Source: Williamsia serinedens
GTDB taxonomy: Bacteria > Actinomycetota > Actinomycetes > Mycobacteriales > Mycobacteriaceae
Assembly (NCBI RefSeq): GCF_024171725.1
Contig: NZ_JAMTCG010000003.1
Span: 186,001-250,000, forward strand
Direction: 5' to 3'
DNA: 64,000 nucleotides
The notes beneath the pieces were generated by a model. It saw nothing but the letters and a program-made list of their open reading frames with translations, was not told the origin of the DNA and made no database searches. Positions within the stretch are counted from its first letter, which is position 1. Each line of letters begins with the position of its first letter. A program made the translations under genes and the position numbers. Shown here one piece after another: positions 1-64,000 of this stretch.

Positions 1-368
1 GCGGGGTTGTCCTGCTTGCGTCCGAAGCTGGCGACCATCACCAGGGCGAAACCACCGAGGGCACCGACGAGGAGCAACGGCATCGCCAGCGCCACGTTCT
101 GGTGCACGAGGAAGTACGACACGATCGACGACAGGATCAGGACGCCGAGGGTCATGGCCGTCTTGGTGACGACGTCGTCGATGGTCAGTGCACGGGTGCC
201 GACCGGCTGATTCGGCCGCGCGTAGGGGTCCACCTGCTGCGGCTGGCCCGCCTGGCCGTACATCGCCTGGCCGGCGCCGGCCACACCGGTACCGAACCCG
301 GCATAGCCCCCGGCCTTCGAGTTGTCGCGGAGCACTCCGCGCATCACCGGATTGCTGCTCTCTCGCAC
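1..368 (-). CDS. Bax inhibitor-1/YccA-like membrane protein (partial, N-terminal 122 residues)
   Basis: Runs off the left edge, so only the first 122 residues are visible. After a hydrophilic Gly/Gln-rich leader of about 60 residues comes LTIDDVVTKT (61-70), the characteristic lead-in of actinobacterial BI-1/YccA proteins, then two membrane segments at about 71-88 and 92-114. GTG at 368 was chosen because AAAGGA lies about eight bases upstream. The leader region to the right holds a 7-bp hairpin (398-414). Family function in bacteria is poorly defined (integral membrane, possibly ion leak). The family call rests on the conserved lead-in and topology; the remaining transmembrane helices lie outside the window. 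Confidence 0.75.
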   Translation of the reverse strand, partial: MRESSNPVMRGVLRDNSKAGGYAGFGTGVAGAGQAMYGQAGQPQQVDPYARPNQPVGTRALTIDDVVTKTAMTLGVLILSSIVSYFLVHQNVALAMPLLLVGALGGFALVMVASFGRKQDNP

Positions 369-512
369 CGCTGGGGTCCTTTCGAAGTTCTGCCCGTCCC
401 GACCGGCGGTCGGGCCTCGACAGAGGCGTACATCTCCCCAACGACACACCGGTCGCCAGGGTTCCCGCCCGACTTTACTTGCTCTTGACCTTTCGCGCCG
501 TCGGACGCACCG

Positions 513-1658
513 CTACGGCGCGGGGACGTCGCCGACCTGGCAGGCCAGCGCGAAACCCCTGTCGAAGGCGCGAAGCCGGTCGGCCTCCACGTCGTAGAAG
601 AGTCGCGTCATCGCGTCACGCATCTCGGGCAGGACCCGCCCTGACATGCGCAGCACACGCGGTAGGAACGGCGCGGGGATCTCCGCGCACAGCCGGTCGA
701 CGGCCAGGGCGTAGACGGGCGCGACGTCGAGATAGTCGGACCGGAACTCGCGGTAGTCCCGCTCGTCGGCGACCGCCGCGTACGCCTCGGCGAGCGCGCG
801 CGGCATGTCGTCCTCCATGTGCGCCCGCGACGCGGCGACGACCCCGGCGGCGACGTGACGGAACGAGCGGGGGTTGTCGTTCTCGTCGCACACGGCCCAC
901 GCCTCGCGCCACGCGGTGGAGACGGCCCCACCCGAGGTGTAGGCGTGCAGGTTCGAGACATGCCGGCGGTGCAGGACGGCCATCAGCCGCATCATCCACT
1001 CGGGCTCGGCGTAGCGGCCCTCGTCGACGCGGTGCAGCAGCTCCTCGGTGGTGAGGGCGCACAGCCGGGCGAACCAGGCCTTCGGGTCCTCGTCGGCGGC
1101 GAGCTCGTCGGCCAGGATCCGCTGATGACCGAGGTACCGCTCGAGCTGCGGCCGCAGGGCCGCGGCGCCACCCGGCCGCCGACGGGGCGTCCGGCGGTAC
1201 GGCAGCGGCTCGGGGTCGGCGGCGAGGTGCCGCGACTGCTCGGAGAGACCCTTCAGCGACTTCTCGATCGACCGCCGCAGCGGGGGCGCGACCAACGGAC
1301 CGACGGTGGGGACGAAGTCGACGTCGACGACGTAGTGCACGGCGCACCCGTCGTCGGTGGGCTCGATGTCGATGGAGCAGCTGTACTCCCGCAGCAGCGG
1401 GGACGCCTTGAAGATCCGATACGCGAAGCGGTTCGGCTCATCGGCGCAGGTGACGACCTCCTGGACGCGGGGCCGGGTGGGCAGGTCGACCTTCACCTCA
1501 CGGACGGCACCGGCGCGGTCCATCCGGCCGTCGCCACCCGCGTCGCGGGCGGTGGTGAGGCCACGGGACCACGTGTTCTTGACGGCCGGGTCCGTGAGGA
1601 GGCGCCACGCCTGCTCCACACTGCAGTCGAGGTCGGTCGCCAGGTCGAATCGGGTCAT
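513..1658 (-). CDS. SRPBCC domain fused to DUF5995-like domain
   Basis: 381 residues from ATG 1658. Residues 1-150 look like a SRPBCC/polyketide-cyclase fold: an opening MTRFDLATDLDCSVEQAW helix-strand, alternating strands and a closing amphipathic helix. The C-terminal half (from about 165) matches the pattern of DUF5995 proteins, with the segment SRAHMEDDMPRALAEAY typical of that family. Neither domain reveals a substrate. An in-frame ATG at 1703 would add 15 residues that are not part of the SRPBCC fold, so the shorter start is preferred. Monocistronic, transcribed towards the window edge. The two domains normally occur in separate proteins, as far as I know. Confidence 0.7.
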   Translation of the reverse strand: MTRFDLATDLDCSVEQAWRLLTDPAVKNTWSRGLTTARDAGGDGRMDRAGAVREVKVDLPTRPRVQEVVTCADEPNRFAYRIFKASPLLREYSCSIDIEPTDDGCAVHYVVDVDFVPTVGPLVAPPLRRSIEKSLKGLSEQSRHLAADPEPLPYRRTPRRRPGGAAALRPQLERYLGHQRILADELAADEDPKAWFARLCALTTEELLHRVDEGRYAEPEWMMRLMAVLHRRHVSNLHAYTSGGAVSTAWREAWAVCDENDNPRSFRHVAAGVVAASRAHMEDDMPRALAEAYAAVADERDYREFRSDYLDVAPVYALAVDRLCAEIPAPFLPRVLRMSGRVLPEMRDAMTRLFYDVEADRLRAFDRGFALACQVGDVPAP

Positions 1659-1952
1659 GGTGGTCGTCGCTCTGCCGTTCACATGTACGGGGATGGCGCT
1701 CATCCTGCGTGTCCCGACACCCGTGGTCAAGAGGTGCCGATGGTCGCGCCCCGAACGCCACCTCGGCATTCACGGTGGCACAGGTCCCGTGTCACGTCGA
1801 CCTCGAACTCGCGGGTTCGTGACGGGTCACCGGGGACCCCCACGCGACGCGGACCGCCGCATCGGCGAACATGGCATCCTGCAGCACATTCCGGGGCCGG
1901 GCCACGGGCCCCACTGCTTAACACAACAAATGATGTGTGATGTGAAACCATC
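1659..1952. other. Intergenic stretch before the tRNA gene
   Basis: About 290 bases without a convincing gene. Open frames cross it but lack a ribosome site and family-like sequence. Its right end is locally A/T-rich; TTAACA at 1918-1923 and TGTGAA at 1941-1946, 17 bases apart, would place transcription start at the first base of the tRNA and are a possible but weak tRNA promoter. Confidence 0.4.
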
Positions 1953-2026
1953 GCCCCCATAGCCCAATTGGCAGAGGCAGCGGACTTAAAATCCGCCCAG
2001 TGTCGGTTCGAACCCGACTGGGGGCA
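1953..2026 (+). tRNA. tRNA with anticodon UAA (Leu by anticodon), class I fold
   Basis: A complete cloverleaf: 7-bp acceptor stem (1953-1959 with 2019-2025), a three-pair D stem, a 5-bp anticodon stem (1980-1984 with 1992-1996) enclosing CTTAAAA with anticodon TAA at 1987-1989, a 5-base variable loop (1997-2001), a 5-bp T stem around TTCGAAC, and discriminator A at 2026. The anticodon reads UUA (Leu). Bacterial tRNA-Leu is normally class II with a long variable arm; this one is class I. CCA is not encoded. Confidence 0.93.
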
Positions 2027-2070
2027 CTACCGGTCTCCGACCGGGGGGCACGACCGGAGGGGTCGTCCGG

Positions 2071-3312
2071 TCAACGGACGGCAGCCGGGTGGAGAACCTC
2101 GTGGAGCCGGTCCGGCCCTCGGCCCGACCGAAGGCCACGGAGCATCACGGCGCACCCCAGCGCCGACAGGATCGCCGCCGACGCGTAGAGCGTCACGTAC
2201 CCGAACACGTCGCCGACGACCCCGGCCGCGAACCCCGCGACACCCTGCACCACCACGACCGCGCAAGCGAGCAGGGTGTAATCCGTTCCCGCGAAGGCCT
2301 TCTCGGCCGAGTCCATCATGAGTGCGAACACCGCGACGGTGGCGATGCCACCGCAGACGTGTTCGGCCACCGTCGCGACGACGATCACCCCGACCCCGCC
2401 GCCGCCCGCGGCCACGACGAACGCCACCAACGCGACCGACTGGGCGACACCACCCACGAGGAGAGCCGTCACCCGACCGAGTCGGAACGCGAGCACTCCC
2501 CCCACCGCGGCTCCCGCGACGGCGGCGCCCGACGACACCGCGCCGTCGAGAAGGGCGATCTCCCGCAGCGTCAGACCCTGATCGGACAGGAAGGGACCGA
2601 TCAGCGCCGACCCCATCGCGCTGCCGAACTTGTACGCCGCCACCAACCCGACGAGCGCGAGGACACCCGGCCGCGCCAGCCGTCGCGCCCAGGTGACCGG
2701 CGACGCCGCGGCATCCTCGCGGCGCACCGGGGACGCCGTGTCGCGGAACCACAGCACGGGGATGGTGGTGAGCACCACCAGGACCGCCATCGCCACGAAG
2801 AGTGCCCGCCAGTCGGCGATCGAGTACAGCCACAGCAGCCCGCCGCCGCCGGCGATCATCCCGACGCGGTACGCGCCGACCTGGATGCCGTTGCCGAGCC
2901 CCCTCCCCCGCGTGTCGAGGGCGGTGACGGCGATGCCGTCGGTCGCGACGTCCTGGGTCGCGGCGAACACGTTGATCAGTGCCACGCCGACGAAGAGTGG
3001 AGCCGTCGACGCACCGAGATCGACACAGGCGAGGACGAGAGCCACTGTGGCGGTGGCGATCTGCATCGCCACGACCCACCGTCGGCGGGTCCCCGTACGG
3101 TCGACGAGCGGCGCCCAGAGGACCTTCAGGGCCCACGGCGCGAACAGGATCCCGGTGGCGCTGATCGCCACGAGCGAGTACCCCGACTGCCGCAGCACGA
3201 CGGGCAGTGCCGTCGTGAAGAACCCGTACGGCAGACCCTGTGCGAAGTAGAGCGACAGGAGGAGGACGACCACCGACGGTCGCGCCGACGAGGCGCGCGT
3301 CGCGGTGGTCAT
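2071..3312 (-). CDS. MFS transporter, AmpG/PAT family
   Basis: 413 residues with twelve predicted membrane helices. The YFAQGLPYGF motif (22-31) in the first helix and KVLWAPLVDR (63-72) in the loop after the second are hallmarks of the PAT subfamily, which includes AmpG muropeptide permeases and acetyl-CoA transporters. Substrate cannot be read from sequence; in an actinobacterium muropeptide recycling is possible but unproven. ATG 3312 is preceded by AGGA. It lies 22 bases downstream of the cyclase-like gene on the same strand and could be co-transcribed with it. Confidence 0.85.
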   Translation of the reverse strand: MTTATRASSARPSVVVLLLSLYFAQGLPYGFFTTALPVVLRQSGYSLVAISATGILFAPWALKVLWAPLVDRTGTRRRWVVAMQIATATVALVLACVDLGASTAPLFVGVALINVFAATQDVATDGIAVTALDTRGRGLGNGIQVGAYRVGMIAGGGGLLWLYSIADWRALFVAMAVLVVLTTIPVLWFRDTASPVRREDAAASPVTWARRLARPGVLALVGLVAAYKFGSAMGSALIGPFLSDQGLTLREIALLDGAVSSGAAVAGAAVGGVLAFRLGRVTALLVGGVAQSVALVAFVVAAGGGGVGVIVVATVAEHVCGGIATVAVFALMMDSAEKAFAGTDYTLLACAVVVVQGVAGFAAGVVGDVFGYVTLYASAAILSALGCAVMLRGLRSGRGPDRLHEVLHPAAVR

Positions 3313-3334
3313 CGTCCTGGCCGAGCGGCCTCGG

Positions 3335-3763
3335 TCAGCCGTCGACCTGGTCGCGCAGACCCTCGGTCGCCATCTGGATGATCGCCTTCTTGCCCTTGTT
3401 CAGGACGAACCCGGGAACGGGGATCTTCGGGTCCAGGCTCATCTCGAACTCGACGTGTGTGCCCCCGCCGTCGGCGTCGGTGAGCGTGTACACGGCGTGC
3501 TGCGCCTTCTGCTGGCCGCCCTCGACGAGATCCCAGGTGACACCGGAGTCCGACCACGAGAACGACAGCGTCTGCTCGTCGCTGATCCCCATGAGCGACA
3601 CCTTCATCCAAGCCTTGGTCGGGCGTCCCTCGTCGTCGCGCTCGAGGACCTCGATCTCCTTGTGGATCGGTGACCACGTGGGGAGGTTCTCGACGTCGGC
3701 GATCGCCGCCAGTACGTCTGCGCGAGAGGCTTTCACATCGACCTGTGCGGTTCCGGAGACCAT
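3335..3763 (-). CDS. SRPBCC family (polyketide cyclase/dehydrase-like) protein
   Basis: 142 residues, the usual length for a single START-like lipid-binding domain. It opens with a short strand (GTAQVDVKASRADVLAAI) and contains the conserved NLPTWSP turn, followed by the long antiparallel sheet and a C-terminal helix (KKAIIQMATEGLRDQV). Many mycobacterial relatives are small, cytosolic and of unknown ligand. It sits between two MFS genes on the same strand with short gaps (9 and 22 bases), which suggests an operon, although the transporters need not be functionally related. Confidence 0.8.
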   Translation of the reverse strand: MVSGTAQVDVKASRADVLAAIADVENLPTWSPIHKEIEVLERDDEGRPTKAWMKVSLMGISDEQTLSFSWSDSGVTWDLVEGGQQKAQHAVYTLTDADGGGTHVEFEMSLDPKIPVPGFVLNKGKKAIIQMATEGLRDQVDG

Positions 3764-3772
3764 GCGCCCACT

Positions 3773-5083
3773 CTAACGTGACAACGAGCGTTGCAACGTC
3801 GAGTCGTCGTTCCCGACGTCGGGTGTGGGACCCTTCACCGTCCGGGGCCCCCGGATCCCGGCACAACACACAGCGGCCACGACGCACAAGCCCGCGGCCA
3901 GATGGAAGGCGAGGTCGTAGCTGCCCTCGGCGTCCCGGATCCACCCGGCCCCGAACGCCGCGACGGCCGCGCCGATCTGATGCGAGGCGAACACCCAGCC
4001 GAAGACGACCGGCGTCCGGTCGCCGAACCACTCGCGGCAGATCGCGATCGTCGGCGGCACGGTGGCCACCCAGTCGAGGCCGTAGAAGATGATGAACACC
4101 CACGTGCTGGGCTCGGCGTGCGGTGACAGCAACGACGGCAGCAGCACGAGCGACACCCCGCGACCGAGGTAGTACACGACGAGCAGCACCCGCGGGCTGA
4201 CACGGTCGGTCAACCACCCCGAGAAGACGGTGCCCGCGACGTCGAAGATGCCGATCGTCGCGAGCAGGCCCGCCGCGACCGTCGTCGGCATCCCGTGATC
4301 GCCCGCCGCAGGGATGAAGTGCGTGCCGATCAGGCCGTTGGTCGTCATCCCGCAGATGGCGAAGCTCGCTGCGAGGAGCCAGAACGCACGGGTGCGCATC
4401 CCGATGACCAGACCTGCGAACGCCGCGGAGAACGTCCCCGTCGGGAGGACCTCCTCGGGCGTGTCGGCGACCCCACCGACGGGTGCCAGCCCGACGTCGG
4501 ACGGGCGGTCGCGGATGAACACCAGCACCAGAGGGACGACGGCCAGAGCCACCGCGGTGACGATGAGCGATGCGACGCGCCACCCGAAGCGATCGGTGGC
4601 GGCCGCGACCACGGGCAGGAAGATCAGCTGGCCGGTGGCGCTCGCCGCGGTGAGGATGCCCGTGACCAGACCCCGTCGTTCGACGAACCACCGGGTGGCC
4701 ACGGTGGCCACGAAGCCCATCGAGATGGACCCGGTGCCGAGCCCCACCAGCACGCCCCACAGCAGCAACAGTTGCCACTCGGCGGTCATCGTCGCACCCA
4801 GCCCCGTACCGGCGGCGATGAGCGCCAGTGCGACCGCGAGGACCGGCCGCACCCCGAAGCGGTCCATGAGCGCCGCGGCGAACGGCGCGGTGAGACCGAA
4901 CAGCGTCATGTTGATCGACATCGCGGCACCGACCGTGGCGTGCGACCACCCGAACTCCATGTGGAGCGGGTCCATCATGACGCTCGGTACGGCACGGAAC
5001 CCGGCGGCGCCGAGGATCGCGACGAAGGCGACCGCCGCGACGATCCATCCGCGATGGATCCGGCGGGTCGGGGTCAGCAGCAT
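3773..5083 (-). CDS. MFS transporter
   Basis: 436 residues, about twelve membrane helices. Motif A appears as MDRFGVRP (73-80) in the loop between helices two and three, and RWFVERRGLVTG marks the loop after helix four, as in oxalate/formate-antiporter-like MFS_1 proteins. ATG 5083 is favoured because upstream in-frame starts would add a hydrophilic Arg-rich stretch overlapping the divergent gene. No good ribosome site is visible. It diverges from a GlxA-type regulator 71 bases away across a perfect inverted repeat, so control by that regulator is likely (inference). Substrate unknown. Confidence 0.82.
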   Translation of the reverse strand: MLLTPTRRIHRGWIVAAVAFVAILGAAGFRAVPSVMMDPLHMEFGWSHATVGAAMSINMTLFGLTAPFAAALMDRFGVRPVLAVALALIAAGTGLGATMTAEWQLLLLWGVLVGLGTGSISMGFVATVATRWFVERRGLVTGILTAASATGQLIFLPVVAAATDRFGWRVASLIVTAVALAVVPLVLVFIRDRPSDVGLAPVGGVADTPEEVLPTGTFSAAFAGLVIGMRTRAFWLLAASFAICGMTTNGLIGTHFIPAAGDHGMPTTVAAGLLATIGIFDVAGTVFSGWLTDRVSPRVLLVVYYLGRGVSLVLLPSLLSPHAEPSTWVFIIFYGLDWVATVPPTIAICREWFGDRTPVVFGWVFASHQIGAAVAAFGAGWIRDAEGSYDLAFHLAAGLCVVAAVCCAGIRGPRTVKGPTPDVGNDDSTLQRSLSR

Positions 5084-5120
5084 GAGGAGAACTCTCGCCC
5101 ATCGGGACGCGCCTCGCCAT

Positions 5121-5155
5121 TGGCACGATCGCCACAATGCGGGAAGATCGTGCCA
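5121..5155. promoter_or_regulatory. Perfect 10-bp inverted repeat between MFS and GlxA-type regulator genes
   Basis: TGGCACGATC (5121-5130) is repeated exactly in inverse orientation at 5146-5155, with a 15-base spacer; the right arm ends on the A of the regulator's ATG. It lies in the 71-bp divergent region. Position and symmetry fit an operator that could control both genes, probably bound by the regulator itself. Confidence 0.55.
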
Positions 5156-6159
5156 TGACACCGGTTCGTCGCCATCGCGTGGTGGTGCTGTTGCTCGCCC
5201 CGGTCGTCGGTTTCGACGCGACGATCGCCCCGCTCGTCTTCGGGGAGGCACGCGACCGCGACGGATCGCCCCTGTACGAGGTGGTCACGTGCTCCCTGGG
5301 CGGTGGGCCCGTGACCACCACGAGTGGCTACGGCATCGTTCCCGCCGGGGACCTCGACGAACTCACCACCGCGGACACGGTCGTCGTCCCCGGGACGCGG
5401 TATCCCCCCGCTCGGGAGAGGGGGACTCTCGATCCCGAGGTGGCGGCCGCGCTCGACAGCGTGCCGTCCACGGCTCGGTGGGTGTCGATCTGCACCGGCG
5501 CGTTCGTACTCGCCGCGTCCGGGCGGCTCGACGATCTCCCGGCGACGACCCACTGGCGCGCCGCCGCCGAGTTCCGGGCGCTCTTCCCACAGGTCCGGCT
5601 CGACGAGGCCGTCCTGTTCGTCGACGGTGGCGACGGAGAGTCCCGGTCGACCGGACCCTTCAGCTCCGCCGGGTTGTCCGCGGGGATCGATCTCTGTCTG
5701 CACCTGCTCCGCCTCGATCACGGGGCCGCCCTGGCGAATTCGGTTGCCCGGTATTGCGTCGTCCCGCCGGTGCGAGAGGGCGGTCAGGCACAGTTCATCA
5801 GTCACGCCGTCGTCGACCGTCCCGACGACAGCACGGCGCCGACACGCGCGTGGGCCCTGGACCACCTCGTGGAGGACCTGTCGATCCGTCGTCTGGCCGC
5901 GCACGCGCACATGAGCACACGAACGTTCAGCCGTCGCTTCCGGGCCGAGACGGGCGTGTCCCCAGGCGAGTGGGTGCGCAACCGCCGCGTCGACCGGGCG
6001 CGCGAGATGCTCGAGGCGGGTGGGGCGACCGTCGACGAGGTCGCGGCGCGGTCGGGGCTGGGCAGCGCCGACAACCTGCGTCATCACCTGCGGACAGGCA
6101 TCGGGATGTCGCCGACCGCCTACCGAAAAGCGTTCTCGCAGGTCACTGCATCCGGGTGA
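5155..6159 (+). CDS. GlxA-family AraC-type transcriptional regulator (DJ-1/PfpI + HTH)
   Basis: 334 residues. The N-terminal 200 or so form a DJ-1/PfpI-like domain: VVVLLLAPVVGFDATIAP start and the nucleophile-elbow segment SICTGAFVLAASG with Cys113. The C-terminal 100 residues are an AraC/XylS double HTH (SIRRLAAHAHMSTRTFSRRF and the RARE-type end LRHHLRTGIGMSPTAYRKAF). Such proteins sense small molecules and activate nearby genes. The ATG at 5155 was preferred to one 18 bases upstream because the operator-like repeat ends there. It diverges from an MFS gene, its probable target. A hairpin overlaps its stop codon. Confidence 0.88.
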   Translation: MTPVRRHRVVVLLLAPVVGFDATIAPLVFGEARDRDGSPLYEVVTCSLGGGPVTTTSGYGIVPAGDLDELTTADTVVVPGTRYPPARERGTLDPEVAAALDSVPSTARWVSICTGAFVLAASGRLDDLPATTHWRAAAEFRALFPQVRLDEAVLFVDGGDGESRSTGPFSSAGLSAGIDLCLHLLRLDHGAALANSVARYCVVPPVREGGQAQFISHAVVDRPDDSTAPTRAWALDHLVEDLSIRRLAAHAHMSTRTFSRRFRAETGVSPGEWVRNRRVDRAREMLEAGGATVDEVAARSGLGSADNLRHHLRTGIGMSPTAYRKAFSQVTASG

Positions 6160-6170
6160 CCTGCGAGAAC
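6132..6170. terminator. Perfect 15-bp hairpin overlapping the regulator stop codon
   Basis: GTTCTCGCAGGTCAC (6132-6146) pairs exactly with 6156-6170 around a 9-base loop; the TGA stop at 6157-6159 lies in the right arm. It separates convergent genes and has no T-run, as is common for actinobacterial terminators, so it may act in both directions. Confidence 0.7.
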
Positions 6171-6202
6171 GGGGTTGGGTTGGACGGTTCGTGCGTCAGG
6201 CG

Positions 6203-6547
6203 TCAGTCCTGGTGGTGCGGGTAGGCGCTGCGGTAGCGCGTACGTCGCACGCGGGCGACGTGCTCCTGGAGGGTTCGGTCACCGCGGGCCATCGCCGCGG
6301 CACGGATCGAGTAGACGACCGTGCCGTACAGCACAACCCAGACGACGAGTGCGACGATCCCGGGCACCGTGTTGCCGGTGGCGAGACCCGCGATGCCGAG
6401 GGCGAGAGCCGCCGACCCGAACATGAACGCCACCCATCCGACCCGTCCCCACCGCAGGGCCTTCTGCAGGTGTGCGCGGCGCTCCCGGGCCGGTGACATG
6501 GCCTTGCCGCGACGCTTCTTGGCCGCTGTTCCGACTGCTGCAGTCAT
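6203..6547 (-). CDS. Small two-helix membrane protein of unknown function
   Basis: 114 residues. A basic N-terminus (KKRRGK, then RERRAHLQKALRWGR) precedes two hydrophobic segments at about 36-56 and 60-81; the tail is Arg-rich and ends in PHHQD. No catalytic motif or known domain was recognised. The start is supported by GGAGCAGG upstream of ATG 6547. It converges with the GlxA-type regulator, the hairpin lying between them, and is probably transcribed alone. Confidence 0.65.
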   Translation of the reverse strand: MTAAVGTAAKKRRGKAMSPARERRAHLQKALRWGRVGWVAFMFGSAALALGIAGLATGNTVPGIVALVVWVVLYGTVVYSIRAAAMARGDRTLQEHVARVRRTRYRSAYPHHQD

Positions 6548-6655
6548 TTGCCTGCTCCTTGCTTCACGGGCGACTGGACCAACTGTCCAACACCGGACGA
6601 ACTGAACTATTCCGCTGAGCGCGAACGCCGCGACCTCACAACGCGGCTGCCCGCG

Positions 6656-7516
6656 TCACCGCCCGTCGAAACCGTCGATCACCGATGCCATGTCCTCACG
6701 GGCGTGACCTGCGTCGACGGTCGAGACGAAGCGGTCGTGGATGGCCTGCATCACCGATGCGTCCATGCCGACCGATTCCATCGCGGCGGCGATGAGACCG
6801 GCGTCCTTGAGGGCGCCGTCCGCGCCGAACGACGCCGGGAACTCCCGGGCCAGCATCGCCTTGCCCTTGAGCTGGGCGTATCCGGCGTCGAGCGGGCCGC
6901 CGGAGATCGCGTCGAGGAAGAGCTGCGGGTCGACGCCGAACCGCTGGGCGAGACCGATCGCCTGGCCGGTCGCGGTCACCAGCGACAGCACCCACGAGTT
7001 CGCCACCAGCTTGAGGCGGTGACCGTCGCCGAGCTCCGGCCCGACCCAGACGGTGCCGGCACCGATGGCGTCGAGCACGGGCTCCACCCGCTCGCGCAGC
7101 GACTCGTCGCCGCCGACGAGAACGGTGAGCGCGCCCTTCTCCGCGGGTTCCTTCGTGCCGAGGACGGGCGCGTCCAGCATGGCGATCCCGTGCTCGCGGG
7201 CGAGCCGGCCGAGACGGTCGACGCCGTCGAGCCCGACGGTCGACGTCTGCAACCAGACCGCGCCGTCGGAGAACTCCCCTGCGACGGTTCCGACCACGTC
7301 GGCCACGGAATCGGCGTCGTAGAGCATCGTGACGACGATCTCGGCACCGCGGACGGCCTCGGCCGGGTCGCCGACGACGGTCGCGCCGTCGTCGGCGAGA
7401 GGAGCCGCCTTCTCCTGGCTGCGATTCCACACGGTCAGGTCATGGCCGGCACGGATGATGCTGCGCGCCATGCCCGCTCCCATGATCCCGGTCCCGAGAA
7501 GTCCGATTCGCGCCAT
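6656..7516 (-). CDS. NAD(P)-dependent oxidoreductase, 3-hydroxyisobutyrate dehydrogenase family
   Basis: 286 residues. The N-terminal Rossmann motif GLLGTGIMG (5-13) is followed by the family pattern MLDAPVLGTKEPAEKGALTV and the lysine-bearing helix LKLVANSWVL, whose Lys is the catalytic residue of beta-hydroxyacid dehydrogenases. Length fits the family. Members oxidise 3-hydroxyisobutyrate, tartronate semialdehyde or gamma-hydroxybutyrate, and the substrate cannot be settled here. ATG 7516 with GTGGGA upstream was preferred over an in-frame GTG nine bases earlier. No operon partner. Confidence 0.87.
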   Translation of the reverse strand: MARIGLLGTGIMGAGMARSIIRAGHDLTVWNRSQEKAAPLADDGATVVGDPAEAVRGAEIVVTMLYDADSVADVVGTVAGEFSDGAVWLQTSTVGLDGVDRLGRLAREHGIAMLDAPVLGTKEPAEKGALTVLVGGDESLRERVEPVLDAIGAGTVWVGPELGDGHRLKLVANSWVLSLVTATGQAIGLAQRFGVDPQLFLDAISGGPLDAGYAQLKGKAMLAREFPASFGADGALKDAGLIAAAMESVGMDASVMQAIHDRFVSTVDAGHAREDMASVIDGFDGR

Positions 7517-7666
7517 TGATCCCACATCCCATCGCGTCAGGTGCCATCTGCCGTGCCGGGACCATGACGTCTGTCATGGGATCCCGGCGACCGCCGGATC
7601 AACACTGATGCGCATGACGAACTTCCCGATCGGCGACGTCGGGAGCACCGAACCACGTCCTCGAGC

Positions 7667-7765
7667 GTGCACCAGATTCCGCCGAGCGTGCACACGACGC
7701 CGCAGCGGCGGCAACGACTGCACGGTCGCGCGAATCTGGTGCACGGTCGACGGGATCGACTGCAC
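7667..7765. repeat. Array of five GTGCAC/CTGCAC hexamers at 21, 30, 21 and 21 bp spacing
   Basis: Within the 281-base gap before the symporter partner gene, hexamers start at 7667, 7688, 7718, 7739 and 7760 (GTGCAC, GTGCAC, CTGCAC, GTGCAC, CTGCAC). CGTGCACCAGATTC (7666-7679) also recurs as a perfect inverted copy at 7732-7745. No gene is supported here: an antisense frame yields short repeated peptides without a ribosome site. It could be a dispersed genomic repeat or a phased protein-binding array. Confidence 0.6.
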
Positions 7766-7797
7766 GTTCGGTGTCGTCGGGGGCGGAAGCCCCGGGG

Positions 7798-8139
7798 TCA
7801 GCCGGCGTCGACCTTCCGTCCCTCACCCGGGTCGGCGGCCTGTGACGGATCCCGGACGGGCAGCGGGCGCAGCAGCGCCCAGGCGACGAAGAGCGCGGCG
7901 ACCGCGGCCAGGATCAGGCCGACCCAGAGGTTGGCCGTCGTGCCCGCCTCGAGGTCGACGCGGTTGGCGTCCGACGGCCTGTGGGACTCGATCCCCAGGA
8001 CGCCGGGTGCGGCGCCCCCGACGATGAGGACGATCCCGTAGATGCCCATCAGCGCGGCGACGATGATGCGGATGTCGAAGATCCGGGCGAGGAACTGCGC
8101 TCCCCGACCGGCCGTCGGGTGGGGTTGCTCGGTGATCAT
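7798..8139 (-). CDS. Small two-helix membrane protein paired with the SSS symporter
   Basis: 113 residues, two membrane segments at about 24-44 and 70-90 joined by a polar loop (ESHRPSDANRVDLEAG). AGGAG lies about eight bases before ATG 8139. It begins 17 bases after the symporter stop on the same strand, which suggests co-translation. Some SSS transporters are accompanied by small two-helix proteins, but this one does not look like DUF485 or another recognised partner family. A role in stabilising or tuning the symporter is inference. Confidence 0.7.
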   Translation of the reverse strand: MITEQPHPTAGRGAQFLARIFDIRIIVAALMGIYGIVLIVGGAAPGVLGIESHRPSDANRVDLEAGTTANLWVGLILAAVAALFVAWALLRPLPVRDPSQAADPGEGRKVDAG

Positions 8140-8156
8140 GCGAGAACTCCTGACAC

Positions 8157-9860
8157 TCAGTGGAAGACGACGTTGAGGGCGACGACGAGGACGAGCGCGA
8201 CACCGGCCAGCGGCACCGGCCGCGCGTACCAGGCGGCTCCGGCGTCGGCGGGATCGGTGAAGTGCGACTTCGGGGTCTCCGAGTACACGAGACCGATCAG
8301 TTCCTTCGCCGGTTTCGGCTGCGTCGCCATGGTCACCACGACGCTGACGAGGATGTCGACGACGAACGCCGCGGACGCCGCGACGAACGGCATGCCCTGG
8401 CCGGGAAGGTTGATCACCCCGACCTCGGAGAGGATGAACACGACGACGGCGGAGAGGGTTCCGGCCACCAGACCGGTCCAGCCGGCGGTCGCGGTCATCC
8501 GCTTCCAGAACATGCCGAGCAGGAACGTCGCGAACAGCGGGGCGTTGAAGAACCCGAACAGCGTCTGCAGGTAGTCCATCAGGTTCGAGTAGCCCGACGC
8601 GATGAGGGCGGTGAAGATCGCGAGCACCGTCGCACCGACGGTCGCGACCCGGCCCACGGTGATGTAGTAGCCGTCCGGCCGGTTCTTCACGACGTACTGC
8701 TGCCAGATGTCGTAGCTGAACACGGTGTTGAACGCCGAGATGTTCGCGGCCATGCCGGCCATGAACGACGCGAGCAGACCCGCCACCGCCACGCCGAGGA
8801 GGCCGTTGGGCAGGATGTCGCGGATCATCAGCAGCATCGCGTCGTTGTAGGTGACATCCGCCGCGTTCGGGCCGCTCTTCAGCGAGATCATGTCGCCGAT
8901 GACGGCCGCGCAGATCATGCCCGGGATCACGACGACGAAGGGGATGAACATCTTCGGGATCGCGCCGATGATGGGTGCGCGCCGGGAGGCGTTCATCGAG
9001 TTCGACGCCATCGCCCGCTGCACCTCGACGAAGTTCGTCGTCCAGTAGCCGAACGAGAGCACGAACCCGAGGCCGAAGACGATGCCGATCACCGACCACA
9101 CGGGACTGTCGAAGCCGCTCAACGCGTTTCCGGGCCAGGACGTGATCTGGTCGTGGATGCTCGCGGTGACCTTGCCGTCACTGGTGGTCGCGACGATCTT
9201 CTCCTTCAGCCCGTTCCATCCGCCGACCTTGATGAGCCCGAAGACGGTCAGCGGGACCAACGCCGCGAGGATGACGAAGAACTGCAGGACCTCGTTGTAG
9301 ATGGCGGCGGAGAGCCCGCCCAGTGCTGTGTAGGTCAGCACGATCGCGGCGGCCACGATGAGCGAGACCCATTGGCTCCAGCCGAGGATCACGTTCACGA
9401 TCGTGGCGAGCAGGTAGAGGTTGACGCCGGCGATGAGCACCTGGGCGACCGCGAAGCTGATGGCGTTGACGAGGTGCGCACCCGTGCCGAAACGCCGTCG
9501 CATGAACTCGGGGACGCTGCGGACCTTCGACCCATAGTAGAACGGCATCATCACGACGCCGAGGAACAGCATCGCGGGGATGGCGCCGATCCAGTAGTAG
9601 TGCATGGTCGCGAGGCCGATCTGCGCCCCGTTGGCGGACATGCCCATGATCTCGACCGCGCCGAGGTTCGCGGAGACGAACGCGATGCCGGTGACCCAGG
9701 CGGGCAGCCGTCGGCCCGACAGGAAGAAGTCGAGACTCGAGGAGATCTGGCTGCGGGCCAGATACCCGATCCCGAGGACGAACACGAAATAGAGGGCGAT
9801 CAGCACGTAGTCCACGGCCCCGGCGTTGAGCCGGAGCACGGAGTCCGCGGCAAGCGTCAT
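8157..9860 (-). CDS. Sodium:solute symporter (SSS family), probable galactose uptake
   Basis: 567 residues with about 13-14 membrane helices. The helix segment around GGLSAAIYNEVLQFFVI and the cytoplasmic loop GYWTTNFVEVQRAMAS are typical of the SSS sugar-transporter branch (vSGLT-like). ATG 9860 has AAGGAG upstream. It faces, across a 141-bp divergent region, a DeoR-type regulator followed by galT and galK, so galactose or a related hexose is the best substrate guess; this is from context, not from a substrate-binding signature. Confidence 0.87.
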   Translation of the reverse strand: MTLAADSVLRLNAGAVDYVLIALYFVFVLGIGYLARSQISSSLDFFLSGRRLPAWVTGIAFVSANLGAVEIMGMSANGAQIGLATMHYYWIGAIPAMLFLGVVMMPFYYGSKVRSVPEFMRRRFGTGAHLVNAISFAVAQVLIAGVNLYLLATIVNVILGWSQWVSLIVAAAIVLTYTALGGLSAAIYNEVLQFFVILAALVPLTVFGLIKVGGWNGLKEKIVATTSDGKVTASIHDQITSWPGNALSGFDSPVWSVIGIVFGLGFVLSFGYWTTNFVEVQRAMASNSMNASRRAPIIGAIPKMFIPFVVVIPGMICAAVIGDMISLKSGPNAADVTYNDAMLLMIRDILPNGLLGVAVAGLLASFMAGMAANISAFNTVFSYDIWQQYVVKNRPDGYYITVGRVATVGATVLAIFTALIASGYSNLMDYLQTLFGFFNAPLFATFLLGMFWKRMTATAGWTGLVAGTLSAVVVFILSEVGVINLPGQGMPFVAASAAFVVDILVSVVVTMATQPKPAKELIGLVYSETPKSHFTDPADAGAAWYARPVPLAGVALVLVVALNVVFH

Positions 9861-9880
9861 TCGACAACTCCTTCGGGCGG

Positions 9881-9912
9881 GTCACTGCCGTAGTGACCCC
9901 GGTCACGAGTGA
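9881..9912. promoter_or_regulatory. Repeated GTCAC/AGTGA elements in the galactose divergent region
   Basis: GTCACT (9881-9886) and AGTGAC (9892-9897) form an inverted repeat with a 5-base spacer, and a second pair GTCAC (9902-9906)/AGTGA (9908-9912) follows immediately. They lie just upstream of the symporter start and about 100 bases before the regulator. The rest of 9913-10001 is relatively A/T-rich and probably holds the rightward promoter. Likely operators for the DeoR-type regulator. Confidence 0.45.
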
Positions 9913-10001
9913 ACACAACCTCACACATTTCCGAACAGATTTCAACACACCGCCTGTTTGATACTGTGCGTTTCATCCCGCTGGTCCCGACAGGAGGTGC
10001 C

Positions 10002-10790
10002 GTGCTCCCCGCAGAACGACGCCGCCGCATCCTCGAGGTGCTCGACCGCGAGGGGACCGCTCGCGTCACCGACCTCGCCGATGAGCTGAACGTCTCCGAG
10101 ATGACGGTGCGCCGCGACCTCGAGGCACTCCAGGACGACGAGGCGCTGCACAAGGTGCACGGCGGCGCGGTGGCCCGACACAGCCGCGGCGAGGAACCGC
10201 GATCCGCGGCGAAGGCGACCCGTGAGACCGCCGAGAAGCGGGCCATCGGAGCGTGCGCCGCGCACCTCGTGGACGACGGGATGACCGTGGCCATCAGCGC
10301 GGGCACCACCACCCTGGAGGTCGCCCGACTCCTGCGGGATCGCGACTCCCTCACCGTGGTCACCAACTCGATCGCGATCTTCAGCGAGCTCACCGATCCC
10401 GATGCGACGGTGCGCCGTTCACGTCCGACCGTCGTGCTGACCGGCGGTACCCGCACCCCCTCCGACGCCCTTGTCGGCCCTGTCGCCGACGCCGCTCTGG
10501 CGTCGTTCCGGGTCGACCTGACGCTCCTGGGTGTGCACGGACTCGACATCGACGCGGGTCTCACCACACCCAACATGGCCGAGGCGGCCACCAACCGGAG
10601 GTTGGTCGAGATCGGACGGACCCTGGTCGTCGTGGCCGACCACACCAAGGTCGGCGAGGTCGGCGCCCACGTGATCGTCGGTCTCGACCGCGCCGACACC
10701 CTCGTCGTCGACGACGGCCTGTCCGACACCGCACGCATCGTGCTGGACCGGCACATCCGCGACGTCCGGATCGCCCCGGTGGCGCGATGA
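10002..10790 (+). CDS. DeoR-family regulator of the galactose genes
   Basis: 262 residues. The N-terminal winged HTH reads ERRRRILEVLDREG, then TDLADELNVSEMTVRRDLEAL (about 23-43), the classic DeoR signature, followed by HGGA (53-56). The C-terminal sugar-phosphate-sensing domain contains AISAGTTTLEVA and the closing VVVADHTKVG. GTG 10002 is set by AGGAGG at 9992-9997; upstream in-frame starts lack a site. It overlaps galT by ATGA, so regulator, galT and galK are one translationally coupled unit. Likely represses its own operon and the divergent symporter in the absence of a sugar phosphate (inference). Confidence 0.9.
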   Translation: MLPAERRRRILEVLDREGTARVTDLADELNVSEMTVRRDLEALQDDEALHKVHGGAVARHSRGEEPRSAAKATRETAEKRAIGACAAHLVDDGMTVAISAGTTTLEVARLLRDRDSLTVVTNSIAIFSELTDPDATVRRSRPTVVLTGGTRTPSDALVGPVADAALASFRVDLTLLGVHGLDIDAGLTTPNMAEAATNRRLVEIGRTLVVVADHTKVGEVGAHVIVGLDRADTLVVDDGLSDTARIVLDRHIRDVRIAPVAR

Positions 10791-11902
10791 CCCCGCGGCT
10801 ACGACCCCCGGCCGTGACGACGCACCTCGCCGACGGTCGTGAGATCGACTTCTTCGCCCTCGACGGCCATGTGCCACAACCGGTCCCGGACCGGCGGCCT
10901 CTTCCCGACCGCAGCGGGCTGCAGTCCCAGGTCCGCTACGACCGGCAGACCGGTGACTGGATCGCCGTGGCCGCGCTGAGGCAGGACCGCACCTACAAAC
11001 CGCCGGCCGACCAGTGTCCGTTGTGCCCGTCGCCGGACGGCACGGTCAGTGAGGTCCCCGCGCCCGACTACGACGTCGTCGTGTTCGAGAACCGTTTCCC
11101 GAGCCTGTCCGGGGCGGCACCCGATCACCCGTTCGCGTTGCCCGACCCGGCGTCGGCCGACCTCGTCAGCGCCGTCGGACACGGCCGGTGCGAGGTGATC
11201 TGTTTCTCCAGCGATCACACGGCGTCGTTCGCGTCGCTCTCCCACGACCACGCGCGGCTCGTCGTCGACGCCTGGCGCACCCGCACCGCCCACCTGCTGA
11301 CGCTCCCCGGTGTGGCACAGGTGTTCTGTTTCGAGAACCGCGGCGAGGAGATCGGCGTGACGCTGACCCACCCGCACGGCCAGATCTACGCCTACCCCTA
11401 TCTCACACCGCGGACGCGGTCGATGATCGCCCGCGCCGACGACCACCGGGATCGCACCGGCCGCAACCTGTTCGAAGACATCGTCGCCAGTGAGACCGCG
11501 GTCGGGACGAGGGTCGTCGTCGATCATCCACTGGCCGTGGCGTTCGTCCCGTTCGCCGCGCGCTGGCCGGTCGAGGTGCACATCCACCCCCGGCGACGGG
11601 TCGCGAACCTCGTGGACCTCACCGACGAGGAACTCGACGCCCTGACGACGGTCCACCTCGACGTCCTGCGCCGCTTCGACCGTCTCTACGACAGCCCGCT
11701 GCCCTACATCGCCGCGGTGCACCAGTACTCGGGCCGTTCCGTCGACGCCGAGGGAGCGCTGCACATCGAGCTCATGTCGGTCCGACGTTCGGCCACCAAA
11801 CTGAAGTTCCTCGCGGGATCGGAATCCGCCATGGACGCTTTCATCACCGACGTCACACCCGAGGACGTCGCCGACCGACTGCGCGCGGCGGGGCCGTCAT
11901 GA
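10787..11902 (+). CDS. galT: Galactose-1-phosphate uridylyltransferase
   Basis: 371 residues. The active-site HPH triad is at 195-197 within [12 protein letters not shown], where the second His forms the uridylyl intermediate; CPLC (77-80) is the N-terminal metal site; [10 protein letters not shown] (100-109) and the late [12 protein letters not shown] segment match the family. It exchanges UMP between UDP-glucose and galactose-1-phosphate in the Leloir pathway. ATG overlaps the regulator stop and its own stop overlaps galK (both ATGA). No galE or galM lies nearby, so UDP-galactose 4-epimerase must be encoded elsewhere. Confidence 0.96.
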
Positions 11903-13002
11903 CCGGTCGCGTGGTGGCCCGCGCGCCGGGTCGGGTCAACCTCATCGGCGAACACACCGACTACAACGACGGTTTCGCGCTCCCCATCGCGCTCGACCGA
12001 CACACCGAGGTCACGCTGACACCCACCGGGTCGTCGACGGTGACCGTGCGCGCAGACGACCACGGCGAGGCCGAGTTCGACGTCGAGACATCGCCCGGCG
12101 ACGTGACCGGATGGGCTGCCTACGTGGCCGGGGTGTTCTGGGCGGCGCGCCGTACCGGCCTCCCGGTCACCGGCGCCGACCTGACGATCACGAGCACGGT
12201 GCCCGTCGGCGCAGGACTGTCGTCGTCGGCAGCGCTCGAATGCGCGGTCCTGGAGGCGATCTCGGCCACCTCGGGCGCGCGGCTCGACCCGATCGACGCC
12301 GCCCGGATCGCGCAGCGGGCCGAGAACGACTACGTCGGGGCACCGACAGGGCTCCTCGACCAGATCGCGTCGATGTGCGGCCGGGACGGTCAGGCGCTTC
12401 TCGTCGACTTCGCCGACACCTCCGTCCGGGAGGTGCCGTTCGACCCCGCCACCGACGGCGTCGAACTGGTCGTCGTCGACTCCCGCACGACCCACGGCCA
12501 CGCCGGAGGCGAGTACGCCGACCGCCGCCTCGCCTGCGAACGCGCGGCCCGTGATCTCGGGGTCACCTCCCTGCGAGAGGTCCCCGACGACGATCTCGAC
12601 GCCGCGCTCGAGGCGGTCACCGACCCGGTCGATCGACGTCGCGCCCGGCACGTCGTCACCGAGAACCGGCGTGTCCTCGACGCGGTGGACGCCTTGCGGT
12701 CGCGAGATCTGCCGACGTTCGGGCTCCTGATGGACGCCTCACACGCGTCGATGCGGGACGACTTCGCGATCACCACACCGGTGATCGACCGGATCACCGA
12801 GGTCGCCCACCGCCACGGTGCGCTCGGTGCGCGCATGACCGGCGGCGGGTTCGGCGGCAGCGTCATCGCGCTGATGCCGCCCGACGCGATCGATCGTCTG
12901 ACGGGCGCCCTGCACGACGAGGCCCGGGCGGCCGACCGTCCGTCCCCGGAGGTCCGCGTGGCCCGGGCCGGTGCGGGGGCGCAGGTGGTCACCGCGCGCT
13001 GA
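11899..13002 (+). CDS. galK: Galactokinase
   Basis: 367 residues, GHMP kinase fold. The galactokinase signature GRVNLIGEHTDY is at 11-22, the ATP-binding loop PVGAGLSSSAALE at 102-114 and the C-terminal GHMP motif MTGGGFGGS near 313-321. It phosphorylates galactose at C1, feeding galT directly upstream. Last gene of the regulator-galT-galK unit. Its 3' end overlaps a convergent gene by 14 bases, so a transcript from either side would be antisense to the other tail. Confidence 0.96.
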   Translation: MTGRVVARAPGRVNLIGEHTDYNDGFALPIALDRHTEVTLTPTGSSTVTVRADDHGEAEFDVETSPGDVTGWAAYVAGVFWAARRTGLPVTGADLTITSTVPVGAGLSSSAALECAVLEAISATSGARLDPIDAARIAQRAENDYVGAPTGLLDQIASMCGRDGQALLVDFADTSVREVPFDPATDGVELVVVDSRTTHGHAGGEYADRRLACERAARDLGVTSLREVPDDDLDAALEAVTDPVDRRRARHVVTENRRVLDAVDALRSRDLPTFGLLMDASHASMRDDFAITTPVIDRITEVAHRHGALGARMTGGGFGGSVIALMPPDAIDRLTGALHDEARAADRPSPEVRVARAGAGAQVVTAR

Positions 13003-13615
13003 CGACGCTCCCGTCGTGCCGGCGAACCAGTCCGCCGACACGGGCGAGCAGGACACCGAGGACCGCGTAGCCGAGGACGACGTGGACGCTCGGCAGCACC
13101 ATCGCGATCGCCCCGCCGGTCATCGCCACGGGGACCAGTGCGAACCAGCTCTGCGCACCGAGGGTCCACCAGCGCAGGATCCCGGTCCAGCGGCCGGCGA
13201 TCGCGATCCGGATCCCGATGCCCAGCATCCCGAGCATCGACAGCGGCCAGCAGGCGTCGAACGCCGCCCACACCGGCGTGCCGTGCAGGACGCCGAGGCC
13301 GTCGAGGCCGGTGGACCCCATTGCCCCGCCCATGAGGACGAACTGGAGACGGTGGAAACCGCGCGCGACACGGCCGTCACCCATCGCCGCGGTGCGGTAC
13401 TGCGTGGCGAGGAGCCAGACGACGCCCGCCTGGAAGGCCAGTGCGGCGAGGGCGCCGATCACCCCGACGACGCCGTGGTCGGACGAGTCGGCGGTGAACG
13501 GCAACACCGCGATCCACGCCAGGGACCCGAGCGTCAGCAGTGTGCCGGCGGCACGGGTCGGCACGACGGGACGGGACGTGGGGGTGATCGGTGTGCTGGT
13601 CGCGAGGGTGGTCAT
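12989..13615 (-). CDS. Six-helix membrane protein of unknown function
   Basis: 208 residues. After a Thr/Pro-rich start come six hydrophobic segments, roughly GTLLTLGSLAWIAVLPF, VVGVIGALAALAFQAGVV, LQFVLMGGAMGSTGLDG, LSMLGMLGIGIRIAIAG, ALVPVAMTGGAIAMV and VHVVLGYAVLGVLLARVG. No known catalytic motif was seen. The gene converges with and overlaps galK by 14 bases. Upstream (13692-13728) are heptamer repeats of the type bound by SARP regulators, and the next gene on this strand is a SARP; control by it is inference. Confidence 0.7.
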   Translation of the reverse strand: MTTLATSTPITPTSRPVVPTRAAGTLLTLGSLAWIAVLPFTADSSDHGVVGVIGALAALAFQAGVVWLLATQYRTAAMGDGRVARGFHRLQFVLMGGAMGSTGLDGLGVLHGTPVWAAFDACWPLSMLGMLGIGIRIAIAGRWTGILRWWTLGAQSWFALVPVAMTGGAIAMVLPSVHVVLGYAVLGVLLARVGGLVRRHDGSVVSAR

Positions 13616-13691
13616 GGCGTGCTCCTGGGGGTGCGTCGACGCCGCGGCGGCGGCGATGGTGGTGGACGCCGACGACGATCACCCACTCCGC

Positions 13692-13728
13692 TGGGGAACG
13701 ACCGGGACGCGTTCCCAGTGAGTTCCCA
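13692..13728 (-). promoter_or_regulatory. SARP-type heptamer direct repeats (11-bp period)
   Basis: On the minus strand TGGGAAC occurs twice with a 4-base spacer (positions 13728-13722 and 13717-13711), giving an 11-bp period, and an inverse GTTCCCC-like copy lies at 13693-13699. SARP/BTAD regulators are known to bind heptameric direct repeats of 11 or 22 bp period near the -35 region. The site is about 95 bp upstream of the membrane-protein gene starting at 13615 and close to the neighbouring SARP gene. Confidence 0.5.
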
Positions 13729-13785
13729 CCGGACCCGACGACCCTGTCTCGCGTGTCCCCGCCCCGCTCGTCGCGGCGCGCCGTG

Positions 13786-16617
13786 TCAGGCGACCGCGGC
13801 CTCGAACCGTTCGCGCACCTGCGCACGGGTCAGATCGCGCCCGCGCTCGGCGGCGGTCGCGAACACGACCGGGTCGATGCCCTCGCGCATCTCACGTCCG
13901 TAGCGGGCGAGTTCGACGACGTCCATCGCCTCCGGAGCGAAGCCGGTCGCGTCGGTGAACCGCTCGACCACCCCGAGCAGCTGGGCTGCGGCCTCGTGGT
14001 CGCCCCGGCGGAACACGAGGTAGGCGAGCGTGGCGACGGCGACCATCCACGAGGTGACGTCCTCGGCCCGGTCGCAGTGGTCGACCATCTCGACGAGACG
14101 TCGCGCCGGCCGTGCGTCGATCACCCCCTGCTCGATCTCGGTCTTCGCGTGGAGCCACAGAGAGGACGCCGCACACCAGTCGTAGCCGACCGCGCGGGCC
14201 GCGGTCACCGCCTCGGTGAAGCGATCGGCGGCCGCGGCGGCGTCGCCGGCGCGGAAGTCGGCCATCCTCAACGACATCAGCGCCTCCGCGGTCGTACCGA
14301 CCGCGCCGATGCGCCGGGCGATCCCGAGCGCCCGTCCCGACAGCACGCGCCCGTCGTCGACGGCACCGGCACCGCTGAGGAAGAAGCCGACTGTCTGTGC
14401 CGCATCGGCCCGCGCCTGCAACAACCGGACGTCGTCGATCGCTGCGTCGGCTCCCCCGGCGTCGGACTCGGCGAGCAGCTCCCTCAGCCGGGTCAGTGCG
14501 GCGAACAGCGTCTCGAGCTCGGAACCGAGGTAACTCATCACCACCAGCCCGGCGATCGCGCGGATGCGCACGACGAAGTCGATGTCGTCACCGGCCTCGA
14601 GTGCGGGCGCGAGCGTGCGCATCCCCTCCGCGACATGACCACTGCGGTACCAGAACCAGTGCACGTCCCCGGCGATCGTCAGATGGTCCGCGCTGCGCGC
14701 GGGTGGTACCTCCCGCGTCGAGCGTTCCAGCGCCGCACGCACGTTGGGCATCTCGACAGCCAACAGCCGGGTCTGTCGCGCCGACTCGGGACCCCGCAGC
14801 GCGACGTACCCGCGGGCGCACAGCTCGCGCACCCAGGCCAGGTGACGGTCCGCGATCTCCTCCCGGCGTGCGGCGTCGAGGGTGTCGCGGGCATACCCGC
14901 GGATGGTCTGCAGCAGGCGGTACCTCCGGGGGTCCCCGCCGACGACGGTGACCAACGACTTCGCCACCAACGCGACGACCCCGGCGACGACGTCGGCGCG
15001 CCCGGTGACGGCGGTGGCGGCGGCAAGGTCGAACCCGCCGTCGAACACCGACAGGTCGGCGAACACCCGACGCTCGTCCTCGTCGAGACCCGCGTACGAC
15101 CCCTCGATCGCGGCCCGCACGCTCTCGTGTCGCGCCACGGTCCGCGAGCCACCGCGCAGCAGGTCGAACCGGTCGTCGAGCATCTCCCGGATCTGCCGCA
15201 CGGACAGCGACCGGCTCTGTGCGGCAGCCAGTTCCACCGCGAGCGGCATCCGGTCCACCGCATCGCAGAGTGCGGCCACGTCGGCGGGGTCCGCGTCGGC
15301 AGCCCATCGACCCGCACGGCGCGTGAACAGGTCCTCGGCCGCGGCGAGCGGCCCGAGCTCGTGGACCACCTCGCCGACGACGCCGACGGCCTCGCGACTC
15401 GTCGCCAGCACAGCGACGCGAGGACACGCCGCGAGCAGACGATCGACGACCGCCGCGACGGCGTCCAGGAGGTGCTCGCAGTTGTCGACGACCAGCAGCG
15501 TCCGCCGTGTTCCGATCGCCGCGCACAGGGCCTCGATCCCACCGGACACCGTGAGGCCCATCGCTGCGCGCACCACGTCGAGGACACCGTCGGCGGTGAC
15601 GACGTCGGCGAGTGGCACCCACCAGGGACCGTCCGCCTCGTGGCGAGCCGCGCCGACGGCGATCGCGAGGCGGGTCTTGCCCATCCCACCCGGCCCCACG
15701 ATCGTCACCAGACGGTTGTCGTCGAGGAGGGCACCCACCTTCACCACCTCGTCGGCGCGGCCGACGAGCGCGGTGAGGGGCGTGGGCAGGCCTCCCGTCG
15801 CGGCGGGCACCTCCCGGACCGAGACCGACTGCGCGACAGAAGGGTTCACGTCCAGAGCGGGGTCCTGGGCGAGAACGGCCTCGTGCAGTCGGGACAGCGC
15901 GGGACCCGGGTCGACGCCGAGCTCGTCGGCGAGCACCCGTCGCGCCCGGTCGAGGGTGGCGAGCGCATCGCCCTGACGCCCGGCGCGGTAGTGCGCGAGG
16001 GCCAGCGCCTCCCATCCGCGTTCCCGCAGGGGCACACGTTCGGTGTGGGCTCGGGCGTCGGTGACGACGGTCGACTGGTCGCCGACGGCCGACAGTGCGA
16101 TCAATCGATCCTCCACGGCGTCGAGCCGGATCCCCTCGAGGCGGTCGGCCTCGGCGGCCGCGAAGTCCCAGGCCACGACGTCGGCGTACGCGGGCCCGGA
16201 CCACAGAGACAACGCGGTCGCGATGGACTCGACGGTCCCGGCAGCGTCACCGGCCTCCAGCTGCCGCCGTCCGGCCCGGGCCAGATCGACGAAGTCGTCG
16301 GCGTCGAGCCGATGGTGGTCACGGGCGAGCGCGTACCCGATGCCGCGTCGGACGAGGACCTCGACGTCGGCCGCGCGCCGGCCGGGCTCCATGGACTTGC
16401 GCAACGTCGCGACGTAGCCCTGCACCGTCACCCGCGCCGACGGCGGCGGCGTGCCGCGCCACAGATCGTCGATGAGTGCGTCGTCGGGGACGACGTCGCC
16501 GTGCGCGACGGCGAGCCGGGCCAGCAGCGCCCGGGGGACCGCACCCCCGAGCGGTGCGTCGCGACCGTCCACGGCCGCGCCGAGCACCCCCAGCACCCGG
16601 AGCGAGAGGAACGCCAT
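13786..16617 (-). CDS. SARP/AfsR-type regulator: wHTH, BTAD, NB-ARC ATPase, TPR-like repeats
   Basis: 943 residues. Residues 1-95 form an OmpR-like winged HTH (LRVLGVLGAAVDG, then VTVQGYVATLRKSM), 100-250 the bacterial transcriptional activation domain ending DELGVDPGPALSRLHEAVL, then an STAND-type ATPase with Walker A GPGGMGKT at 308-315 and the family signature VVDNCEHLLDA, followed by a long helical TPR-like region. Such proteins integrate a ligand with ATP hydrolysis to activate nearby operons. ATG 16617 gives a natural N-terminus; no ribosome site is present, so the message may be leaderless. No secondary-metabolite cluster is seen in the window. Confidence 0.88.
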   Translation of the reverse strand: MAFLSLRVLGVLGAAVDGRDAPLGGAVPRALLARLAVAHGDVVPDDALIDDLWRGTPPPSARVTVQGYVATLRKSMEPGRRAADVEVLVRRGIGYALARDHHRLDADDFVDLARAGRRQLEAGDAAGTVESIATALSLWSGPAYADVVAWDFAAAEADRLEGIRLDAVEDRLIALSAVGDQSTVVTDARAHTERVPLRERGWEALALAHYRAGRQGDALATLDRARRVLADELGVDPGPALSRLHEAVLAQDPALDVNPSVAQSVSVREVPAATGGLPTPLTALVGRADEVVKVGALLDDNRLVTIVGPGGMGKTRLAIAVGAARHEADGPWWVPLADVVTADGVLDVVRAAMGLTVSGGIEALCAAIGTRRTLLVVDNCEHLLDAVAAVVDRLLAACPRVAVLATSREAVGVVGEVVHELGPLAAAEDLFTRRAGRWAADADPADVAALCDAVDRMPLAVELAAAQSRSLSVRQIREMLDDRFDLLRGGSRTVARHESVRAAIEGSYAGLDEDERRVFADLSVFDGGFDLAAATAVTGRADVVAGVVALVAKSLVTVVGGDPRRYRLLQTIRGYARDTLDAARREEIADRHLAWVRELCARGYVALRGPESARQTRLLAVEMPNVRAALERSTREVPPARSADHLTIAGDVHWFWYRSGHVAEGMRTLAPALEAGDDIDFVVRIRAIAGLVVMSYLGSELETLFAALTRLRELLAESDAGGADAAIDDVRLLQARADAAQTVGFFLSGAGAVDDGRVLSGRALGIARRIGAVGTTAEALMSLRMADFRAGDAAAAADRFTEAVTAARAVGYDWCAASSLWLHAKTEIEQGVIDARPARRLVEMVDHCDRAEDVTSWMVAVATLAYLVFRRGDHEAAAQLLGVVERFTDATGFAPEAMDVVELARYGREMREGIDPVVFATAAERGRDLTRAQVRERFEAAVA

Positions 16618-16972
16618 GATCGAGGACTGTAAATCGGACGACCCGGACGTGGCGGACGTACGGCACGTGTCGTCACCGATGGGGTCGCTCCGCGCGGCGT
16701 GCCGGACCGCCCGCCCCGATCGACCGGGCTGGGCCGACGAGGTCCGCGCGGCCCTGGCGCGTGTCCTCGCCGACGACCAGGAGCCGTCCCCGCACACCGG
16801 TCGGATGAGCGTCGCGGCCGAGCGCGTCCTCGCCGCCGTGGACACCGCCGACCTCGACGCCCTGCGCGCGGCCGTGGACCGTCTCGAGACGCTCGACGGG
16901 ACACCCGCACACGTGCCCGACCCGGCGGTTCGGGCGACAGCGCCGGGCCCGCCGGGGACACTGATGCCATGA
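16616..16972 (+). CDS. Small hypothetical protein upstream of the SIMPL lipoprotein gene
   Basis: 118 residues if ATG 16616 is used; AGAGGA (16605-16610) sits five bases before it. An in-frame ATG at 16679 would instead give 97 residues and leave room for a divergent promoter. Acidic, Ala/Arg-rich, with a helix-forming stretch (MSVAAERVLAAVDTADLDAL, RAAVDRLETL) and a Pro-rich tail; no known domain. Its TGA overlaps the next ATG (ATGA), which suggests translational coupling and is the best reason to believe it. The ATG at 16616 shares bases with the opposite-strand SARP start. Confidence 0.5.
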   Translation: MIEDCKSDDPDVADVRHVSSPMGSLRAACRTARPDRPGWADEVRAALARVLADDQEPSPHTGRMSVAAERVLAAVDTADLDALRAAVDRLETLDGTPAHVPDPAVRATAPGPPGTLMP

Positions 16973-17694
16973 CGCGTTCGCGATGGGCCCGAGCCGTGGC
17001 CGCGGCGGCGGCCCTGGTGCTCGCCGGCGGACTCGCGGCCTGCGGCTCGGACGGTCCGGCGCCGACGACGGATCCGCCCGCGGTGACGGTCACCGGCACC
17101 GGTGAGGTCCGCGGCGCCCCCGACACGCTCACGGCCACCGTGGGTGTGTCCACGCAGGCCGGCGACGTGTCGACCGCGATCGCACAGGCCGGCAGTCGGG
17201 TGCAGGCGGTCACCGACGCCGTCGTCCGTGCAGGCGTCGCCCGATCGGACGTGCAGACCGAGCAGGTGTCGCTCCAGCCGCAGTACGCGGGATCGCTCCC
17301 CGGCGCGGGACCGTCGATCACCGGGTACGAGGCGACGAACACCGTGCAGATCACCGTGCGCGACCTGGCGAAGGCGTCCTCCGTCCTCGGCGCCGCCGTC
17401 GACGCCGGGGGAAACGACGCGCGGCTGTCGGGTGTCGCGTTCCGCATCGACGACGACTCGCGGCTCCTCGGCGACGCGCGGGCACGGGCCTTCGACGACG
17501 CGAAGTCGCGCGCCGAGCAGTACGCGAAGCTGTCCGGGACGTCGTTGTCACGGGTGCTGTCGGTGCAGGAGAACGTGACCGGTCAGGACCAACCGCTCGC
17601 AACGGACCGCACCGCGCAGGCCGCGACCGTGCCGATCGAACCGGGACAGCAGACCGTCACCGTCTCGGTCACCGTCAAGTGGGGGCTGCGATAG
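16969..17694 (+). CDS. SIMPL (DUF541) domain lipoprotein
   Basis: 241 residues. Signal peptide with a lipobox LAAC (Cys25) predicts lipid anchoring outside the membrane. The SIMPL domain covers about 35-240: VTVTGTGEVRGAPDTLTATV start, a central QPQYAG...ITGYEATN section and the SRAEQYAKLSG helix. SIMPL proteins form oligomeric periplasmic or extracytoplasmic assemblies, and in brucellae BP26 is an example; biochemical role is unclear. Coupled to the small gene upstream through ATGA and overlaps the protease gene downstream by 16 bases, so the three probably form one operon. Confidence 0.87.
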   Translation: MTRSRWARAVAAAAALVLAGGLAACGSDGPAPTTDPPAVTVTGTGEVRGAPDTLTATVGVSTQAGDVSTAIAQAGSRVQAVTDAVVRAGVARSDVQTEQVSLQPQYAGSLPGAGPSITGYEATNTVQITVRDLAKASSVLGAAVDAGGNDARLSGVAFRIDDDSRLLGDARARAFDDAKSRAEQYAKLSGTSLSRVLSVQENVTGQDQPLATDRTAQAATVPIEPGQQTVTVSVTVKWGLR

Positions 17695-18446
17695 CCGTCC
17701 GCGTCCGCGCCGCGCCGCGCCGCCGGCGTGCGGTGCTCGTCGTGCTGCTCGTCGCCCTGATGCTCTGCGTGGGCGGTGCGGTCACCTCGAACGCGGAGGA
17801 CGTCCAGGCGAACCGGCGGATCGGACCGGTGTTCATCGACGGCGACTCGCGGCACACCTGCACCGCCGGTGTCGTCCACTCGCTGCACGGCGACCTGATG
17901 GTGACCGCGGCGCACTGCCTCACCGGGGTGCGCGGCCCCATCACGGTGGCGCCGGGATACGACCGTGGCCAGACACCGTTCGGCGTCTGGCAGGTGGCCG
18001 CCGTGTACCTCGACCCGTCGGTCGCGGCGGAGCCCGACGTGCTCGACTTCGCCGTGCTGCGCCTGCAGCCGCGCGACGGGCGGTCGCTGGAGTCGGTGAC
18101 GGGCCGAGGCTGGTCCGTCGCGCCCTACCGCGCAGGCCTGCGGATCCGCGTCGTCGGATACGGCGCGGGCGAGGGCGACTCGCCCGTCGGGTGCCGCGCC
18201 CGAACGGCGACCGTCGAGGGCATCCCAACCATCCGGTGCCGCGGCCTGGTCGACGGCACCAGCGGCTCGCCGTGGCTGTCGGGGCGGTCGGTCGTCGGCA
18301 TCGTCGGTGGCTTCCGGCAGGGCGGGTGCGTCAGCTTCATCTCCCACTCGCCGCCGCTGCTCCCCCGGCTCGCGGCCCTGGTCGCGCGCGCCGATCGGGG
18401 CGGACCCGGCGACACACCGCCGGACACCTCGCCCGACGACTGCTGA
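17679..18446 (+). CDS. Secreted/anchored trypsin-like serine protease
   Basis: 255 residues. A Sec signal or anchor (LVVLLVALMLCVGGAV, 20-35) precedes a chymotrypsin-fold domain with the full catalytic triad: His79 in VTAAHC, Asp123 in DFAVLRL and Ser197 in GTSGSPW. Cys61/Cys80 and Cys172/Cys187 could form disulfides. The tail is Pro/Asp-rich. GTG 17679 lies inside the end of the SIMPL gene with no clear ribosome site, so expression through translational coupling is likely. Trypsin-like specificity is not established; the S1 residue was not assigned. Confidence 0.82.
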   Translation: MGAAIAVRVRAAPRRRRAVLVVLLVALMLCVGGAVTSNAEDVQANRRIGPVFIDGDSRHTCTAGVVHSLHGDLMVTAAHCLTGVRGPITVAPGYDRGQTPFGVWQVAAVYLDPSVAAEPDVLDFAVLRLQPRDGRSLESVTGRGWSVAPYRAGLRIRVVGYGAGEGDSPVGCRARTATVEGIPTIRCRGLVDGTSGSPWLSGRSVVGIVGGFRQGGCVSFISHSPPLLPRLAALVARADRGGPGDTPPDTSPDDC

Positions 18447-18479
18447 TCGGCCGGGGGACTCGCCGTCCGGGCGTGTCGC

Positions 18480-19049
18480 TCAGTAGATGTAGACCACCGC
18501 GTCGTCGCCGCCCGTGCAGGTGACGATGCGTGCCTCGGCAGCACACATCATGCGGATGCGCTCGCCTGTCTCCGGGCTGGTCGCGACCACGGGTCGGGGC
18601 AGCTGTCCCGGCCGGCCGGACTCGGCGTAGGCGCGCCGAACCCGTTCGGCGAAGCCGCACGTCGTGACCGACGAGCCCACCGACGACGCGCGGTAGAGGT
18701 CGTACGGCGGGAACAGGACCGGACACGGCGTCGACCCCTCGGGCGCACCGGCCACGGTCGAGCGCGCAGCGCCGGTCGGGGAGGGCGTCGTCCGCGACGT
18801 CGACGAGGACGTCGGCGACGAGCTGTCCCCGGCCGGCGCCGGGGTCGGGGCGGTGGAGGTCACCGTGACCGTCGACGGGGTCACCGGGGTGACGTCGAAA
18901 TCGCCGCCGGAGCCCCCGCGCCCGAGGACGGTGTAGCCGATGATCGCGGCACCGGCGAGCAGGAACACCACGATCCCCACGATGAGGACGACGACGGCCG
19001 GGCGCGTCGGTCCCGCCGGTCGGACGGGGCGCGGCGGCTCCTCGGTCAT
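18480..19049 (-). CDS. Membrane-anchored extracytoplasmic protein of unknown function
   Basis: 189 residues: Pro-rich cytoplasmic start, one membrane segment (about 17-42), a long Ser/Thr/Pro linker (about 50-105) of the sort that crosses a cell wall, then a compact domain of about 80 residues with four Cys (STPCPV, TTCGFA, MMCAAE, IVTCTG) that could form two disulfides. The ending DDAVVYIY is unusual. No known domain recognised. Convergent with the protease gene, 33 bases apart, with no clear terminator between them. Confidence 0.72.
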   Translation of the reverse strand: MTEEPPRPVRPAGPTRPAVVVLIVGIVVFLLAGAAIIGYTVLGRGGSGGDFDVTPVTPSTVTVTSTAPTPAPAGDSSSPTSSSTSRTTPSPTGAARSTVAGAPEGSTPCPVLFPPYDLYRASSVGSSVTTCGFAERVRRAYAESGRPGQLPRPVVATSPETGERIRMMCAAEARIVTCTGGDDAVVYIY

Positions 19050-19105
19050 GGCGCGATCCTACGGACTCGCGGGGTCCGTGCAGGGCCCTGCGACGGCGCG
19101 TGGCG

Positions 19106-19813
19106 TCACGGGTCGGTGCGCCACGAGTTCATGCCGAGGATCACCATCACCAGCTTGCGCTCGGTGCGGGCGATCAGTTCCGCGTCGTCCTCCGGACCGC
19201 GGGAGTCGAGGAGGTCGGCGACGGCCTGCAGCATCACGGTGACGATCAGCTCCGCCGCGAGTTCGAGGTCGTCGGCCTTCCACCGCACCATCTCCGGGAT
19301 CCGTGAGAGGTCGATGGCCAGTTCCTTGACGAACAGCCGCAGCTCGGTGTCGATGGCGCGGCGGATCTCGCTGACCCCGCCGTGCTGTTCGCGGACGAGG
19401 AAGCGGAACTGCGCCTCGTTCGTGCGGACCTGACGGACGAGGATCGCGAGCGAGTTGGCGGCTGTCGGGACGGCTTCCCGGGCGGCGAGATCACGGCGAC
19501 CGTCGCGGAGCATGCGCCGCAGCACCCGCATGGCGTCCTCGACGAGGGTGACGCCGAGGTCGTCCATCGACGCGAAGTGACGGTAGAAGGCGGTCGGGAC
19601 GATCCCCGCCGCCTTGGCGACCTCCCGCAGGCTCAGGCTGGCGAAGCTCCGCTCGGCGACGAGGTCGAGGGTCTCGTCGAGAAGGGCCTGGCGCGTACGG
19701 CTCTTGCGCGCCGACCGACTCTCCGCGGCGTCCACGGCCGGCCGCGCGGAGGATGCGGCGCCCCGCCCGCGTCCATGAGGACGCGCGGAGGCGTGATCCC
19801 CGGTCCGCGACAC
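19106..19813 (-). CDS. TetR-family regulator, probable repressor of the desaturase operon
   Basis: 235 residues. Arg-rich leader, then a TetR HTH at about 59-80 (SLSLREVAKAAGIVPTAFYR), and an all-helical ligand domain. The SFASLSLREVAKAAGI pattern resembles TetR repressors of fatty-acid genes (FabR, FasR, MadR types). GTG 19813 is chosen because a TAGACT -10 (minus strand, 19826-19821) would start transcription almost exactly there, giving a leaderless message. Divergent from the reductase-desaturase operon with an inverted repeat between them, which implies control of that operon by acyl-CoA or a fatty acid (inference). Confidence 0.85.
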   Translation of the reverse strand: MSRTGDHASARPHGRGRGAASSARPAVDAAESRSARKSRTRQALLDETLDLVAERSFASLSLREVAKAAGIVPTAFYRHFASMDDLGVTLVEDAMRVLRRMLRDGRRDLAAREAVPTAANSLAILVRQVRTNEAQFRFLVREQHGGVSEIRRAIDTELRLFVKELAIDLSRIPEMVRWKADDLELAAELIVTVMLQAVADLLDSRGPEDDAELIARTERKLVMVILGMNSWRTDP

Positions 19814-19820
19814 GCAGCCG

Positions 19821-19898
19821 AGTCTAGGCACCTGACCTGTTGTGACAGCGGTTACACGGATCCGCTCTTGACCGTTCGTGGCGCTGGGGTGGCACACT
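19821..19898. promoter_or_regulatory. Divergent promoter region with TetR operator candidate
   Basis: TGTGAC (19841-19846) and GTTACA (19851-19856) form an imperfect inverted repeat (five of six bases) about 15 bases upstream of the minus-strand TAGACT -10 (19826-19821). On the plus strand TTGACC (19868-19873) and CACACT (19893-19898) are possible -35 and -10 elements for the reductase-desaturase operon. The repeat lies between both promoters, where a TetR dimer could block either. Confidence 0.5.
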
Positions 19899-19972
19899 GT
19901 CAGTGCACACCTGTTCACTCAAACGTCGCGGGAGCGATCACCGACTCCCCGACCACCCACCAGGAGGCGACG

Positions 19973-21064
19973 ATGTTCGACCGCTTGCCCGCGATGGTCG
20001 GCTCCGTCATCGAGGCCGCGCTGTCGCCGCATCCCGTCGACCGCTACCTCGAGCTGGTCGACCCCATGGTGACATGGGACGAGATGCGTGCGCGTGTGGT
20101 CGAGGTGTCGCGCCCGACCGACCGCGCGGTCCGCCTGACCCTGGCCCCCACACGGCAGTGGGTCGGCCATGAGGCGGGCCAGTACGTGCAGCTCAGCGTC
20201 GTGATCGACGGCGTCCGTCAGACCCGCTGCTTCTCGCCGGCCAACGCCGCGAGCGGACGCGACGGGACCATCGAGCTGACCGTCACCGCCCATGACGACG
20301 GGCACGTGTCGCGGCACCTCTACGACACGGCGAAGGTCGGCGACGTCGTCGGCCTCACACCGGCGACGGGCGACTTCGTCCTGCCCGCGCGACGTCCGCA
20401 CGCGGCGGTCTTCGTCAGCGGCGGCAGTGGCGTTACACCTGTGCTCTCGATGGCCCGCACGCTGATCGCCGAGGGCTACCGGGAGCCGGTGCTCTTCGTG
20501 CACTACGCCGCCGGCCCGCAGGACGTCGCCTACGCCGACGAGTTGCGCGCGATGGACGCACTCGACAGCGTCGACGTCCGGGTGGTGCACACCCGCGGCG
20601 ACGGAAGCTCCGGGCTCACCGGCCATTTCACCGGCGATCACCTCATGACGTCGTCCGCCTGGGTGCAGGACGCCCCGGTCTTCGTCTGCGGCCCGGCCGC
20701 GTTGATGGACGACGTGCGCGCGTTCTACGAGTCCCGCGGGGCCGGCGACCTCGTGCACAGCGAGGCATTCCAGGCACCCGCCGCGTTCGTCCCCGATCCC
20801 GACGAGCCCGTCACCGGCGAGATCCGTTTCGCCCGTTCGGGGAAGCAGGCCGACAACGACGGCCGCACGCTGCTGGAGCAGGCCGAGTCCGCGGGCCTGT
20901 CGCCGGAGTTCGGTTGCCGCATGGGGATCTGCTTCTCCTGCACCGCACCGAAGAAGTCGGGCTGCACGCGCAACGTGCTGTCCGGCGAGCTGGACACCGA
21001 CACCGACAAGCACATCCAGCTCTGCATCTCGGCGCCCGTCGGCGACGTCGAGCTCGACATCTGA
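19973..21064 (+). CDS. Ferredoxin reductase with C-terminal 2Fe-2S domain (Rv3230c-like), electron donor to desaturase
   Basis: 363 residues. FAD-binding motif RCFS (85-88) in the barrel domain, NAD(P) loop VSGGSGVTP near 150, and a plant-type 2Fe-2S domain with Cys315, Cys320, Cys323 and Cys351. This is the layout of mycobacterial Rv3230c, which passes NADPH electrons to the DesA3 desaturase. AGGAGG at 19962-19967 fixes ATG 19973. The desaturase gene follows 45 bases on, and the pair is almost certainly one operon and one enzyme system. Confidence 0.93.
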   Translation: MFDRLPAMVGSVIEAALSPHPVDRYLELVDPMVTWDEMRARVVEVSRPTDRAVRLTLAPTRQWVGHEAGQYVQLSVVIDGVRQTRCFSPANAASGRDGTIELTVTAHDDGHVSRHLYDTAKVGDVVGLTPATGDFVLPARRPHAAVFVSGGSGVTPVLSMARTLIAEGYREPVLFVHYAAGPQDVAYADELRAMDALDSVDVRVVHTRGDGSSGLTGHFTGDHLMTSSAWVQDAPVFVCGPAALMDDVRAFYESRGAGDLVHSEAFQAPAAFVPDPDEPVTGEIRFARSGKQADNDGRTLLEQAESAGLSPEFGCRMGICFSCTAPKKSGCTRNVLSGELDTDTDKHIQLCISAPVGDVELDI

Positions 21065-21109
21065 CTCCAGACATCTCCGACCATCGACCCGACATCCCAG
21101 GAGGATCCG

Positions 21110-22306
21110 ATGACGATCATGACTCTCCCCACCACCGTCGAGACCGACGACATCCCGTCGGCCGACGCCGGTGAGAAGGACACGAAGAACCAGATCACCC
21201 TGTCCTACGAGCAGGTCGAGGAACTCGGTCGCGATCTCGACGCGCTGCGCGCGCGGGTCGTCGGCGACCTCGGCCAGTCCGACCGCGACTACATCTACAA
21301 GATCATCAAGGCCCAGCGGACCCTCGAGGTCGCCGGCCGCGGGATGTTCTTCTTCGGCTGGTTCCCGCCGGCCTGGGTCGCCGGCGTGGCGGCGCTCTCC
21401 GTGTCGAAGATCCTCGACAACATGGAGATCGGCCACAACGTCATGCACGGCCAGTACGACTGGATGCGGGAGCCCTCGCTGAACTCACGCGAGTTCGAGT
21501 GGGACACCGTGTGTCCGGCCGATCAGTGGCGCCACAGCCACAACTACATGCACCACACCTTCACGAACATCGTCGGCGAGGACCGCGACATCGGTTACGG
21601 CATCCTGCGCATGGACCGGGACCAGGCATGGAACCCGTACTACCTGGGCAACCTGGTCTACGCGTCCGCGCTGATGGTGCTGTTCGAGTGGGGCGTCATG
21701 CTGCACGACCTCGAGGTCGAGAACATCGTGGCGGGCAAGCGCAAGTGGTACGACGTCAAGGGTCTCGTCAAGGGCATGTGGCGCAAGGCCGGCAAGCAGG
21801 TGCTGAAGGACTACGTCGTCTTCCCGGCGCTCACCGGTCCGCTGTTCCCGCTGACCCTGGCGGGCAACGCCACGGCGAACATCGTCCGCAACCTGTGGTC
21901 GTTCTCGATCATCTTCTGCGGCCACTTCCCCTCGGGTGTGCAGACCTTCACCCCGGAGGAGTGCGAGAACGAGACGAAGGGGCAGTGGTACCTGCGCCAG
22001 ATGCTCGGGTCGGCCAACATCACCGGTGGGCAGCTCTTCCACATCATGAGCGGCAACCTGTCCCACCAGATCGAGCACCACCTGTTCCCGGACATCCCGG
22101 CCAACCGGTACCCGGAGATCGCCCCCGAGGTCCGCGCGATCTGCGAGAAGTACGGATTGCCCTACAACACGGGCGGTTTCACGCAGCAGATCGCCTCGAC
22201 GTGGAAGAAGATCGCGAAGCTGTCGCTGCCCAACTCGTGGACGGCCGACGACGTCGAGTTCAGTGTTAAGGTCGAGCGCCAGAAGGACGCGGCGCAGGCC
22301 TCGTGA
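21110..22306 (+). CDS. Membrane fatty-acid/acyl-CoA desaturase (DesA3-like)
   Basis: 398 residues. Three histidine boxes coordinate the di-iron site: HNVMH (109-113), HSHNYMHH (142-149) and HQIEHH (319-324). Hydrophobic stretches at about 78-102 and 240-272 supply the membrane hairpins. Closest in pattern to mycobacterial DesA3, a stearoyl-CoA delta-9 desaturase that makes oleate for membrane lipids. AGGAGG stands just before ATG 21110. Acts with the reductase upstream; a short coupled gene follows, overlapping by GTGA if its earlier start is used. Confidence 0.94.
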   Translation: MTIMTLPTTVETDDIPSADAGEKDTKNQITLSYEQVEELGRDLDALRARVVGDLGQSDRDYIYKIIKAQRTLEVAGRGMFFFGWFPPAWVAGVAALSVSKILDNMEIGHNVMHGQYDWMREPSLNSREFEWDTVCPADQWRHSHNYMHHTFTNIVGEDRDIGYGILRMDRDQAWNPYYLGNLVYASALMVLFEWGVMLHDLEVENIVAGKRKWYDVKGLVKGMWRKAGKQVLKDYVVFPALTGPLFPLTLAGNATANIVRNLWSFSIIFCGHFPSGVQTFTPEECENETKGQWYLRQMLGSANITGGQLFHIMSGNLSHQIEHHLFPDIPANRYPEIAPEVRAICEKYGLPYNTGGFTQQIASTWKKIAKLSLPNSWTADDVEFSVKVERQKDAAQAS

Positions 22307-22332
22307 CGCACGCGCGCATTCCGGGAGGTCAG

Positions 22333-22638
22333 ATGGTCGGGCGGTTCGAACGCAACAAGGACCTGCTGCAGGAGGCGGTCGAGTCGACCGCCACCCACGT
22401 GGGACGGATCGCCACGATCATCACCGGGGCGGTCGCGGACATCACCCGGGAGATCGGGGATCTCGTGACCGACGGGCTGGAGATGCGGGACGCGGCCAGG
22501 CGGGCCGAACTCGACGCCGCCGACGACGCGCCCGCCCTCCCCCCGGCCCGGAAGGGTCGGGCGTCGCTCCTCGACGACCTCGACGTTAGTGAACGGCGTG
22601 ATGACCGCGAGGACGACGTCGACGACCACCGCGTCTGA
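22333..22638 (+). CDS. Small hypothetical protein coupled to the desaturase
   Basis: 101 residues from ATG 22333, chosen for GGGAGG at 22323-22328; an alternative GTG at 22303 would overlap the desaturase stop. An amphipathic helix-rich core (KDLLQEAVESTATHVGRIA and ITREIGDLVTDGLEMRDAAR) is followed by a very acidic tail (DDREDDVDDH). No membrane helix, no known domain. Its position as the third gene of the reductase-desaturase operon and just before a strong terminator suggests an accessory role, which is inference only. Confidence 0.7.
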   Translation: MVGRFERNKDLLQEAVESTATHVGRIATIITGAVADITREIGDLVTDGLEMRDAARRAELDAADDAPALPPARKGRASLLDDLDVSERRDDREDDVDDHRV

Positions 22639-22651
22639 CCCGACAGACCAC

Positions 22652-22689
22652 CGACGACGGCCCACCCCGCACGGGGTGGGCCGTCGTCG
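22652..22689 (+). terminator. Strong 17-bp hairpin after the desaturase operon
   Basis: CGACGACGGCCCACCCC (22652-22668) pairs perfectly with 22673-22689 around the four-base loop GCAC. There is no T-tract, as usual in high-G+C actinobacteria. It follows the third gene of the operon by 13 bases. Confidence 0.85.
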
Positions 22690-22758
22690 TGTCCGGGTGA
22701 CCGTCCGCGGAGCCTCGTCGCGGTCCGGTTCGTCGGATCCGCCGACTACGCTCCGTCC

Positions 22759-24246
22759 ATGACCACGTCGTCCATGACCGGTGCGCACCGGCTGCGTGTG
22801 CCGGCAATGATCGTCCTCACCTTCGCCATGTTCATGGACCTGATGGACGTCACGATCGTGAACGTCGCCCTGCCCGCCATCCGCACCGACCTGACCGCGT
22901 CGGCGTCCCAACTGGAATGGGTGGTCGGCGGGTACATCCTCGCGTTCGCGTCGATCCTCATCACCGCGGGCCGGCTGGGCGACCGCTTCGGTCGGCAGCG
23001 GGTGTTCATCGTCGGCATCCTCGGCTTCACCGCCGCGTCGCTCATCGCGTCGCTGGCGCAGAACGGCGACCTCCTCGTGGCCTCCCGTGTCGTGCAGGGA
23101 CTGTTCGCCGGCGTGATGGTGCCGCAGGTGCTCGCCAGCGTGCAGGCGTTGTTCGCGCCGTCGGAACGCGCCCCGGTCTTCGGTGCGATCGGCATGGTGA
23201 CCGCGATGGCGGCGGTGATCGGACCGGTGCTGGGTGGGTGGCTCGTGACGTCGGACCCGCTCGGCGGCGAGTGGCGTGCGATCTTCTACATCAACGTCCC
23301 GATCGGGATCGTGATCGCCCTCGCGGCCGTGGTGGTCGTGCCGAACACGACGGTGGACCGGCCGTCTCCGATCGACCCGATCGGCGTGGTCCTGGCCGTC
23401 GCCGGCATCCTCCTGCTGGTCTACCCGCTCATCGAGGGACGCCAGCTCGGCTGGCCCGCCTGGTCGTTCGTGCTGATGGCGTTGTCGCCCGTGGTGCTGG
23501 CGCTGTTCGTAGCGTACGAGCGCCGGCACGGGGCCGACTCGGCGATGATGCCGATGCGGCTGTTCACCGACCGCGGGTTCGTCGGCGGCGCGACCATCCA
23601 ATTCCTCTTCACCGGGTCGATCAACGCCTTCTTCCTCATCCTGGCGCTGTACGTGCAGACCGGGCTCGGCTTCTCCGCCATCGCGGCGGGCGCACTGACC
23701 CTGCCGTTCAGCGTCGGTGCGGTGGTCGCGGCCGGGGTCGCGGCCGCCCTGGTGTCACGCCTCGGCCGCCTCCTGCCCCTCGTGGGCGGGGTCTGCATCG
23801 CCGGCGGGACGGCCGCCACGATCTGGGTCATCCACCACGAGGGTCGCGGCTATTCCGGGTGGGACACCGTGATCCCGATGGCGATCGCCGGCATCGGACT
23901 CGCCCTCACCCTCGTCCCCCTCCTCGACATCGCACTGGCCACCGTCGCCGGTCGCGACTCCGGCGCGGCGTCCGGCGTCCTGAACACCTTCCAGCAGGTC
24001 GGCGGGGCAGTCGGGGTGGCCGTGGTGGGTGTCGTCTTCTTCGACAACACCGGGCTGTTCTCGCCCGAGGACCTGCTGCACGCGCTGGTTCTCGCCGCTG
24101 CGGTACCCGTCGCCGGGTACGTACTCGTCGCGGTCGCGACGGTGCTGCTGCCGTCGCTGGCCTCGGTGCGCCGGCACCTCGCGGAGCAGACCGACGGGCC
24201 CGGAGCCGACGGGTCCGACACCGACGCCGCGGTCCCCGCGAGTTGA
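22759..24246 (+). CDS. DHA2-family (EmrB/QacA) drug efflux MFS transporter
   Basis: 495 residues, about fourteen membrane helices. Motif D1 appears in the first helix as MDLMDVTIVNVALPA (26-40), with the family Asp30, and motif A as GRLGDRFGRQ (71-80). PVLGGWL in helix five corresponds to the antiporter motif C. These proton antiporters export lipophilic cations, antibiotics or lipids; the substrate here is unknown. The acidic C-terminal tail is cytosolic. Stands alone after the terminator. Confidence 0.88.
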   Translation: MTTSSMTGAHRLRVPAMIVLTFAMFMDLMDVTIVNVALPAIRTDLTASASQLEWVVGGYILAFASILITAGRLGDRFGRQRVFIVGILGFTAASLIASLAQNGDLLVASRVVQGLFAGVMVPQVLASVQALFAPSERAPVFGAIGMVTAMAAVIGPVLGGWLVTSDPLGGEWRAIFYINVPIGIVIALAAVVVVPNTTVDRPSPIDPIGVVLAVAGILLLVYPLIEGRQLGWPAWSFVLMALSPVVLALFVAYERRHGADSAMMPMRLFTDRGFVGGATIQFLFTGSINAFFLILALYVQTGLGFSAIAAGALTLPFSVGAVVAAGVAAALVSRLGRLLPLVGGVCIAGGTAATIWVIHHEGRGYSGWDTVIPMAIAGIGLALTLVPLLDIALATVAGRDSGAASGVLNTFQQVGGAVGVAVVGVVFFDNTGLFSPEDLLHALVLAAAVPVAGYVLVAVATVLLPSLASVRRHLAEQTDGPGADGSDTDAAVPAS

Positions 24247-24300
24247 AAGCAGCCTGACCACAATCGTTGCGCGCCGATCACGGATGTCTAGCCTGGTCGG

Positions 24301-24786
24301 GTGCTCCCCGAATCGCTGAAGTTCCCGAATCCCGTCAACGAGTACGCCGCGCGCTCCACTGCCGGCCTCGTCGTCGTCCTCGCGATCGTCACGATCGTCG
24401 TCGACTCGCCGGTTCTCTACGGCATCCTGGCGCTCGGGTTCCTGCTGCGCGTGATCTCCGGTCCGACGCTGTCACCGTTCGGCCAGTTGTCGGTGAAGGT
24501 CATCGTCCCCGCCCTGGGCAAGACGAAACTGGTGCCCGGCCCGCCGAAGCGGTTCGCGCAGGCCATCGGGCTCACCATCACCGCGGTGGCGTTCGTGTTC
24601 AGCCTCGCCGGGCTCGGCCTCGCCGCCCAGATCACCGTCGGCCTCGTCGTCGTCGCGGCCCTGCTCGAGTCCGCGTTCGGGATCTGCCTGGGCTGCATCG
24701 TGTTCGGGTTCCTCCAGCGCCACGGGGTGATCCCGGAGAGCGTCTGCGAGGCCTGCAACAACATCTCGTTGCGTCAACCCGCCTGA
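24301..24786 (+). CDS. DUF4395 membrane protein with two CxxC motifs
   Basis: 161 residues with about four membrane segments (around 21-36, 38-52, 86-106 and 108-126). FPNPVNEYAARSTAG at the start and the loop VPGPPKRFAQAIG match DUF4395. Two thiol pairs, CLGC (129-132) and CEAC (149-152), lie after the last helix. DUF4395 genes often stand beside thioredoxin or sulfurtransferase genes, so a redox or sulfur role is plausible, but no such neighbour is seen here. GTG 24301 follows TAGCCT (24290-24295) at the right distance for a leaderless message. Confidence 0.78.
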   Translation: MLPESLKFPNPVNEYAARSTAGLVVVLAIVTIVVDSPVLYGILALGFLLRVISGPTLSPFGQLSVKVIVPALGKTKLVPGPPKRFAQAIGLTITAVAFVFSLAGLGLAAQITVGLVVVAALLESAFGICLGCIVFGFLQRHGVIPESVCEACNNISLRQPA

Positions 24787-24804
24787 CACGGGGATCCCGC
24801 AGGG

Positions 24805-25758
24805 TCAGGCCCCCGACGCCTCGGCGCTCAGCGCGATCCCGTCGAGGATGTCCTTCTCGCTGACGACCAGCTCCTCGATACCCGCGCGCCGGGCGAACTC
24901 ACGCGCCAGTTCGAGCGTCACGATCGACCCGCCGCCGATGACGTCGACGCGACCCGGGTGCATCGGGCCGAGCGCCGCCCGCTGATCCCGCGTCGCCGCG
25001 ACCAGTCCCTCGCACACCTCGGTCAACCGGTCCAGCGGGACGCGCGAGCGGTGGATCCGATCGGGGTCATAGGTCTCGAGCCCCTGTGCCAGCGCGGCGA
25101 GCGTCGTCATCGTCCCGGCGACGCCGACCCAGGTCCGGGCCTGGTCGACGGGGACCGCGTCGAACGCCGCCTGCAGTTCGCCGCGGGCGACGTCGTGGGC
25201 CGTGGCCACCTCCTCGGCGGTCGGCGGATCGGAGTGCAGCACACGCTCGGTGAGCCGCACGCACCCGATGTTCACCGATCGGGCCGCGACGACCTCACCG
25301 TCGACGCCGAGCACGACCTCCGTGGAGCCGCCGCCGAGGTCGGTGACGACGAACGGCCCGTCCGTCGCGTCGAACTCACCGACGGCACCGGCGAACGACA
25401 GCCGGGCCTCCTCGTCCCCGGAGATCACCTCCGCGACCGATCCCGCGACGACCGGGGCCAGCACCTCGCGCGTCATGTCGAAGAAGACCTCGCGGTTGGC
25501 GGCGTCGCGGGTCGCCGACGTCGCCACCATCCGCAGCGCACCGACGCCGTGGTGCCGCATGATCTCGGCGTAGTCCTCGAGCGCGGCGCGTGTACGCGCG
25601 AGAGCGCCCTCGGCGAACCGGCCCGTCGCGTCGACACCTTCGCCGAGACGCACGACCCGCATCTCCCGGTGCAGATCGGTGAGCACCCCGTCCTCGCGTC
25701 GTGCGACGAGCAGTCGGATGGAGTTCGTCCCGCAGTCGACCGCTCCGACCACCGTCAT
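24805..25758 (-). CDS. ppx: Exopolyphosphatase/guanosine pentaphosphate phosphohydrolase (Ppx/GppA)
   Basis: 317 residues, the short Ppx form seen in mycobacteria (Rv1026 and Rv0496). ASKHA ATPase-fold motifs: DCGTNSIRLL (8-17), the catalytic acidic turn GDEEARL (114-120) and the phosphate loop DLGGGST (140-146). Degrades inorganic polyphosphate or pppGpp. It overlaps the DUF501 gene by ATGA (25755-25758) as the last gene of the eno-divIC-DUF501-ppx run, the arrangement of Rv1023-Rv1026. Confidence 0.93.
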   Translation of the reverse strand: MTVVGAVDCGTNSIRLLVARREDGVLTDLHREMRVVRLGEGVDATGRFAEGALARTRAALEDYAEIMRHHGVGALRMVATSATRDAANREVFFDMTREVLAPVVAGSVAEVISGDEEARLSFAGAVGEFDATDGPFVVTDLGGGSTEVVLGVDGEVVAARSVNIGCVRLTERVLHSDPPTAEEVATAHDVARGELQAAFDAVPVDQARTWVGVAGTMTTLAALAQGLETYDPDRIHRSRVPLDRLTEVCEGLVAATRDQRAALGPMHPGRVDVIGGGSIVTLELAREFARRAGIEELVVSEKDILDGIALSAEASGA

Positions 25759-26306
25759 GGTGTGTCCTCCCCCGTGATGGTCTCGTCGTCGATGCCGGGC
25801 CAGTCCGCCGGCAACGCCGTCCCGCGGAGCTGTGGCGACCGCGCCGCGACGGCCACCGCCTCGTCACCCAGCGGGTTGACGCCCGGGCCCTTCGCGAGCG
25901 AGTGCGCCATGAGCACATGCAGACATTTCACCCGGTCGGGCATGCCTCCCCCGGTGAACGTGGTGCCCAGCGACCCGATCGCGTCCCGCTCGGCGAGATA
26001 GCTCTCGTGGGCGGCGCGATATGCCTGGGCGAGACCGGCATCCGAGTGCAGCCGTGCCGTCATCTCGCGCATCAGGCCGGCCGACTCCAGGCGGCTCGCC
26101 TCAGCGGTGAGCCGCGGGTCGGTGAGGTAGTAGAGCGTCGGGAACGGCGTCCCGTCGGGCAGACGTGGCGCGGTCATCACGACGGCGGGCGCGCCATCGG
26201 GCGTGCGGTAGCTGATGGCCAGCACCCCGCGCGGCTCCCGCCCCAGCTGCGCGGCGACGGTAGCGAGGTCCTCGGGGGTCGGTGGCTCGGCGGTCGGGGA
26301 ACTCAC
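25755..26306 (-). CDS. DUF501 family protein (Rv1025-like)
   Basis: 183 residues. Typical segments are QLGREPRGVLAISYRTPDG near the start, FPTLYYLTDPRLTAEASRLE in the middle and the GGGMPDRVKCLHVLMAH motif with Cys and His residues towards the end. Function is unknown; the gene is almost always found between a septum-formation gene and ppx in actinobacteria, as here, overlapping both by 4 bases. The His/Cys-rich KCLHVLMAH segment may bind metal (inference). Confidence 0.9.
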   Translation of the reverse strand: MSSPTAEPPTPEDLATVAAQLGREPRGVLAISYRTPDGAPAVVMTAPRLPDGTPFPTLYYLTDPRLTAEASRLESAGLMREMTARLHSDAGLAQAYRAAHESYLAERDAIGSLGTTFTGGGMPDRVKCLHVLMAHSLAKGPGVNPLGDEAVAVAARSPQLRGTALPADWPGIDDETITGEDTP

Positions 26307-26974
26307 TGACCCGCCGGCGTGGACACCGCGTCGAGCAGGTTGGTGTACCAGGGGTTCGACGCCTGCCGCTCGGCGCGCTTCTCGTCCTCGGACTTCTCCG
26401 GCGGTGCGGGGAACTGCATGACCAGCGGGGTCTCGCCCGGCTTCACCATGAGCAGTCGGTTTCGGGCCTGCTCCTGGATGTAAGACGGGTCGTTCTGCTC
26501 GTCGACCTTCTTCTGCAGCGACGCCACGTCCCGGCTGATCGACGCGTTCGCCGACCGCAACTGCTCGGCCTCCGAGCGCTGCGCGAAGTACGTCCGCAGC
26601 GGCACGGCGAGGGTCAACGCGACGGCGCTGACCACCAGCGCCAGGATCACCGCCTTCTTCGGGCTGAGCCCACCGACGGTCAACCCCTCCCAGGACGCGG
26701 GCAGGCGTCGGCGCGGCGTGATGACCGGCCGCGACCGCTCGCGGGTCTCGATCGTCGCCGGCGCGTCGGCGTCCACCTCGGCCGACGGGTCGGTCTCGGG
26801 GACCTCGGTGACGTCGGGACCGAGCGCGTCGTCGGTCACCCGTGGGGTGCGACGACGCTCGGTGACCCGGTTGTCGGGGCGACGCCCGGTCCGACGGTCC
26901 TCGACACGCCGGCGCGCGGACGACCCGGCCGACCGGCCGTCCCGTCCCCGCGATCCGGAGCGTCGCTGCGCCAT
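26303..26974 (-). CDS. Septum formation initiator family protein (DivIC/FtsB-like, Rv1024)
   Basis: 223 residues. A long basic, disordered cytoplasmic part (1-105) precedes one membrane helix (about 107-126), then a short coiled coil (131-162) and the family turn DPSYIQEQARNRLLMVKPGE (162-181). This is the bitopic DivIC/FtsB arrangement of the divisome, acting with FtsL and FtsQ at the septum. ATG 26974 lies 7 bases after the eno stop. The long N-terminal extension is typical of actinobacteria. Confidence 0.9.
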   Translation of the reverse strand: MAQRRSGSRGRDGRSAGSSARRRVEDRRTGRRPDNRVTERRRTPRVTDDALGPDVTEVPETDPSAEVDADAPATIETRERSRPVITPRRRLPASWEGLTVGGLSPKKAVILALVVSAVALTLAVPLRTYFAQRSEAEQLRSANASISRDVASLQKKVDEQNDPSYIQEQARNRLLMVKPGETPLVMQFPAPPEKSEDEKRAERQASNPWYTNLLDAVSTPAGQ

Positions 26975-26981
26975 GGTTCTC

Positions 26982-28331
<1,350 letters not shown>

Positions 28332-28406
28332 TCAAAGACTAGTGCGTGGAGGCCGATCCCCTCCGCCGGACGCGCCCGGGCGGGCCGTCGCGTCGGGTGA
28401 CCTGTG

Positions 28407-29168
28407 TCAGAAGCGGACGTTGATGGAGTAGGCGTTCGCGTGGTCACGCACGTCGAGCACGTACTTGCGTGAGTTGTTGTAGACGCGCACCGCCTTCTGC
28501 CACCCCTCCGCCGTCGTGAGGTCACCGCCGGAGACGCACAGGTAGCGCGCCGCCGACAGGGCCGCGTCGTCGATGTTGTCCGGGTTCGCGACACCGTCAC
28601 CGTTGGCGTCCACGCCGTAGCGCTTCCACGTCTCCGGGATGAACTGGAACGGACCCATCGCGCGGTCGTGCTGGGCGTCGCCGTCCATCGTCCCGCCGTC
28701 GGTGTCGCGGATGGTCAGGTTGCCGGCCGTGCCGTCGAGCTTCACGCCCCGGATGGGCGGGCTGACGTCGCCGTTCGGTGCGATCCGCGCACCCCGGTAC
28801 GTGCCGTGCTTGCTCTCGACCCCGGCGATGCCGGCGAGCGTGGTCCACGCCAGGCCGCACTCGGGGTGTTGCTGGCGCTGGATCTCCGCTGCGTTGCCGT
28901 AGGCCTCCATCGCGATGAGCGGGATGCCGGTGCCCTCCGAGAGCGGTCGCGCCCATGCCTCGAGGCGGTCGGCGGTGCGACCGGGGGCGTTGATGTCGAG
29001 ATACGGGACGGCCGCTCCCGGTCCGGGCGGGACACCGTCGGGGATGTCGACGTCCGGCCTGCCCGGCAGGTCGATGCACGCGGTCGCCGCGACGGCGACG
29101 ACGAGCAGGACGACGGGGGCGATCAGCCTCGCGAGCCGGCGCTGCGGCCGACGGCGGGTGCCCGGCAT
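28407..29168 (-). CDS. LpqU-like lipoprotein lytic transglycosylase
   Basis: 253 residues. Lipobox at VAATAC (Cys31) after a hydrophobic signal, so the protein is probably lipid-anchored outside the membrane. The SLT-like domain has its catalytic Glu118 in GIAGVESKHGTY and the motif AMGPFQFIPETW, typical of soluble transglycosylases of the MltB type, which cut peptidoglycan. The calcium-loop-like sequence DANGDGVANP follows. ATG 29168 is preferred because of AGGAGG nine bases before it. Position next to eno matches lpqU (Rv1022). Confidence 0.9.
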   Translation of the reverse strand: MPGTRRRPQRRLARLIAPVVLLVVAVAATACIDLPGRPDVDIPDGVPPGPGAAVPYLDINAPGRTADRLEAWARPLSEGTGIPLIAMEAYGNAAEIQRQQHPECGLAWTTLAGIAGVESKHGTYRGARIAPNGDVSPPIRGVKLDGTAGNLTIRDTDGGTMDGDAQHDRAMGPFQFIPETWKRYGVDANGDGVANPDNIDDAALSAARYLCVSGGDLTTAEGWQKAVRVYNNSRKYVLDVRDHANAYSINVRF

Positions 29169-29252
29169 CTCCTCACTCCTCCTGTGCCCGACGATCACGG
29201 GCTCAGACTGCCAACTCGTGGCGAGTGATTATCGTTCCCACGCCGTGAGGAG

Positions 29253-29301
29253 TACTGTCAGCTGAGGCCAGCCTAACCGAAGGTTGCCCAGCCTAAGCTA
29301 T
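29253..29301 (+). promoter_or_regulatory. Two DtxR/IdeR-like iron boxes upstream of efeUOB
   Basis: Compared with the IdeR consensus TTAGGTTAGSCTAACCTAA, 29263-29281 matches 15 of 19 positions and 29283-29301 matches 12 of 19, the two boxes being 20 bp apart. TACTGT at 29253-29258 is a plausible -10, which would put the start site inside the first box. The gene downstream encodes an iron transporter, which fits iron-dependent repression. Confidence 0.7.
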
Positions 29302-29330
29302 GGCCCGTACGTCCGAAGGGGATCGGCACA

Positions 29331-30203
29331 GTGAGCAGTCCGTCGGTCGCGTCACAGCTCCTCGGCAGCGGTCTCATCGGCGTCCGCGAGGGTCTCGAGA
29401 CCGGCATCGTCGTGATGATCCTGGTGGCGTTCCTGGTCAAGTCCGATCGCCGCGACGCCCTGCGGTGGGTGTGGCTCGGTGTCGCCGCGGCCGTCGTGAT
29501 GGTCCTCGCCGTGTTCGCCGGTATCCACTACGGGACCTCCACCATCTCCGGACTCGCCGCCGAGGCCGTCGCCGGGGTCGCGTCCCTCGTCGCCGTCGTC
29601 ATCGTGACGGGAATGGTCCTGTGGATGCGCCGGGCGGCCGCGCACATCTCCTCGGACCTCAAGGCCGGGATGGGTCGCGCGCTGCAGCTGGGTGCCCCCG
29701 CGGTGCTGCTGCTGGCGTTCCTCGCCGTCGGCCGTGAGGGGCTCGAGACCGCGCTGTTGATGGTCGGCTACGCCGAGAACACCTCGGGGAGCAGCTGGCC
29801 GTTGGTGGGGCTGCTCGTCGGTGTGCTGGTCGCCGTGGTGCTCACGACCGGGCTCTACCAGGGCACGGTCCGCATCGACCTGCAGAAGTTCTTCACCTGG
29901 ACCGGCGCGTTCCTCGTGGTCGTCGCGGCAGGCATCCTCGCCTACGGCGTGCGCGCCGTCCAGACCGTCGGATGGCTCCCCGGACTCGGCGACCGCGCCT
30001 TCGACATCTCGTCGGTCTACGACCAGTCGTCCTGGTACGGCACGCTTCTCGCCGGGATCTTCAACTTCCGGCCGGACCCGACCGTGTTGCAGGTCGTCGC
30101 CTGGTGCGTCTACCTCGCCGTCGTGATGACCCTGTTCTTCCGCCCCTCCCCCGCATCGCGCGTTCGTCCCGACACCGCGAGCACCCCCGTGCCGGCCGCA
30201 TGA
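29331..30203 (+). CDS. efeU: EfeU-type iron permease
   Basis: 290 residues, seven membrane helices. The two REGLE motifs that carry iron through Ftr1/EfeU permeases are at 19-23 and 135-139. GTG 29331 has a purine-rich GAAGGGG about ten bases upstream. Takes up iron handed over by EfeO and EfeB. Its TGA overlaps an ATG in frame with efeO, and efeO-efeB also overlap, so efeUOB is one coupled operon under the two iron boxes upstream. Confidence 0.94.
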   Translation: MSSPSVASQLLGSGLIGVREGLETGIVVMILVAFLVKSDRRDALRWVWLGVAAAVVMVLAVFAGIHYGTSTISGLAAEAVAGVASLVAVVIVTGMVLWMRRAAAHISSDLKAGMGRALQLGAPAVLLLAFLAVGREGLETALLMVGYAENTSGSSWPLVGLLVGVLVAVVLTTGLYQGTVRIDLQKFFTWTGAFLVVVAAGILAYGVRAVQTVGWLPGLGDRAFDISSVYDQSSWYGTLLAGIFNFRPDPTVLQVVAWCVYLAVVMTLFFRPSPASRVRPDTASTPVPAA

Positions 30204-30232
30204 GCGCGCCGACAACGAGAAAGGCACCACCG

Positions 30233-31444
30233 GTGAAGCGAAGCCTCGTCACCACGTCCGCGGCGTGCGCCGCGATCGCCGCCGTCGCGCTGACGGCCGG
30301 CTGCACCGCGAAGTCGTCGTCGTCCGACGGCGCGATCGCCGTCACGTCGACCGACTCGTCGTGCGACCTGTCTCGGACCGAGGCGTCCACCGGCACCGTC
30401 GATTTCGCGGTCACCAACAACGGCGACAAGGTCACCGAGTTCTACGTCTACGGCAACAACAACCGGGTGCTCGGCGAGGTCGAGAACATCGGGCCCGGCC
30501 TCACCGGCAAGCTCACCGTCGAGGTCGTCGACCCCGGCACCTACCAGACCGCCTGCAAGCCCGGGATGGTCGGCGACGGGATCCGCAAGCAGCTCACCGT
30601 CACCGGTGAGAAGAAGGAGAAGCAGCAGGCACCGGCGAGCGTGCAGCAGGCGAAGTCCACCTATCTGACCTACGTCCGCGGCCAGCTCGACGGACTGACC
30701 GCACAGACGAAGTCGTTCACCGACGAGATCATCGCGGGCAACCTGGACGCGGCCCGCGCCCAGTTCGGTCTGACGCGCACGTTCTACGAGCGGATCGAAC
30801 CCGTCGCCGAGTCCTTCCCCGATCTCGACCCCGCGATCGACATGCGCTGGGACGACACCGCCGACGGCACCGAGCCGTTCACCGGCTTCCACCGCCTCGA
30901 GCGGTTCCTGTGGCCGCCGCAGCAGGCCGACGTGGGCGAGCAGCCCGGCGACGTCGCCCCTGCGGACATGACGAACGCGAAGGCCACCGACACCAAGCAG
31001 AACATCGACGGCGTCGCGCGGCAGCTGAACACCGACGTCAACCGGCTGCGCACCGAGGTGAACAAGCCCGACTTCACCTTCGAGACACAGTCGTTCGTCA
31101 AGGGCCCGCAGGCGCTCGTCGACGAGGTCGCCGCCACCAAGGTCGGCGGGGAGGAGGACCGCTACTCCCACACCGACCTGTTCGACTTCGCCGCCAACAT
31201 CGACGGGTCGGAGACGCTGATCGCCGACATGCAGCCGATCATCTCCGCGAAGAACCCCGCCCTGATGGACAAGATCACCCAGCAGTTCGCCGCGATCCGC
31301 ACCGACATCAACGCGTTCCGCTCCGGTGACGGCTACGCCTCGTACGACACCGTCCCCGAGGACAAGCGCAAGGCACTCTCCGACCAGATCGACGCGCTGT
31401 CGCAGTCGCTGAGCCAGGTGCCGGGGCTGGTCCTGCAGCAGTGA
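30233..31444 (+). CDS. efeO: EfeO-type extracytoplasmic iron-binding lipoprotein
   Basis: 403 residues from GTG 30233, chosen for GAGAAAGG at 30217-30224 and a clean KR-starting signal peptide; an ATG at 30200 overlapping efeU would add 11 residues. Signal ends at LTAGC with Cys24 as likely lipidation site. A cupredoxin-like domain (about 35-125) is followed by an M75 imelysin-like domain with the metal motif HRLE (220-223). It binds iron outside the cell and delivers it to EfeU. Confidence 0.92.
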   Translation: MKRSLVTTSAACAAIAAVALTAGCTAKSSSSDGAIAVTSTDSSCDLSRTEASTGTVDFAVTNNGDKVTEFYVYGNNNRVLGEVENIGPGLTGKLTVEVVDPGTYQTACKPGMVGDGIRKQLTVTGEKKEKQQAPASVQQAKSTYLTYVRGQLDGLTAQTKSFTDEIIAGNLDAARAQFGLTRTFYERIEPVAESFPDLDPAIDMRWDDTADGTEPFTGFHRLERFLWPPQQADVGEQPGDVAPADMTNAKATDTKQNIDGVARQLNTDVNRLRTEVNKPDFTFETQSFVKGPQALVDEVAATKVGGEEDRYSHTDLFDFAANIDGSETLIADMQPIISAKNPALMDKITQQFAAIRTDINAFRSGDGYASYDTVPEDKRKALSDQIDALSQSLSQVPGLVLQQ

Positions 31445-32715
31445 GCGGCGGGTTCTCACGCCGGGCCCTGCTCGGCGGCGCCGGAGCCGGTGTGGTCGCT
31501 GCGGCCGCCGCGGGCGTGGCGGTCGGGCGCAGCACGGCCGAGGACAGCACCTCCGCCGCGGGCGTGGTCCCCTTCCGCGGCGAGCGTCAGGCCGGGATCA
31601 TCACCGCCGCACAGGATCGGCTGCACTTCGCCTCGTTCGACGTCATCACCGACTCGAAGGCCGACCTGGTCGACATGCTGCAGCGGTGGACCGCCGCGGC
31701 CGAGCGCATGACGCGTGGCGAGGAGACCGTCGCCGGCGGCGCCGTCGACCACGGCGAGTACATGCCGCCCGCCGACACCGGTGAGGCCCTCGGTCTGGAC
31801 GCCTCGTCTCTGACGCTGACGATCGGGTTCGGGCCCGGTCTGTTCGGCCCGAGCGCGTCGGACCCGAACCGCACCGACAGGTTCGGGCTCGGCGACCACC
31901 GTCCCGCCGCGCTCGTCGACCTGCCGACGTTCGCCAAGGACGCGATCGAGCCGACCCGCAGCTTCGGTGACATCTGCGTGCAGGCGTGCGCCAACGATCC
32001 GCAGGTCGCGGTCCACGCGATCCGCAACCTGGCCCGGATGGGCTTCGGCGTCGTCAGCGTCCGATGGTCGCAGCTCGGTTTCGGTCGGACCTCCAGCACG
32101 ACGTCGTCGCAGCAGACCCCGCGGAACATGTTCGGGTTCAAGGACGGGACGGCCAACATCCGCGCCGACCAGACCGACGTGCTGAACCGCTGGGTGTGGG
32201 TCGACCCGTCCGACGTCCCCGGCAAGGCGGCGTGGATGGCCGGCGGCTCGTACCTCGTGGCACGGCGGATCCGCATGGACATCGAGCCGTGGGACCGCGC
32301 GAACCTCGCCGAGCAGGAGGCGATCGTCGGGCGGACCAAGGGAGTCGGTGCGCCCCTGGGCATGACGAACGAGAACGACACCCCGGACTTCTCGGTGGCC
32401 ACCGGCGACGGGCCCGTCATCGCCCGCAACGCGCACGTGCGGCTGGCCCACCCCGACAACCTCGGCGGCATCCAGATCCTGCGGCGCGGCTACAACTTCA
32501 CCGACGGCTCCGACGGGTTCGGGCACCTCGACGCCGGACTGTTCTTCATCGCCTACTGCCGCGACCCGGGCAAGCAGTTCGTGCCGATGCAACGGGCGCT
32601 CGCGTCCAAGGACGCGATGATGGAGTACCTCACCCACAACGGCAGCGCCCTGTTCGCCTGCCCACCCGGCCTCGGCTCCGGCGAGTGGTGGGGGCAGCGC
32701 CTCTTCGAGTCCTGA
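31441..32715 (+). CDS. efeB: EfeB-type DyP peroxidase, Tat-exported
   Basis: 424 residues. A twin-arginine signal (SRRALLGG, Arg7-Arg8) predicts folded export. The DyP signature GFKDG is at 232-236 with catalytic Asp235, and the probable haem-ligand His332 lies in AHVRLAHP. In the Efe system the enzyme oxidises ferrous iron or releases iron from haem before uptake. GTG 31441 overlaps the efeO stop (GTGA). Last gene of the operon; a compound hairpin follows within 25 bases. Confidence 0.95.
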   Translation: MSGGFSRRALLGGAGAGVVAAAAAGVAVGRSTAEDSTSAAGVVPFRGERQAGIITAAQDRLHFASFDVITDSKADLVDMLQRWTAAAERMTRGEETVAGGAVDHGEYMPPADTGEALGLDASSLTLTIGFGPGLFGPSASDPNRTDRFGLGDHRPAALVDLPTFAKDAIEPTRSFGDICVQACANDPQVAVHAIRNLARMGFGVVSVRWSQLGFGRTSSTTSSQQTPRNMFGFKDGTANIRADQTDVLNRWVWVDPSDVPGKAAWMAGGSYLVARRIRMDIEPWDRANLAEQEAIVGRTKGVGAPLGMTNENDTPDFSVATGDGPVIARNAHVRLAHPDNLGGIQILRRGYNFTDGSDGFGHLDAGLFFIAYCRDPGKQFVPMQRALASKDAMMEYLTHNGSALFACPPGLGSGEWWGQRLFES

Positions 32716-32735
32716 CCCCCCGCCGCAACCGGTCA

Positions 32736-32778
32736 TCCGAGGCAGTTGTTCCCGCCCAGCGGGAAGAAATGCCTCGGA
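32736..32778 (+). terminator. Two-tier hairpin after efeB
   Basis: Outer arms TCCGAGGCA (32736-32744) and 32770-32778, inner arms TTCCCGC (32749-32755) and 32759-32765, separated by matched 4-base internal loops and closing on CCA. It lies 20 bases after efeB. Confidence 0.75.
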
Positions 32779-32809
32779 TCGACGCCGGGGACGTCGGTAG
32801 CGTGGACGT

Positions 32810-33229
32810 GTGGATCTCGACCTGTGGCGCAGTCGGATACCCGTGCGACGGCCGTCGGACGGGGAGATCGTCGGGTGGACGGTCACCGATCGCGACGACG
32901 ACCTCGTCGACGCGGTCAACCCCGTCGGCCAGACCGTCGCGGCGGGACTGGAGTTCGAGCAGGCGCACGACGTGCTGGTCGCGCGCGGTCTGGCGTCCCT
33001 CAGCGACCGCTGCTGGGCGCTGATGCCGACACCCATCACCCGCGACACCGACCTCACACGGCCGCACCCGGACTGGCGGTGGCGACGTGTCGTGTTGACC
33101 CAGCTCGACGACACGCAGGTGTGGGTCCGTCCGGCCTACCCGTCGTGGCCGGAGCGGTTCACCGAGATCCCGCTGTGGCTCCCGGCCGACGACATCCTCC
33201 GCCACGACCCACCGGCGACCGACGAGTGA
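32810..33229 (+). CDS. Hypothetical cytosolic protein
   Basis: 139 residues, Trp-rich (for example HPDWRWRRVVLTQL and YPSWPERFTEIPLWLPADD), no signal or membrane helix. GTG 32810 lies about eight bases after TAGCGT, a -10-like hexamer, so the message is probably leaderless. No recognised domain; it resembles small actinobacterial conserved hypotheticals. It converges with mazG, the two stop codons abutting (33229/33230). Confidence 0.65.
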   Translation: MDLDLWRSRIPVRRPSDGEIVGWTVTDRDDDLVDAVNPVGQTVAAGLEFEQAHDVLVARGLASLSDRCWALMPTPITRDTDLTRPHPDWRWRRVVLTQLDDTQVWVRPAYPSWPERFTEIPLWLPADDILRHDPPATDE

Positions 33230-33907
33230 TCACCCCAGCGCGCGACGCCAGTCGTCGGCGTCGGGTGCGCTGACACCGGCCGCCCGCAACGCCGATTCCG
33301 CGGTGCGGACCTGCTCGACGAACGCGACGACACGGGTGCGCTGACGGTCCTCGACGCTCGACTCGTCGTCGGTGGCCAGATCCGCCGCCAGGTGCACGGT
33401 CAGCAGCGACTCCGGGATCATGTCGCGCGGGAACCCGGCGGCGTCCAGGCGCTCGATCACCTTCTGCGTCAACGCGAGTGCGGGTTGGGCGGTCGGCACG
33501 CCGTCGAGCACGGAGTCGCGCCGCTTCTCCGTCGCCTTGTTCTGCTCCCACTGCGCGATCTGCGTCGCCAGGTCGGTCTCGCCGGCGAGCACGCCCGCCG
33601 ACCGTGCCGAGATCTTCTCCGTGAACGCCCGCGCGACGTCGTCGATGTCGAAGGGGGCCTCGTCGCGGTCGGCACCGATCCGCGCGTGGAACAGCACCTG
33701 CAGCAACAGGTCCGACAGTTCCTCGACGATGTCGTCGCGGTTGCCCGTCTCGATCGCGTCGAGCAGTTCGTAGGTCTCCTCCAGCAGATACCGCCGCAGC
33801 GAGTCGTGGGTCTGCGTGCCCTCCCACGGACCGACGCGACGGAGGCGGTCCATCAGCTCGACGGCGTCGAGCAGCGCCTCGCCCGTACGCCGTTCGGGAT
33901 CGGTCAC
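33230..33907 (-). CDS. mazG: MazG nucleoside triphosphate pyrophosphohydrolase
   Basis: 225 residues, about 100 shorter than M. tuberculosis MazG, whose extension lies at the N-terminus. The active-site helices are EETYE (43-47) and EELSD (62-66), which coordinate magnesium in the all-alpha NTP-PPase fold; LLQVLFHARIG follows as in MazG. Hydrolyses aberrant or excess NTPs to NMP and pyrophosphate. It lies 10 bases downstream of mfd on the same strand, as in Rv1020-Rv1021, suggesting a shared role in genome upkeep. Confidence 0.93.
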   Translation of the reverse strand: MTDPERRTGEALLDAVELMDRLRRVGPWEGTQTHDSLRRYLLEETYELLDAIETGNRDDIVEELSDLLLQVLFHARIGADRDEAPFDIDDVARAFTEKISARSAGVLAGETDLATQIAQWEQNKATEKRRDSVLDGVPTAQPALALTQKVIERLDAAGFPRDMIPESLLTVHLAADLATDDESSVEDRQRTRVVAFVEQVRTAESALRAAGVSAPDADDWRRALG

Positions 33908-33917
33908 TCGGCGCCCA

Positions 33918-36900
33918 TCACGAGGCCTCGGTCACGACGGGCCCACGCATGTCGCGCGACCCGGGGTCGTTGCCGCTCACCACCGACAGCACGTCGGCGA
34001 CGAACTGGATCAGCTCCACGTCACGCACCCGCGCACTGCCCAGGCCCGACGTCCGCGGCACCGGCACGGTGAGCACCGACGTCGTCGCGCGGTACGTCGA
34101 CCCCTGGAACACACGCTTCACACGGATCTGCTGGCTGTCGAGCAGGTCCACCGGGGCGATCTTCACGCCGGTGCCGGCCATGCCGATCTCCGTGACACAG
34201 CTCTCGCGGGCCAGGATCCGCAGCTTGGCCACCGACACCAGTCGCGAGACCTCCTCCGGCAGAGGCCCGTACCGGTCGAGCATCTCGTCGACGACGGCGC
34301 GGACGTCGTCGTCGGAGGTCGCCGACGCGAGCTTGCGGTACGCCTCGAGGCGCAGACGGTCGGAGTCGACGTAGTCGGCGGGGATGTGTGCGTCGACGGG
34401 GAGGTCGATGCGGACCTCCTTCGACTCCTCGGTCGCGATCGGCTGGCCGTCGGCGGCCGCGCGGTAGGCCTCGACGGCCTCCCCCACCAGCCGCACGTAC
34501 AGGTCGAACCCGACACCGGCCACGTGCCCCGACTGCTCGGCGCCGAGCACGTTGCCGGCACCGCGCAGCTCGAGGTCCTTGAGCGCCACGGCCATACCCG
34601 CGCCGAGCTCGTTGTTCTGCGCGATGGTCGACAACCGGTCGTATGCGGTCTCGGTGAGCGGCTTCTCCGCGCTGTAGAGCAGGTACGCGTACCCGCGCTC
34701 TCGGGACCGACCGACGCGGCCGCGCAGCTGGTGCAGCTGCGACAACCCGAGCGCCTCGGCCCGGTCGACGATGAGGGTGTTCGCGTTCGAGATGTCGAGG
34801 CCGGTCTCGATGATGGTGGTGCACACCAGGACGTCGTACTCGCGGTTCCAGAACCCGGCGACGGTCCGCTCGAGTTGGTCCTCGTTCATCTGGCCGTGCG
34901 CCACCACGACGCGTGCCTCGGGGACCATGTCCTGCACCTGCTTGGCGGTGCGGTCGATGGAGCTGACGCGGTTGTGGACGTAGAAGACCTGACCGTCCCG
35001 CAGGAGTTCTCGCCGGATCGCCGCGGCGACCTGTTTCGGTTGGTAGGCACCGACATACGTCAGGACGGGGTGCCGCTCCTCGGGCGGGGTGAGGATGGTG
35101 GACATCTCACGGATGCCGGCCATAGACATCTCCAGCGTGCGCGGGATCGGCGTCGCCGACATCGTCAGGACGTCGACGTGCGTGCGCAGCGACTTGATGT
35201 GTTCCTTGTGCTCGACACCGAAGCGCTGCTCCTCGTCGACGATGACGAGACCGAGATCCTTCCAGCGCACACCGGTCTGCAGCAGACGGTGCGTGCCGAC
35301 GACGATGTCGACACCGCCCTCGGCCATCTCGTCGATGATCTCGCGTGACTCCTTGGCGTCGGTGAACCGCGACAGCCCCCGGATGCGGACCGGGAACCCC
35401 GACATCCGCTCGGTGAACGTCTGCAGATGCTGTTGCGCGAGAATGGTGGTCGGGACGAGGACGGCGACCTGCTTGCCGTCCTGGACGGCCTTGAAAGCGG
35501 CGCGGACCGCGATCTCGGTCTTGCCGTAGCCGACGTCACCGACGATGACGCGGTCCATCGGGACCGCCTTCTCCATGTCGGACTTCACCTCGCCGATGAC
35601 GGTCATCTGGTCGACGGTCTCGGTGAACCCGAACGCGTCCTCCATCTCGGCCTGCCACGGCGTGTCGGGTGCGAACGCGTGACCGGGGGCGGCGTGCCGC
35701 GCGGCGTACAGCGCGACGAGCTCGCCGGCGATCTCGCGGACCGCCTTGCGCGCCTTGCGTTTGGTGTTCTGCCAGTCGGACCCGCCGAGCTTCGACAGCG
35801 ACGGCTGCTCGCCGCCGACGTAGCGCGACAGCTGGTCGAGGGAGTCCATCGGGACGAACAGCCGGTCGCCCGGGTGGCCCCGCTTCGACGCCGCGTACTC
35901 GAGCACGAGGTACTCGCGGCGGGCACCGCCCACGGTCCGCTCGATCATCTCGACGAACTTGCCGATGCCGTGCTGGTCGTGCACGACGAGGTCACCGGCG
36001 CTCAGCGCCAACGGGTCGACGGTGTTGCGGCGCTTGGCCGGCATGCGCTTGCCGTCACCGGCGGCGGCGACCCGGGTCCCCGTCAGGTCGGCCTCGGACA
36101 CGACGACCAGTCCCGCACCGGGACAGACGATCCCGTGGCGAAGCGGCCCACACATCACCGAGACGACACCTTCGTCGGGCGTGGCGCCCTCGTCGACGAT
36201 GGCCGCAGGCACCTCGGCCTCACCGAGCCGTTCGCGGTAACGCTGCGCGGTCCCCTTGCCCTGCACGACGATCGCGGCGCGCCCGCCGGTGCTGACGTGG
36301 GCGCGCAGCGACGCGAACGTCGTCGCGACCTCGTCCTCGTTGCCTCGCGGGGCCGGCCCGGGCGTGATGTCGACGACGAGCGTGTACTCGTCGTCCTCGG
36401 GGCCACTGGCCAGCGGCGAGACCGTCCACCAGGGACGGCGCGCGGCGATCACCGTCTCGCGCACCTCGTCGAGCGGTCGGTAGGCGCTGGCCTGCAGGTC
36501 CACGCCACCCATCGCGGACCCGTCGGCACCGGAGTCCAGCGGTGCGTCCCCGCCGGTGGCCGCGGCGGTCCACGACGCCTCGAGGAACTCCATGCCCGTG
36601 GCCGAGAGGTCGGCGGCACGGGTGCGGACCTTTTCCGGGTCCAGCACGACGATGTGGGTGCGCTCGGGCATCACCTCGGCGAGAAGACGCATCCGGCCGT
36701 CCACCAGCGCGGGGATCAGCGCCTCCATCCCCTCGACGGGGATGCCCTCGGCCAGCTTGGCGAACATCTCGGCGGTGGCCCGGTCGCCGGTCTGGGCCGC
36801 CCCGAGTTCCTCCGCCCGACGACGGACCTCGTCGGTCAGCAGCAGCTCGCGACACGGGTGGATGTGCACGAGCGACGCGTCGACCTCGGGTTGGCTGCGC

Positions 36901-37583
36901 TGGTCGGCGACGGAGAACGCCCGCTGCTCGGTGATCTCGTCGCCCCAGAACTCCACGCGGACCGGGTGGTCGGCGGTCGACGGGAAGATGTCGAGGATGC
37001 CGCCGCGCACCGCGAACTCCCCCCGCTTCCCGACCATGTCGGCGCGGGTGTAGGCCATCTCGACCAGACGGGCGAGCAGGTCGTCGAAGTCGAACTCGGC
37101 GCCCTCGCGCAGCACGATCGGCTCGACGGTCCCGGCGTCGGGGGCCATCGGCTGGATCAGTGAGCGGACGGTCGTCACGACGACCTGGACCGGCGGGCCG
37201 TACGAGTCGTCCTCGGGATGCGACAGCCGGTAGAGCACCTGCAGGCGCCGCCCGACGGTGTCGGCGCTCGGAGACAGGCGCTCGTGCGGGAGGGTCTCCC
37301 AGGACGGGAAGTCGACGACGCCGTCGCCGAGCATCGCCCGCAACTCGGCCGTCAGGTCCTCGGCCTCCCGGCCGTTCGCCGACACGACGAGGATCGGCGC
37401 ACGGGTCTCGCCGCCGGCCGCGGCGGCGAGCAGGAAGGGGCGCGCAGCGTCGGGCGCGACGATGTCGAGCTGAGGACGGCCGATGCTGTCGCGGATCGCT
37501 GCGATGGCGGGATCTGCGCAGGCGACCTCGGTGAGACCGGCGAGAGGGGACCCCACGGCCAGAGTGGATGGCACTCTGTCCAT
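33918..37583 (-). CDS. mfd: Transcription-repair coupling factor
   Basis: 1221 residues, full length. N-terminal UvrB-like region (including the [14 protein letters not shown]-type segment, here [15 protein letters not shown]), a CarD-like RNA-polymerase interacting domain around [12 protein letters not shown], then the RecG-like translocase with Walker [10 protein letters not shown] (about 683) and the DEEQ box [10 protein letters not shown] (about 780), and the C-terminal TRCF domain. Removes stalled RNA polymerase and recruits UvrA. ATG 37583 lies 51 bases from a divergent gene. Confidence 0.98.
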
Positions 37584-37634
37584 CCTAGAGAAAACACCTC
37601 GTCACCCGGACATCGGCGGTGCGACGATGACCCC

Positions 37635-38267
37635 ATGACGACCGCGGGCCCCACCGACCACACCGTCACCTCCGTCGCGCAGCTCGAGGACATCGTCGGC
37701 ACGCCGAACCAGCGCGCGGCGACCAAGGTCCGCGGCCGCCTCTCCGACGTCCACCGGGAGTGGATCGCGGCGTCGCCCTTCGTGGTGCTCTCGACCGTCG
37801 ACGCCGACGGCCGCGTCGACGCGTCCCCCAAGGGCGACCCGGCCGGGTTCGTCCACGTCCTCGACGACACGACGATCGCGATCCCCGAACGGCCCGGCAA
37901 CCGTCGCGTCGACGGCTACCGCAACATCCTCCAGACGCGGCGAGCGGGGACCCTGTTCCTCGTCCCCGGCCGGGGCGACACCCTTCGGGTGAACGGTCAC
38001 GCGCGGATCGTCTCCGACGCGCCGTACTTCGACGCGATGGTGGTGCAGGGCAACCGACCGATCCTCGCGGTCGAGGTCACCGTCGACGAGGTGTTCTTCC
38101 ACTGCGCGAAGGCGTTCCTGCGCTCCCACCTGTGGGACCCGACGACGTGGCACCCCGACGAGTTGCCGACGGTCGCCGAGATCGCCCACCGCGTCCACAC
38201 CGACAGCGACCTCGCCGAGCTGCAGGAGCACTACCGCGACGACAATTACCGCCGCCTCCTGTACTGA
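37635..38267 (+). CDS. Pyridoxamine 5'-phosphate oxidase-family (FMN split-barrel) protein
   Basis: 210 residues. Typical MSMEG_1061/PPOX-like pattern: FVVLSTVDADGRVDASPKGDPAGFVHVLDD, then RPGNRRVDGYRNILQTRRAGTLFLVPG and the closing HCAKAFLRSHLWDP (residues quoted in parts of longer conserved blocks). Such proteins bind FMN or F420 in a split barrel; the exact reaction is unknown. Diverges from mfd. ATG 37635 gives the usual N-terminus; a tiny frame from 37626 terminates at once. Confidence 0.85.
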   Translation: MTTAGPTDHTVTSVAQLEDIVGTPNQRAATKVRGRLSDVHREWIAASPFVVLSTVDADGRVDASPKGDPAGFVHVLDDTTIAIPERPGNRRVDGYRNILQTRRAGTLFLVPGRGDTLRVNGHARIVSDAPYFDAMVVQGNRPILAVEVTVDEVFFHCAKAFLRSHLWDPTTWHPDELPTVAEIAHRVHTDSDLAELQEHYRDDNYRRLLY

Positions 38268-38300
38268 GAACCCGGCGCGACGCCCGATATCGTTCGCGCC

Positions 38301-39188
38301 ATGACCTCGACCTGGACGGCGGCGCACATGCCCCGCCTCGACGGCCGCTCGATCGTCGTCACCGGCGGCACCCGGGGCATCGGCCTCGCGACGGCCCGCG
38401 CGGCGGCGGCCTCCGGGGCACGCGTGGTGATCACGGGCCGTTCGGACGAGTCCGCGGCGGATGTGGCCGCGACCGTCGCGGCGGACACCGGTGCGCAGGT
38501 CGTCGGCCGCGGTCTCGACCTCACCGACCGGGACTCGATCCTGCGGTTCGCCGACGGCCTCGACGACGTCGACGTCCTGCTGCACAACGCCGGGATCATC
38601 CCGGCCGCACCCGAGTACACGGCCGACGGTTTCGAGTCGGGGATGGCCACGAACCTGCTCGGCCCGTTCCTGCTGACCAACACCGTGCTGCCCCGTGTCC
38701 GCGATCGCGTGGTCGTCGTGACGTCCCTCGTGCACCGCCTCGGTGTCGTCGACCCCGCCGACCTGCACTTCGCGAGGCGACGCTGGTCGCAGAAGCGCGC
38801 CTACGCCGACTCCAAGCTGGCCAACGCCCAGTGGGCGCTCGAGCTCGACCGGCGACTGCGCGAGGCGGGGTCGCGCACCGCCGCCGTCCTGTGCCACCCC
38901 GGCGTCGCGGCGACCGAGATCACCAGCCTCACACCGTTGCAGGCGGTCAACGACGGGGTCATCTGGGCAGCGGCCCGTGTGGCGAACACCGCCGAGCGTG
39001 CGGCCGACTGCGAGTTGTACGCCGCGACGATGCCCGTCCCACCCGGGGCGTTCGTCGGTCCGCGCGGCCGCGGCATCCGGGGCGCCCCGACGCTCGTCGG
39101 ACGGTCGCAGGCGGCGTCGGACCTGCGCGCCGCGGGGCTGCTGTGGGAGGCCGCGGCCGCCCAGACACGATCGGAGTTCCCCCTGTGA
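38301..39188 (+). CDS. Short-chain dehydrogenase/reductase
   Basis: 295 residues, classical SDR. Nucleotide-binding TGGTRGIG (21-28), NAG structural motif (LLHNAGII, 93-100), catalytic Ser142, Tyr168 and Lys172 (YADSK). The C-terminal part, with an aromatic-rich LLWEAAAAQTRSEF end, resembles the WW-domain-oxidoreductase/retinol-dehydrogenase branch. Substrate unknown. Its stop overlaps the acetyltransferase start (GTGA), indicating translational coupling. Confidence 0.88.
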   Translation: MTSTWTAAHMPRLDGRSIVVTGGTRGIGLATARAAAASGARVVITGRSDESAADVAATVAADTGAQVVGRGLDLTDRDSILRFADGLDDVDVLLHNAGIIPAAPEYTADGFESGMATNLLGPFLLTNTVLPRVRDRVVVVTSLVHRLGVVDPADLHFARRRWSQKRAYADSKLANAQWALELDRRLREAGSRTAAVLCHPGVAATEITSLTPLQAVNDGVIWAAARVANTAERAADCELYAATMPVPPGAFVGPRGRGIRGAPTLVGRSQAASDLRAAGLLWEAAAAQTRSEFPL

Positions 39189-39700
39189 GTCTCGACATCC
39201 GGCCCGCCGTCGAGTCCGATCTCGATCAGATCGCCGAGATCTACTCCCACTACGTCGCGCAGACGGTCATCACCTTCGACTACACCGCCCCGGCGGTCGA
39301 GGAGTGGCGCGCGCGACTCGCGTCGATCACCGGGCGCGGCCGCCCGTTCCTCGTCGCCGTCGACACCGACGACCCCGACCGGGTGCTGGGCTACGCCTAT
39401 CTCGGTGACTTCCGGACGAAGACCGCCTACGACTGGACGACCGAGGACAGCATCTACCTCCGTCCCGACGCGACCGGTCGCGGTCTCGGGTCCGCGCTGT
39501 TGCGCGCCCTGCTCGCCGATCTCGACCCGGAGTCGGTCCGACGGGTGGTCGCGGTGATCTCCGTGATCGAGTCCGACGCGTCGATCCGCCTGCACGAGCG
39601 GTTCGGGTTCGAACGGACCGGGACGCTGCGCCGGATCGGTTGGAAGTTCGACCGCTGGATCGACTGCGCCGTGCTGCAATACGAGGTACCCGGCACCTGA
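39185..39700 (+). CDS. GNAT acetyltransferase, phosphinothricin N-acetyltransferase-like
   Basis: 171 residues. LDIRPAVESDLDQIAEIYSH start, the central VLGYAYLGDFRTKTAYDWTTE segment and the acetyl-CoA loop RPDATGRGLGSALL define the PAT/Bar-like branch, and RLHERFGFERTGTLRRIGWK matches its C-terminus. Members acetylate the amino group of methionine sulfoximine, phosphinothricin or similar amino acids; the natural role is often detoxification of methionine derivatives. GTG 39185 overlaps the SDR stop by 4 bases. Confidence 0.85.
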   Translation: MSLDIRPAVESDLDQIAEIYSHYVAQTVITFDYTAPAVEEWRARLASITGRGRPFLVAVDTDDPDRVLGYAYLGDFRTKTAYDWTTEDSIYLRPDATGRGLGSALLRALLADLDPESVRRVVAVISVIESDASIRLHERFGFERTGTLRRIGWKFDRWIDCAVLQYEVPGT

Positions 39701-39722
39701 GCCCGCCGGGCGGGAACACATC

Positions 39723-39736
39723 CGGACCATGGTCCG
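39723..39736. promoter_or_regulatory. 14-bp perfect palindrome upstream of the DOPA-dioxygenase-like gene
   Basis: CGGACCATGGTCCG is fully self-complementary and ends 11 bases before ATG 39748, overlapping the space before the ribosome site. It could be an operator or a small hairpin; the bound protein is unknown. Confidence 0.35.
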
Positions 39737-39747
39737 TTTGGAGGGGC

Positions 39748-40533
39748 ATGAGCACGATCACCCGTCTGCCCGCGCTGTTCATCAGCCACGGCGCCCCGCC
39801 CCTGCTGGACGACACCCGCTGGGTCGGTGAACTGCGGGATCTCGCCGCCTCGCTCCCCCGCCCGACGGCGATCCTCGTGCTGTCCGCGCACTGGGAGTCC
39901 GCGCCCCTGACGATCGGGTCGACCGACGCCGCGACGCCCCTGACCTACGACTTCTGGGGATTCGAGGACCGCTTCTACCGGCTTAGCTACGACTCCCCCG
40001 GAGCGCCCGACCTCGCACGTCGCGTCGCCGCGATGATGCCCGACCCGATCGCGGTCCGGCACGACGACGAGCGTCGGCTCGACCACGGCGCATTCGTGCC
40101 GCTGTCGGTGATGTACCCCGACGCGGACATCCCCGTCCTGCAGGTGTCGCTGCCGACGCTGGAGCCCGAGTCGCTGATGGACCTCGGCCGACGTCTGCGT
40201 GACCTGCGCGACGAGGGCGTGCTGGTGCTGGGCTCCGGCTTCACCACCCACGGGCTGCCGTACCTCACCGATCCGACACCGACCGCGACGCCACCGGGAT
40301 GGTCGGCGGAGTTCGACGCGTGGGCGGCCGAGCGACTGGCCGCCGCCGACGTCGACGGGCTCGTCGACTTCCGCACGCGCGCACCGGGTATGCCCTATGC
40401 GCACCCGACGATCGAGCACTTCGCCCCGTTGTTCGTCGCCCTGGGCGCGTCCGACGACCCCGGCCAGGTGCCCGACCAGGTGATCGACGGCTTCTGGATG
40501 GGGTTGTCGAAGCGGAGCATCACCCTGCGGTGA
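39748..40533 (+). CDS. Class III extradiol dioxygenase, 4,5-DOPA dioxygenase (YgiD) type
   Basis: 261 residues. The metal-ligand and catalytic His pattern of the family is present: FISHGAPPLL (His14), LSAHWES (His48), LDHGAFVPL (His113), GSGFTTHGL (His168) and IEHFAPLFVALG (His224). YgiD-type enzymes open catechol rings such as L-DOPA using zinc or iron; the physiological substrate in bacteria is usually unknown. GGAGGGG directly precedes ATG 39748. Convergent with the TetR gene. Confidence 0.9.
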   Translation: MSTITRLPALFISHGAPPLLDDTRWVGELRDLAASLPRPTAILVLSAHWESAPLTIGSTDAATPLTYDFWGFEDRFYRLSYDSPGAPDLARRVAAMMPDPIAVRHDDERRLDHGAFVPLSVMYPDADIPVLQVSLPTLEPESLMDLGRRLRDLRDEGVLVLGSGFTTHGLPYLTDPTPTATPPGWSAEFDAWAAERLAAADVDGLVDFRTRAPGMPYAHPTIEHFAPLFVALGASDDPGQVPDQVIDGFWMGLSKRSITLR

Positions 40534-40545
40534 ACCCGGTGCGGC

Positions 40546-41202
40546 TCAGCGGGCCTCGCCGATGCGCGGGTCCATCTCGAGATGCGTCAGGCCGTTCCAG
40601 CAGAGGTTCACGAGGTGCGCCGCCACGACCTCCTTCGACGGCTCGCGCACGTCGAGCCACCACTGCGCGGTGACCGACACCATGCCCACGAGCGCCTGCG
40701 CGTAGAGCGGGGCGAGCGAGGCGTCGAACCCGCGGCGCTCGAAGTCGCCGGCCAGGATGTGCTCCACCTGGCTGATGGCGTCGTTGAGCAGGCTCGAGTA
40801 CTTGGGGTCGCCACCGGTGGCCGGGGAACCGTGCACCAGGATGCGGAACCCGTCGGTGCGCTCCTCCATGTACGTCAGCAGCGCCAACGCCACGGCCTCC
40901 AGGCGGAACCGCGAACGGTTGTTGGTCAGCGACGACGTCACCCGCTCGAGCAGGGTCTCCATCTCACGGTCGATGATGACGGCGTAGAGGGCCTCCTTGC
41001 CGCCGAAGTGCTCGTACACGACGGGCTTGGAGACCGCGGCCCGCTGGGCGATCTCCTCCACGGAGGTGCCCTCGTAGCCCCGTTCGGCGAAGAGGCCCCG
41101 CGCGACCTCGATGAGCTGCAGTCGGCGCTGGGCGCCGGTCATCCGCGCACGCGGTGCGGCGCGCACCTCGCGCTCGGCATCGGCGGGTCGGTCGACGGCC
41201 AT
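40546..41202 (-). CDS. TetR-family regulator (Rv1019-like position)
   Basis: 218 residues from ATG 41202, set by GGAGGAG just upstream; an ATG at 41235 would overlap the palindrome. HTH at about 47-66 (SVEEIAQRAAVSKPVVYEHF), followed by helices such as ALYAVIIDREMETLLERV and WWLDVREPSKEVVAAHL. In M. tuberculosis a TetR gene, Rv1019, stands between glmU and mfd, as here. The palindrome at 41228-41241 between this gene and its divergent neighbour is a probable autoregulatory operator. Confidence 0.87.
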   Translation of the reverse strand: MAVDRPADAEREVRAAPRARMTGAQRRLQLIEVARGLFAERGYEGTSVEEIAQRAAVSKPVVYEHFGGKEALYAVIIDREMETLLERVTSSLTNNRSRFRLEAVALALLTYMEERTDGFRILVHGSPATGGDPKYSSLLNDAISQVEHILAGDFERRGFDASLAPLYAQALVGMVSVTAQWWLDVREPSKEVVAAHLVNLCWNGLTHLEMDPRIGEAR

Positions 41203-41227
41203 CGTCTCCTCCAGGTCGGAGTGGAAC

Positions 41228-41241
41228 GAGAACATGTTCTC
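41228..41241. promoter_or_regulatory. 14-bp palindrome, probable TetR operator
   Basis: GAGAACATGTTCTC is perfectly self-complementary, in the 62-bp region between the TetR start (41202) and the divergent SnoaL-like gene (41265). Position before both starts suits repression of both genes. Confidence 0.6.
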
Positions 41242-41264
41242 ATCCCGCCCACTACGGTGACTCC

Positions 41265-41678
41265 ATGCTCAGTGTGCAGGAGATCTCCGACCGACTCGAA
41301 CTGCAGCAACTGCTCACCGACTACGCCACCGCCGTCGACCGGCGACAGTTCGACGACCTGCACGACCTGTTCACCGTCGACGCGCACATCGACTACTCCG
41401 CCGTCGGCGGGGCGGTCGGGACGCCCGCGGAGATCGTCCCCTGGTTGCGGGAGAACCTCGCGCTGTTCTCGGCGTACTACCACCTCAACGCCAACATCGA
41501 CCTGCAGCTCGACGGCGACGAGGCCACGGGCACGGTCATGTGCTTCAACCCGATGGTCTTCGCCGGGGAGGAGGGCACCGTGCTGACCGTCGGCGTCTGG
41601 TACCACGACTCCTACCGCCGCATCGACGGCCGCTGGCGCATCACCCGTCGCGTCGAGGAGAAGTGCTTCCTGTACTGA
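41265..41678 (+). CDS. SnoaL-like/NTF2-fold protein
   Basis: 137 residues, cone-shaped alpha+beta barrel pattern: EISDRLELQQLLTDYATAVD helix with the usual Asp near the cavity, FDDLHDLFTVDAHIDYS and ending RWRITRRVEEKCF. Relatives include scytalone-dehydratase-like and ring-hydroxylation-associated proteins. No substrate can be named. TACGGT (41253-41258) is a possible -10 placing transcription start at the ATG, so it may be leaderless. Divergent from the TetR gene and probably its target. Confidence 0.82.
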   Translation: MLSVQEISDRLELQQLLTDYATAVDRRQFDDLHDLFTVDAHIDYSAVGGAVGTPAEIVPWLRENLALFSAYYHLNANIDLQLDGDEATGTVMCFNPMVFAGEEGTVLTVGVWYHDSYRRIDGRWRITRRVEEKCFLY

Positions 41679-41836
41679 CGGTCGTGGCAGGCACACGCGG
41701 CGCCCTCCGCCGAAAGGCGGGGAGCGGGCACCGGACGATGATCGGGGCCCGTCGTCCGATTCGACTGCGCGACTCTCTCGTACCTATGTACGATTTGCCA
41801 CGGGTCGGGATCCGTCGAATCACCTCGGGAGCTGAC

Positions 41837-42217
41837 ATGCGCCGAACCATCACCCTCGCCACCACCTGCGCCGCCGTCGCGGCCACCGCCCTCCTGGGCG
41901 CCGGATCCGCCGCGGCGGCACCGGGATCGCTCGCGCTGACCGCCGATCTCGCGGGCGTGACGTACAGCGCGCCGTTCGAGTGCGGGCTCACGGTCACCAA
42001 CAACGGGCCCGGCGTGGCCCGAGGGGCACGGATCATTCAGGTGTCCGTCCCACTGGGGATTCCGACGACGTTCCGCTACCTCGGCGACCTGGCACCCGGG
42101 GAGACCAGGACCGAGAGTCAGGTCGACTGCGGGATCTACGGCCGGTTGTCCATGTACGCGGTGTCAGCCACGCCCGATCTGAACCCGGGCAACAACGGCG
42201 GCCAGGTCCATCCCTGA
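41837..42217 (+). CDS. Small secreted protein with immunoglobulin-like (CARDB/DUF11-type) fold
   Basis: 126 residues. Sec signal MRRTITLATTCAAVAATALL with likely cleavage after Ala28 (SAAAA-PG). The mature part has the pattern of a single beta-sandwich domain, CGLTVTNNGPGVARG, then LAPGETRTESQVDC, with two Cys (49 and 98) that could form one disulfide. GGGAGC precedes ATG 41837. It lacks neighbours of related function. Could be an adhesin-like or cell-wall-associated protein (inference). Confidence 0.72.
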   Translation: MRRTITLATTCAAVAATALLGAGSAAAAPGSLALTADLAGVTYSAPFECGLTVTNNGPGVARGARIIQVSVPLGIPTTFRYLGDLAPGETRTESQVDCGIYGRLSMYAVSATPDLNPGNNGGQVHP

Positions 42218-42248
42218 CGCCGGCCGGTCACCCGGCGCCGGATCTGTG

Positions 42249-42320
42249 CTCCCCCACCAGGACTCGAACCTGGAATGTCTGAACCAAAATCAGAAGTGTT
42301 GCCGATTACACCATGGGGGA
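42249..42320 (-). tRNA. tRNA-Gln (anticodon UUG)
   Basis: Full cloverleaf on the minus strand, 5' end at 42320: 7-bp acceptor stem TCCCCCA/TGGGGGA, anticodon stem TCTGA/TCAGA with loop TTTTGGT (anticodon TTG), and a T loop within GGTTCGAGTCC. Discriminator G at 42249 fits glutamine identity. Position next to glmU is the same as glnU in M. tuberculosis. Confidence 0.95.
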
Positions 42321-42353
42321 CCGGCGCCGGGACGCCGGTGAGATTGTCGCACG

Positions 42354-43109
42354 TCAGTCGCGGGGACCGCCCGCGACGTAGACGACCTGGCCGGACACGA
42401 AGCCGGCTCCCTCACTGATGAAGAACGACGCGGTGTGCGCGATGTCCTCGGGCTGGCCGACGCGCTGCACCGGGATCTCCTTGGCGTTGAAGGCTTTGAA
42501 GTCCTCGAACGGGACGCCGAGACGCTCGGCCGTCTTCGCCGTCATCTCCGTCTCGATGAATCCGGGAGCGATCGCGTTGGCGGTGACACCGAATTTGCCG
42601 AGCTCGAACGCCAGGGTCTTGGTGAACCCCTGCATGCCGGCCTTCGCCGCGGAGTAGTTGACCTGGCCGCGGTTGCCCAGCGCCGAGGTGCTCGACAGGT
42701 TCACGACGCGACCCCACTTGGCCTCGACCATGTGCTTCTGCACCGCGCGCGTCATGAGGAACGCGCCCCGCAGGTGCACCCCGAGGACCGAGTCCCAGTC
42801 CTCGACGGTCATCTTGAACAGCAGGTTGTCGCGGGTGATGCCGGCGTTGTTGACCAGCACCGTCGGCGCCCCGAGCTCGGCGGCGACCTTCTCGACGGCG
42901 GCCTCGGCCGACGCCTCGTCGGACACGTCGGCGCCGACCGCGACGGCCGAACCGCCCGCGGACGTGATCGCCTCGACCGTCTCCGCGCACGAGTCGGCGT
43001 TCAGGTCGAGCACGCCGACAGCCAGCCCGTCCGACGCCAGACGCTTGGCGACAGCGGCGCCGATACCTCGTGCCGCACCCGTCACAATTGCCGTTCTGCG
43101 CTCGCTCAC
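42354..43109 (-). CDS. 3-oxoacyl-ACP reductase-like SDR (FabG type)
   Basis: 251 residues. Motifs: TGAARGIG (10-17), NNAG (87-90), Ser139/Ser140, Tyr152 and Lys156 (YSAAK). The pattern [12 protein letters not shown] and the ending [16 protein letters not shown] match FabG-like SDRs that accept acyl-CoA or acyl-ACP; it may be the acetoacetyl-CoA/steroid-side variant rather than the housekeeping FabG. Between tRNA-Gln and the divergent glmU, with a 112-base intergenic region. Confidence 0.87.
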
Positions 43110-43221
43110 CGGTACCTTCTCTCCTCGACTGATCTCGGGGCCGCCCTGGCCTCACCTAGTTCTATCAGTGCGTAACATCGCCCCCGCGCGCCCGGCGCGA
43201 GGGGCGCACGACAGGAGTTCC

Positions 43222-44724
43222 ATGTCAGTGACGACACCCGGGGAACGCAGCGACGACGGTGGCGCGGTCGCCGTCCTCGTCCTCGCCGCAGGCGCAGGGA
43301 CCCGTATGCGGTCGTCCATCCCGAAGGTCCTCCACCGGATCGGTGGACGCACCCTGCTCTCCCACGCCCTGCACGCCGCGGCCGGGGTCTCGCCCGACCA
43401 CCTCGTGGCCGTCGTCGGGCACGACCGCGAACGCGTCGCCGCCGCCTGCGCCGAGCTGACCGACGACCTCGGCCGCACGGTGACCACCGCCGTGCAGGAG
43501 GTGCCCAACGGCACCGGCGGGGCCGTCGCGGCCGGGATGACCGCTCTGCCCGACGATTTCGACGGCACCGTCCTCGTGACCGCCGGCGACGTCCCCCTGC
43601 TCACCGCGCAGGCGCTGGCCGATCTGCGGGCCGAGCACCGCACCGCCGGCGCCCACGTGACGCTCATGACGTCGACGGCGGTCGACCCCACCGGCTACGG
43701 CCGCGTGCTGCGGACCCAGGACGGCGAGGTCACGCAGATCGTCGAGGAGTCCGACGCGACGCCGCAGCAGAAGCGCATCACGGAGGTGAACTCCGGCGTC
43801 TACGCGTTCGATGCCCGCACCCTCGCCCAGGCGCTCACCGAGCTGGGCACCCACAACGCGCAGGGCGAGCTGTATCTCACCGACGTGGTCGCGCTCGCCC
43901 GGTCGAAGGGCCGTGTGGTGCGTGCCGCTCACATCGACGACGCCGCCCTGGTCGCCGGATGCAACGACCGCCTGCAGCTCTCCGAGCTCGGCGCCGAGCT
44001 GAACCGACGCATCCTGCACGACCTGATGCGGTCGGGCGTGACCGTCGTCGACCCGGCGACCACCTGGGTCGACATCGACGTCCGGGTCGACGTCGACGCG
44101 ACCCTGCTGCCCGGCACACAGCTGCACGGGCGCACCGTCGTCGGCGAGCACGCCGTCGTCGGACCGGACACCACGCTGACCGACGTCACCGTCGGCGAGG
44201 GCGCGCAGGTGATCCGCACCCACGGCAGCGAGGCCGTGATCGGCGACGACGCATCGGTCGGCCCCTTCGCCTATCTGCGCCCGGGCAGCGTGCTGGGTGC
44301 CGGCGGCAAGATCGGGACCTTCGTCGAGACGAAGAACTCGACGATCGGTGCGGGCACCAAGGTGCCGCACCTCACCTACGTCGGCGACGCGACGATCGGC
44401 GAGCAGTCGAACATCGGCGCCTCCAGCGTCTTCGTCAACTACGACGGCGTCGAGAAGAACCGCACCGTCATCGGCTCGCACTGCCGCACCGGCAGCGACA
44501 CGATGTTCATCGCGCCGCTGACCGTGGGTGATGGCGCGTACACGGGTGCCGGTACGGTGCTCAGGCGAGATGTGCCCCCGGGGGCTCTCGCGGTGTCATC
44601 GGGGGACCAACGGATCATCGAGGGCTGGGTCGAGCAGCGTCGACCCGGTACCGCGGCCGCCGACGCGGCGCGACGCGCCCGGCAGGCCGGCGCACAGGAC
44701 GAGCAGAAGGCGGACGAGCAGTGA
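43222..44724 (+). CDS. glmU: Bifunctional N-acetylglucosamine-1-phosphate uridyltransferase/glucosamine-1-phosphate acetyltransferase
   Basis: 500 residues. The N-terminal uridyltransferase starts LAAGAGTRM (21-29) with KVLH (35-38); [14 protein letters not shown] and GDVPLL follow. The C-terminal left-handed beta-helix carries hexapeptide repeats and the acetyltransferase region [29 protein letters not shown]. Makes UDP-GlcNAc for peptidoglycan and arabinogalactan linker. ATG 43222 follows AGGAG. Overlaps prs by GTGA; glmU-prs is conserved in actinobacteria. Confidence 0.97.
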
Positions 44725-45698
44725 GCTGGACAACCGACAACCAGAAGAACCTGATGCTGTTCTCCGGTCGCGCGCACCCGGAGCTGGCCGAGGCCGTCGC
44801 GAAGGAGCTCGGCATCCAGGTCACGCCGCAGACCGCCCGCGACTTCGCCAACGGCGAGATCTTCGTCCGCTTCGAGGACTCGGTGCGCGGTTCGGACGCC
44901 TTCGTCCTGCAGAGCTGCCCGGCGCCGCTGAACAAGTGGCTGATGGAGCAGCTCATCATGATCGACGCGCTCAAGCGCGGGTCGGCCAAGCGCATCACCG
45001 CGATCCTGCCCTTCTACCCCTACGCCCGTCAGGACAAGAAGCACCGTGGGCGCGAACCGATCTCGGCCCGCCTCGTCGCCGACCTGCTGAAGACCGCCGG
45101 GGCCGACCGCATCATCACCGTCGACCTGCACACCGACCAGATCCAGGGCTTCTTCGACGGCCCGGTGGACCACATGCACGCGCAGGGCCAGCTCGCCGAG
45201 TACGTCAAGGAGCACTACGGCACCGACAACGTCACCGTCGTCTCCCCCGACTCCGGTCGTGTCCGCGTCGCCGAGAAGTGGGCCGACGCGCTCGACGGCG
45301 CCCCGCTGGCGTTCATCCACAAGACGCGAGACCCGTTGGTGCCCAACCAGGTCAAGTCGAACCGCGTGGTCGGTGAGGTCGAGGGCCGCATCTGTGTGCT
45401 CATCGACGACATGATCGACACCGGCGGCACCATCGCCGGCGCGGTCCGGGTCCTCAAGGACGCCGGCGCGGGTGACGTCATCATCGCGACCACGCACGGC
45501 GTGTTCTCCCACCCCGCGGCGGAGCGACTCGCGTCCTGCGGCGCGAAGGAGGTCATCGCGACCGACACCCTGCCGATCACCGAGGACAAGCAGTTCGAGA
45601 ACCTCACGGTGCTCTCCATCGCCCCGCTGCTCGCGCAGACCATCCACCAGGTGTTCGAGAACGGCTCGGTCACGAGCCTGTTCGACGGCGTCGCCTGA
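44721..45698 (+). CDS. prs: Ribose-phosphate pyrophosphokinase
   Basis: 325 residues, class I PRPP synthetase. [18 protein letters not shown] is the ATP flexible-loop region, [13 protein letters not shown] the regulatory loop, and DDMIDTGGT (about 230-238) the ribose-phosphate-binding loop. PRPP feeds nucleotides, His, Trp and, in mycolic-acid bacteria, decaprenyl-phosphoryl arabinose. GTG 44721 overlaps the glmU stop, so the two are translationally coupled; together they provide cell-wall precursors. Confidence 0.98.
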
Positions 45699-45705
45699 GG
45701 TCGTC

Positions 45706-46047
45706 GTGGCCGCGCGGATCTTCCACAACCCGCAGTGCTCGACGTCGCGGAAGACGCTGCAGCGTCTGCGCGACGCCGGTGTCGAGCCCGAGATCGTGCA
45801 GTACCTCACGACCCCGCCGACACGAGACGAGTTGGCCCGCATGATCTCCGACGCGGGACTCACGCCGTCGCAGGCGGTGCGTCGTCGCGAGGCGCTGTTC
45901 ACGGAGCTGTCGCTGGCCGACGCCGACGACGACGCCCTCCTCGACGCGATGGCGGAGAACCCCCGCCTCGTGGAGCGGCCGTTCGTCGTCACCGACAAGG
46001 GCACCCGACTGGCCCGGCCCGTCGAGAAGGTCGACGAGATCCTCTGA
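45706..46047 (+). CDS. ArsC/YffB-like glutaredoxin-fold reductase
   Basis: 113 residues. HNPQCSTSRKTL (7-18) is the ArsC-family start with catalytic Cys11; PSQAVRRREALFTEL and NPRLVERPFVVTDKG near the end are family-typical, with the Arg of NPRL placed to bind the oxyanion. May reduce arsenate with glutathione or mycothiol partners, though YffB relatives have other roles. GTG 45706, eight bases after prs, makes it the third gene of the glmU-prs operon; no other arsenic gene is nearby. Confidence 0.85.
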   Translation: MAARIFHNPQCSTSRKTLQRLRDAGVEPEIVQYLTTPPTRDELARMISDAGLTPSQAVRRREALFTELSLADADDDALLDAMAENPRLVERPFVVTDKGTRLARPVEKVDEIL

Positions 46048-46123
46048 TCGCCTGCGGGCGATGCCTCGCGCGTGCGGTACTGGGGTGGTGACGCACGTCA
46101 CGCTCGTCGACGCGGGAGGTCTC

Positions 46124-46558
46124 ATGACCCAGACAGCACCGGAACCCGATCTGCACGAGGCGGCGGAGGCCGCACCCGACGACGCATCCCTGTTCGAGCG
46201 GCTCGGCGGCGTCTACGGCATCGCCGGCGCCGTCGACATCCTCGTCGACCGTCTCTTCGACAACGTCGCCGTGAACGCCAACCCCGCCGTACACGCGCAC
46301 CACGGCGACCGCGCGAACGCCGCGGGGTACAAGTTCCTCGTCACCGCCTGGTCGATCGAGGCCGCCGGCGGACCGCGCTGCTACCCCGGGCGCGACATGG
46401 TGGCCGCGCACGATCACCTCGCGATCGACCGCGCGGGCTTCGACGCCGTCTACACCGAGATCGACGCGACGTTGAACTTCCTCGGTGTGCCCGACCGCGA
46501 GCGCTCGGAGTTCATGCGCGTCATCGAGTCGTACCGGCCGGAGGTCGTCACCGCCTGA
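46124..46558 (+). CDS. Group I truncated-haemoglobin-like protein, atypical distal residues
   Basis: 144 residues. LFERLGGVYGIAGAVDILVDRL opens the globin fold, and RDMVAAHDHLAI supplies a proximal His96 in the expected F helix. The B10 position, normally Tyr in group I, appears to be Phe45 (RLFDNV), and the CD1 Phe motif is replaced by PAVHAHHGD. These changes would alter oxygen and nitric-oxide chemistry. GGGAGG just before ATG 46124. Convergent with the epoxide-hydrolase-like gene. Confidence 0.8.
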   Translation: MTQTAPEPDLHEAAEAAPDDASLFERLGGVYGIAGAVDILVDRLFDNVAVNANPAVHAHHGDRANAAGYKFLVTAWSIEAAGGPRCYPGRDMVAAHDHLAIDRAGFDAVYTEIDATLNFLGVPDRERSEFMRVIESYRPEVVTA

Positions 46559-46568
46559 GGGGCGGTGC

Positions 46569-47051
46569 TCAGGCGCGCGGGAGGTGGGGTCGGACACCCG
46601 GCACCACCGTCCCGAGAAGACCGCGACCCAACGCGGAGGCCATCACCCCGGCGTCGACGCTGTCCTCCCAGACGGCGATCTTGCCGTCGCGGATCCGCGC
46701 CATGCCCCGCACCGCGAACTGCAGGTGCACGAGACCGACCCGCAGATGGTCGGTCCGCAGGGTGCGGACCATCTCGACCGCACCGGCCCGTTGTCGGACC
46801 GAGGTGTCGGGGTTGTCGGCCGTGACGTCGTGGATGGCGACGTCGAACCGGCCGTGTCCGCCCGCGACGCGCTGCAGCACCTGCGAGACCTGGTCACGGC
46901 CGCGGCCGACCCACACCCCGGCGAACCGGTACCGCACCTCGGGCGCGAGCAGGTGGCGGGCGATCTCGGCGTCGCCGACCGCGAGGGACTCCAGGAAGCG
47001 GATGGCCACGTCCTCGGCCGACCACAGCAGGCAGTGCTGCATCGACGTCAT
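46569..47051 (-). CDS. Limonene-1,2-epoxide hydrolase family protein
   Basis: 160 residues, NTF2-like fold. SAEDVAIRFLESLAVGD start, WVGRGRDQVSQVLQ, then RTDHL with Arg99 and Asp101 and the closing IRDGKIAVWEDSVD with Asp130: the Asp-Arg-Asp arrangement of the limonene epoxide hydrolase/EphG family, which hydrolyses epoxides of terpenes or sterols without a nucleophile intermediate. ATG 47051 with GGAGGAGG upstream. Substrate unknown. Divergent from the ribosomal-protein gene rplY. Confidence 0.82.
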   Translation of the reverse strand: MTSMQHCLLWSAEDVAIRFLESLAVGDAEIARHLLAPEVRYRFAGVWVGRGRDQVSQVLQRVAGGHGRFDVAIHDVTADNPDTSVRQRAGAVEMVRTLRTDHLRVGLVHLQFAVRGMARIRDGKIAVWEDSVDAGVMASALGRGLLGTVVPGVRPHLPRA

Positions 47052-47190
47052 CGCGACCACCTCCTCCAGTGACACGGGTGCCCCGTGGGACGTCCATGGT
47101 CCGCGCGGATCGCGACACGGGACCGAACTCGACATGTCCGTCCGGCGAACACTGCCTGAGGAGAGCCTGGGAAGGTCGGCGCCGGCGATG

Positions 47191-47256
47191 TGACACCACG
47201 CCCTGACCTGCACTACCCTGTGCGACGTTGTCACGGCGAGGGTGGGGAGTCCCACC
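47191..47256 (+). promoter_or_regulatory. rplY promoter and leader hairpin
   Basis: TGACAC (47191-47196) and TACCCT (47214-47219) are 17 bases apart, a good sigma-70-like pair, and predict a leader of about 120 bases. In that leader GGTGGG (47241-47246) pairs with CCCACC (47251-47256) around the GAGT tetraloop. The rest of 47052-47348 shows no gene. Confidence 0.5.
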
Positions 47257-47348
47257 GTCATCGGCGCGGCTGCACCCGATCGGTCTCGACCTCTCCGGTG
47301 TGCCCTGTGTCTGCCGTGCGGACCGCCACCACCGGATCGAGGAGAACC

Positions 47349-48038
47349 ATGGCGAACGACACCCCCCAGCTCACCGTCGGCCTGCGCGACGAGCGCGGCA
47401 AGGGCGCCGCGCGTCGCGCGCGTCGCGCCGGCAACGTCCCCGCCGTCCTGTACGGCCACGGCTCGGACCCGCGTCACCTGGCGCTGCCGCAGCTCGAGTT
47501 CGCCGCGATCCTGCGTGCCAACGGCACCAACGCGGTCATCGAGCTCGACATCGACGGCACCAAGCAGCTCGCCCTGACCAAGCAGGTCGACGTGCACCCG
47601 GTGCGCAAGTTCATCCAGCACGCCGACCTCCTCGTGATCAAGCGCGGCGAGAAGGTCGTCGTCGAGGTCACCGTCACCGTCGAGGGCGAGGCCGCCCCGG
47701 GCACCCTGGTCATCCAGGAGCTCAACACCGTCGAGGTCGAGGCCGACGTCATGTCGATCCCCGAGCAGATCGTCGTGTCGGTCGAGGAGGCCCAGGTGGG
47801 CACCCAGGTCACCGCCGCCGATCTCGAGCTGCCGTCCGGGGTCACCCTCGAGACCGACCCGGAGACCCTCATCGTCGCGGTCAACGAGGCCCCGACCGCC
47901 GAGGAGCTCGAGGCCGAGCTCGACCAGGACCTGCTGCCCGACGAGGAGCCCGAGGAGGGCTCCGAGGGCGAGGACGGCGAGACCGCCGAGGGCGACGCCG
48001 AATCCGGCGACGCCGAGGCGAAGTCCGACGACGAGTAG
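47349..48038 (+). CDS. rplY: 50S ribosomal protein L25/general stress protein Ctc
   Basis: 229 residues, the long Ctc form. N-terminal 5S rRNA-binding domain ([46 protein letters not shown]) followed by the TL5 C-terminal beta domain and a very acidic tail rich in Glu/Asp/Gly. Binds 5S rRNA in the large subunit. ATG 47349 follows GGAG. The pth start codon follows its stop without a gap, the conserved rplY-pth pair. Confidence 0.96.
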
Positions 48039-48605
48039 GTGCGCCTGATCGTCGGCGCGGGCAACCCGGGCCCCCGCTACGCCGCCACGCGCCACAACAT
48101 CGGCGCGATGGTGGCGGACGCGATGGTCGCCCGCGCCGGCGAGCGGTACCGCGTCCACAAGAAGTCGGGTGCCGAGGTCGCGTCGCTCCGCATCGGCGGC
48201 GAACCCGTCGTCGTCGCGCGGCCCCGCGTGTACATGAACGAGCTGGGTCGCCAGGTCGGCCCGCTGGCGTCGTTCCACAAGGTCGCCCCCGCCGACATCG
48301 TGGTCCTGCACGACGAGCTGGACATCGACTTCGGTCTGGTGCGGCTCAAGCGCGGCGGCGGCGAGGGCGGACACAACGGTCTGCGCTCGATCAGCGCGTC
48401 GGTGGGGACCCGCGACTACCTGCGCGTGCGCCTCGGGATCGGTCGACCCCCCGGTCGCATGGACCCGGCCGACTTCGTCCTGAAACCCTTTCCCTCGGCG
48501 GATCGTGCCGAGGTCGAGTTGCTCGTCACCAACGGTGTCGACGCCGTCGACCTGCTGCTCACGTCGCCGCTGGAGGACGCGCAGAACACGGTGCATGCGT
48601 GGTGA
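48039..48605 (+). CDS. pth: Peptidyl-tRNA hydrolase
   Basis: 188 residues. Active-site residues of Pth match E. coli N10, H20, N68, D93 and N114: here Asn9 and His19 ([15 protein letters not shown]), Asn67 (YMNELG), Asp92 (LHDELD) and Asn113 (GHNGLRS). Recycles tRNA from stalled peptidyl-tRNA. GTG 48039 abuts the rplY TAG, suggesting coupled translation. Confidence 0.97.
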
Positions 48606-48751
48606 GTCACAACCCGACGGCGCGAGCGTGCACCTCGCGCCCCGAGGCTCCGTAACCGCCGTCCCGACGGCGACGACACAGACGACAATGACCCCGCCCG
48701 CGCGGGGAGGACACCGACCACCGCATCGGCGGGGAGAGTGAGTGGGGAGAC

Positions 48752-49810
48752 ATGGCCACCATCAAGGCGAACACCGGCCGGCAGAACGTCGCGATGCTGG
48801 GGATCGGCGCGTACCGGCCCAGCCGCGTCGTCACCAACGACGAGATCTGTCAGACGCTCGACTCCACCGACGAGTGGATCTACGAGCGCACCGGCATCCG
48901 CAGTCGTCGATGGATCTCCGGGGACGAGTCGGCGCGGTCGATGGCCGTCGCCGCCGCCGAGCGTGCGATCAGCAACTCCGGTGTCCCGCGCGAGAAGATC
49001 GGCGCGGTCCTGCTGTCGACCTTGAGCTGGAAGACGAAGATCCCGCACGGCGCCCCGCAGATCGCCTACGACCTTGGCATCAACGGCGTCGCCGCCGTCG
49101 ACCTGGCGTCGGGCTGCAGCGGGTTCGGCTACGGCCTGGGCCTCGCCGCCGACATGGTGCGATCGGGGTCGACGGAGTACGTGCTGCTGATCTGCGTCGA
49201 GACCCTGTCGATCGTCCTCGACCCGACCGACCGGAACACCGCGTTCATCTTCGGTGACGGCGCCGGCGCGGTCGTCGTCGGACCGAGCGAGGAGAACGGC
49301 ATCTCCCCGACGGTCTGGGGCAGCGACGGCGAGAACGGCGAGGCCATCGGCCAGAGCTACGACATCATCGAGTACATGGACCGGGCGCAGGAGATGCAGG
49401 CCCTCGACCCGGCCGACGCCCCGCTCGACCGCATGGTCGTGACCATGCAGGGCTCGAAGGTGTTCCGATGGGCCGCCATCGCGCTGCCCAAGGCGCTGTC
49501 GAGCACGCTCGAGGAGTCGGGCATCACCGCCGACGACATCGACGTCTTCATCCCGCACCAGGCCAACGCGCGCATCAACGAGCTGATGAAGAAGAACCTC
49601 GGCCTGCGCGACGAGATCCCGATGGCCAACGACATCGAGCAGACCGGCAACACGTCGGCCGCGTCGATCCCGCTCGCCATGGAGGAGATGCTCGCGACCG
49701 GGAAGGCGCAGGGCGGCCAGACCGCGCTGCTGCTCGGCTTCGGGTCCGGCCTGAGCTACGCCGGGCAGGTCGTGACGCTGCCGCCGGCGCCCGCCGAGAC
49801 CAGCCTGTAG
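48752..49810 (+). CDS. 3-oxoacyl-ACP synthase III (FabH-like) paralogue 1
   Basis: 352 residues. Catalytic triad Cys122 (ASGCSGFG), His269 ([10 protein letters not shown]) and Asn300 (TGNTSAAS), with the FabH signature [12 protein letters not shown]. Condenses an acyl-CoA starter with malonyl-ACP. 146 bases after pth. The next gene is a close paralogue with the same triad positions. Starter specificity cannot be read; either one initiates fatty-acid synthesis from odd or branched starters, or one belongs to a secondary pathway (inference). Confidence 0.93.
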   Translation: MATIKANTGRQNVAMLGIGAYRPSRVVTNDEICQTLDSTDEWIYERTGIRSRRWISGDESARSMAVAAAERAISNSGVPREKIGAVLLSTLSWKTKIPHGAPQIAYDLGINGVAAVDLASGCSGFGYGLGLAADMVRSGSTEYVLLICVETLSIVLDPTDRNTAFIFGDGAGAVVVGPSEENGISPTVWGSDGENGEAIGQSYDIIEYMDRAQEMQALDPADAPLDRMVVTMQGSKVFRWAAIALPKALSSTLEESGITADDIDVFIPHQANARINELMKKNLGLRDEIPMANDIEQTGNTSAASIPLAMEEMLATGKAQGGQTALLLGFGSGLSYAGQVVTLPPAPAETSL

Positions 49811-49919
49811 AGGCGCGACGCGCCGGGCGCGGCAGGCGTGACCTGCCGGTTCGGTGACGGGGTTAACACCTGGGGGGTCACCTGCGACAGTGGTACGGGG
49901 CAACGAAAGGACAGCAGAG

Positions 49920-50945
49920 ATGACCGCGATCGCGGAGACCACGGGGATCAACACCATCGGCATGCTCGGGATCGGTGCCTACCGACCCGAGCGGGTGGTC
50001 ACCAACGACGAGATCTGCGAGAACATCGACTCGTCCGACGAGTGGATCTACACCCGCACCGGCATCAAGACCCGTCGGTTCGCCCGGCGTGACGAGGACG
50101 TCACGCAGATGGCCGTGCAGGCCGGTCGCACCGCGATCGCCAACGCGCTGCTCCAGGGCACCGACATCGACGCCGTCATCCTCGCCACCAACACCCACCT
50201 GCTGCTGACGCCCGCCGGCGCGACGAAGGTCGCCACCGAGCTCGGCGCGAACGGCGTCCCCGCGTTCGACGTGACCGTCGGGTGCGCGGGCTTCGGCTAC
50301 GGCATGGCGCTCGCGTCGGACATGGTCCGCGGCGGCAGCGCCAAGCACGTGCTGGTCATCGGCGCCGAGCAGCTGTCGGTGACGATGGACATGACCGACC
50401 GCGGCAACTGCTTCATCTTCGGTGACGGCGCCGGCGCGGTCGTCGTCGGACCGACCGAGGACCAGCAGCTCGGCCCCGTCGTCTGGGGCTCCGACGGCTC
50501 GCAGTACAACGCGATCCGCCAGGACTTCGACTGGGTGACCTTCCTCGACGGTGATCGCAAGCAGCGCCCGTTCCTCCGCATGGAGGGCACCGCCGTGTTC
50601 CGGTGGGCCGCGTTCGAGATGGGCAAGGCCGCGCAGCGAGCGCTCGAGGCCGCCAAGATCGGCGCCGAGGACCTCGACGTCTTCGTCCCCCACCAGGCCA
50701 ACGCCCGCATCAACGAGCTGCTCGCGAAGAACCTGCACCTCAAGGAGGGCACGGTCGTCGCCGACGACATCGAGTTCACCGGCAACACCTCCGCCGCTTC
50801 CATCCCGCTCGCCATGGAGAACCTGCTCTCGACCGGCCGCGCCAAGCCCGGCCAGACCGCACTCCTCCTCGGCTACGGCGCCGGCCTCAGCTACGCCGCC
50901 CAGGTCGTCAAGCTCCCCCCGATCCCCTTCGAGGGCAATCCGTAG
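49920..50945 (+). CDS. 3-oxoacyl-ACP synthase III (FabH-like) paralogue 2
   Basis: 341 residues. Triad Cys122 ([10 protein letters not shown]), His258 ([10 protein letters not shown]) and Asn289 (TGNTSAAS). Its N-terminal 60 residues and the dimer-helix regions closely track paralogue 1, for example MLGIGAYRP and [15 protein letters not shown] precedes ATG 49920, and 109 bases separate it from paralogue 1. Its TAG stop (50943-50945) lies inside the first copy of the 39-nt hairpin repeat, which suggests the hairpin inserted at, and now supplies, the end of the gene. Confidence 0.93.
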
Positions 50946-50979
50946 CAGTTCGTGTCGCCTGGCGACACAAAGCGCTACG
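50941..50979. repeat. 39-nt hairpin repeat, copy 1 (imperfect)
   Basis: Starts CGTAGCAGTTCGTGTCG and is 39 bases long. It agrees with copy 2 at 34 of 39 positions; the differences sit in the loop and right arm, so its pairing is imperfect. Bases 3-5 form the TAG stop of FabH paralogue 2. The DUF559 gene starts eight bases after it. Confidence 0.85.
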
Positions 50980-50986
50980 GCTCGGG

Positions 50987-51790
50987 ATGACGGACCCGAT
51001 CCGCTCGGCGGTGCGGCGACGCGTGACTTCCGGAGAATGGCGGCATGTGGGGCGCGGCGTCTACTTCGTCGCAGACCGCCGGATGACCGACCGGGCACGA
51101 ATTCGGATCAAGCGGGCCGATGTCGGCGTCCGAGCTGTCGTCTCGGGGGCATCTGCCGCGTGGTGGTTTCGCATGCTCGACCGCGCCCCGAGTCCGGTCA
51201 CCGTGTGCGCGCCTCGAGGACGCCACGGATCCCGCCTCGACGGTGTTGCCGTCGTCCACCGCGACCTCGACCCCGCCGATGTCGTGACAGTCGATGGTCT
51301 GCCCATCGTGTCCAAGGCTCTCGCCGCGCTCGAGGCCTCGGTCACCCATGGTGCCGGGGTATTGGACACCGCGTTGCAGCGACGCATGGTCACCCTCGAC
51401 GAGGTGATCGCGACGAACGACAGGTACCCGGGCCGTACCGGTGCGCCGCGCGCCTCAGCGATCATCGCCGCCTGTGCCACCGGCGCGCGCTCACAAGCTG
51501 AGCGCCTCGCACACCGACTGCTGCGCGAGGCCGGCATATCCGGGTGGACGGCCAACGCCGCCGCATCCGGGTACGAGGGCGACATCCTCTTCGAGGCCGC
51601 ACGTGTACTCGTCGAAATCGACGGGTTCGCGTTCCATTCCGCGGCCTCCGACTTCCAGCGTGACCGGACGCGGCAGAACGCGCTCGTGGCCGCTGGATGG
51701 ACCGTGCTGCGATTCACCTGGGCCGACCTCACCGAGCGTCCTGGCCATGTCGTCGCCATGATCAGCCACGCTCTTCGTCGGGCTGCGTAG
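50987..51790 (+). CDS. AbiEi-like N-terminus fused to DUF559 (Vsr-fold nuclease-like) domain
   Basis: 267 residues. Residues 5-30 (IRSAVRRRVTSGEWRHVGRG) resemble the wHTH start of AbiEi-type antitoxins; the middle region is of the AbiEi C-terminal type. The C-terminal DUF559 domain keeps a PD-(D/E)xK arrangement: Glu172 (SQAERL), Asp199 (YEGDI), Glu210 and Asp212 (LVEIDGFAFH) and Asn231 (RQNALVAAGW). A cytotoxin or DNA-repair role is often suggested. ATG 50987 with weak GGCTCGGG upstream. Both ends are bordered by the hairpin repeat, and its TAG stop is in copy 2. Confidence 0.83.
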   Translation: MTDPIRSAVRRRVTSGEWRHVGRGVYFVADRRMTDRARIRIKRADVGVRAVVSGASAAWWFRMLDRAPSPVTVCAPRGRHGSRLDGVAVVHRDLDPADVVTVDGLPIVSKALAALEASVTHGAGVLDTALQRRMVTLDEVIATNDRYPGRTGAPRASAIIAACATGARSQAERLAHRLLREAGISGWTANAAASGYEGDILFEAARVLVEIDGFAFHSAASDFQRDRTRQNALVAAGWTVLRFTWADLTERPGHVVAMISHALRRAA

Positions 51791-51824
51791 CAGTTCGTGT
51801 CGTGTGGCGACACGAACTGCTACG
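51786..51824. repeat. 39-nt hairpin repeat, copy 2 (perfect 17-bp stem)
   Basis: CGTAGCAGTTCGTGTCG (51786-51802) pairs perfectly with 51808-51824 around TGTGG. Bases 3-5 (51788-51790) are the TAG stop of the DUF559 gene, at the same place within the element as in copy 1. It can also act as a terminator before prfC. Confidence 0.88.
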
Positions 51825-51858
51825 GATTCGCGAAACGGGCGTCGAGTATCGTGTTGCG

Positions 51859-53442
51859 GTGAGTTCTGAAGCCATCGCACGTGAGGTGGCACGTCGTCGC
51901 ACCTTCGCGATCATCTCCCACCCCGACGCGGGCAAGTCGACGATGACCGAGGCGTTGGCGTTGCACGCCAGGGTGATCGGCGAGGCCGGCGCGATCCACG
52001 GCAAGGCAGGGCGCAAGTCGACGGTCTCCGACTGGATGGAGATGGAGAAGGCCCGCGGGATCTCCGTCAGCTCCACGGCACTGCAGTTCACCTACGGCGA
52101 CGCCGTCATCAACCTCGTCGACACCCCCGGCCACGCCGACTTCTCCGAGGACACCTACCGGGTGCTCACCGCGGTCGACGCCGCGGTGATGCTCATCGAC
52201 GCCGCCAAGGGCCTGGAGCCGCAGACGCTCAAGCTGTTCCAGGTCTGCCGCCACCGCGGGATCCCCGTCATCACGGTCATCAACAAGTGGGACCGTCCCG
52301 GCCGCACACCGCTGGAGCTGATCGACGAGATCGCCGAGCGCATCGGGCTGACGCCGACGCCGCTGTTCTTCCCGGTCGGCATCGCGGGCGACTTCCGCGG
52401 TCTGCTGGACCGTCGCGAGGGCTCGTACGTCCGCTTCACCCGCACCGCCGGTGGCGCCACGATCGCCCCCGAGGAACTGATGTCGGCCGACGCCGCGCAG
52501 GACCGCGAGGGCGACGAGTGGACCGCAGCGGTCGAGGAGTCCGAGCTGCTCACCGAGATGGGCCAGGACCACGACCAGGAACTGTTCCTCGCCGGCGAGA
52601 CGTCGCCGATGATCTTCGCCTCGGCGATGCTCAACTTCGGTGTGCGACAGCTGCTCGACACCCTCGTCGAGCTCGCTCCCCCGCCCGCGGGCCGCGAATC
52701 CGTCGACCACGTGACCCGCGAGGTCACCGACCCGTTCTCTGCGGTCGTGTTCAAGGTGCAGGCAGGCATGGACGCCTCCCACCGCGACCGGCTGGCGTTC
52801 ATGCGCATCGTGTCCGGCGAGTTCGAACGCGGCATGGTCGTCACCCACGCGCAGACCGGCAAACCGTTCGCGACGAAGTACGCGCAGGCCGTCTTCGGCC
52901 GTGACCGCGCCACCGTCGACACCGCCTACCCCGGCGACGTCGTCGGCCTCGTCAACGCGATGACCCTGGCGCCCGGCGACACCCTCTACACCGACCCCTC
53001 GGTCGAGTACCCGCCGATCCCGTCGTTCGCGCCCGAGCACTTCGCGGTGCTGCGCGCCGACAGTGCGGGCAAGTACAAGCAGTTCCGCAAGGGGATGGAC
53101 CAGCTCGACTCCGAGGGCGTGGTGCAGGTGCTCCGCAACGACCTACGCGGTGACGCCTCACCGGTCCTCGCCGCGGTCGGCCCGATGCAGTTCGAAGTCG
53201 TCACCGCCCGCCTCAAGGCCGAGTTCGGCGTCGACACGTCGGTGGAGTTCCTCGGGTTCTCGCTGGCCCGGCGGACCGACGAGGACAGCGCGTCCGAACT
53301 CGACCGCCAGCGTGGGGTCGAGGTGTTCACCCGCAGCGACGGCGTCCGACTGGCCCTGGTCAGCGACAAGTGGCGGCTGCAGTACATCGAGAAGGAACAC
53401 CCGGACCTGACGCTGGAACCGCTCGTTGCGACCGCGGACTAG
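51859..53442 (+). CDS. prfC: Peptide chain release factor 3
   Basis: 527 residues. GTPase G1 loop HPDAGKST (21-28), G3 in VDTPGHADFSED, G4 NKWDRPGRTP, then RF3-specific segments such as RKSTVSDWMEMEKARGISV. Releases RF1/RF2 from the ribosome after termination. GTG 51859 is supported by TATCGT (51847-51852), which would place transcription start at the GTG, giving a leaderless message. It starts 34 bases after the hairpin copy 2. RF3 has a patchy distribution in actinobacteria. Confidence 0.96.
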   Translation: MSSEAIAREVARRRTFAIISHPDAGKSTMTEALALHARVIGEAGAIHGKAGRKSTVSDWMEMEKARGISVSSTALQFTYGDAVINLVDTPGHADFSEDTYRVLTAVDAAVMLIDAAKGLEPQTLKLFQVCRHRGIPVITVINKWDRPGRTPLELIDEIAERIGLTPTPLFFPVGIAGDFRGLLDRREGSYVRFTRTAGGATIAPEELMSADAAQDREGDEWTAAVEESELLTEMGQDHDQELFLAGETSPMIFASAMLNFGVRQLLDTLVELAPPPAGRESVDHVTREVTDPFSAVVFKVQAGMDASHRDRLAFMRIVSGEFERGMVVTHAQTGKPFATKYAQAVFGRDRATVDTAYPGDVVGLVNAMTLAPGDTLYTDPSVEYPPIPSFAPEHFAVLRADSAGKYKQFRKGMDQLDSEGVVQVLRNDLRGDASPVLAAVGPMQFEVVTARLKAEFGVDTSVEFLGFSLARRTDEDSASELDRQRGVEVFTRSDGVRLALVSDKWRLQYIEKEHPDLTLEPLVATAD

Positions 53443-54181
53443 GACCCGCACCCCGATCGTCCTGCTGGCGTGCGCACTGCTCGCGACCGCCTGCGCGTCG
53501 ACGGCACCGCGGATCGACGCGCACGGCCCGGCGTCGTCGTCGACCACCCAGACAACCGTCGCCGGCAGGGTCGACGACCAGCGGTGCGCGACAGCCCCTC
53601 CGCGAGGACGGGTGACGACGCCGCAGGGACCGTTCCGCTTCACCACGGGTGAGGTCGCGGTGTCGGTGCGTCGGCTCCCGCCACCCCTCGCCCCGAACCG
53701 CACCCCCGGCGAGTCGGGTCCGTCGTCGGACGTCGGCTGCTTCCGCTACCCACGCTGGGGTCCGACCGACCCCGTCGTGCCCGTCGAGAGCGTGGTGCTG
53801 GCGTTCCGCGACAGTGGCGTCGACGGGGTGATCCTCGAGATGCCCCTGCCCGACCTCGTCGCACGTCCGCGCCTCACCGGCCAGGTGGGCGTCGTGATCG
53901 ACGGCCGCCACTACCAGGCGGCGACGTGCCAGATCGAGACGACGGAGTTGACCGACACCCGTGCGGGTGGCGTGTTCACCTGTCCCAGTGCGGTTCTCGA
54001 CGAGACGAACCCGTTCGCGCCCGACGACGACATCGCACCCAGCGATCGGTCACCCGAGCCGTCGACCACGCCGCCGGCCCTGCCACCCGCGCCGGGACTG
54101 CCTTTGACCGTGCCGCCGCCGGTCACCGAGACCGCTGCACCGAGCGCGACGATCAGCGGCTGGTACCGCGTCGGCGACTGA
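53426..54181 (+). CDS. Pro-rich lipoprotein of unknown function
   Basis: 251 residues from TTG 53426, 17 bases inside prfC; no ATG or GTG gives an intact signal. Lipobox near LLATAC (Cys23). The mature region has two pairs of Cys (DQRCAT, VGCFRY, TCQIE, FTCPS) and a Pro/Thr-rich tail ending GWYRVGD. No known domain recognised. Translational coupling to prfC is likely. Ends at the convergent hairpin shared with the crotonase gene. Confidence 0.65.
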   Translation: MRPRTRTRTPIVLLACALLATACASTAPRIDAHGPASSSTTQTTVAGRVDDQRCATAPPRGRVTTPQGPFRFTTGEVAVSVRRLPPPLAPNRTPGESGPSSDVGCFRYPRWGPTDPVVPVESVVLAFRDSGVDGVILEMPLPDLVARPRLTGQVGVVIDGRHYQAATCQIETTELTDTRAGGVFTCPSAVLDETNPFAPDDDIAPSDRSPEPSTTPPALPPAPGLPLTVPPPVTETAAPSATISGWYRVGD

Positions 54182-54198
54182 GACCGACGTCAGTCGCC
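54173..54198. terminator. Bidirectional hairpin between convergent genes
   Basis: GGCGACTG (54173-54180) pairs with CAGTCGCC (54191-54198) around ten bases. It holds the stop codons of both convergent genes (54179-54181 and 54190-54192). Confidence 0.5.
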
Positions 54199-55194
54199 CG
54201 TGACGATCCGCACGACGTCGGCGGGGTCCACCTCGTCGAGCGTCGGCGGTGTGAAGGACGGGTTCCGGTCCTTGTCGACAAGGACCGCACGGACCCCCTC
54301 CGCGAAGTCCGGGGTCGCGCAGATGCGTTCGGCGGCATGCAGTTCGCGCTCGAAGCACTCGGCCAACGTCGACCGTCCGCCCGCCTCGATCATGGCGGCG
54401 GTCACCAACAGGCTCGTCGGCGACGCGGACCCGAGTGCGGTCACCATCGACTGCGCCCACTCGTCACCGACAGCCCCCTGCAGCCCGCCCAGGATCCCGG
54501 CGACCGAGGTGTCGTCGAAGTACTCCGCGATCGTCGACAGCGGCACGTCGCTGCGCGGCGGCTCCGGGATGTCGGCGAAGACCTCGGGAAGCGGTGCGCC
54601 GGTGCGAATCCGGTCGGCGACACCGGCGAAGGCGTCGGCGGGGACGAAGTGCGTGGCCATCCCGACCGCGACGGCGTCGGCGCCGTGGATGCGAGACCCG
54701 GTGAGCCCCATCCACATCCCGACTCCCGCGGGCAGGCGCGGGAGGAAGTAGGTGGCACCGATGTCGGGGAAGAAGCCGATCGCCGTCTCGGGCATGGCCA
54801 TCATCGTCGAGTCGGTGACCACGCGGACCTCACCGTGCACGCTGATGCCGAGTCCGCCACCCATCGCCGCGCCGGCGATCATCGTCACGTAGGGCTTCGG
54901 GTACTCGGCGATCAGCTGGTCGAGCTCATATTCCGAGCCGAAATACCGTGTGATGGCGGCGGTGTCGCCGGCGAGGGCGTTGTCGCGGATCGCGCGGATG
55001 TCGCCGCCGGCGCAGAAGGCACGCTCCGACGACGAGGTGACGAGCACGGTCTCGACGGTGTCGTCGTCGGCCCACCGACGCAGCACGTCGGTCATGTCGT
55101 CGATCATCGACTGGTCGAGCGCGTTGAGGGCCTTGGGCCGGTCGAGGACGATCTCGCCGACGCCGTTGTCGACGCGGGTGCTCAGGAACGACAT
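54190..55194 (-). CDS. 3-hydroxyisobutyryl-CoA hydrolase-like enoyl-CoA hydratase
   Basis: 334 residues, longer than an ordinary crotonase. Oxyanion-hole segments FCAGGDIRAI (60-69) and GAAMGGGLGIS (108-118), and catalytic acid Glu136 and Asp144 in PETAIGFFPDIGATYF, the signature of HIBYL-CoA hydrolases. The C-terminal extension (CFERELHAAERI, VLVDKDRNPSF) is typical of that branch. Acts in valine degradation; a related 3-hydroxyisobutyrate dehydrogenase-like gene lies at 6.7 kb. ATG 55194 was preferred to the GTG nine bases earlier. Confidence 0.92.
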   Translation of the reverse strand: MSFLSTRVDNGVGEIVLDRPKALNALDQSMIDDMTDVLRRWADDDTVETVLVTSSSERAFCAGGDIRAIRDNALAGDTAAITRYFGSEYELDQLIAEYPKPYVTMIAGAAMGGGLGISVHGEVRVVTDSTMMAMPETAIGFFPDIGATYFLPRLPAGVGMWMGLTGSRIHGADAVAVGMATHFVPADAFAGVADRIRTGAPLPEVFADIPEPPRSDVPLSTIAEYFDDTSVAGILGGLQGAVGDEWAQSMVTALGSASPTSLLVTAAMIEAGGRSTLAECFERELHAAERICATPDFAEGVRAVLVDKDRNPSFTPPTLDEVDPADVVRIVTGD

Positions 55195-55230
55195 GGCCGT
55201 CACCCTACTGCGGACGCCGCTGCCGATCCG

Positions 55231-57063
55231 TCAGCCCCACTCCTCCGCCAACTCCAGCCACTGCGCCTCGGCGTCGTCCTTCTCGGCGACGACGCCCGAC
55301 AGTTCCGCGTCGAGTTCGACGACGCGAGCAGCGTCGGTCGCGGCCTCGGCGAGCTGCGTGTGCAGCTGTTTCTCCCGCTCGTCGAGCTTCGCGATCTGAC
55401 GTTCGAGGCGCTTCATCGTCTTCTGCGCGTCGCGTTCCGCCGCGGCATCGCCTGCTCGCGCGGCCGCGGGACGACCGCTGCCCGCGCGGCTGGCGCTGGA
55501 CTCCCCCGTCGACTCGGCCTCGTGCATCGCCGCACGGCGCTGCAGGTACTGCTCGATGCCGCCCGGCAGGTTGGTCAGCTTCCCGTCACCGAACAGCGCC
55601 CAGGTGCTGTCGCAGATGCGCTCGATCAGATACCGGTCGTGGCTGATGACCACGAGCGTGCCCGCCCAGCCGTCGAGGATGTCCTCGAGCTGTTGCAGCG
55701 TGTCGATGTCGAGGTCGTTGGTGGGCTCGTCGAGCAGGAGCACGTTGGGCTGACCCATCAGGACCCGCGTCAGCTGCAGCCGGCGACGCTCGCCACCCGA
55801 CAGGTCACCGACCGGTGTGCGCTGCCGGGCGGGCGAGAACCCGAGCCGCTCGGCGAGCTGACCGGCGGAGATCTCCTTCTCCGCCGACGTCCCGGCACCG
55901 ATCACGATGCGGGTCGCGACCTCCTGCACGGCCTCGAGGACGCGGATGTCGGTGGGCAGGTCGTCGAGTTCCTGGCGCAGCCATCCGATGGAGACCGTGG
56001 TCCCCTCGATCCGCCGGCCCGGCGCGACGGAGGTCTCCCCGCCCAGCGCACGCAGCAGCGTCGTCTTCCCGGAGCCGTTGACCCCGACCAGACCGATGCG
56101 TTCACCCGGGGCGAGACGCCACGTCAGGTCGTCGACGAGGACCTGACCGTCGGGGGTGGTCAGGCGCGCGTCCTCGAGTTCGACGACGACGCGGCCGAGA
56201 CGCCGCTTGGCGAAGCTCGACAGCGCGACCGAGTCCCGCGGCGGCGGGACGTCGGCGATGAGCTTCTCCGCGGCCTCGATGCGGTACTTGGGTTTCGACG
56301 TCCGCGCCGGCGGCCCGCGTCGCAGCCACGCCAGTTCCTTGCGGGCGAGGTTGCGGCGGCGTTCCTCGGCGGCGTCGGCGAGGCGCGCCCGTTCGGCGCG
56401 GGCGAAGATCCAGTCGTTGTAGCCGCCCTCGTACTCCGCGACCGAACCGTGCGCGACCTCCCACGTCCGGGTCGCGACGGTGTCGAGGAACCAGCGGTCG
56501 TGGGTGACGACCACCAGCGAGCACCGACGGATGACGACGTGGTCGGCGAGCCACTGCACCCCCTCGACGTCGAGGTGGTTCGTCGGCTCGTCCAGGATCA
56601 GCAGGTCGAGGTCCTGCACGAGCGCGGCGGCCAGCGCCACGCGACGTCGCTGACCACCCGACAGCGACGTCACCGGCCGGTCCAGCGGCGACGACCCCCC
56701 GTCGGGCACGTCGAGGCGGTCGATGCCGATGCCGGCGAGCACCGATCGGATGCGCGGGTCCGACGCCCACTCGTGCGTCGCGACGCCGAGCGGACCGAGG
56801 ACGACGTCGCCGACGGTCGCGCCCGGCGGCAGCTCACCGCGCTGGGTCACGACGGCCATCCGCAGGCCGCCCTGGTGGGAGACGCGGCCGGCGTCGGGTT
56901 CGGTGATGCCTGCGAGGATCTCGAGCAGTGTGGTCTTGCCGCCACCGTTGAGGCCGACCACCCCGATCCGCTGGTTCTCCTGAACACCGAGACTGACCGA
57001 CTCGAGCAGGGGCGTGATGCCGAAGCTCTTGCTGATCTTCTCGGCGTTGACGAGGTTGCTCAT
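55231..57063 (-). CDS. ABC-F ATPase (ribosome-associated, Uup/EttA type)
   Basis: 610 residues, two ABC domains without membrane helices. Walker A: GLNGGGKT (37-44) and GVNGSGKT (about 330); signatures LSGGQRRR and LSGGERRR; Walker [13 protein letters not shown] and [11 protein letters not shown]. The interdomain linker is Arg/Lys-rich, and the C-terminus has a coiled-coil arm ([18 protein letters not shown]). ABC-F proteins act at the ribosomal E site or in antibiotic resistance. Overlaps ispE by 4 bases, as in the Rv1011-Rv1012-like region. Confidence 0.93.
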
Positions 57064-58040
57064 CGCTGCGCTCCGGTCTTCTCGTCGTCGACGACGCGGG
57101 CACCGGCGACCGGTCCCGTCGCCGTGCGGACGGCACGGGCGACCCCCGCGCCGGACAGTTCGGCGGCCACCCGGACGGCGTGCTCGTCGTCGGCGCAGAG
57201 GAACACGCACGTCGGACCGGACCCGGACACGATGCCCGCCAGGGCACCTGCCTCGACACCGGCGCGCAGCGTGCGCCGCAACGCCGGTCGCATGCTCAGC
57301 GCGGCGGGCTGGAGGTCGTTGACGAGCGCCTCGGCGAGCCGTTTCGGGTCCCCCGCGGCGAGGGCGGTCAGCACGGCGTCGGGGGCGCCGGCCCGACGCA
57401 GCGGCTCGGCGCGCTCCGCGGCGCGCAGGGTGTCGAGCTCGCGGTAGACCTCCGGGGTGCTCAGTTCGCCCGCGGCGACGGCGATCACCCAGTGGAAAGC
57501 GCCGCGGGAGAGCACCCGCGTGAGGCTCTCGCCGCGGCCGGTGCCGAGCGCGGTGCCGCCCTGGACGGAGAACGGGACGTCGCTGCCGAGCCCGGCGGCG
57601 ATGGTCGCGAGTTCCTCGCGTTCGAGATCGAGACGCCACAGCCGGTTCAGCCCGACGAGCACCGCGGCGGCGTCGGCGCTTCCGCCGGCCATGCCCCCGG
57701 CGACGGGGATGCCCTTGGCGATGTCGACGCTCACCTCACCGTGGCTCTCGCCGACGTGGTCGCGGACCGCGTCGACGGCCTTCCACGCGAGATTGCCGCC
57801 GTCGAGGGGGACCGACGCCAGCGCGCGGTCAGCGGCGCCGCCCGGCCCGGTCACGGTGATGCTGCGGGTGTCGGACGGGCTCAGGCGCACACGGTCGGTG
57901 AGGGAGACGGCCTGGAAGACGGTCTCGAGTTCGTGGTAGCCGTCGGGGCGCAGGTCACCGACACCGAGATGCAGGTTGATCTTCGCGGGCGCCCGGACGA
58001 CGACGGGCGAGGGGACGACGGACAGCACGTCATCCCACAC
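57060..58040 (-). CDS. ispE: 4-diphosphocytidyl-2-C-methyl-D-erythritol kinase
   Basis: 326 residues. GHMP kinase: [26 protein letters not shown]-type opening (quoted here as [12 protein letters not shown]), ATP loop [15 protein letters not shown], and the C-terminal [14 protein letters not shown]. Phosphorylates CDP-ME in the MEP isoprenoid pathway. GTG 58040 overlaps the rsmA stop by 11 bases; GTG 58028 is an equally possible start. The order rpfB-rsmA-ispE is conserved in mycobacteria. Confidence 0.95.
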
Positions 58041-58869
58041 TAGTGAGCGCGAGCCGGACGAAGTCGGCCACGTCGAGGCGCTCGCCGCGCAACGTCGGGT
58101 CGATCCCCGCCGCCCGCAGGCGGTCCTCGGCTGCCGACGGCGATCCGGCCCACCCGGCGAGCGCCGCCCGCAGGGTCTTGCGCCGCTGCGCGAACGCGGC
58201 GTCGACGACGGCCCACACCGCGCGTCGGGTGGCCTCGTCGGTGGGCCACGGCATCGCGCGACGGTCGATGCGGACCAGACCCGACTCCACCTTCGGGACG
58301 GGCCAGAAGACGCCGGCGCCGACGGTGCCGGCGCGTCGGACGTCGCCGAAGAAGCGTGCCTTCACACTCGGGACGCCGTAGGTCTTGCTGCCCGGCCCCG
58401 CGGCGAGGCGCTCGGCCACCTCCAGCTGGACCATCACCAGGGCGGTCCGGATGCCCGGGCACTGCGACATCAGGTGCAGCAGCACGGGTACCGCGACGTT
58501 GTAGGGCAGGTTCGCGACGAGTGCGGTCACGTCACCGACGTCCGCCGCCGTGACGTCGAGGGCGTCGGAACGGACCACCCTCAACGACGACGCCTGCGCG
58601 GGCGCCAGTTCGGCGACGGTGCGGGGGAGCGCCTCGGCGAGGACCGGGTCGATCTCGACCGCGGTCACGCGACCGGCGGCCCCGAGGAGCGCGAGGGTCA
58701 ACGACCCCAGGCCGGGACCCACCTCGAGGGCGTGGTCGTCGGCGGTGACGCCGGCCTCGGCGACGATACGTCGGACGGTGTTGGCGTCGTGGACGAAGTT
58801 CTGACCCAGCGTCTTCGTCGGTCGGACGCCGAGTTCCTCGGCGAGCTCACGGATCCGGACGGGACCCAA
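58030..58869 (-). CDS. rsmA: 16S rRNA (adenine-1518/1519-N6) dimethyltransferase
   Basis: 279 residues. LGQNFVHD (RsmA/KsgA signature), SAM loop [10 protein letters not shown], catalytic motif NLPYNVAVP, and the C-terminal [12 protein letters not shown]. Dimethylates two adenines in 16S rRNA helix 45 during 30S assembly. The start is TTG 58869; no ATG or GTG exists between it and the upstream in-frame stop, and the homologous M. tuberculosis protein begins with a comparable LLG segment. Lies 62 bases downstream of rpfB. Confidence 0.95.
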
Positions 58870-58930
58870 CAGGGAGGGCCCGGCAGACCCCGACGGGTCG
58901 GTCAGCGCAGACCCCCGCCGGAGGCGGGAA

Positions 58931-60140
<1,210 letters not shown>

Positions 60141-60171
60141 ACGAGGCCTGTCGTCGGGCGCAAAGTCGTCG

Positions 60172-61014
60172 TCAGGCCGCGGGCAGCCGCACCCGGTAGG
60201 CGCGCTCGGCGTTGGCGGTCACCTGACGGGCCAGGTCGTCGGCGTCGTCGTCCCGGACCTGCGCCAACGCCCGCACGGTGTAGGGGAGGCAGTAGGACTG
60301 GTTCGGGTGTCCGCGGAACGGGTGCGGTGTGAGGAACGGCGCATCGGTCTCGACGAGGAGCAGCTCCGGCGGGACCACCCGCGCGGCGTCCTGCAGAGCG
60401 GCGGCGTTGGTGAAGCTGACGGTGCCGGAGAACGACAGCAGGTACCCGCGCTCGACGCACTCCCGCGCGATCGCCTCGTCCTCGGAGAAGCAGTGCATGA
60501 TCACCGTCTCCGGCGACCCCGCGTCGTCGAGGACGTCGAGCACGTCGCGACCGGCGTCGCGGTTGTGGATCATCAGCGGCTTGCCGACCTCTTTCGCGAG
60601 CGCGATGTGCCACCGGAACGACTCGATCTGTACCTCGCGCGGGGCGCAGTCGTCGGAGCGCTGCAGCCAGTACCAGTCGAGGCCGGTCTCCCCGACCGCG
60701 ACGACCCGCGGGTGCTGCGCCATCATGCGCAGTTCCTCGGCGGTCTCGTCGGTGAGATCACCGGCGTGGGTCGGGTGCAGGGCGGTCGCAGCCCAGGCGC
60801 GGTCGTCCCATTCCGCGGCGGCCACGGCCCAGCGGGCGTCCACCATGTCGTCGGCGACGGTCACCACTCCCCCGACCCCGACGGAGGCGGCGTGGTCGAG
60901 GATCGCCCGGACCGCCTGTGCGTCGCGGCCGCCGCACGCCGCGAGGTGCGTGTGGGCGTCGATGAGCGGCGCGAGCGGGTCGGGGTCCGGAGGTGGCGGT
61001 TTGCGGGGACTCAC
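60172..61014 (-). CDS. tatD: TatD-family DNase
   Basis: 280 residues, TIM-barrel metal hydrolase. Metal ligands in IDAHTHLAA (His21, His23), VGETGLDWYW (Glu), LMIHNRDAG (His), HCFSEDE (His) and the late ETDAPFL (Asp). Members are 3'-5' exonucleases or deacylases. GTG 61014 overlaps the stop of the PhzF gene. In M. tuberculosis tatD also directly precedes rpfB. Confidence 0.94.
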   Translation of the reverse strand: MSPRKPPPPDPDPLAPLIDAHTHLAACGGRDAQAVRAILDHAASVGVGGVVTVADDMVDARWAVAAAEWDDRAWAATALHPTHAGDLTDETAEELRMMAQHPRVVAVGETGLDWYWLQRSDDCAPREVQIESFRWHIALAKEVGKPLMIHNRDAGRDVLDVLDDAGSPETVIMHCFSEDEAIARECVERGYLLSFSGTVSFTNAAALQDAARVVPPELLLVETDAPFLTPHPFRGHPNQSYCLPYTVRALAQVRDDDADDLARQVTANAERAYRVRLPAA

Positions 61015-61856
61015 AGGTCCACCGTGCCCGAGATGGTCGTCGTCGAGGCGCCACCCACCCAGATGTGCGTCCCGTCGTCGTCGACGTGGACCCGTCCCGC
61101 CCGGCCGAGCGCGGTCCCCTGCGCGGCGATGTACTGCGCGGGCACCTCACCGGTCGACCGCAGCCAGACGGCGAACCCGGCGTTGAGACTGCCGGTCACC
61201 GGGTCCTCGGGGACGCCGTCGCCGGGGGCGAACGCGCGCACCTCGTAGTCGACGCCGTCCGGACCGTCGCGGTGCGCCCCGATCAGCCCGACCTCACGGT
61301 CGCCGAGCGCGGCGAGGTCGGGGCGGACGTCGAGGACGCGCTGCGCCGAAGTCAGCATCAGGCCGATCCATCCGGGTCCGTTGTCGACCCAGTTGCTCGC
61401 GACGACGTCGGACGGGGTGAGACCGAGTGCGTCGCGGATCTCGGCGAGCACGGCGTCGTCGACGGGACCGGACCGACGCAGCGGGGGTGCCGCGAACGCG
61501 AGGCGGTCGCCGTCGCGGCGGATCGTCACCAGCCCGATGCCACATTCCTGGACGATCGTGTCGCCGGCGGGCATCCCGCCGGAGCCCAGCCAGGCATGCG
61601 CCGACCCGAGCGTCGGGTGTCCCGCGAAAGGCAGCTCGCCGCCCGGGGTGAAGATGCGCAGGCGGTAGTCGGCGGCCGAATCCGTCGGTGGCAGCACGAA
61701 CGTCGTCTCCGACAGGTTCGTCCAGCGCGCGAACGCCGCCATGGTGTCGTCGTCGAGCCCGGCGCCGTCGAGCACGACGGCGACGGGGTTGCCGGAGAGC
61801 GGACCCGAGACGAAGACGTCGACCTGGGCGAAGGGACGGCCGGTGGGGGTGGTCAC
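61011..61856 (-). CDS. PhzF-family isomerase/epimerase
   Basis: 281 residues. Two-lobed diaminopimelate-epimerase-like fold. The PhzF catalytic Glu is Glu50 in NLSETTFVLP; GELPFAGHPTLGSAHAW and ENPVTGS-like EDPVTGSLNAGFA are the two anion-binding loops. Reaction unknown outside phenazine biosynthesis; most genomic copies have no assigned substrate. Overlaps tatD by 4 bases, so it is probably co-transcribed upstream of it. Confidence 0.92.
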   Translation of the reverse strand: MTTPTGRPFAQVDVFVSGPLSGNPVAVVLDGAGLDDDTMAAFARWTNLSETTFVLPPTDSAADYRLRIFTPGGELPFAGHPTLGSAHAWLGSGGMPAGDTIVQECGIGLVTIRRDGDRLAFAAPPLRRSGPVDDAVLAEIRDALGLTPSDVVASNWVDNGPGWIGLMLTSAQRVLDVRPDLAALGDREVGLIGAHRDGPDGVDYEVRAFAPGDGVPEDPVTGSLNAGFAVWLRSTGEVPAQYIAAQGTALGRAGRVHVDDDGTHIWVGGASTTTISGTVDL

Positions 61857-61926
61857 CGGGTCATGGTGTCAGGTGGTGTCCGCCGCGCGCGACGGCGTTT
61901 CGTCGGCGGGCGTAGCGTCCGAGACG

Positions 61927-62406
61927 ATGCGCAGAGACCTCCCCGCCGGACCCGTGTCGGTGGACCCCGTCGCCGACGACGACGCCGATCTCGCGGACCT
62001 GTTGCGCCGCACGGTCGCCGAGCTCACCCGTCGGTATCCCGACTACCACCCCGAGCCGTACGTGGGCGACGCCGAGTACTTCGTCGCCCGACTCGACGGA
62101 CGTCCGGTCGGCTGCATCGCCCTCGTCGTCCACGACGACCTGCCCGGCGTCGGCGAGGTGAAACGGTTGTACGTCGACGACTCCGCCCGGCGGGCCGGCG
62201 TGGCGCAGGCGTTGATGTCAGGGCTCGAGGCCCGCGCGCGCGAGCGGGGGCTGACCAGGATCGTCCTGGAGACGGGGAATCGGCAGCCCGAGGCGGTCGC
62301 GCTGTACGGACGCCTGGGCTACGTCGTCGTCGACCCGTACCACCCCCAGGGATGGAACGAGGTCAGCATCTTCATGGCCCGAGGCCTGGCGCCGCCCGAA
62401 GAGTGA
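61927..62406 (+). CDS. GNAT N-acetyltransferase
   Basis: 159 residues. VDPVADDDADLADLLRRTV start, the GEVKRLYVDDSARRAGVAQAL acetyl-CoA loop (shown as ARRAGVAQAL) and a C-terminal LYGRLGYVVVDPY. Protein or small-molecule target unknown. 70 bases from the divergent PhzF gene; the TetR gene follows 16 bases after it. Confidence 0.85.
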   Translation: MRRDLPAGPVSVDPVADDDADLADLLRRTVAELTRRYPDYHPEPYVGDAEYFVARLDGRPVGCIALVVHDDLPGVGEVKRLYVDDSARRAGVAQALMSGLEARARERGLTRIVLETGNRQPEAVALYGRLGYVVVDPYHPQGWNEVSIFMARGLAPPEE

Positions 62407-62422
62407 GTGTACGGTCACTCAC
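62403..62422. promoter_or_regulatory. TetR operator candidate 1 (overlaps TetR start)
   Basis: GTGAGTG (62403-62409) and CACTCAC (62416-62422) form a perfect 7-bp inverted repeat with a 6-base spacer directly before ATG 62423. The half-site GAGTG recurs in the second operator at 63017-63037. Confidence 0.65.
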
Positions 62423-62986
62423 ATGGCCGCGACGCGCACGCTCTCGACCGCCGAGGAACGCTCCGACGCGCTCGTGCGCGCGGCGGTCCGCGTCTTCGCC
62501 GGCGCCGGATTCCACGCGACACCGACCACCGCGGTCGCGGCCGAGGCCGGCATCTCGACCGCCTACGCGTTCAAGCTGTTCCCCACCAAGGTCGACCTGT
62601 TCGTCGCCGCCGTCGACGCCTGCTACGACCGGATCGTCGACACCCTGCGCGGCGCAGTGGGTCCCGACGTGCGCGGACGCGCCGCGCTGGACGCCATGGG
62701 CAGCGCATACGCCGCCCTGATCGCCGACCGCACCCTGCTGATGCTGCAGGTCCACGCCCTCGCGGCCACGTCGGAACCTCGGATCCGCGATGCCGTGCGC
62801 CGGGGCGTCGCCCGGACGGTGGAGGTCGCGCAGGACCTGACCGGCGCGCCGGCGCAGGAGATCCAGGACTTCCTCGCCGTCGGCCAGCTGTGCCACCTGC
62901 TGACCGCGATCGACGCCTTCGCCCTCGACGACGAATGGGCCACCACGGTCACCGAGGGCATCGAGCACCTGCCGACCCACCCCTGA
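62423..62986 (+). CDS. TetR-family regulator
   Basis: 187 residues. HTH at about 32-53 (TPTTAVAAEAGISTAYAFKLFP), Pro/Gly end of the recognition helix as in AcrR-like regulators, then a helical effector domain (HALAATSEPRIRDAVRRGV, AQEIQDFLAVGQLCHLL). Inverted repeats with the same half-site lie at its own start and before the downstream epimerase gene, so autoregulation plus control of that gene is likely. Confidence 0.87.
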   Translation: MAATRTLSTAEERSDALVRAAVRVFAGAGFHATPTTAVAAEAGISTAYAFKLFPTKVDLFVAAVDACYDRIVDTLRGAVGPDVRGRAALDAMGSAYAALIADRTLLMLQVHALAATSEPRIRDAVRRGVARTVEVAQDLTGAPAQEIQDFLAVGQLCHLLTAIDAFALDDEWATTVTEGIEHLPTHP

Positions 62987-62989
62987 TCC

Positions 62990-63010
62990 CCCACCACCGC
63001 CGGTGGTGGG
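62990..63010 (+). terminator. Hairpin after the TetR gene
   Basis: CCCACCACC (62990-62998) pairs with GGTGGTGGG (63002-63010) around GCC, four bases after the TetR stop. No T-tract. Confidence 0.7.
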
Positions 63011-63016
63011 CCCATC

Positions 63017-63037
63017 GATCACTCGTAGTGAGTGATC
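63017..63037. promoter_or_regulatory. TetR operator candidate 2, upstream of the epimerase gene
   Basis: GATCACTC (63017-63024) and GAGTGATC (63030-63037) are a perfect inverted repeat with a 5-base spacer, 20 bases before the epimerase start. It shares the CACTC/GAGTG half-site with operator 1, so the adjacent TetR protein probably binds both. Confidence 0.65.
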
Positions 63038-63056
63038 AGTCACTGAAAGGTTCGCC

Positions 63057-64000
63057 ATGACCACCACACCGCTGCACGTCGTCCTCGGAGCCGGTCCCGC
63101 CGGCACGGCCGTCGTCGCCGAACTCCGTCGACGGGGGCTGCGCACGCGCCATGTGTCCCGATCGACGATCGACGGCGTCGACCCCGCGGTCGAGACCGTC
63201 GTCGCGGACGTCTCCGACCCCGAGTCCGCGGTCGCGGCGACCGCCGGGGCGTCGGTGATCTACCACGCGGTCAACGTGCCCTACCACCGCCAGGTGGCGG
63301 AGATGCCCGTCATCGCCGACGCGGTCGTCGGCGCGGCCGCCCACCACGACGCCACCCTCGTCGTCCTCGACACCCTGTACCCCTACGGCACCGCCGACGG
63401 CGACCACATCACCGAGGACACCCCGTTCGCCGCGACGTCGCAGAAGGGTCGGATGCGGGCCGACCTCGACCGTCGGTACCTGGCCGAGCACGCGCGCGGC
63501 CGGATCCGCGTGAGCCTGGGACGCTCCGCCGATTTCTTCGGCCCCGGCGTCTGGTCGTCGACCCTGGGCGCCGGGTTCTTCCCGCAGGCGATCGCCGGGG
63601 AGCCCGTGGTGGCGTTCGGCGACATCGAACTGCCGCACTCGTACAGCCACGTCCCCGACGTCGCCGCCGGGCTGGTGACCCTCGGGACCGACGACCGCGC
63701 GCTGGGCCGGGTGTGGCACCTGCCCACCGTCCCCGCGGTGTCCACCGCCGAGATCCATCGCCGGGTCGGCGCGCTGCTCGGGCGTCAGCTCGAGGCGCTG
63801 GTACTCGACGAGCCGACGCCGATCGGCGGGTTCGACGAGCAGTTCATGGCCGAGTACGCGGAGATGTTCTACCAGCACCGGATCCCGCAGAACATGGTGT
63901 CGACGGCCTTCGAGACGACCTTCGGCGTCGCTCCGACGCCGCTCGACCAGGCCCTGTCGACGACCCTGGGGTGGTTCACCGACGCGCTGACGCCGGCCGG
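63057..64000 (+). CDS. NAD-dependent epimerase/dehydratase-family protein (partial, 3' end missing)
   Basis: 314 residues visible, running off the right edge. Rossmann start VVLGAGPAGTAVVAEL with GAGPAG (11-16), the middle region DTLYPYGTADGDHI and SLGRSADFFGPGV typical of extended SDRs. ATG 63057 follows GAAAGG. The protein resembles NAD-dependent epimerases or NmrA-like reductases and is probably controlled by the TetR gene upstream. Active-site Tyr-Lys could not be placed with confidence. Confidence 0.82.
   Translation, partial: MTTTPLHVVLGAGPAGTAVVAELRRRGLRTRHVSRSTIDGVDPAVETVVADVSDPESAVAATAGASVIYHAVNVPYHRQVAEMPVIADAVVGAAAHHDATLVVLDTLYPYGTADGDHITEDTPFAATSQKGRMRADLDRRYLAEHARGRIRVSLGRSADFFGPGVWSSTLGAGFFPQAIAGEPVVAFGDIELPHSYSHVPDVAAGLVTLGTDDRALGRVWHLPTVPAVSTAEIHRRVGALLGRQLEALVLDEPTPIGGFDEQFMAEYAEMFYQHRIPQNMVSTAFETTFGVAPTPLDQALSTTLGWFTDALTPA

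Follow-up and report, generated by a model that had tools for sequence, protein, structure and literature searches.

Among described systems, those closest to the locus reported here are the RAYT genes and the REP palindromes that accompany them. According to PMC2817692, RAYT genes have a REP on either side and are less conserved than their neighbours, their palindromes change in sequence yet stay paired, and REPs usually exceed 100 copies per genome; their positions are downstream of genes (PMC3733652). For some families of bacterial palindromic repeats no driver is known, as stated by Di Nocera et al. Palindromic DNA also features in work on AbiEi, the antitoxin of the type IV toxin–antitoxin system AbiE, which binds 23-bp inverted repeats (PMC7319586), and for the EDxHD homing endonuclease I-Bth0305I dimerisation on nearly 60 bp is reported (PMC3943268). 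A literature search, largely without subscription papers, found no published account joining DUF559 proteins with palindromes of the kind described below; articles containing both 'DUF559' and 'palindromic' were, judging by title and opening lines, on CRISPR/secretion in Aliivibrio and on NAD metabolism.

The window, a stretch of 64,000 nucleotides, comes from a 4.64-Mb draft Williamsia genome (G000) and contains a DUF559 gene bracketed by two palindromes (Table 1). Direct copies of one sequence at 50941–50980 and 51786–51825, with a spacing of 845 bp and 88% identity over 40 nt, form these palindromes, of which the second has a 17-nt stem without mismatch around a 5-nt loop and the first is imperfect, yet folds. 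By their positions in the open reading frame list, the stops of FabH paralogue 2 (50943–50945) and of the DUF559 gene (51788–51790) are each a TAG within a palindrome. The first-pass annotation, which had reported two 39-nt elements bracketing the gene, a perfect 17-bp stem in the second and a TAG supplied by each to the gene on its left, is borne out in all three respects, and the palindrome-bracketed DUF559 gene is both a real and a general observation. Allowing up to 3 mismatches, a 15-nt arm of the palindrome matched at 7 places in the window (1.95 expected; maximum of 6 over 100 shuffles). No T-tract terminator was found within 50700–52000, and a reading of the hairpins as terminators of that type was set aside; a search of 50800–51950 for known RNA families gave a single match, below threshold.

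Table 1. Positions of the cassette, its host genes and a lone palindrome in the window.
Feature	Coordinates	Strand	Remark
Left host gene, FabH paralogue 2	49920..50945	+	C-terminus extends into palindrome
Left palindrome, type A, CGTGTCG core, imperfect	50941..50980		Contains TAG stop of FabH paralogue 2
AbiEi-DUF559 (Vsr-like nuclease) gene, 267 aa	50987..51790	+	
Right palindrome, core a perfect 17-nt stem	51783..51827		Contains TAG stop of the DUF559 gene
Right host gene, peptide chain release factor 3 (prfC)	51859..53442	+	
Lone palindrome, second kind (type B, TTCCCGC core)	32735..32779		Without adjoining DUF559 gene

The product of the window gene is a DUF559/MTES_1575 protein with AbiEi similarity, which, relative to its relatives, lacks about 22 residues of an N-terminal helix-turn-helix (a feature absent from the first-pass annotation). 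It is predicted to fold as a fusion of an AbiEi-like DNA-binding antitoxin with an I-Bth0305I/Vsr-like nuclease, and both an AbiEi-type antitoxin fold and a Vsr-like EDxHD catalytic domain were found. Six residues of the window protein (E172, D199, E210, D212, H217 and D226) are invariant in all 43 aligned proteins, as are E195, D222, H240 and D249 in the numbering of the protein at locus L124, which we take to make up the EDxHD motif. A Pfam scan of the 43 members returned MTES_1575, DUF559, AbiEi models and Vsr, plus one chance match, and no transposase model (Y1/HUH tyrosine, IS200/IS605-like). The EDxHD domain is what this protein has in common with I-Bth0305I, from which it differs in its AbiEi-like DNA-binding region and in that no intron or intein was noticed at the unit. 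Similarly, it shares the AbiEi-type fold with the AbiE antitoxin but carries it fused to a nuclease, and no AbiEii nucleotidyltransferase toxin adjoins the window gene, whose two neighbours encode FabH and release factor 3; it is set apart from the Vsr mismatch endonuclease and other DUF559 proteins by the palindromes around its gene and by the DNA-binding part to which the nuclease is joined. The gene is under purifying selection, and the protein shows weak domain-level similarity to anti-phage proteins. A phage or plasmid origin was set aside, with matches in none of 50,697 phage records (a further difference from I-Bth0305I) and in 7 of 72,556 plasmid records, in one case over 80% or more of the query length. 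A relative with 42% identity is encoded on the Tsukamurella plasmid NZ_LR134454.1 (121950–122726).

Across the window genome we counted 16 palindromes of two related kinds with similar outer arms: 5 of type A (CGTGTCG core) and 11 of type B (TTCCCGC-like core), the latter after dropping three core matches that pair at 8, 15 and 10 of 25 positions. Two bracket the DUF559 gene and 14 lie elsewhere. Among 61 genomes searched, type A (up to 3 mismatches) was found in 6 of the 8 Williamsia genomes (five besides G000) and in none of the 53 others, with no match to a reversed control pattern in any of the 61; the type B core occurred in all 8 Williamsia genomes, at 1 to 10 places each (control, 0). 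The first-pass annotation had named three outcomes that would refute it (no further copies in the genome or its relatives, DUF559 genes never near the element, or an empty-site comparison showing no insertion), and all three points were examined. Further copies were found, in G000 as in its relatives. Nearness of DUF559 genes held in part: matched repeats flank most homologous genes (see below), but among the 8 DUF559-like matches in G000 the window gene alone lies among type A or B palindromes, the nearest of the other seven being about 9 kb away. One of those seven, a distant second DUF559-like gene (L034; G000:C3:331695-335240), sits between its own pair of 60-bp palindromes (948–1008 and 2111–2171 of that entry), which have short repeats in inverted orientation on their outer sides.

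Individual palindrome positions also varied between species. At the place of window 32735–32779 (entry L256, about 1395–1650), G000 has a type B palindrome and G004 one of type A, and G005 has four palindromes in a row versus the one in G000, between flanks that are 90% and 88% identical; loci L064 and L107 hold different kinds at one place in two species, and a comparison of L055 with L105 reveals a second palindrome stacked beside the first. Both neighbouring genes were called at 26 of 35 palindrome loci (16 tandem, 9 convergent and 1 divergent), with orientations assigned by a rough, simple GC3 rule and some of the 35 loci representing one site in different species. A 41-nt palindrome listing of Williamsia loci was contaminated by unrelated hairpins and excluded from all counts.

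The site between fabH and prfC could be read in all 8 Williamsia genomes, and it holds a gene between two palindromes in five of them, in both orientations and with four kinds of palindrome, and one palindrome without a gene in the other three. Specifically, G000 has its gene on the plus strand with type A palindromes either side; G005, G006 and G002 have a minus-strand gene with palindromes of three further kinds; G003 has a truncated minus-strand gene bracketed by type A-like palindromes; and G001, G004 and G007 have a single type A palindrome. By prfC protein, G005 is the nearest to G000 of the seven relatives (97%), and their prfC genes are 91.9% identical in DNA, versus 65.8% in DNA and 58% in protein for the DUF559 genes. 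Replacement of the unit would be a simpler account of this contrast than fast evolution plus inversion, which is possible in principle. In both genomes, the final codons and stop of FabH paralogue 2 appear to derive from the palindrome.

A second site, between an SDR gene and a DUF6297 gene, was comparable in 4 Williamsia genomes, with the gene in three and a lone palindrome in one (G002 had no SDR match at threshold; G000, G005 and G006 had SDR matches of 60–62% identity with unaligned adjoining DNA). In G001 and G007 the gene is on the strand of the SDR gene with type A palindromes around it. The G004 gene is on the opposite strand, and its palindromes combine a TTCCCGC core with different arms, whereas the site in G003 holds one type A-like palindrome and no gene. 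Comparing G001 with G004 gives 91.5% identity for the SDR gene and 67.5% for the DUF559 gene. At both of these sites, a hairpin–gene–hairpin arrangement in part of the genomes alternates with a lone hairpin in the rest, which supports the first-pass suggestion of insertion or duplication at the hairpin. Such palindromes are not reserved for the nuclease gene: at a third site an OmdA-family gene of G000 sits between two type B palindromes (L227, 1740–2287; G000:C4:175829-176376), one of which supplies its stop codon, and the duplicated stretch takes in about ten bases of host flank; at the corresponding place G005 and G006 carry just one palindrome.

Beyond these sites, a search profile built from five proteins matched 9 genes in the 8 Williamsia genomes and 95 stretches in named genomes. 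Among the best 80 of the 95, 26 were from Gordonia (G. alkanivorans by itself has four), the rest being from Rhodococcus, Mycobacterium, Hoyosella, Antrihabitans, Lolliginicoccus, Smaragdicoccus, Pseudonocardia and more genera. Flanks were compared at 57 loci (54 of the best 80 of 95, plus three from Williamsia; 56 distinct, as L166 and L167 are identical in sequence), leaving out L165, which ends at the gene, and L175–L199, which are partial, weaker matches. A repeat common to both flanks with a score of at least 30 was found at 49 of the 57, relative to 3 of 75 control ORFs (long, called mechanically and without gene curation) and 5.3% of 1,400 cross-locus comparisons. At 43 of the 57 this repeat was also clearly palindromic, and three additional palindrome pairs (L133, L139 and the window's own, L115) were seen by other means. 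L115 and L139 are among the eight loci below the flank-repeat threshold, the window pair having been missed in this test because its hairpin touches the gene start.

Palindromes match within a locus and mostly differ between loci; across several genera the gene family is enclosed by matched pairs whose sequences are unrelated to one another, and at L126 and L150 the two copies of a unit differ in both arms with pairing retained. The palindrome of one G. alkanivorans unit occurs with both arms at seven places (two single-arm matches excluded), two of which flank the gene; G. amicalis has five such palindromes (three single-arm matches excluded), though the kind is absent from its three units found. 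The 17-nt arm of one Gordonia palindrome is present exactly in 5 of 6 Gordonia genomes, and at the site of a G. alkanivorans unit G. paraffinivorans keeps both palindromes with the gene mostly deleted. Because several Gordonia units occupy one site in several species, they would seem to move rarely. Across 40 units, protein and palindrome similarity correlated weakly (Mantel rho = 0.14; 6 of 2,000 permutations), and without pairs sharing flanks the correlation was not significant (rho = 0.06, P = 0.09), so simple co-divergence of protein and palindrome was set aside.

Set against the RAYT/REP systems, the Williamsia units share the placing of a gene between two copies of one palindrome, a low number of such genes in a genome that also carries several lone palindromes elsewhere, palindromes that change yet stay paired, and a gene less conserved than its neighbours (compare PMC2817692). 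They differ in the protein (AbiEi plus Vsr-like nuclease, with no transposase domain found), in number (about 16 palindromes in G000 versus the REP copy number of over 100 given in the same source) and in that no unpaired GTAG tag was seen, the Williamsia GTAG being inside the stem. The first-pass likening of the locus to REP elements with their RAYT partner fits in anatomy and, as it had itself anticipated, no tyrosine transposase domain accompanies that anatomy.

The best reading of the Williamsia unit is of a REP/RAYT-like unit with a homing-type nuclease instead of a transposase. Among related species, the same site holds units differing in kind and orientation, or a lone palindrome. At two sites the gene is present in some species and missing, with a lone palindrome left, in others; the unit resembles a small mobile element with a nuclease at its core. 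We infer direct action of the protein on the palindrome, by binding or cutting. As a dimer, which would suit a palindrome of 40–60 bp, the predicted protein might recognise the double-stranded palindrome and cut lone copies, and repair of the break from a palindrome-flanked copy would then place the gene between two half-palindromes, whose symmetry would allow either orientation; later recombination between the flanking palindromes would lose the gene and leave a lone palindrome, a target again. Such a cycle would follow the RAYT/REP outline with homing-endonuclease chemistry replacing transposition. Several observations weigh against it: both flanking palindromes are complete and the target is uninterrupted at the sites read, whereas an insert destroys a classic homing site; the OmdA gene also lies between such palindromes; some palindrome kinds occur without a matching gene found in the same genome (TTCCCGC in G000; one kind in G. 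amicalis); and there are the weak protein–palindrome correlation, the apparently rare movement in Gordonia and the 8 of 57 loci without a repeat above threshold. On balance, we lean modestly towards the whole explanation, a mobile or formerly mobile palindrome–gene–palindrome unit together with the cut-and-repair cycle. That the REP problem has here been solved a second time and independently, by a selfish or domesticated element with a homing-type nuclease and an antitoxin-derived DNA-binding part using perfect palindromes as portable targets, copying itself between half-palindromes and seeding lone ones across Mycobacteriales, we regard as quite possible without calling it probable. If true, palindromic repeats could be made and spread in a new way, driven by a nuclease; a function would suggest itself for DUF559 proteins that carry an AbiEi part, and a palindrome-cutting enzyme both simple and testable would be at hand.

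The same anatomy could arise without any movement, if the AbiEi part of a defence- or toxin-type gene bound the upstream palindrome as an operator and the downstream one ended transcription. AbiEi proteins do autoregulate via inverted repeats (PMC7319586), and the weak likeness to anti-phage proteins and the purifying selection would fit; nevertheless, the mostly tandem or convergent neighbours do not suggest promoter operators, the window neighbours include no AbiEii toxin, the T-tract search was negative, and gene-less single-palindrome sites and unit exchange are left unexplained, making autoregulation rather unlikely. Another alternative is true transposition, on a scheme already put forward for RAYTs and REPs: the protein would excise and insert palindrome-ended DNA, with the palindromes as terminal repeats and lone ones as non-autonomous elements. 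The two-palindrome flanks, faster divergence than neighbours and pairing-preserving changes are those of RAYT units (PMC2817692), and the paired yet divergent unit copies (L126, L150), the palindromes standing in close pairs and the four in a row in G005 point the same way; with no transposase domain found among the 43 members and no short target duplication of constant form seen by eye at the sites inspected, we consider it unlikely. Finally, another agent may spread the palindromes, the nuclease gene being one of several passengers gained and lost by ordinary recombination between 40-bp repeats. The OmdA site and the palindrome kinds without a matching gene are consistent with this, but chance passengers are disfavoured because one gene family recurs within matched, sequence-unrelated palindromes in several genera, and we think such an origin distinctly unlikely.

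In two Williamsia genomes (L069 from G003 and L071 from G007), the gene before the fabH–prfC palindrome is nearer to FabH paralogue 1 than to paralogue 2, so FabH copy number may differ among these genomes. The same site was read at eight of 22 loci in other genera (L073–L080): no hairpin lies between fabH and prfC at L076, and L073 (G013) has a different long hairpin there, at about 1270–1360. The window itself has two further strong hairpins (6130–6172 and 22650–22691), unrelated in sequence to the cassette palindromes.
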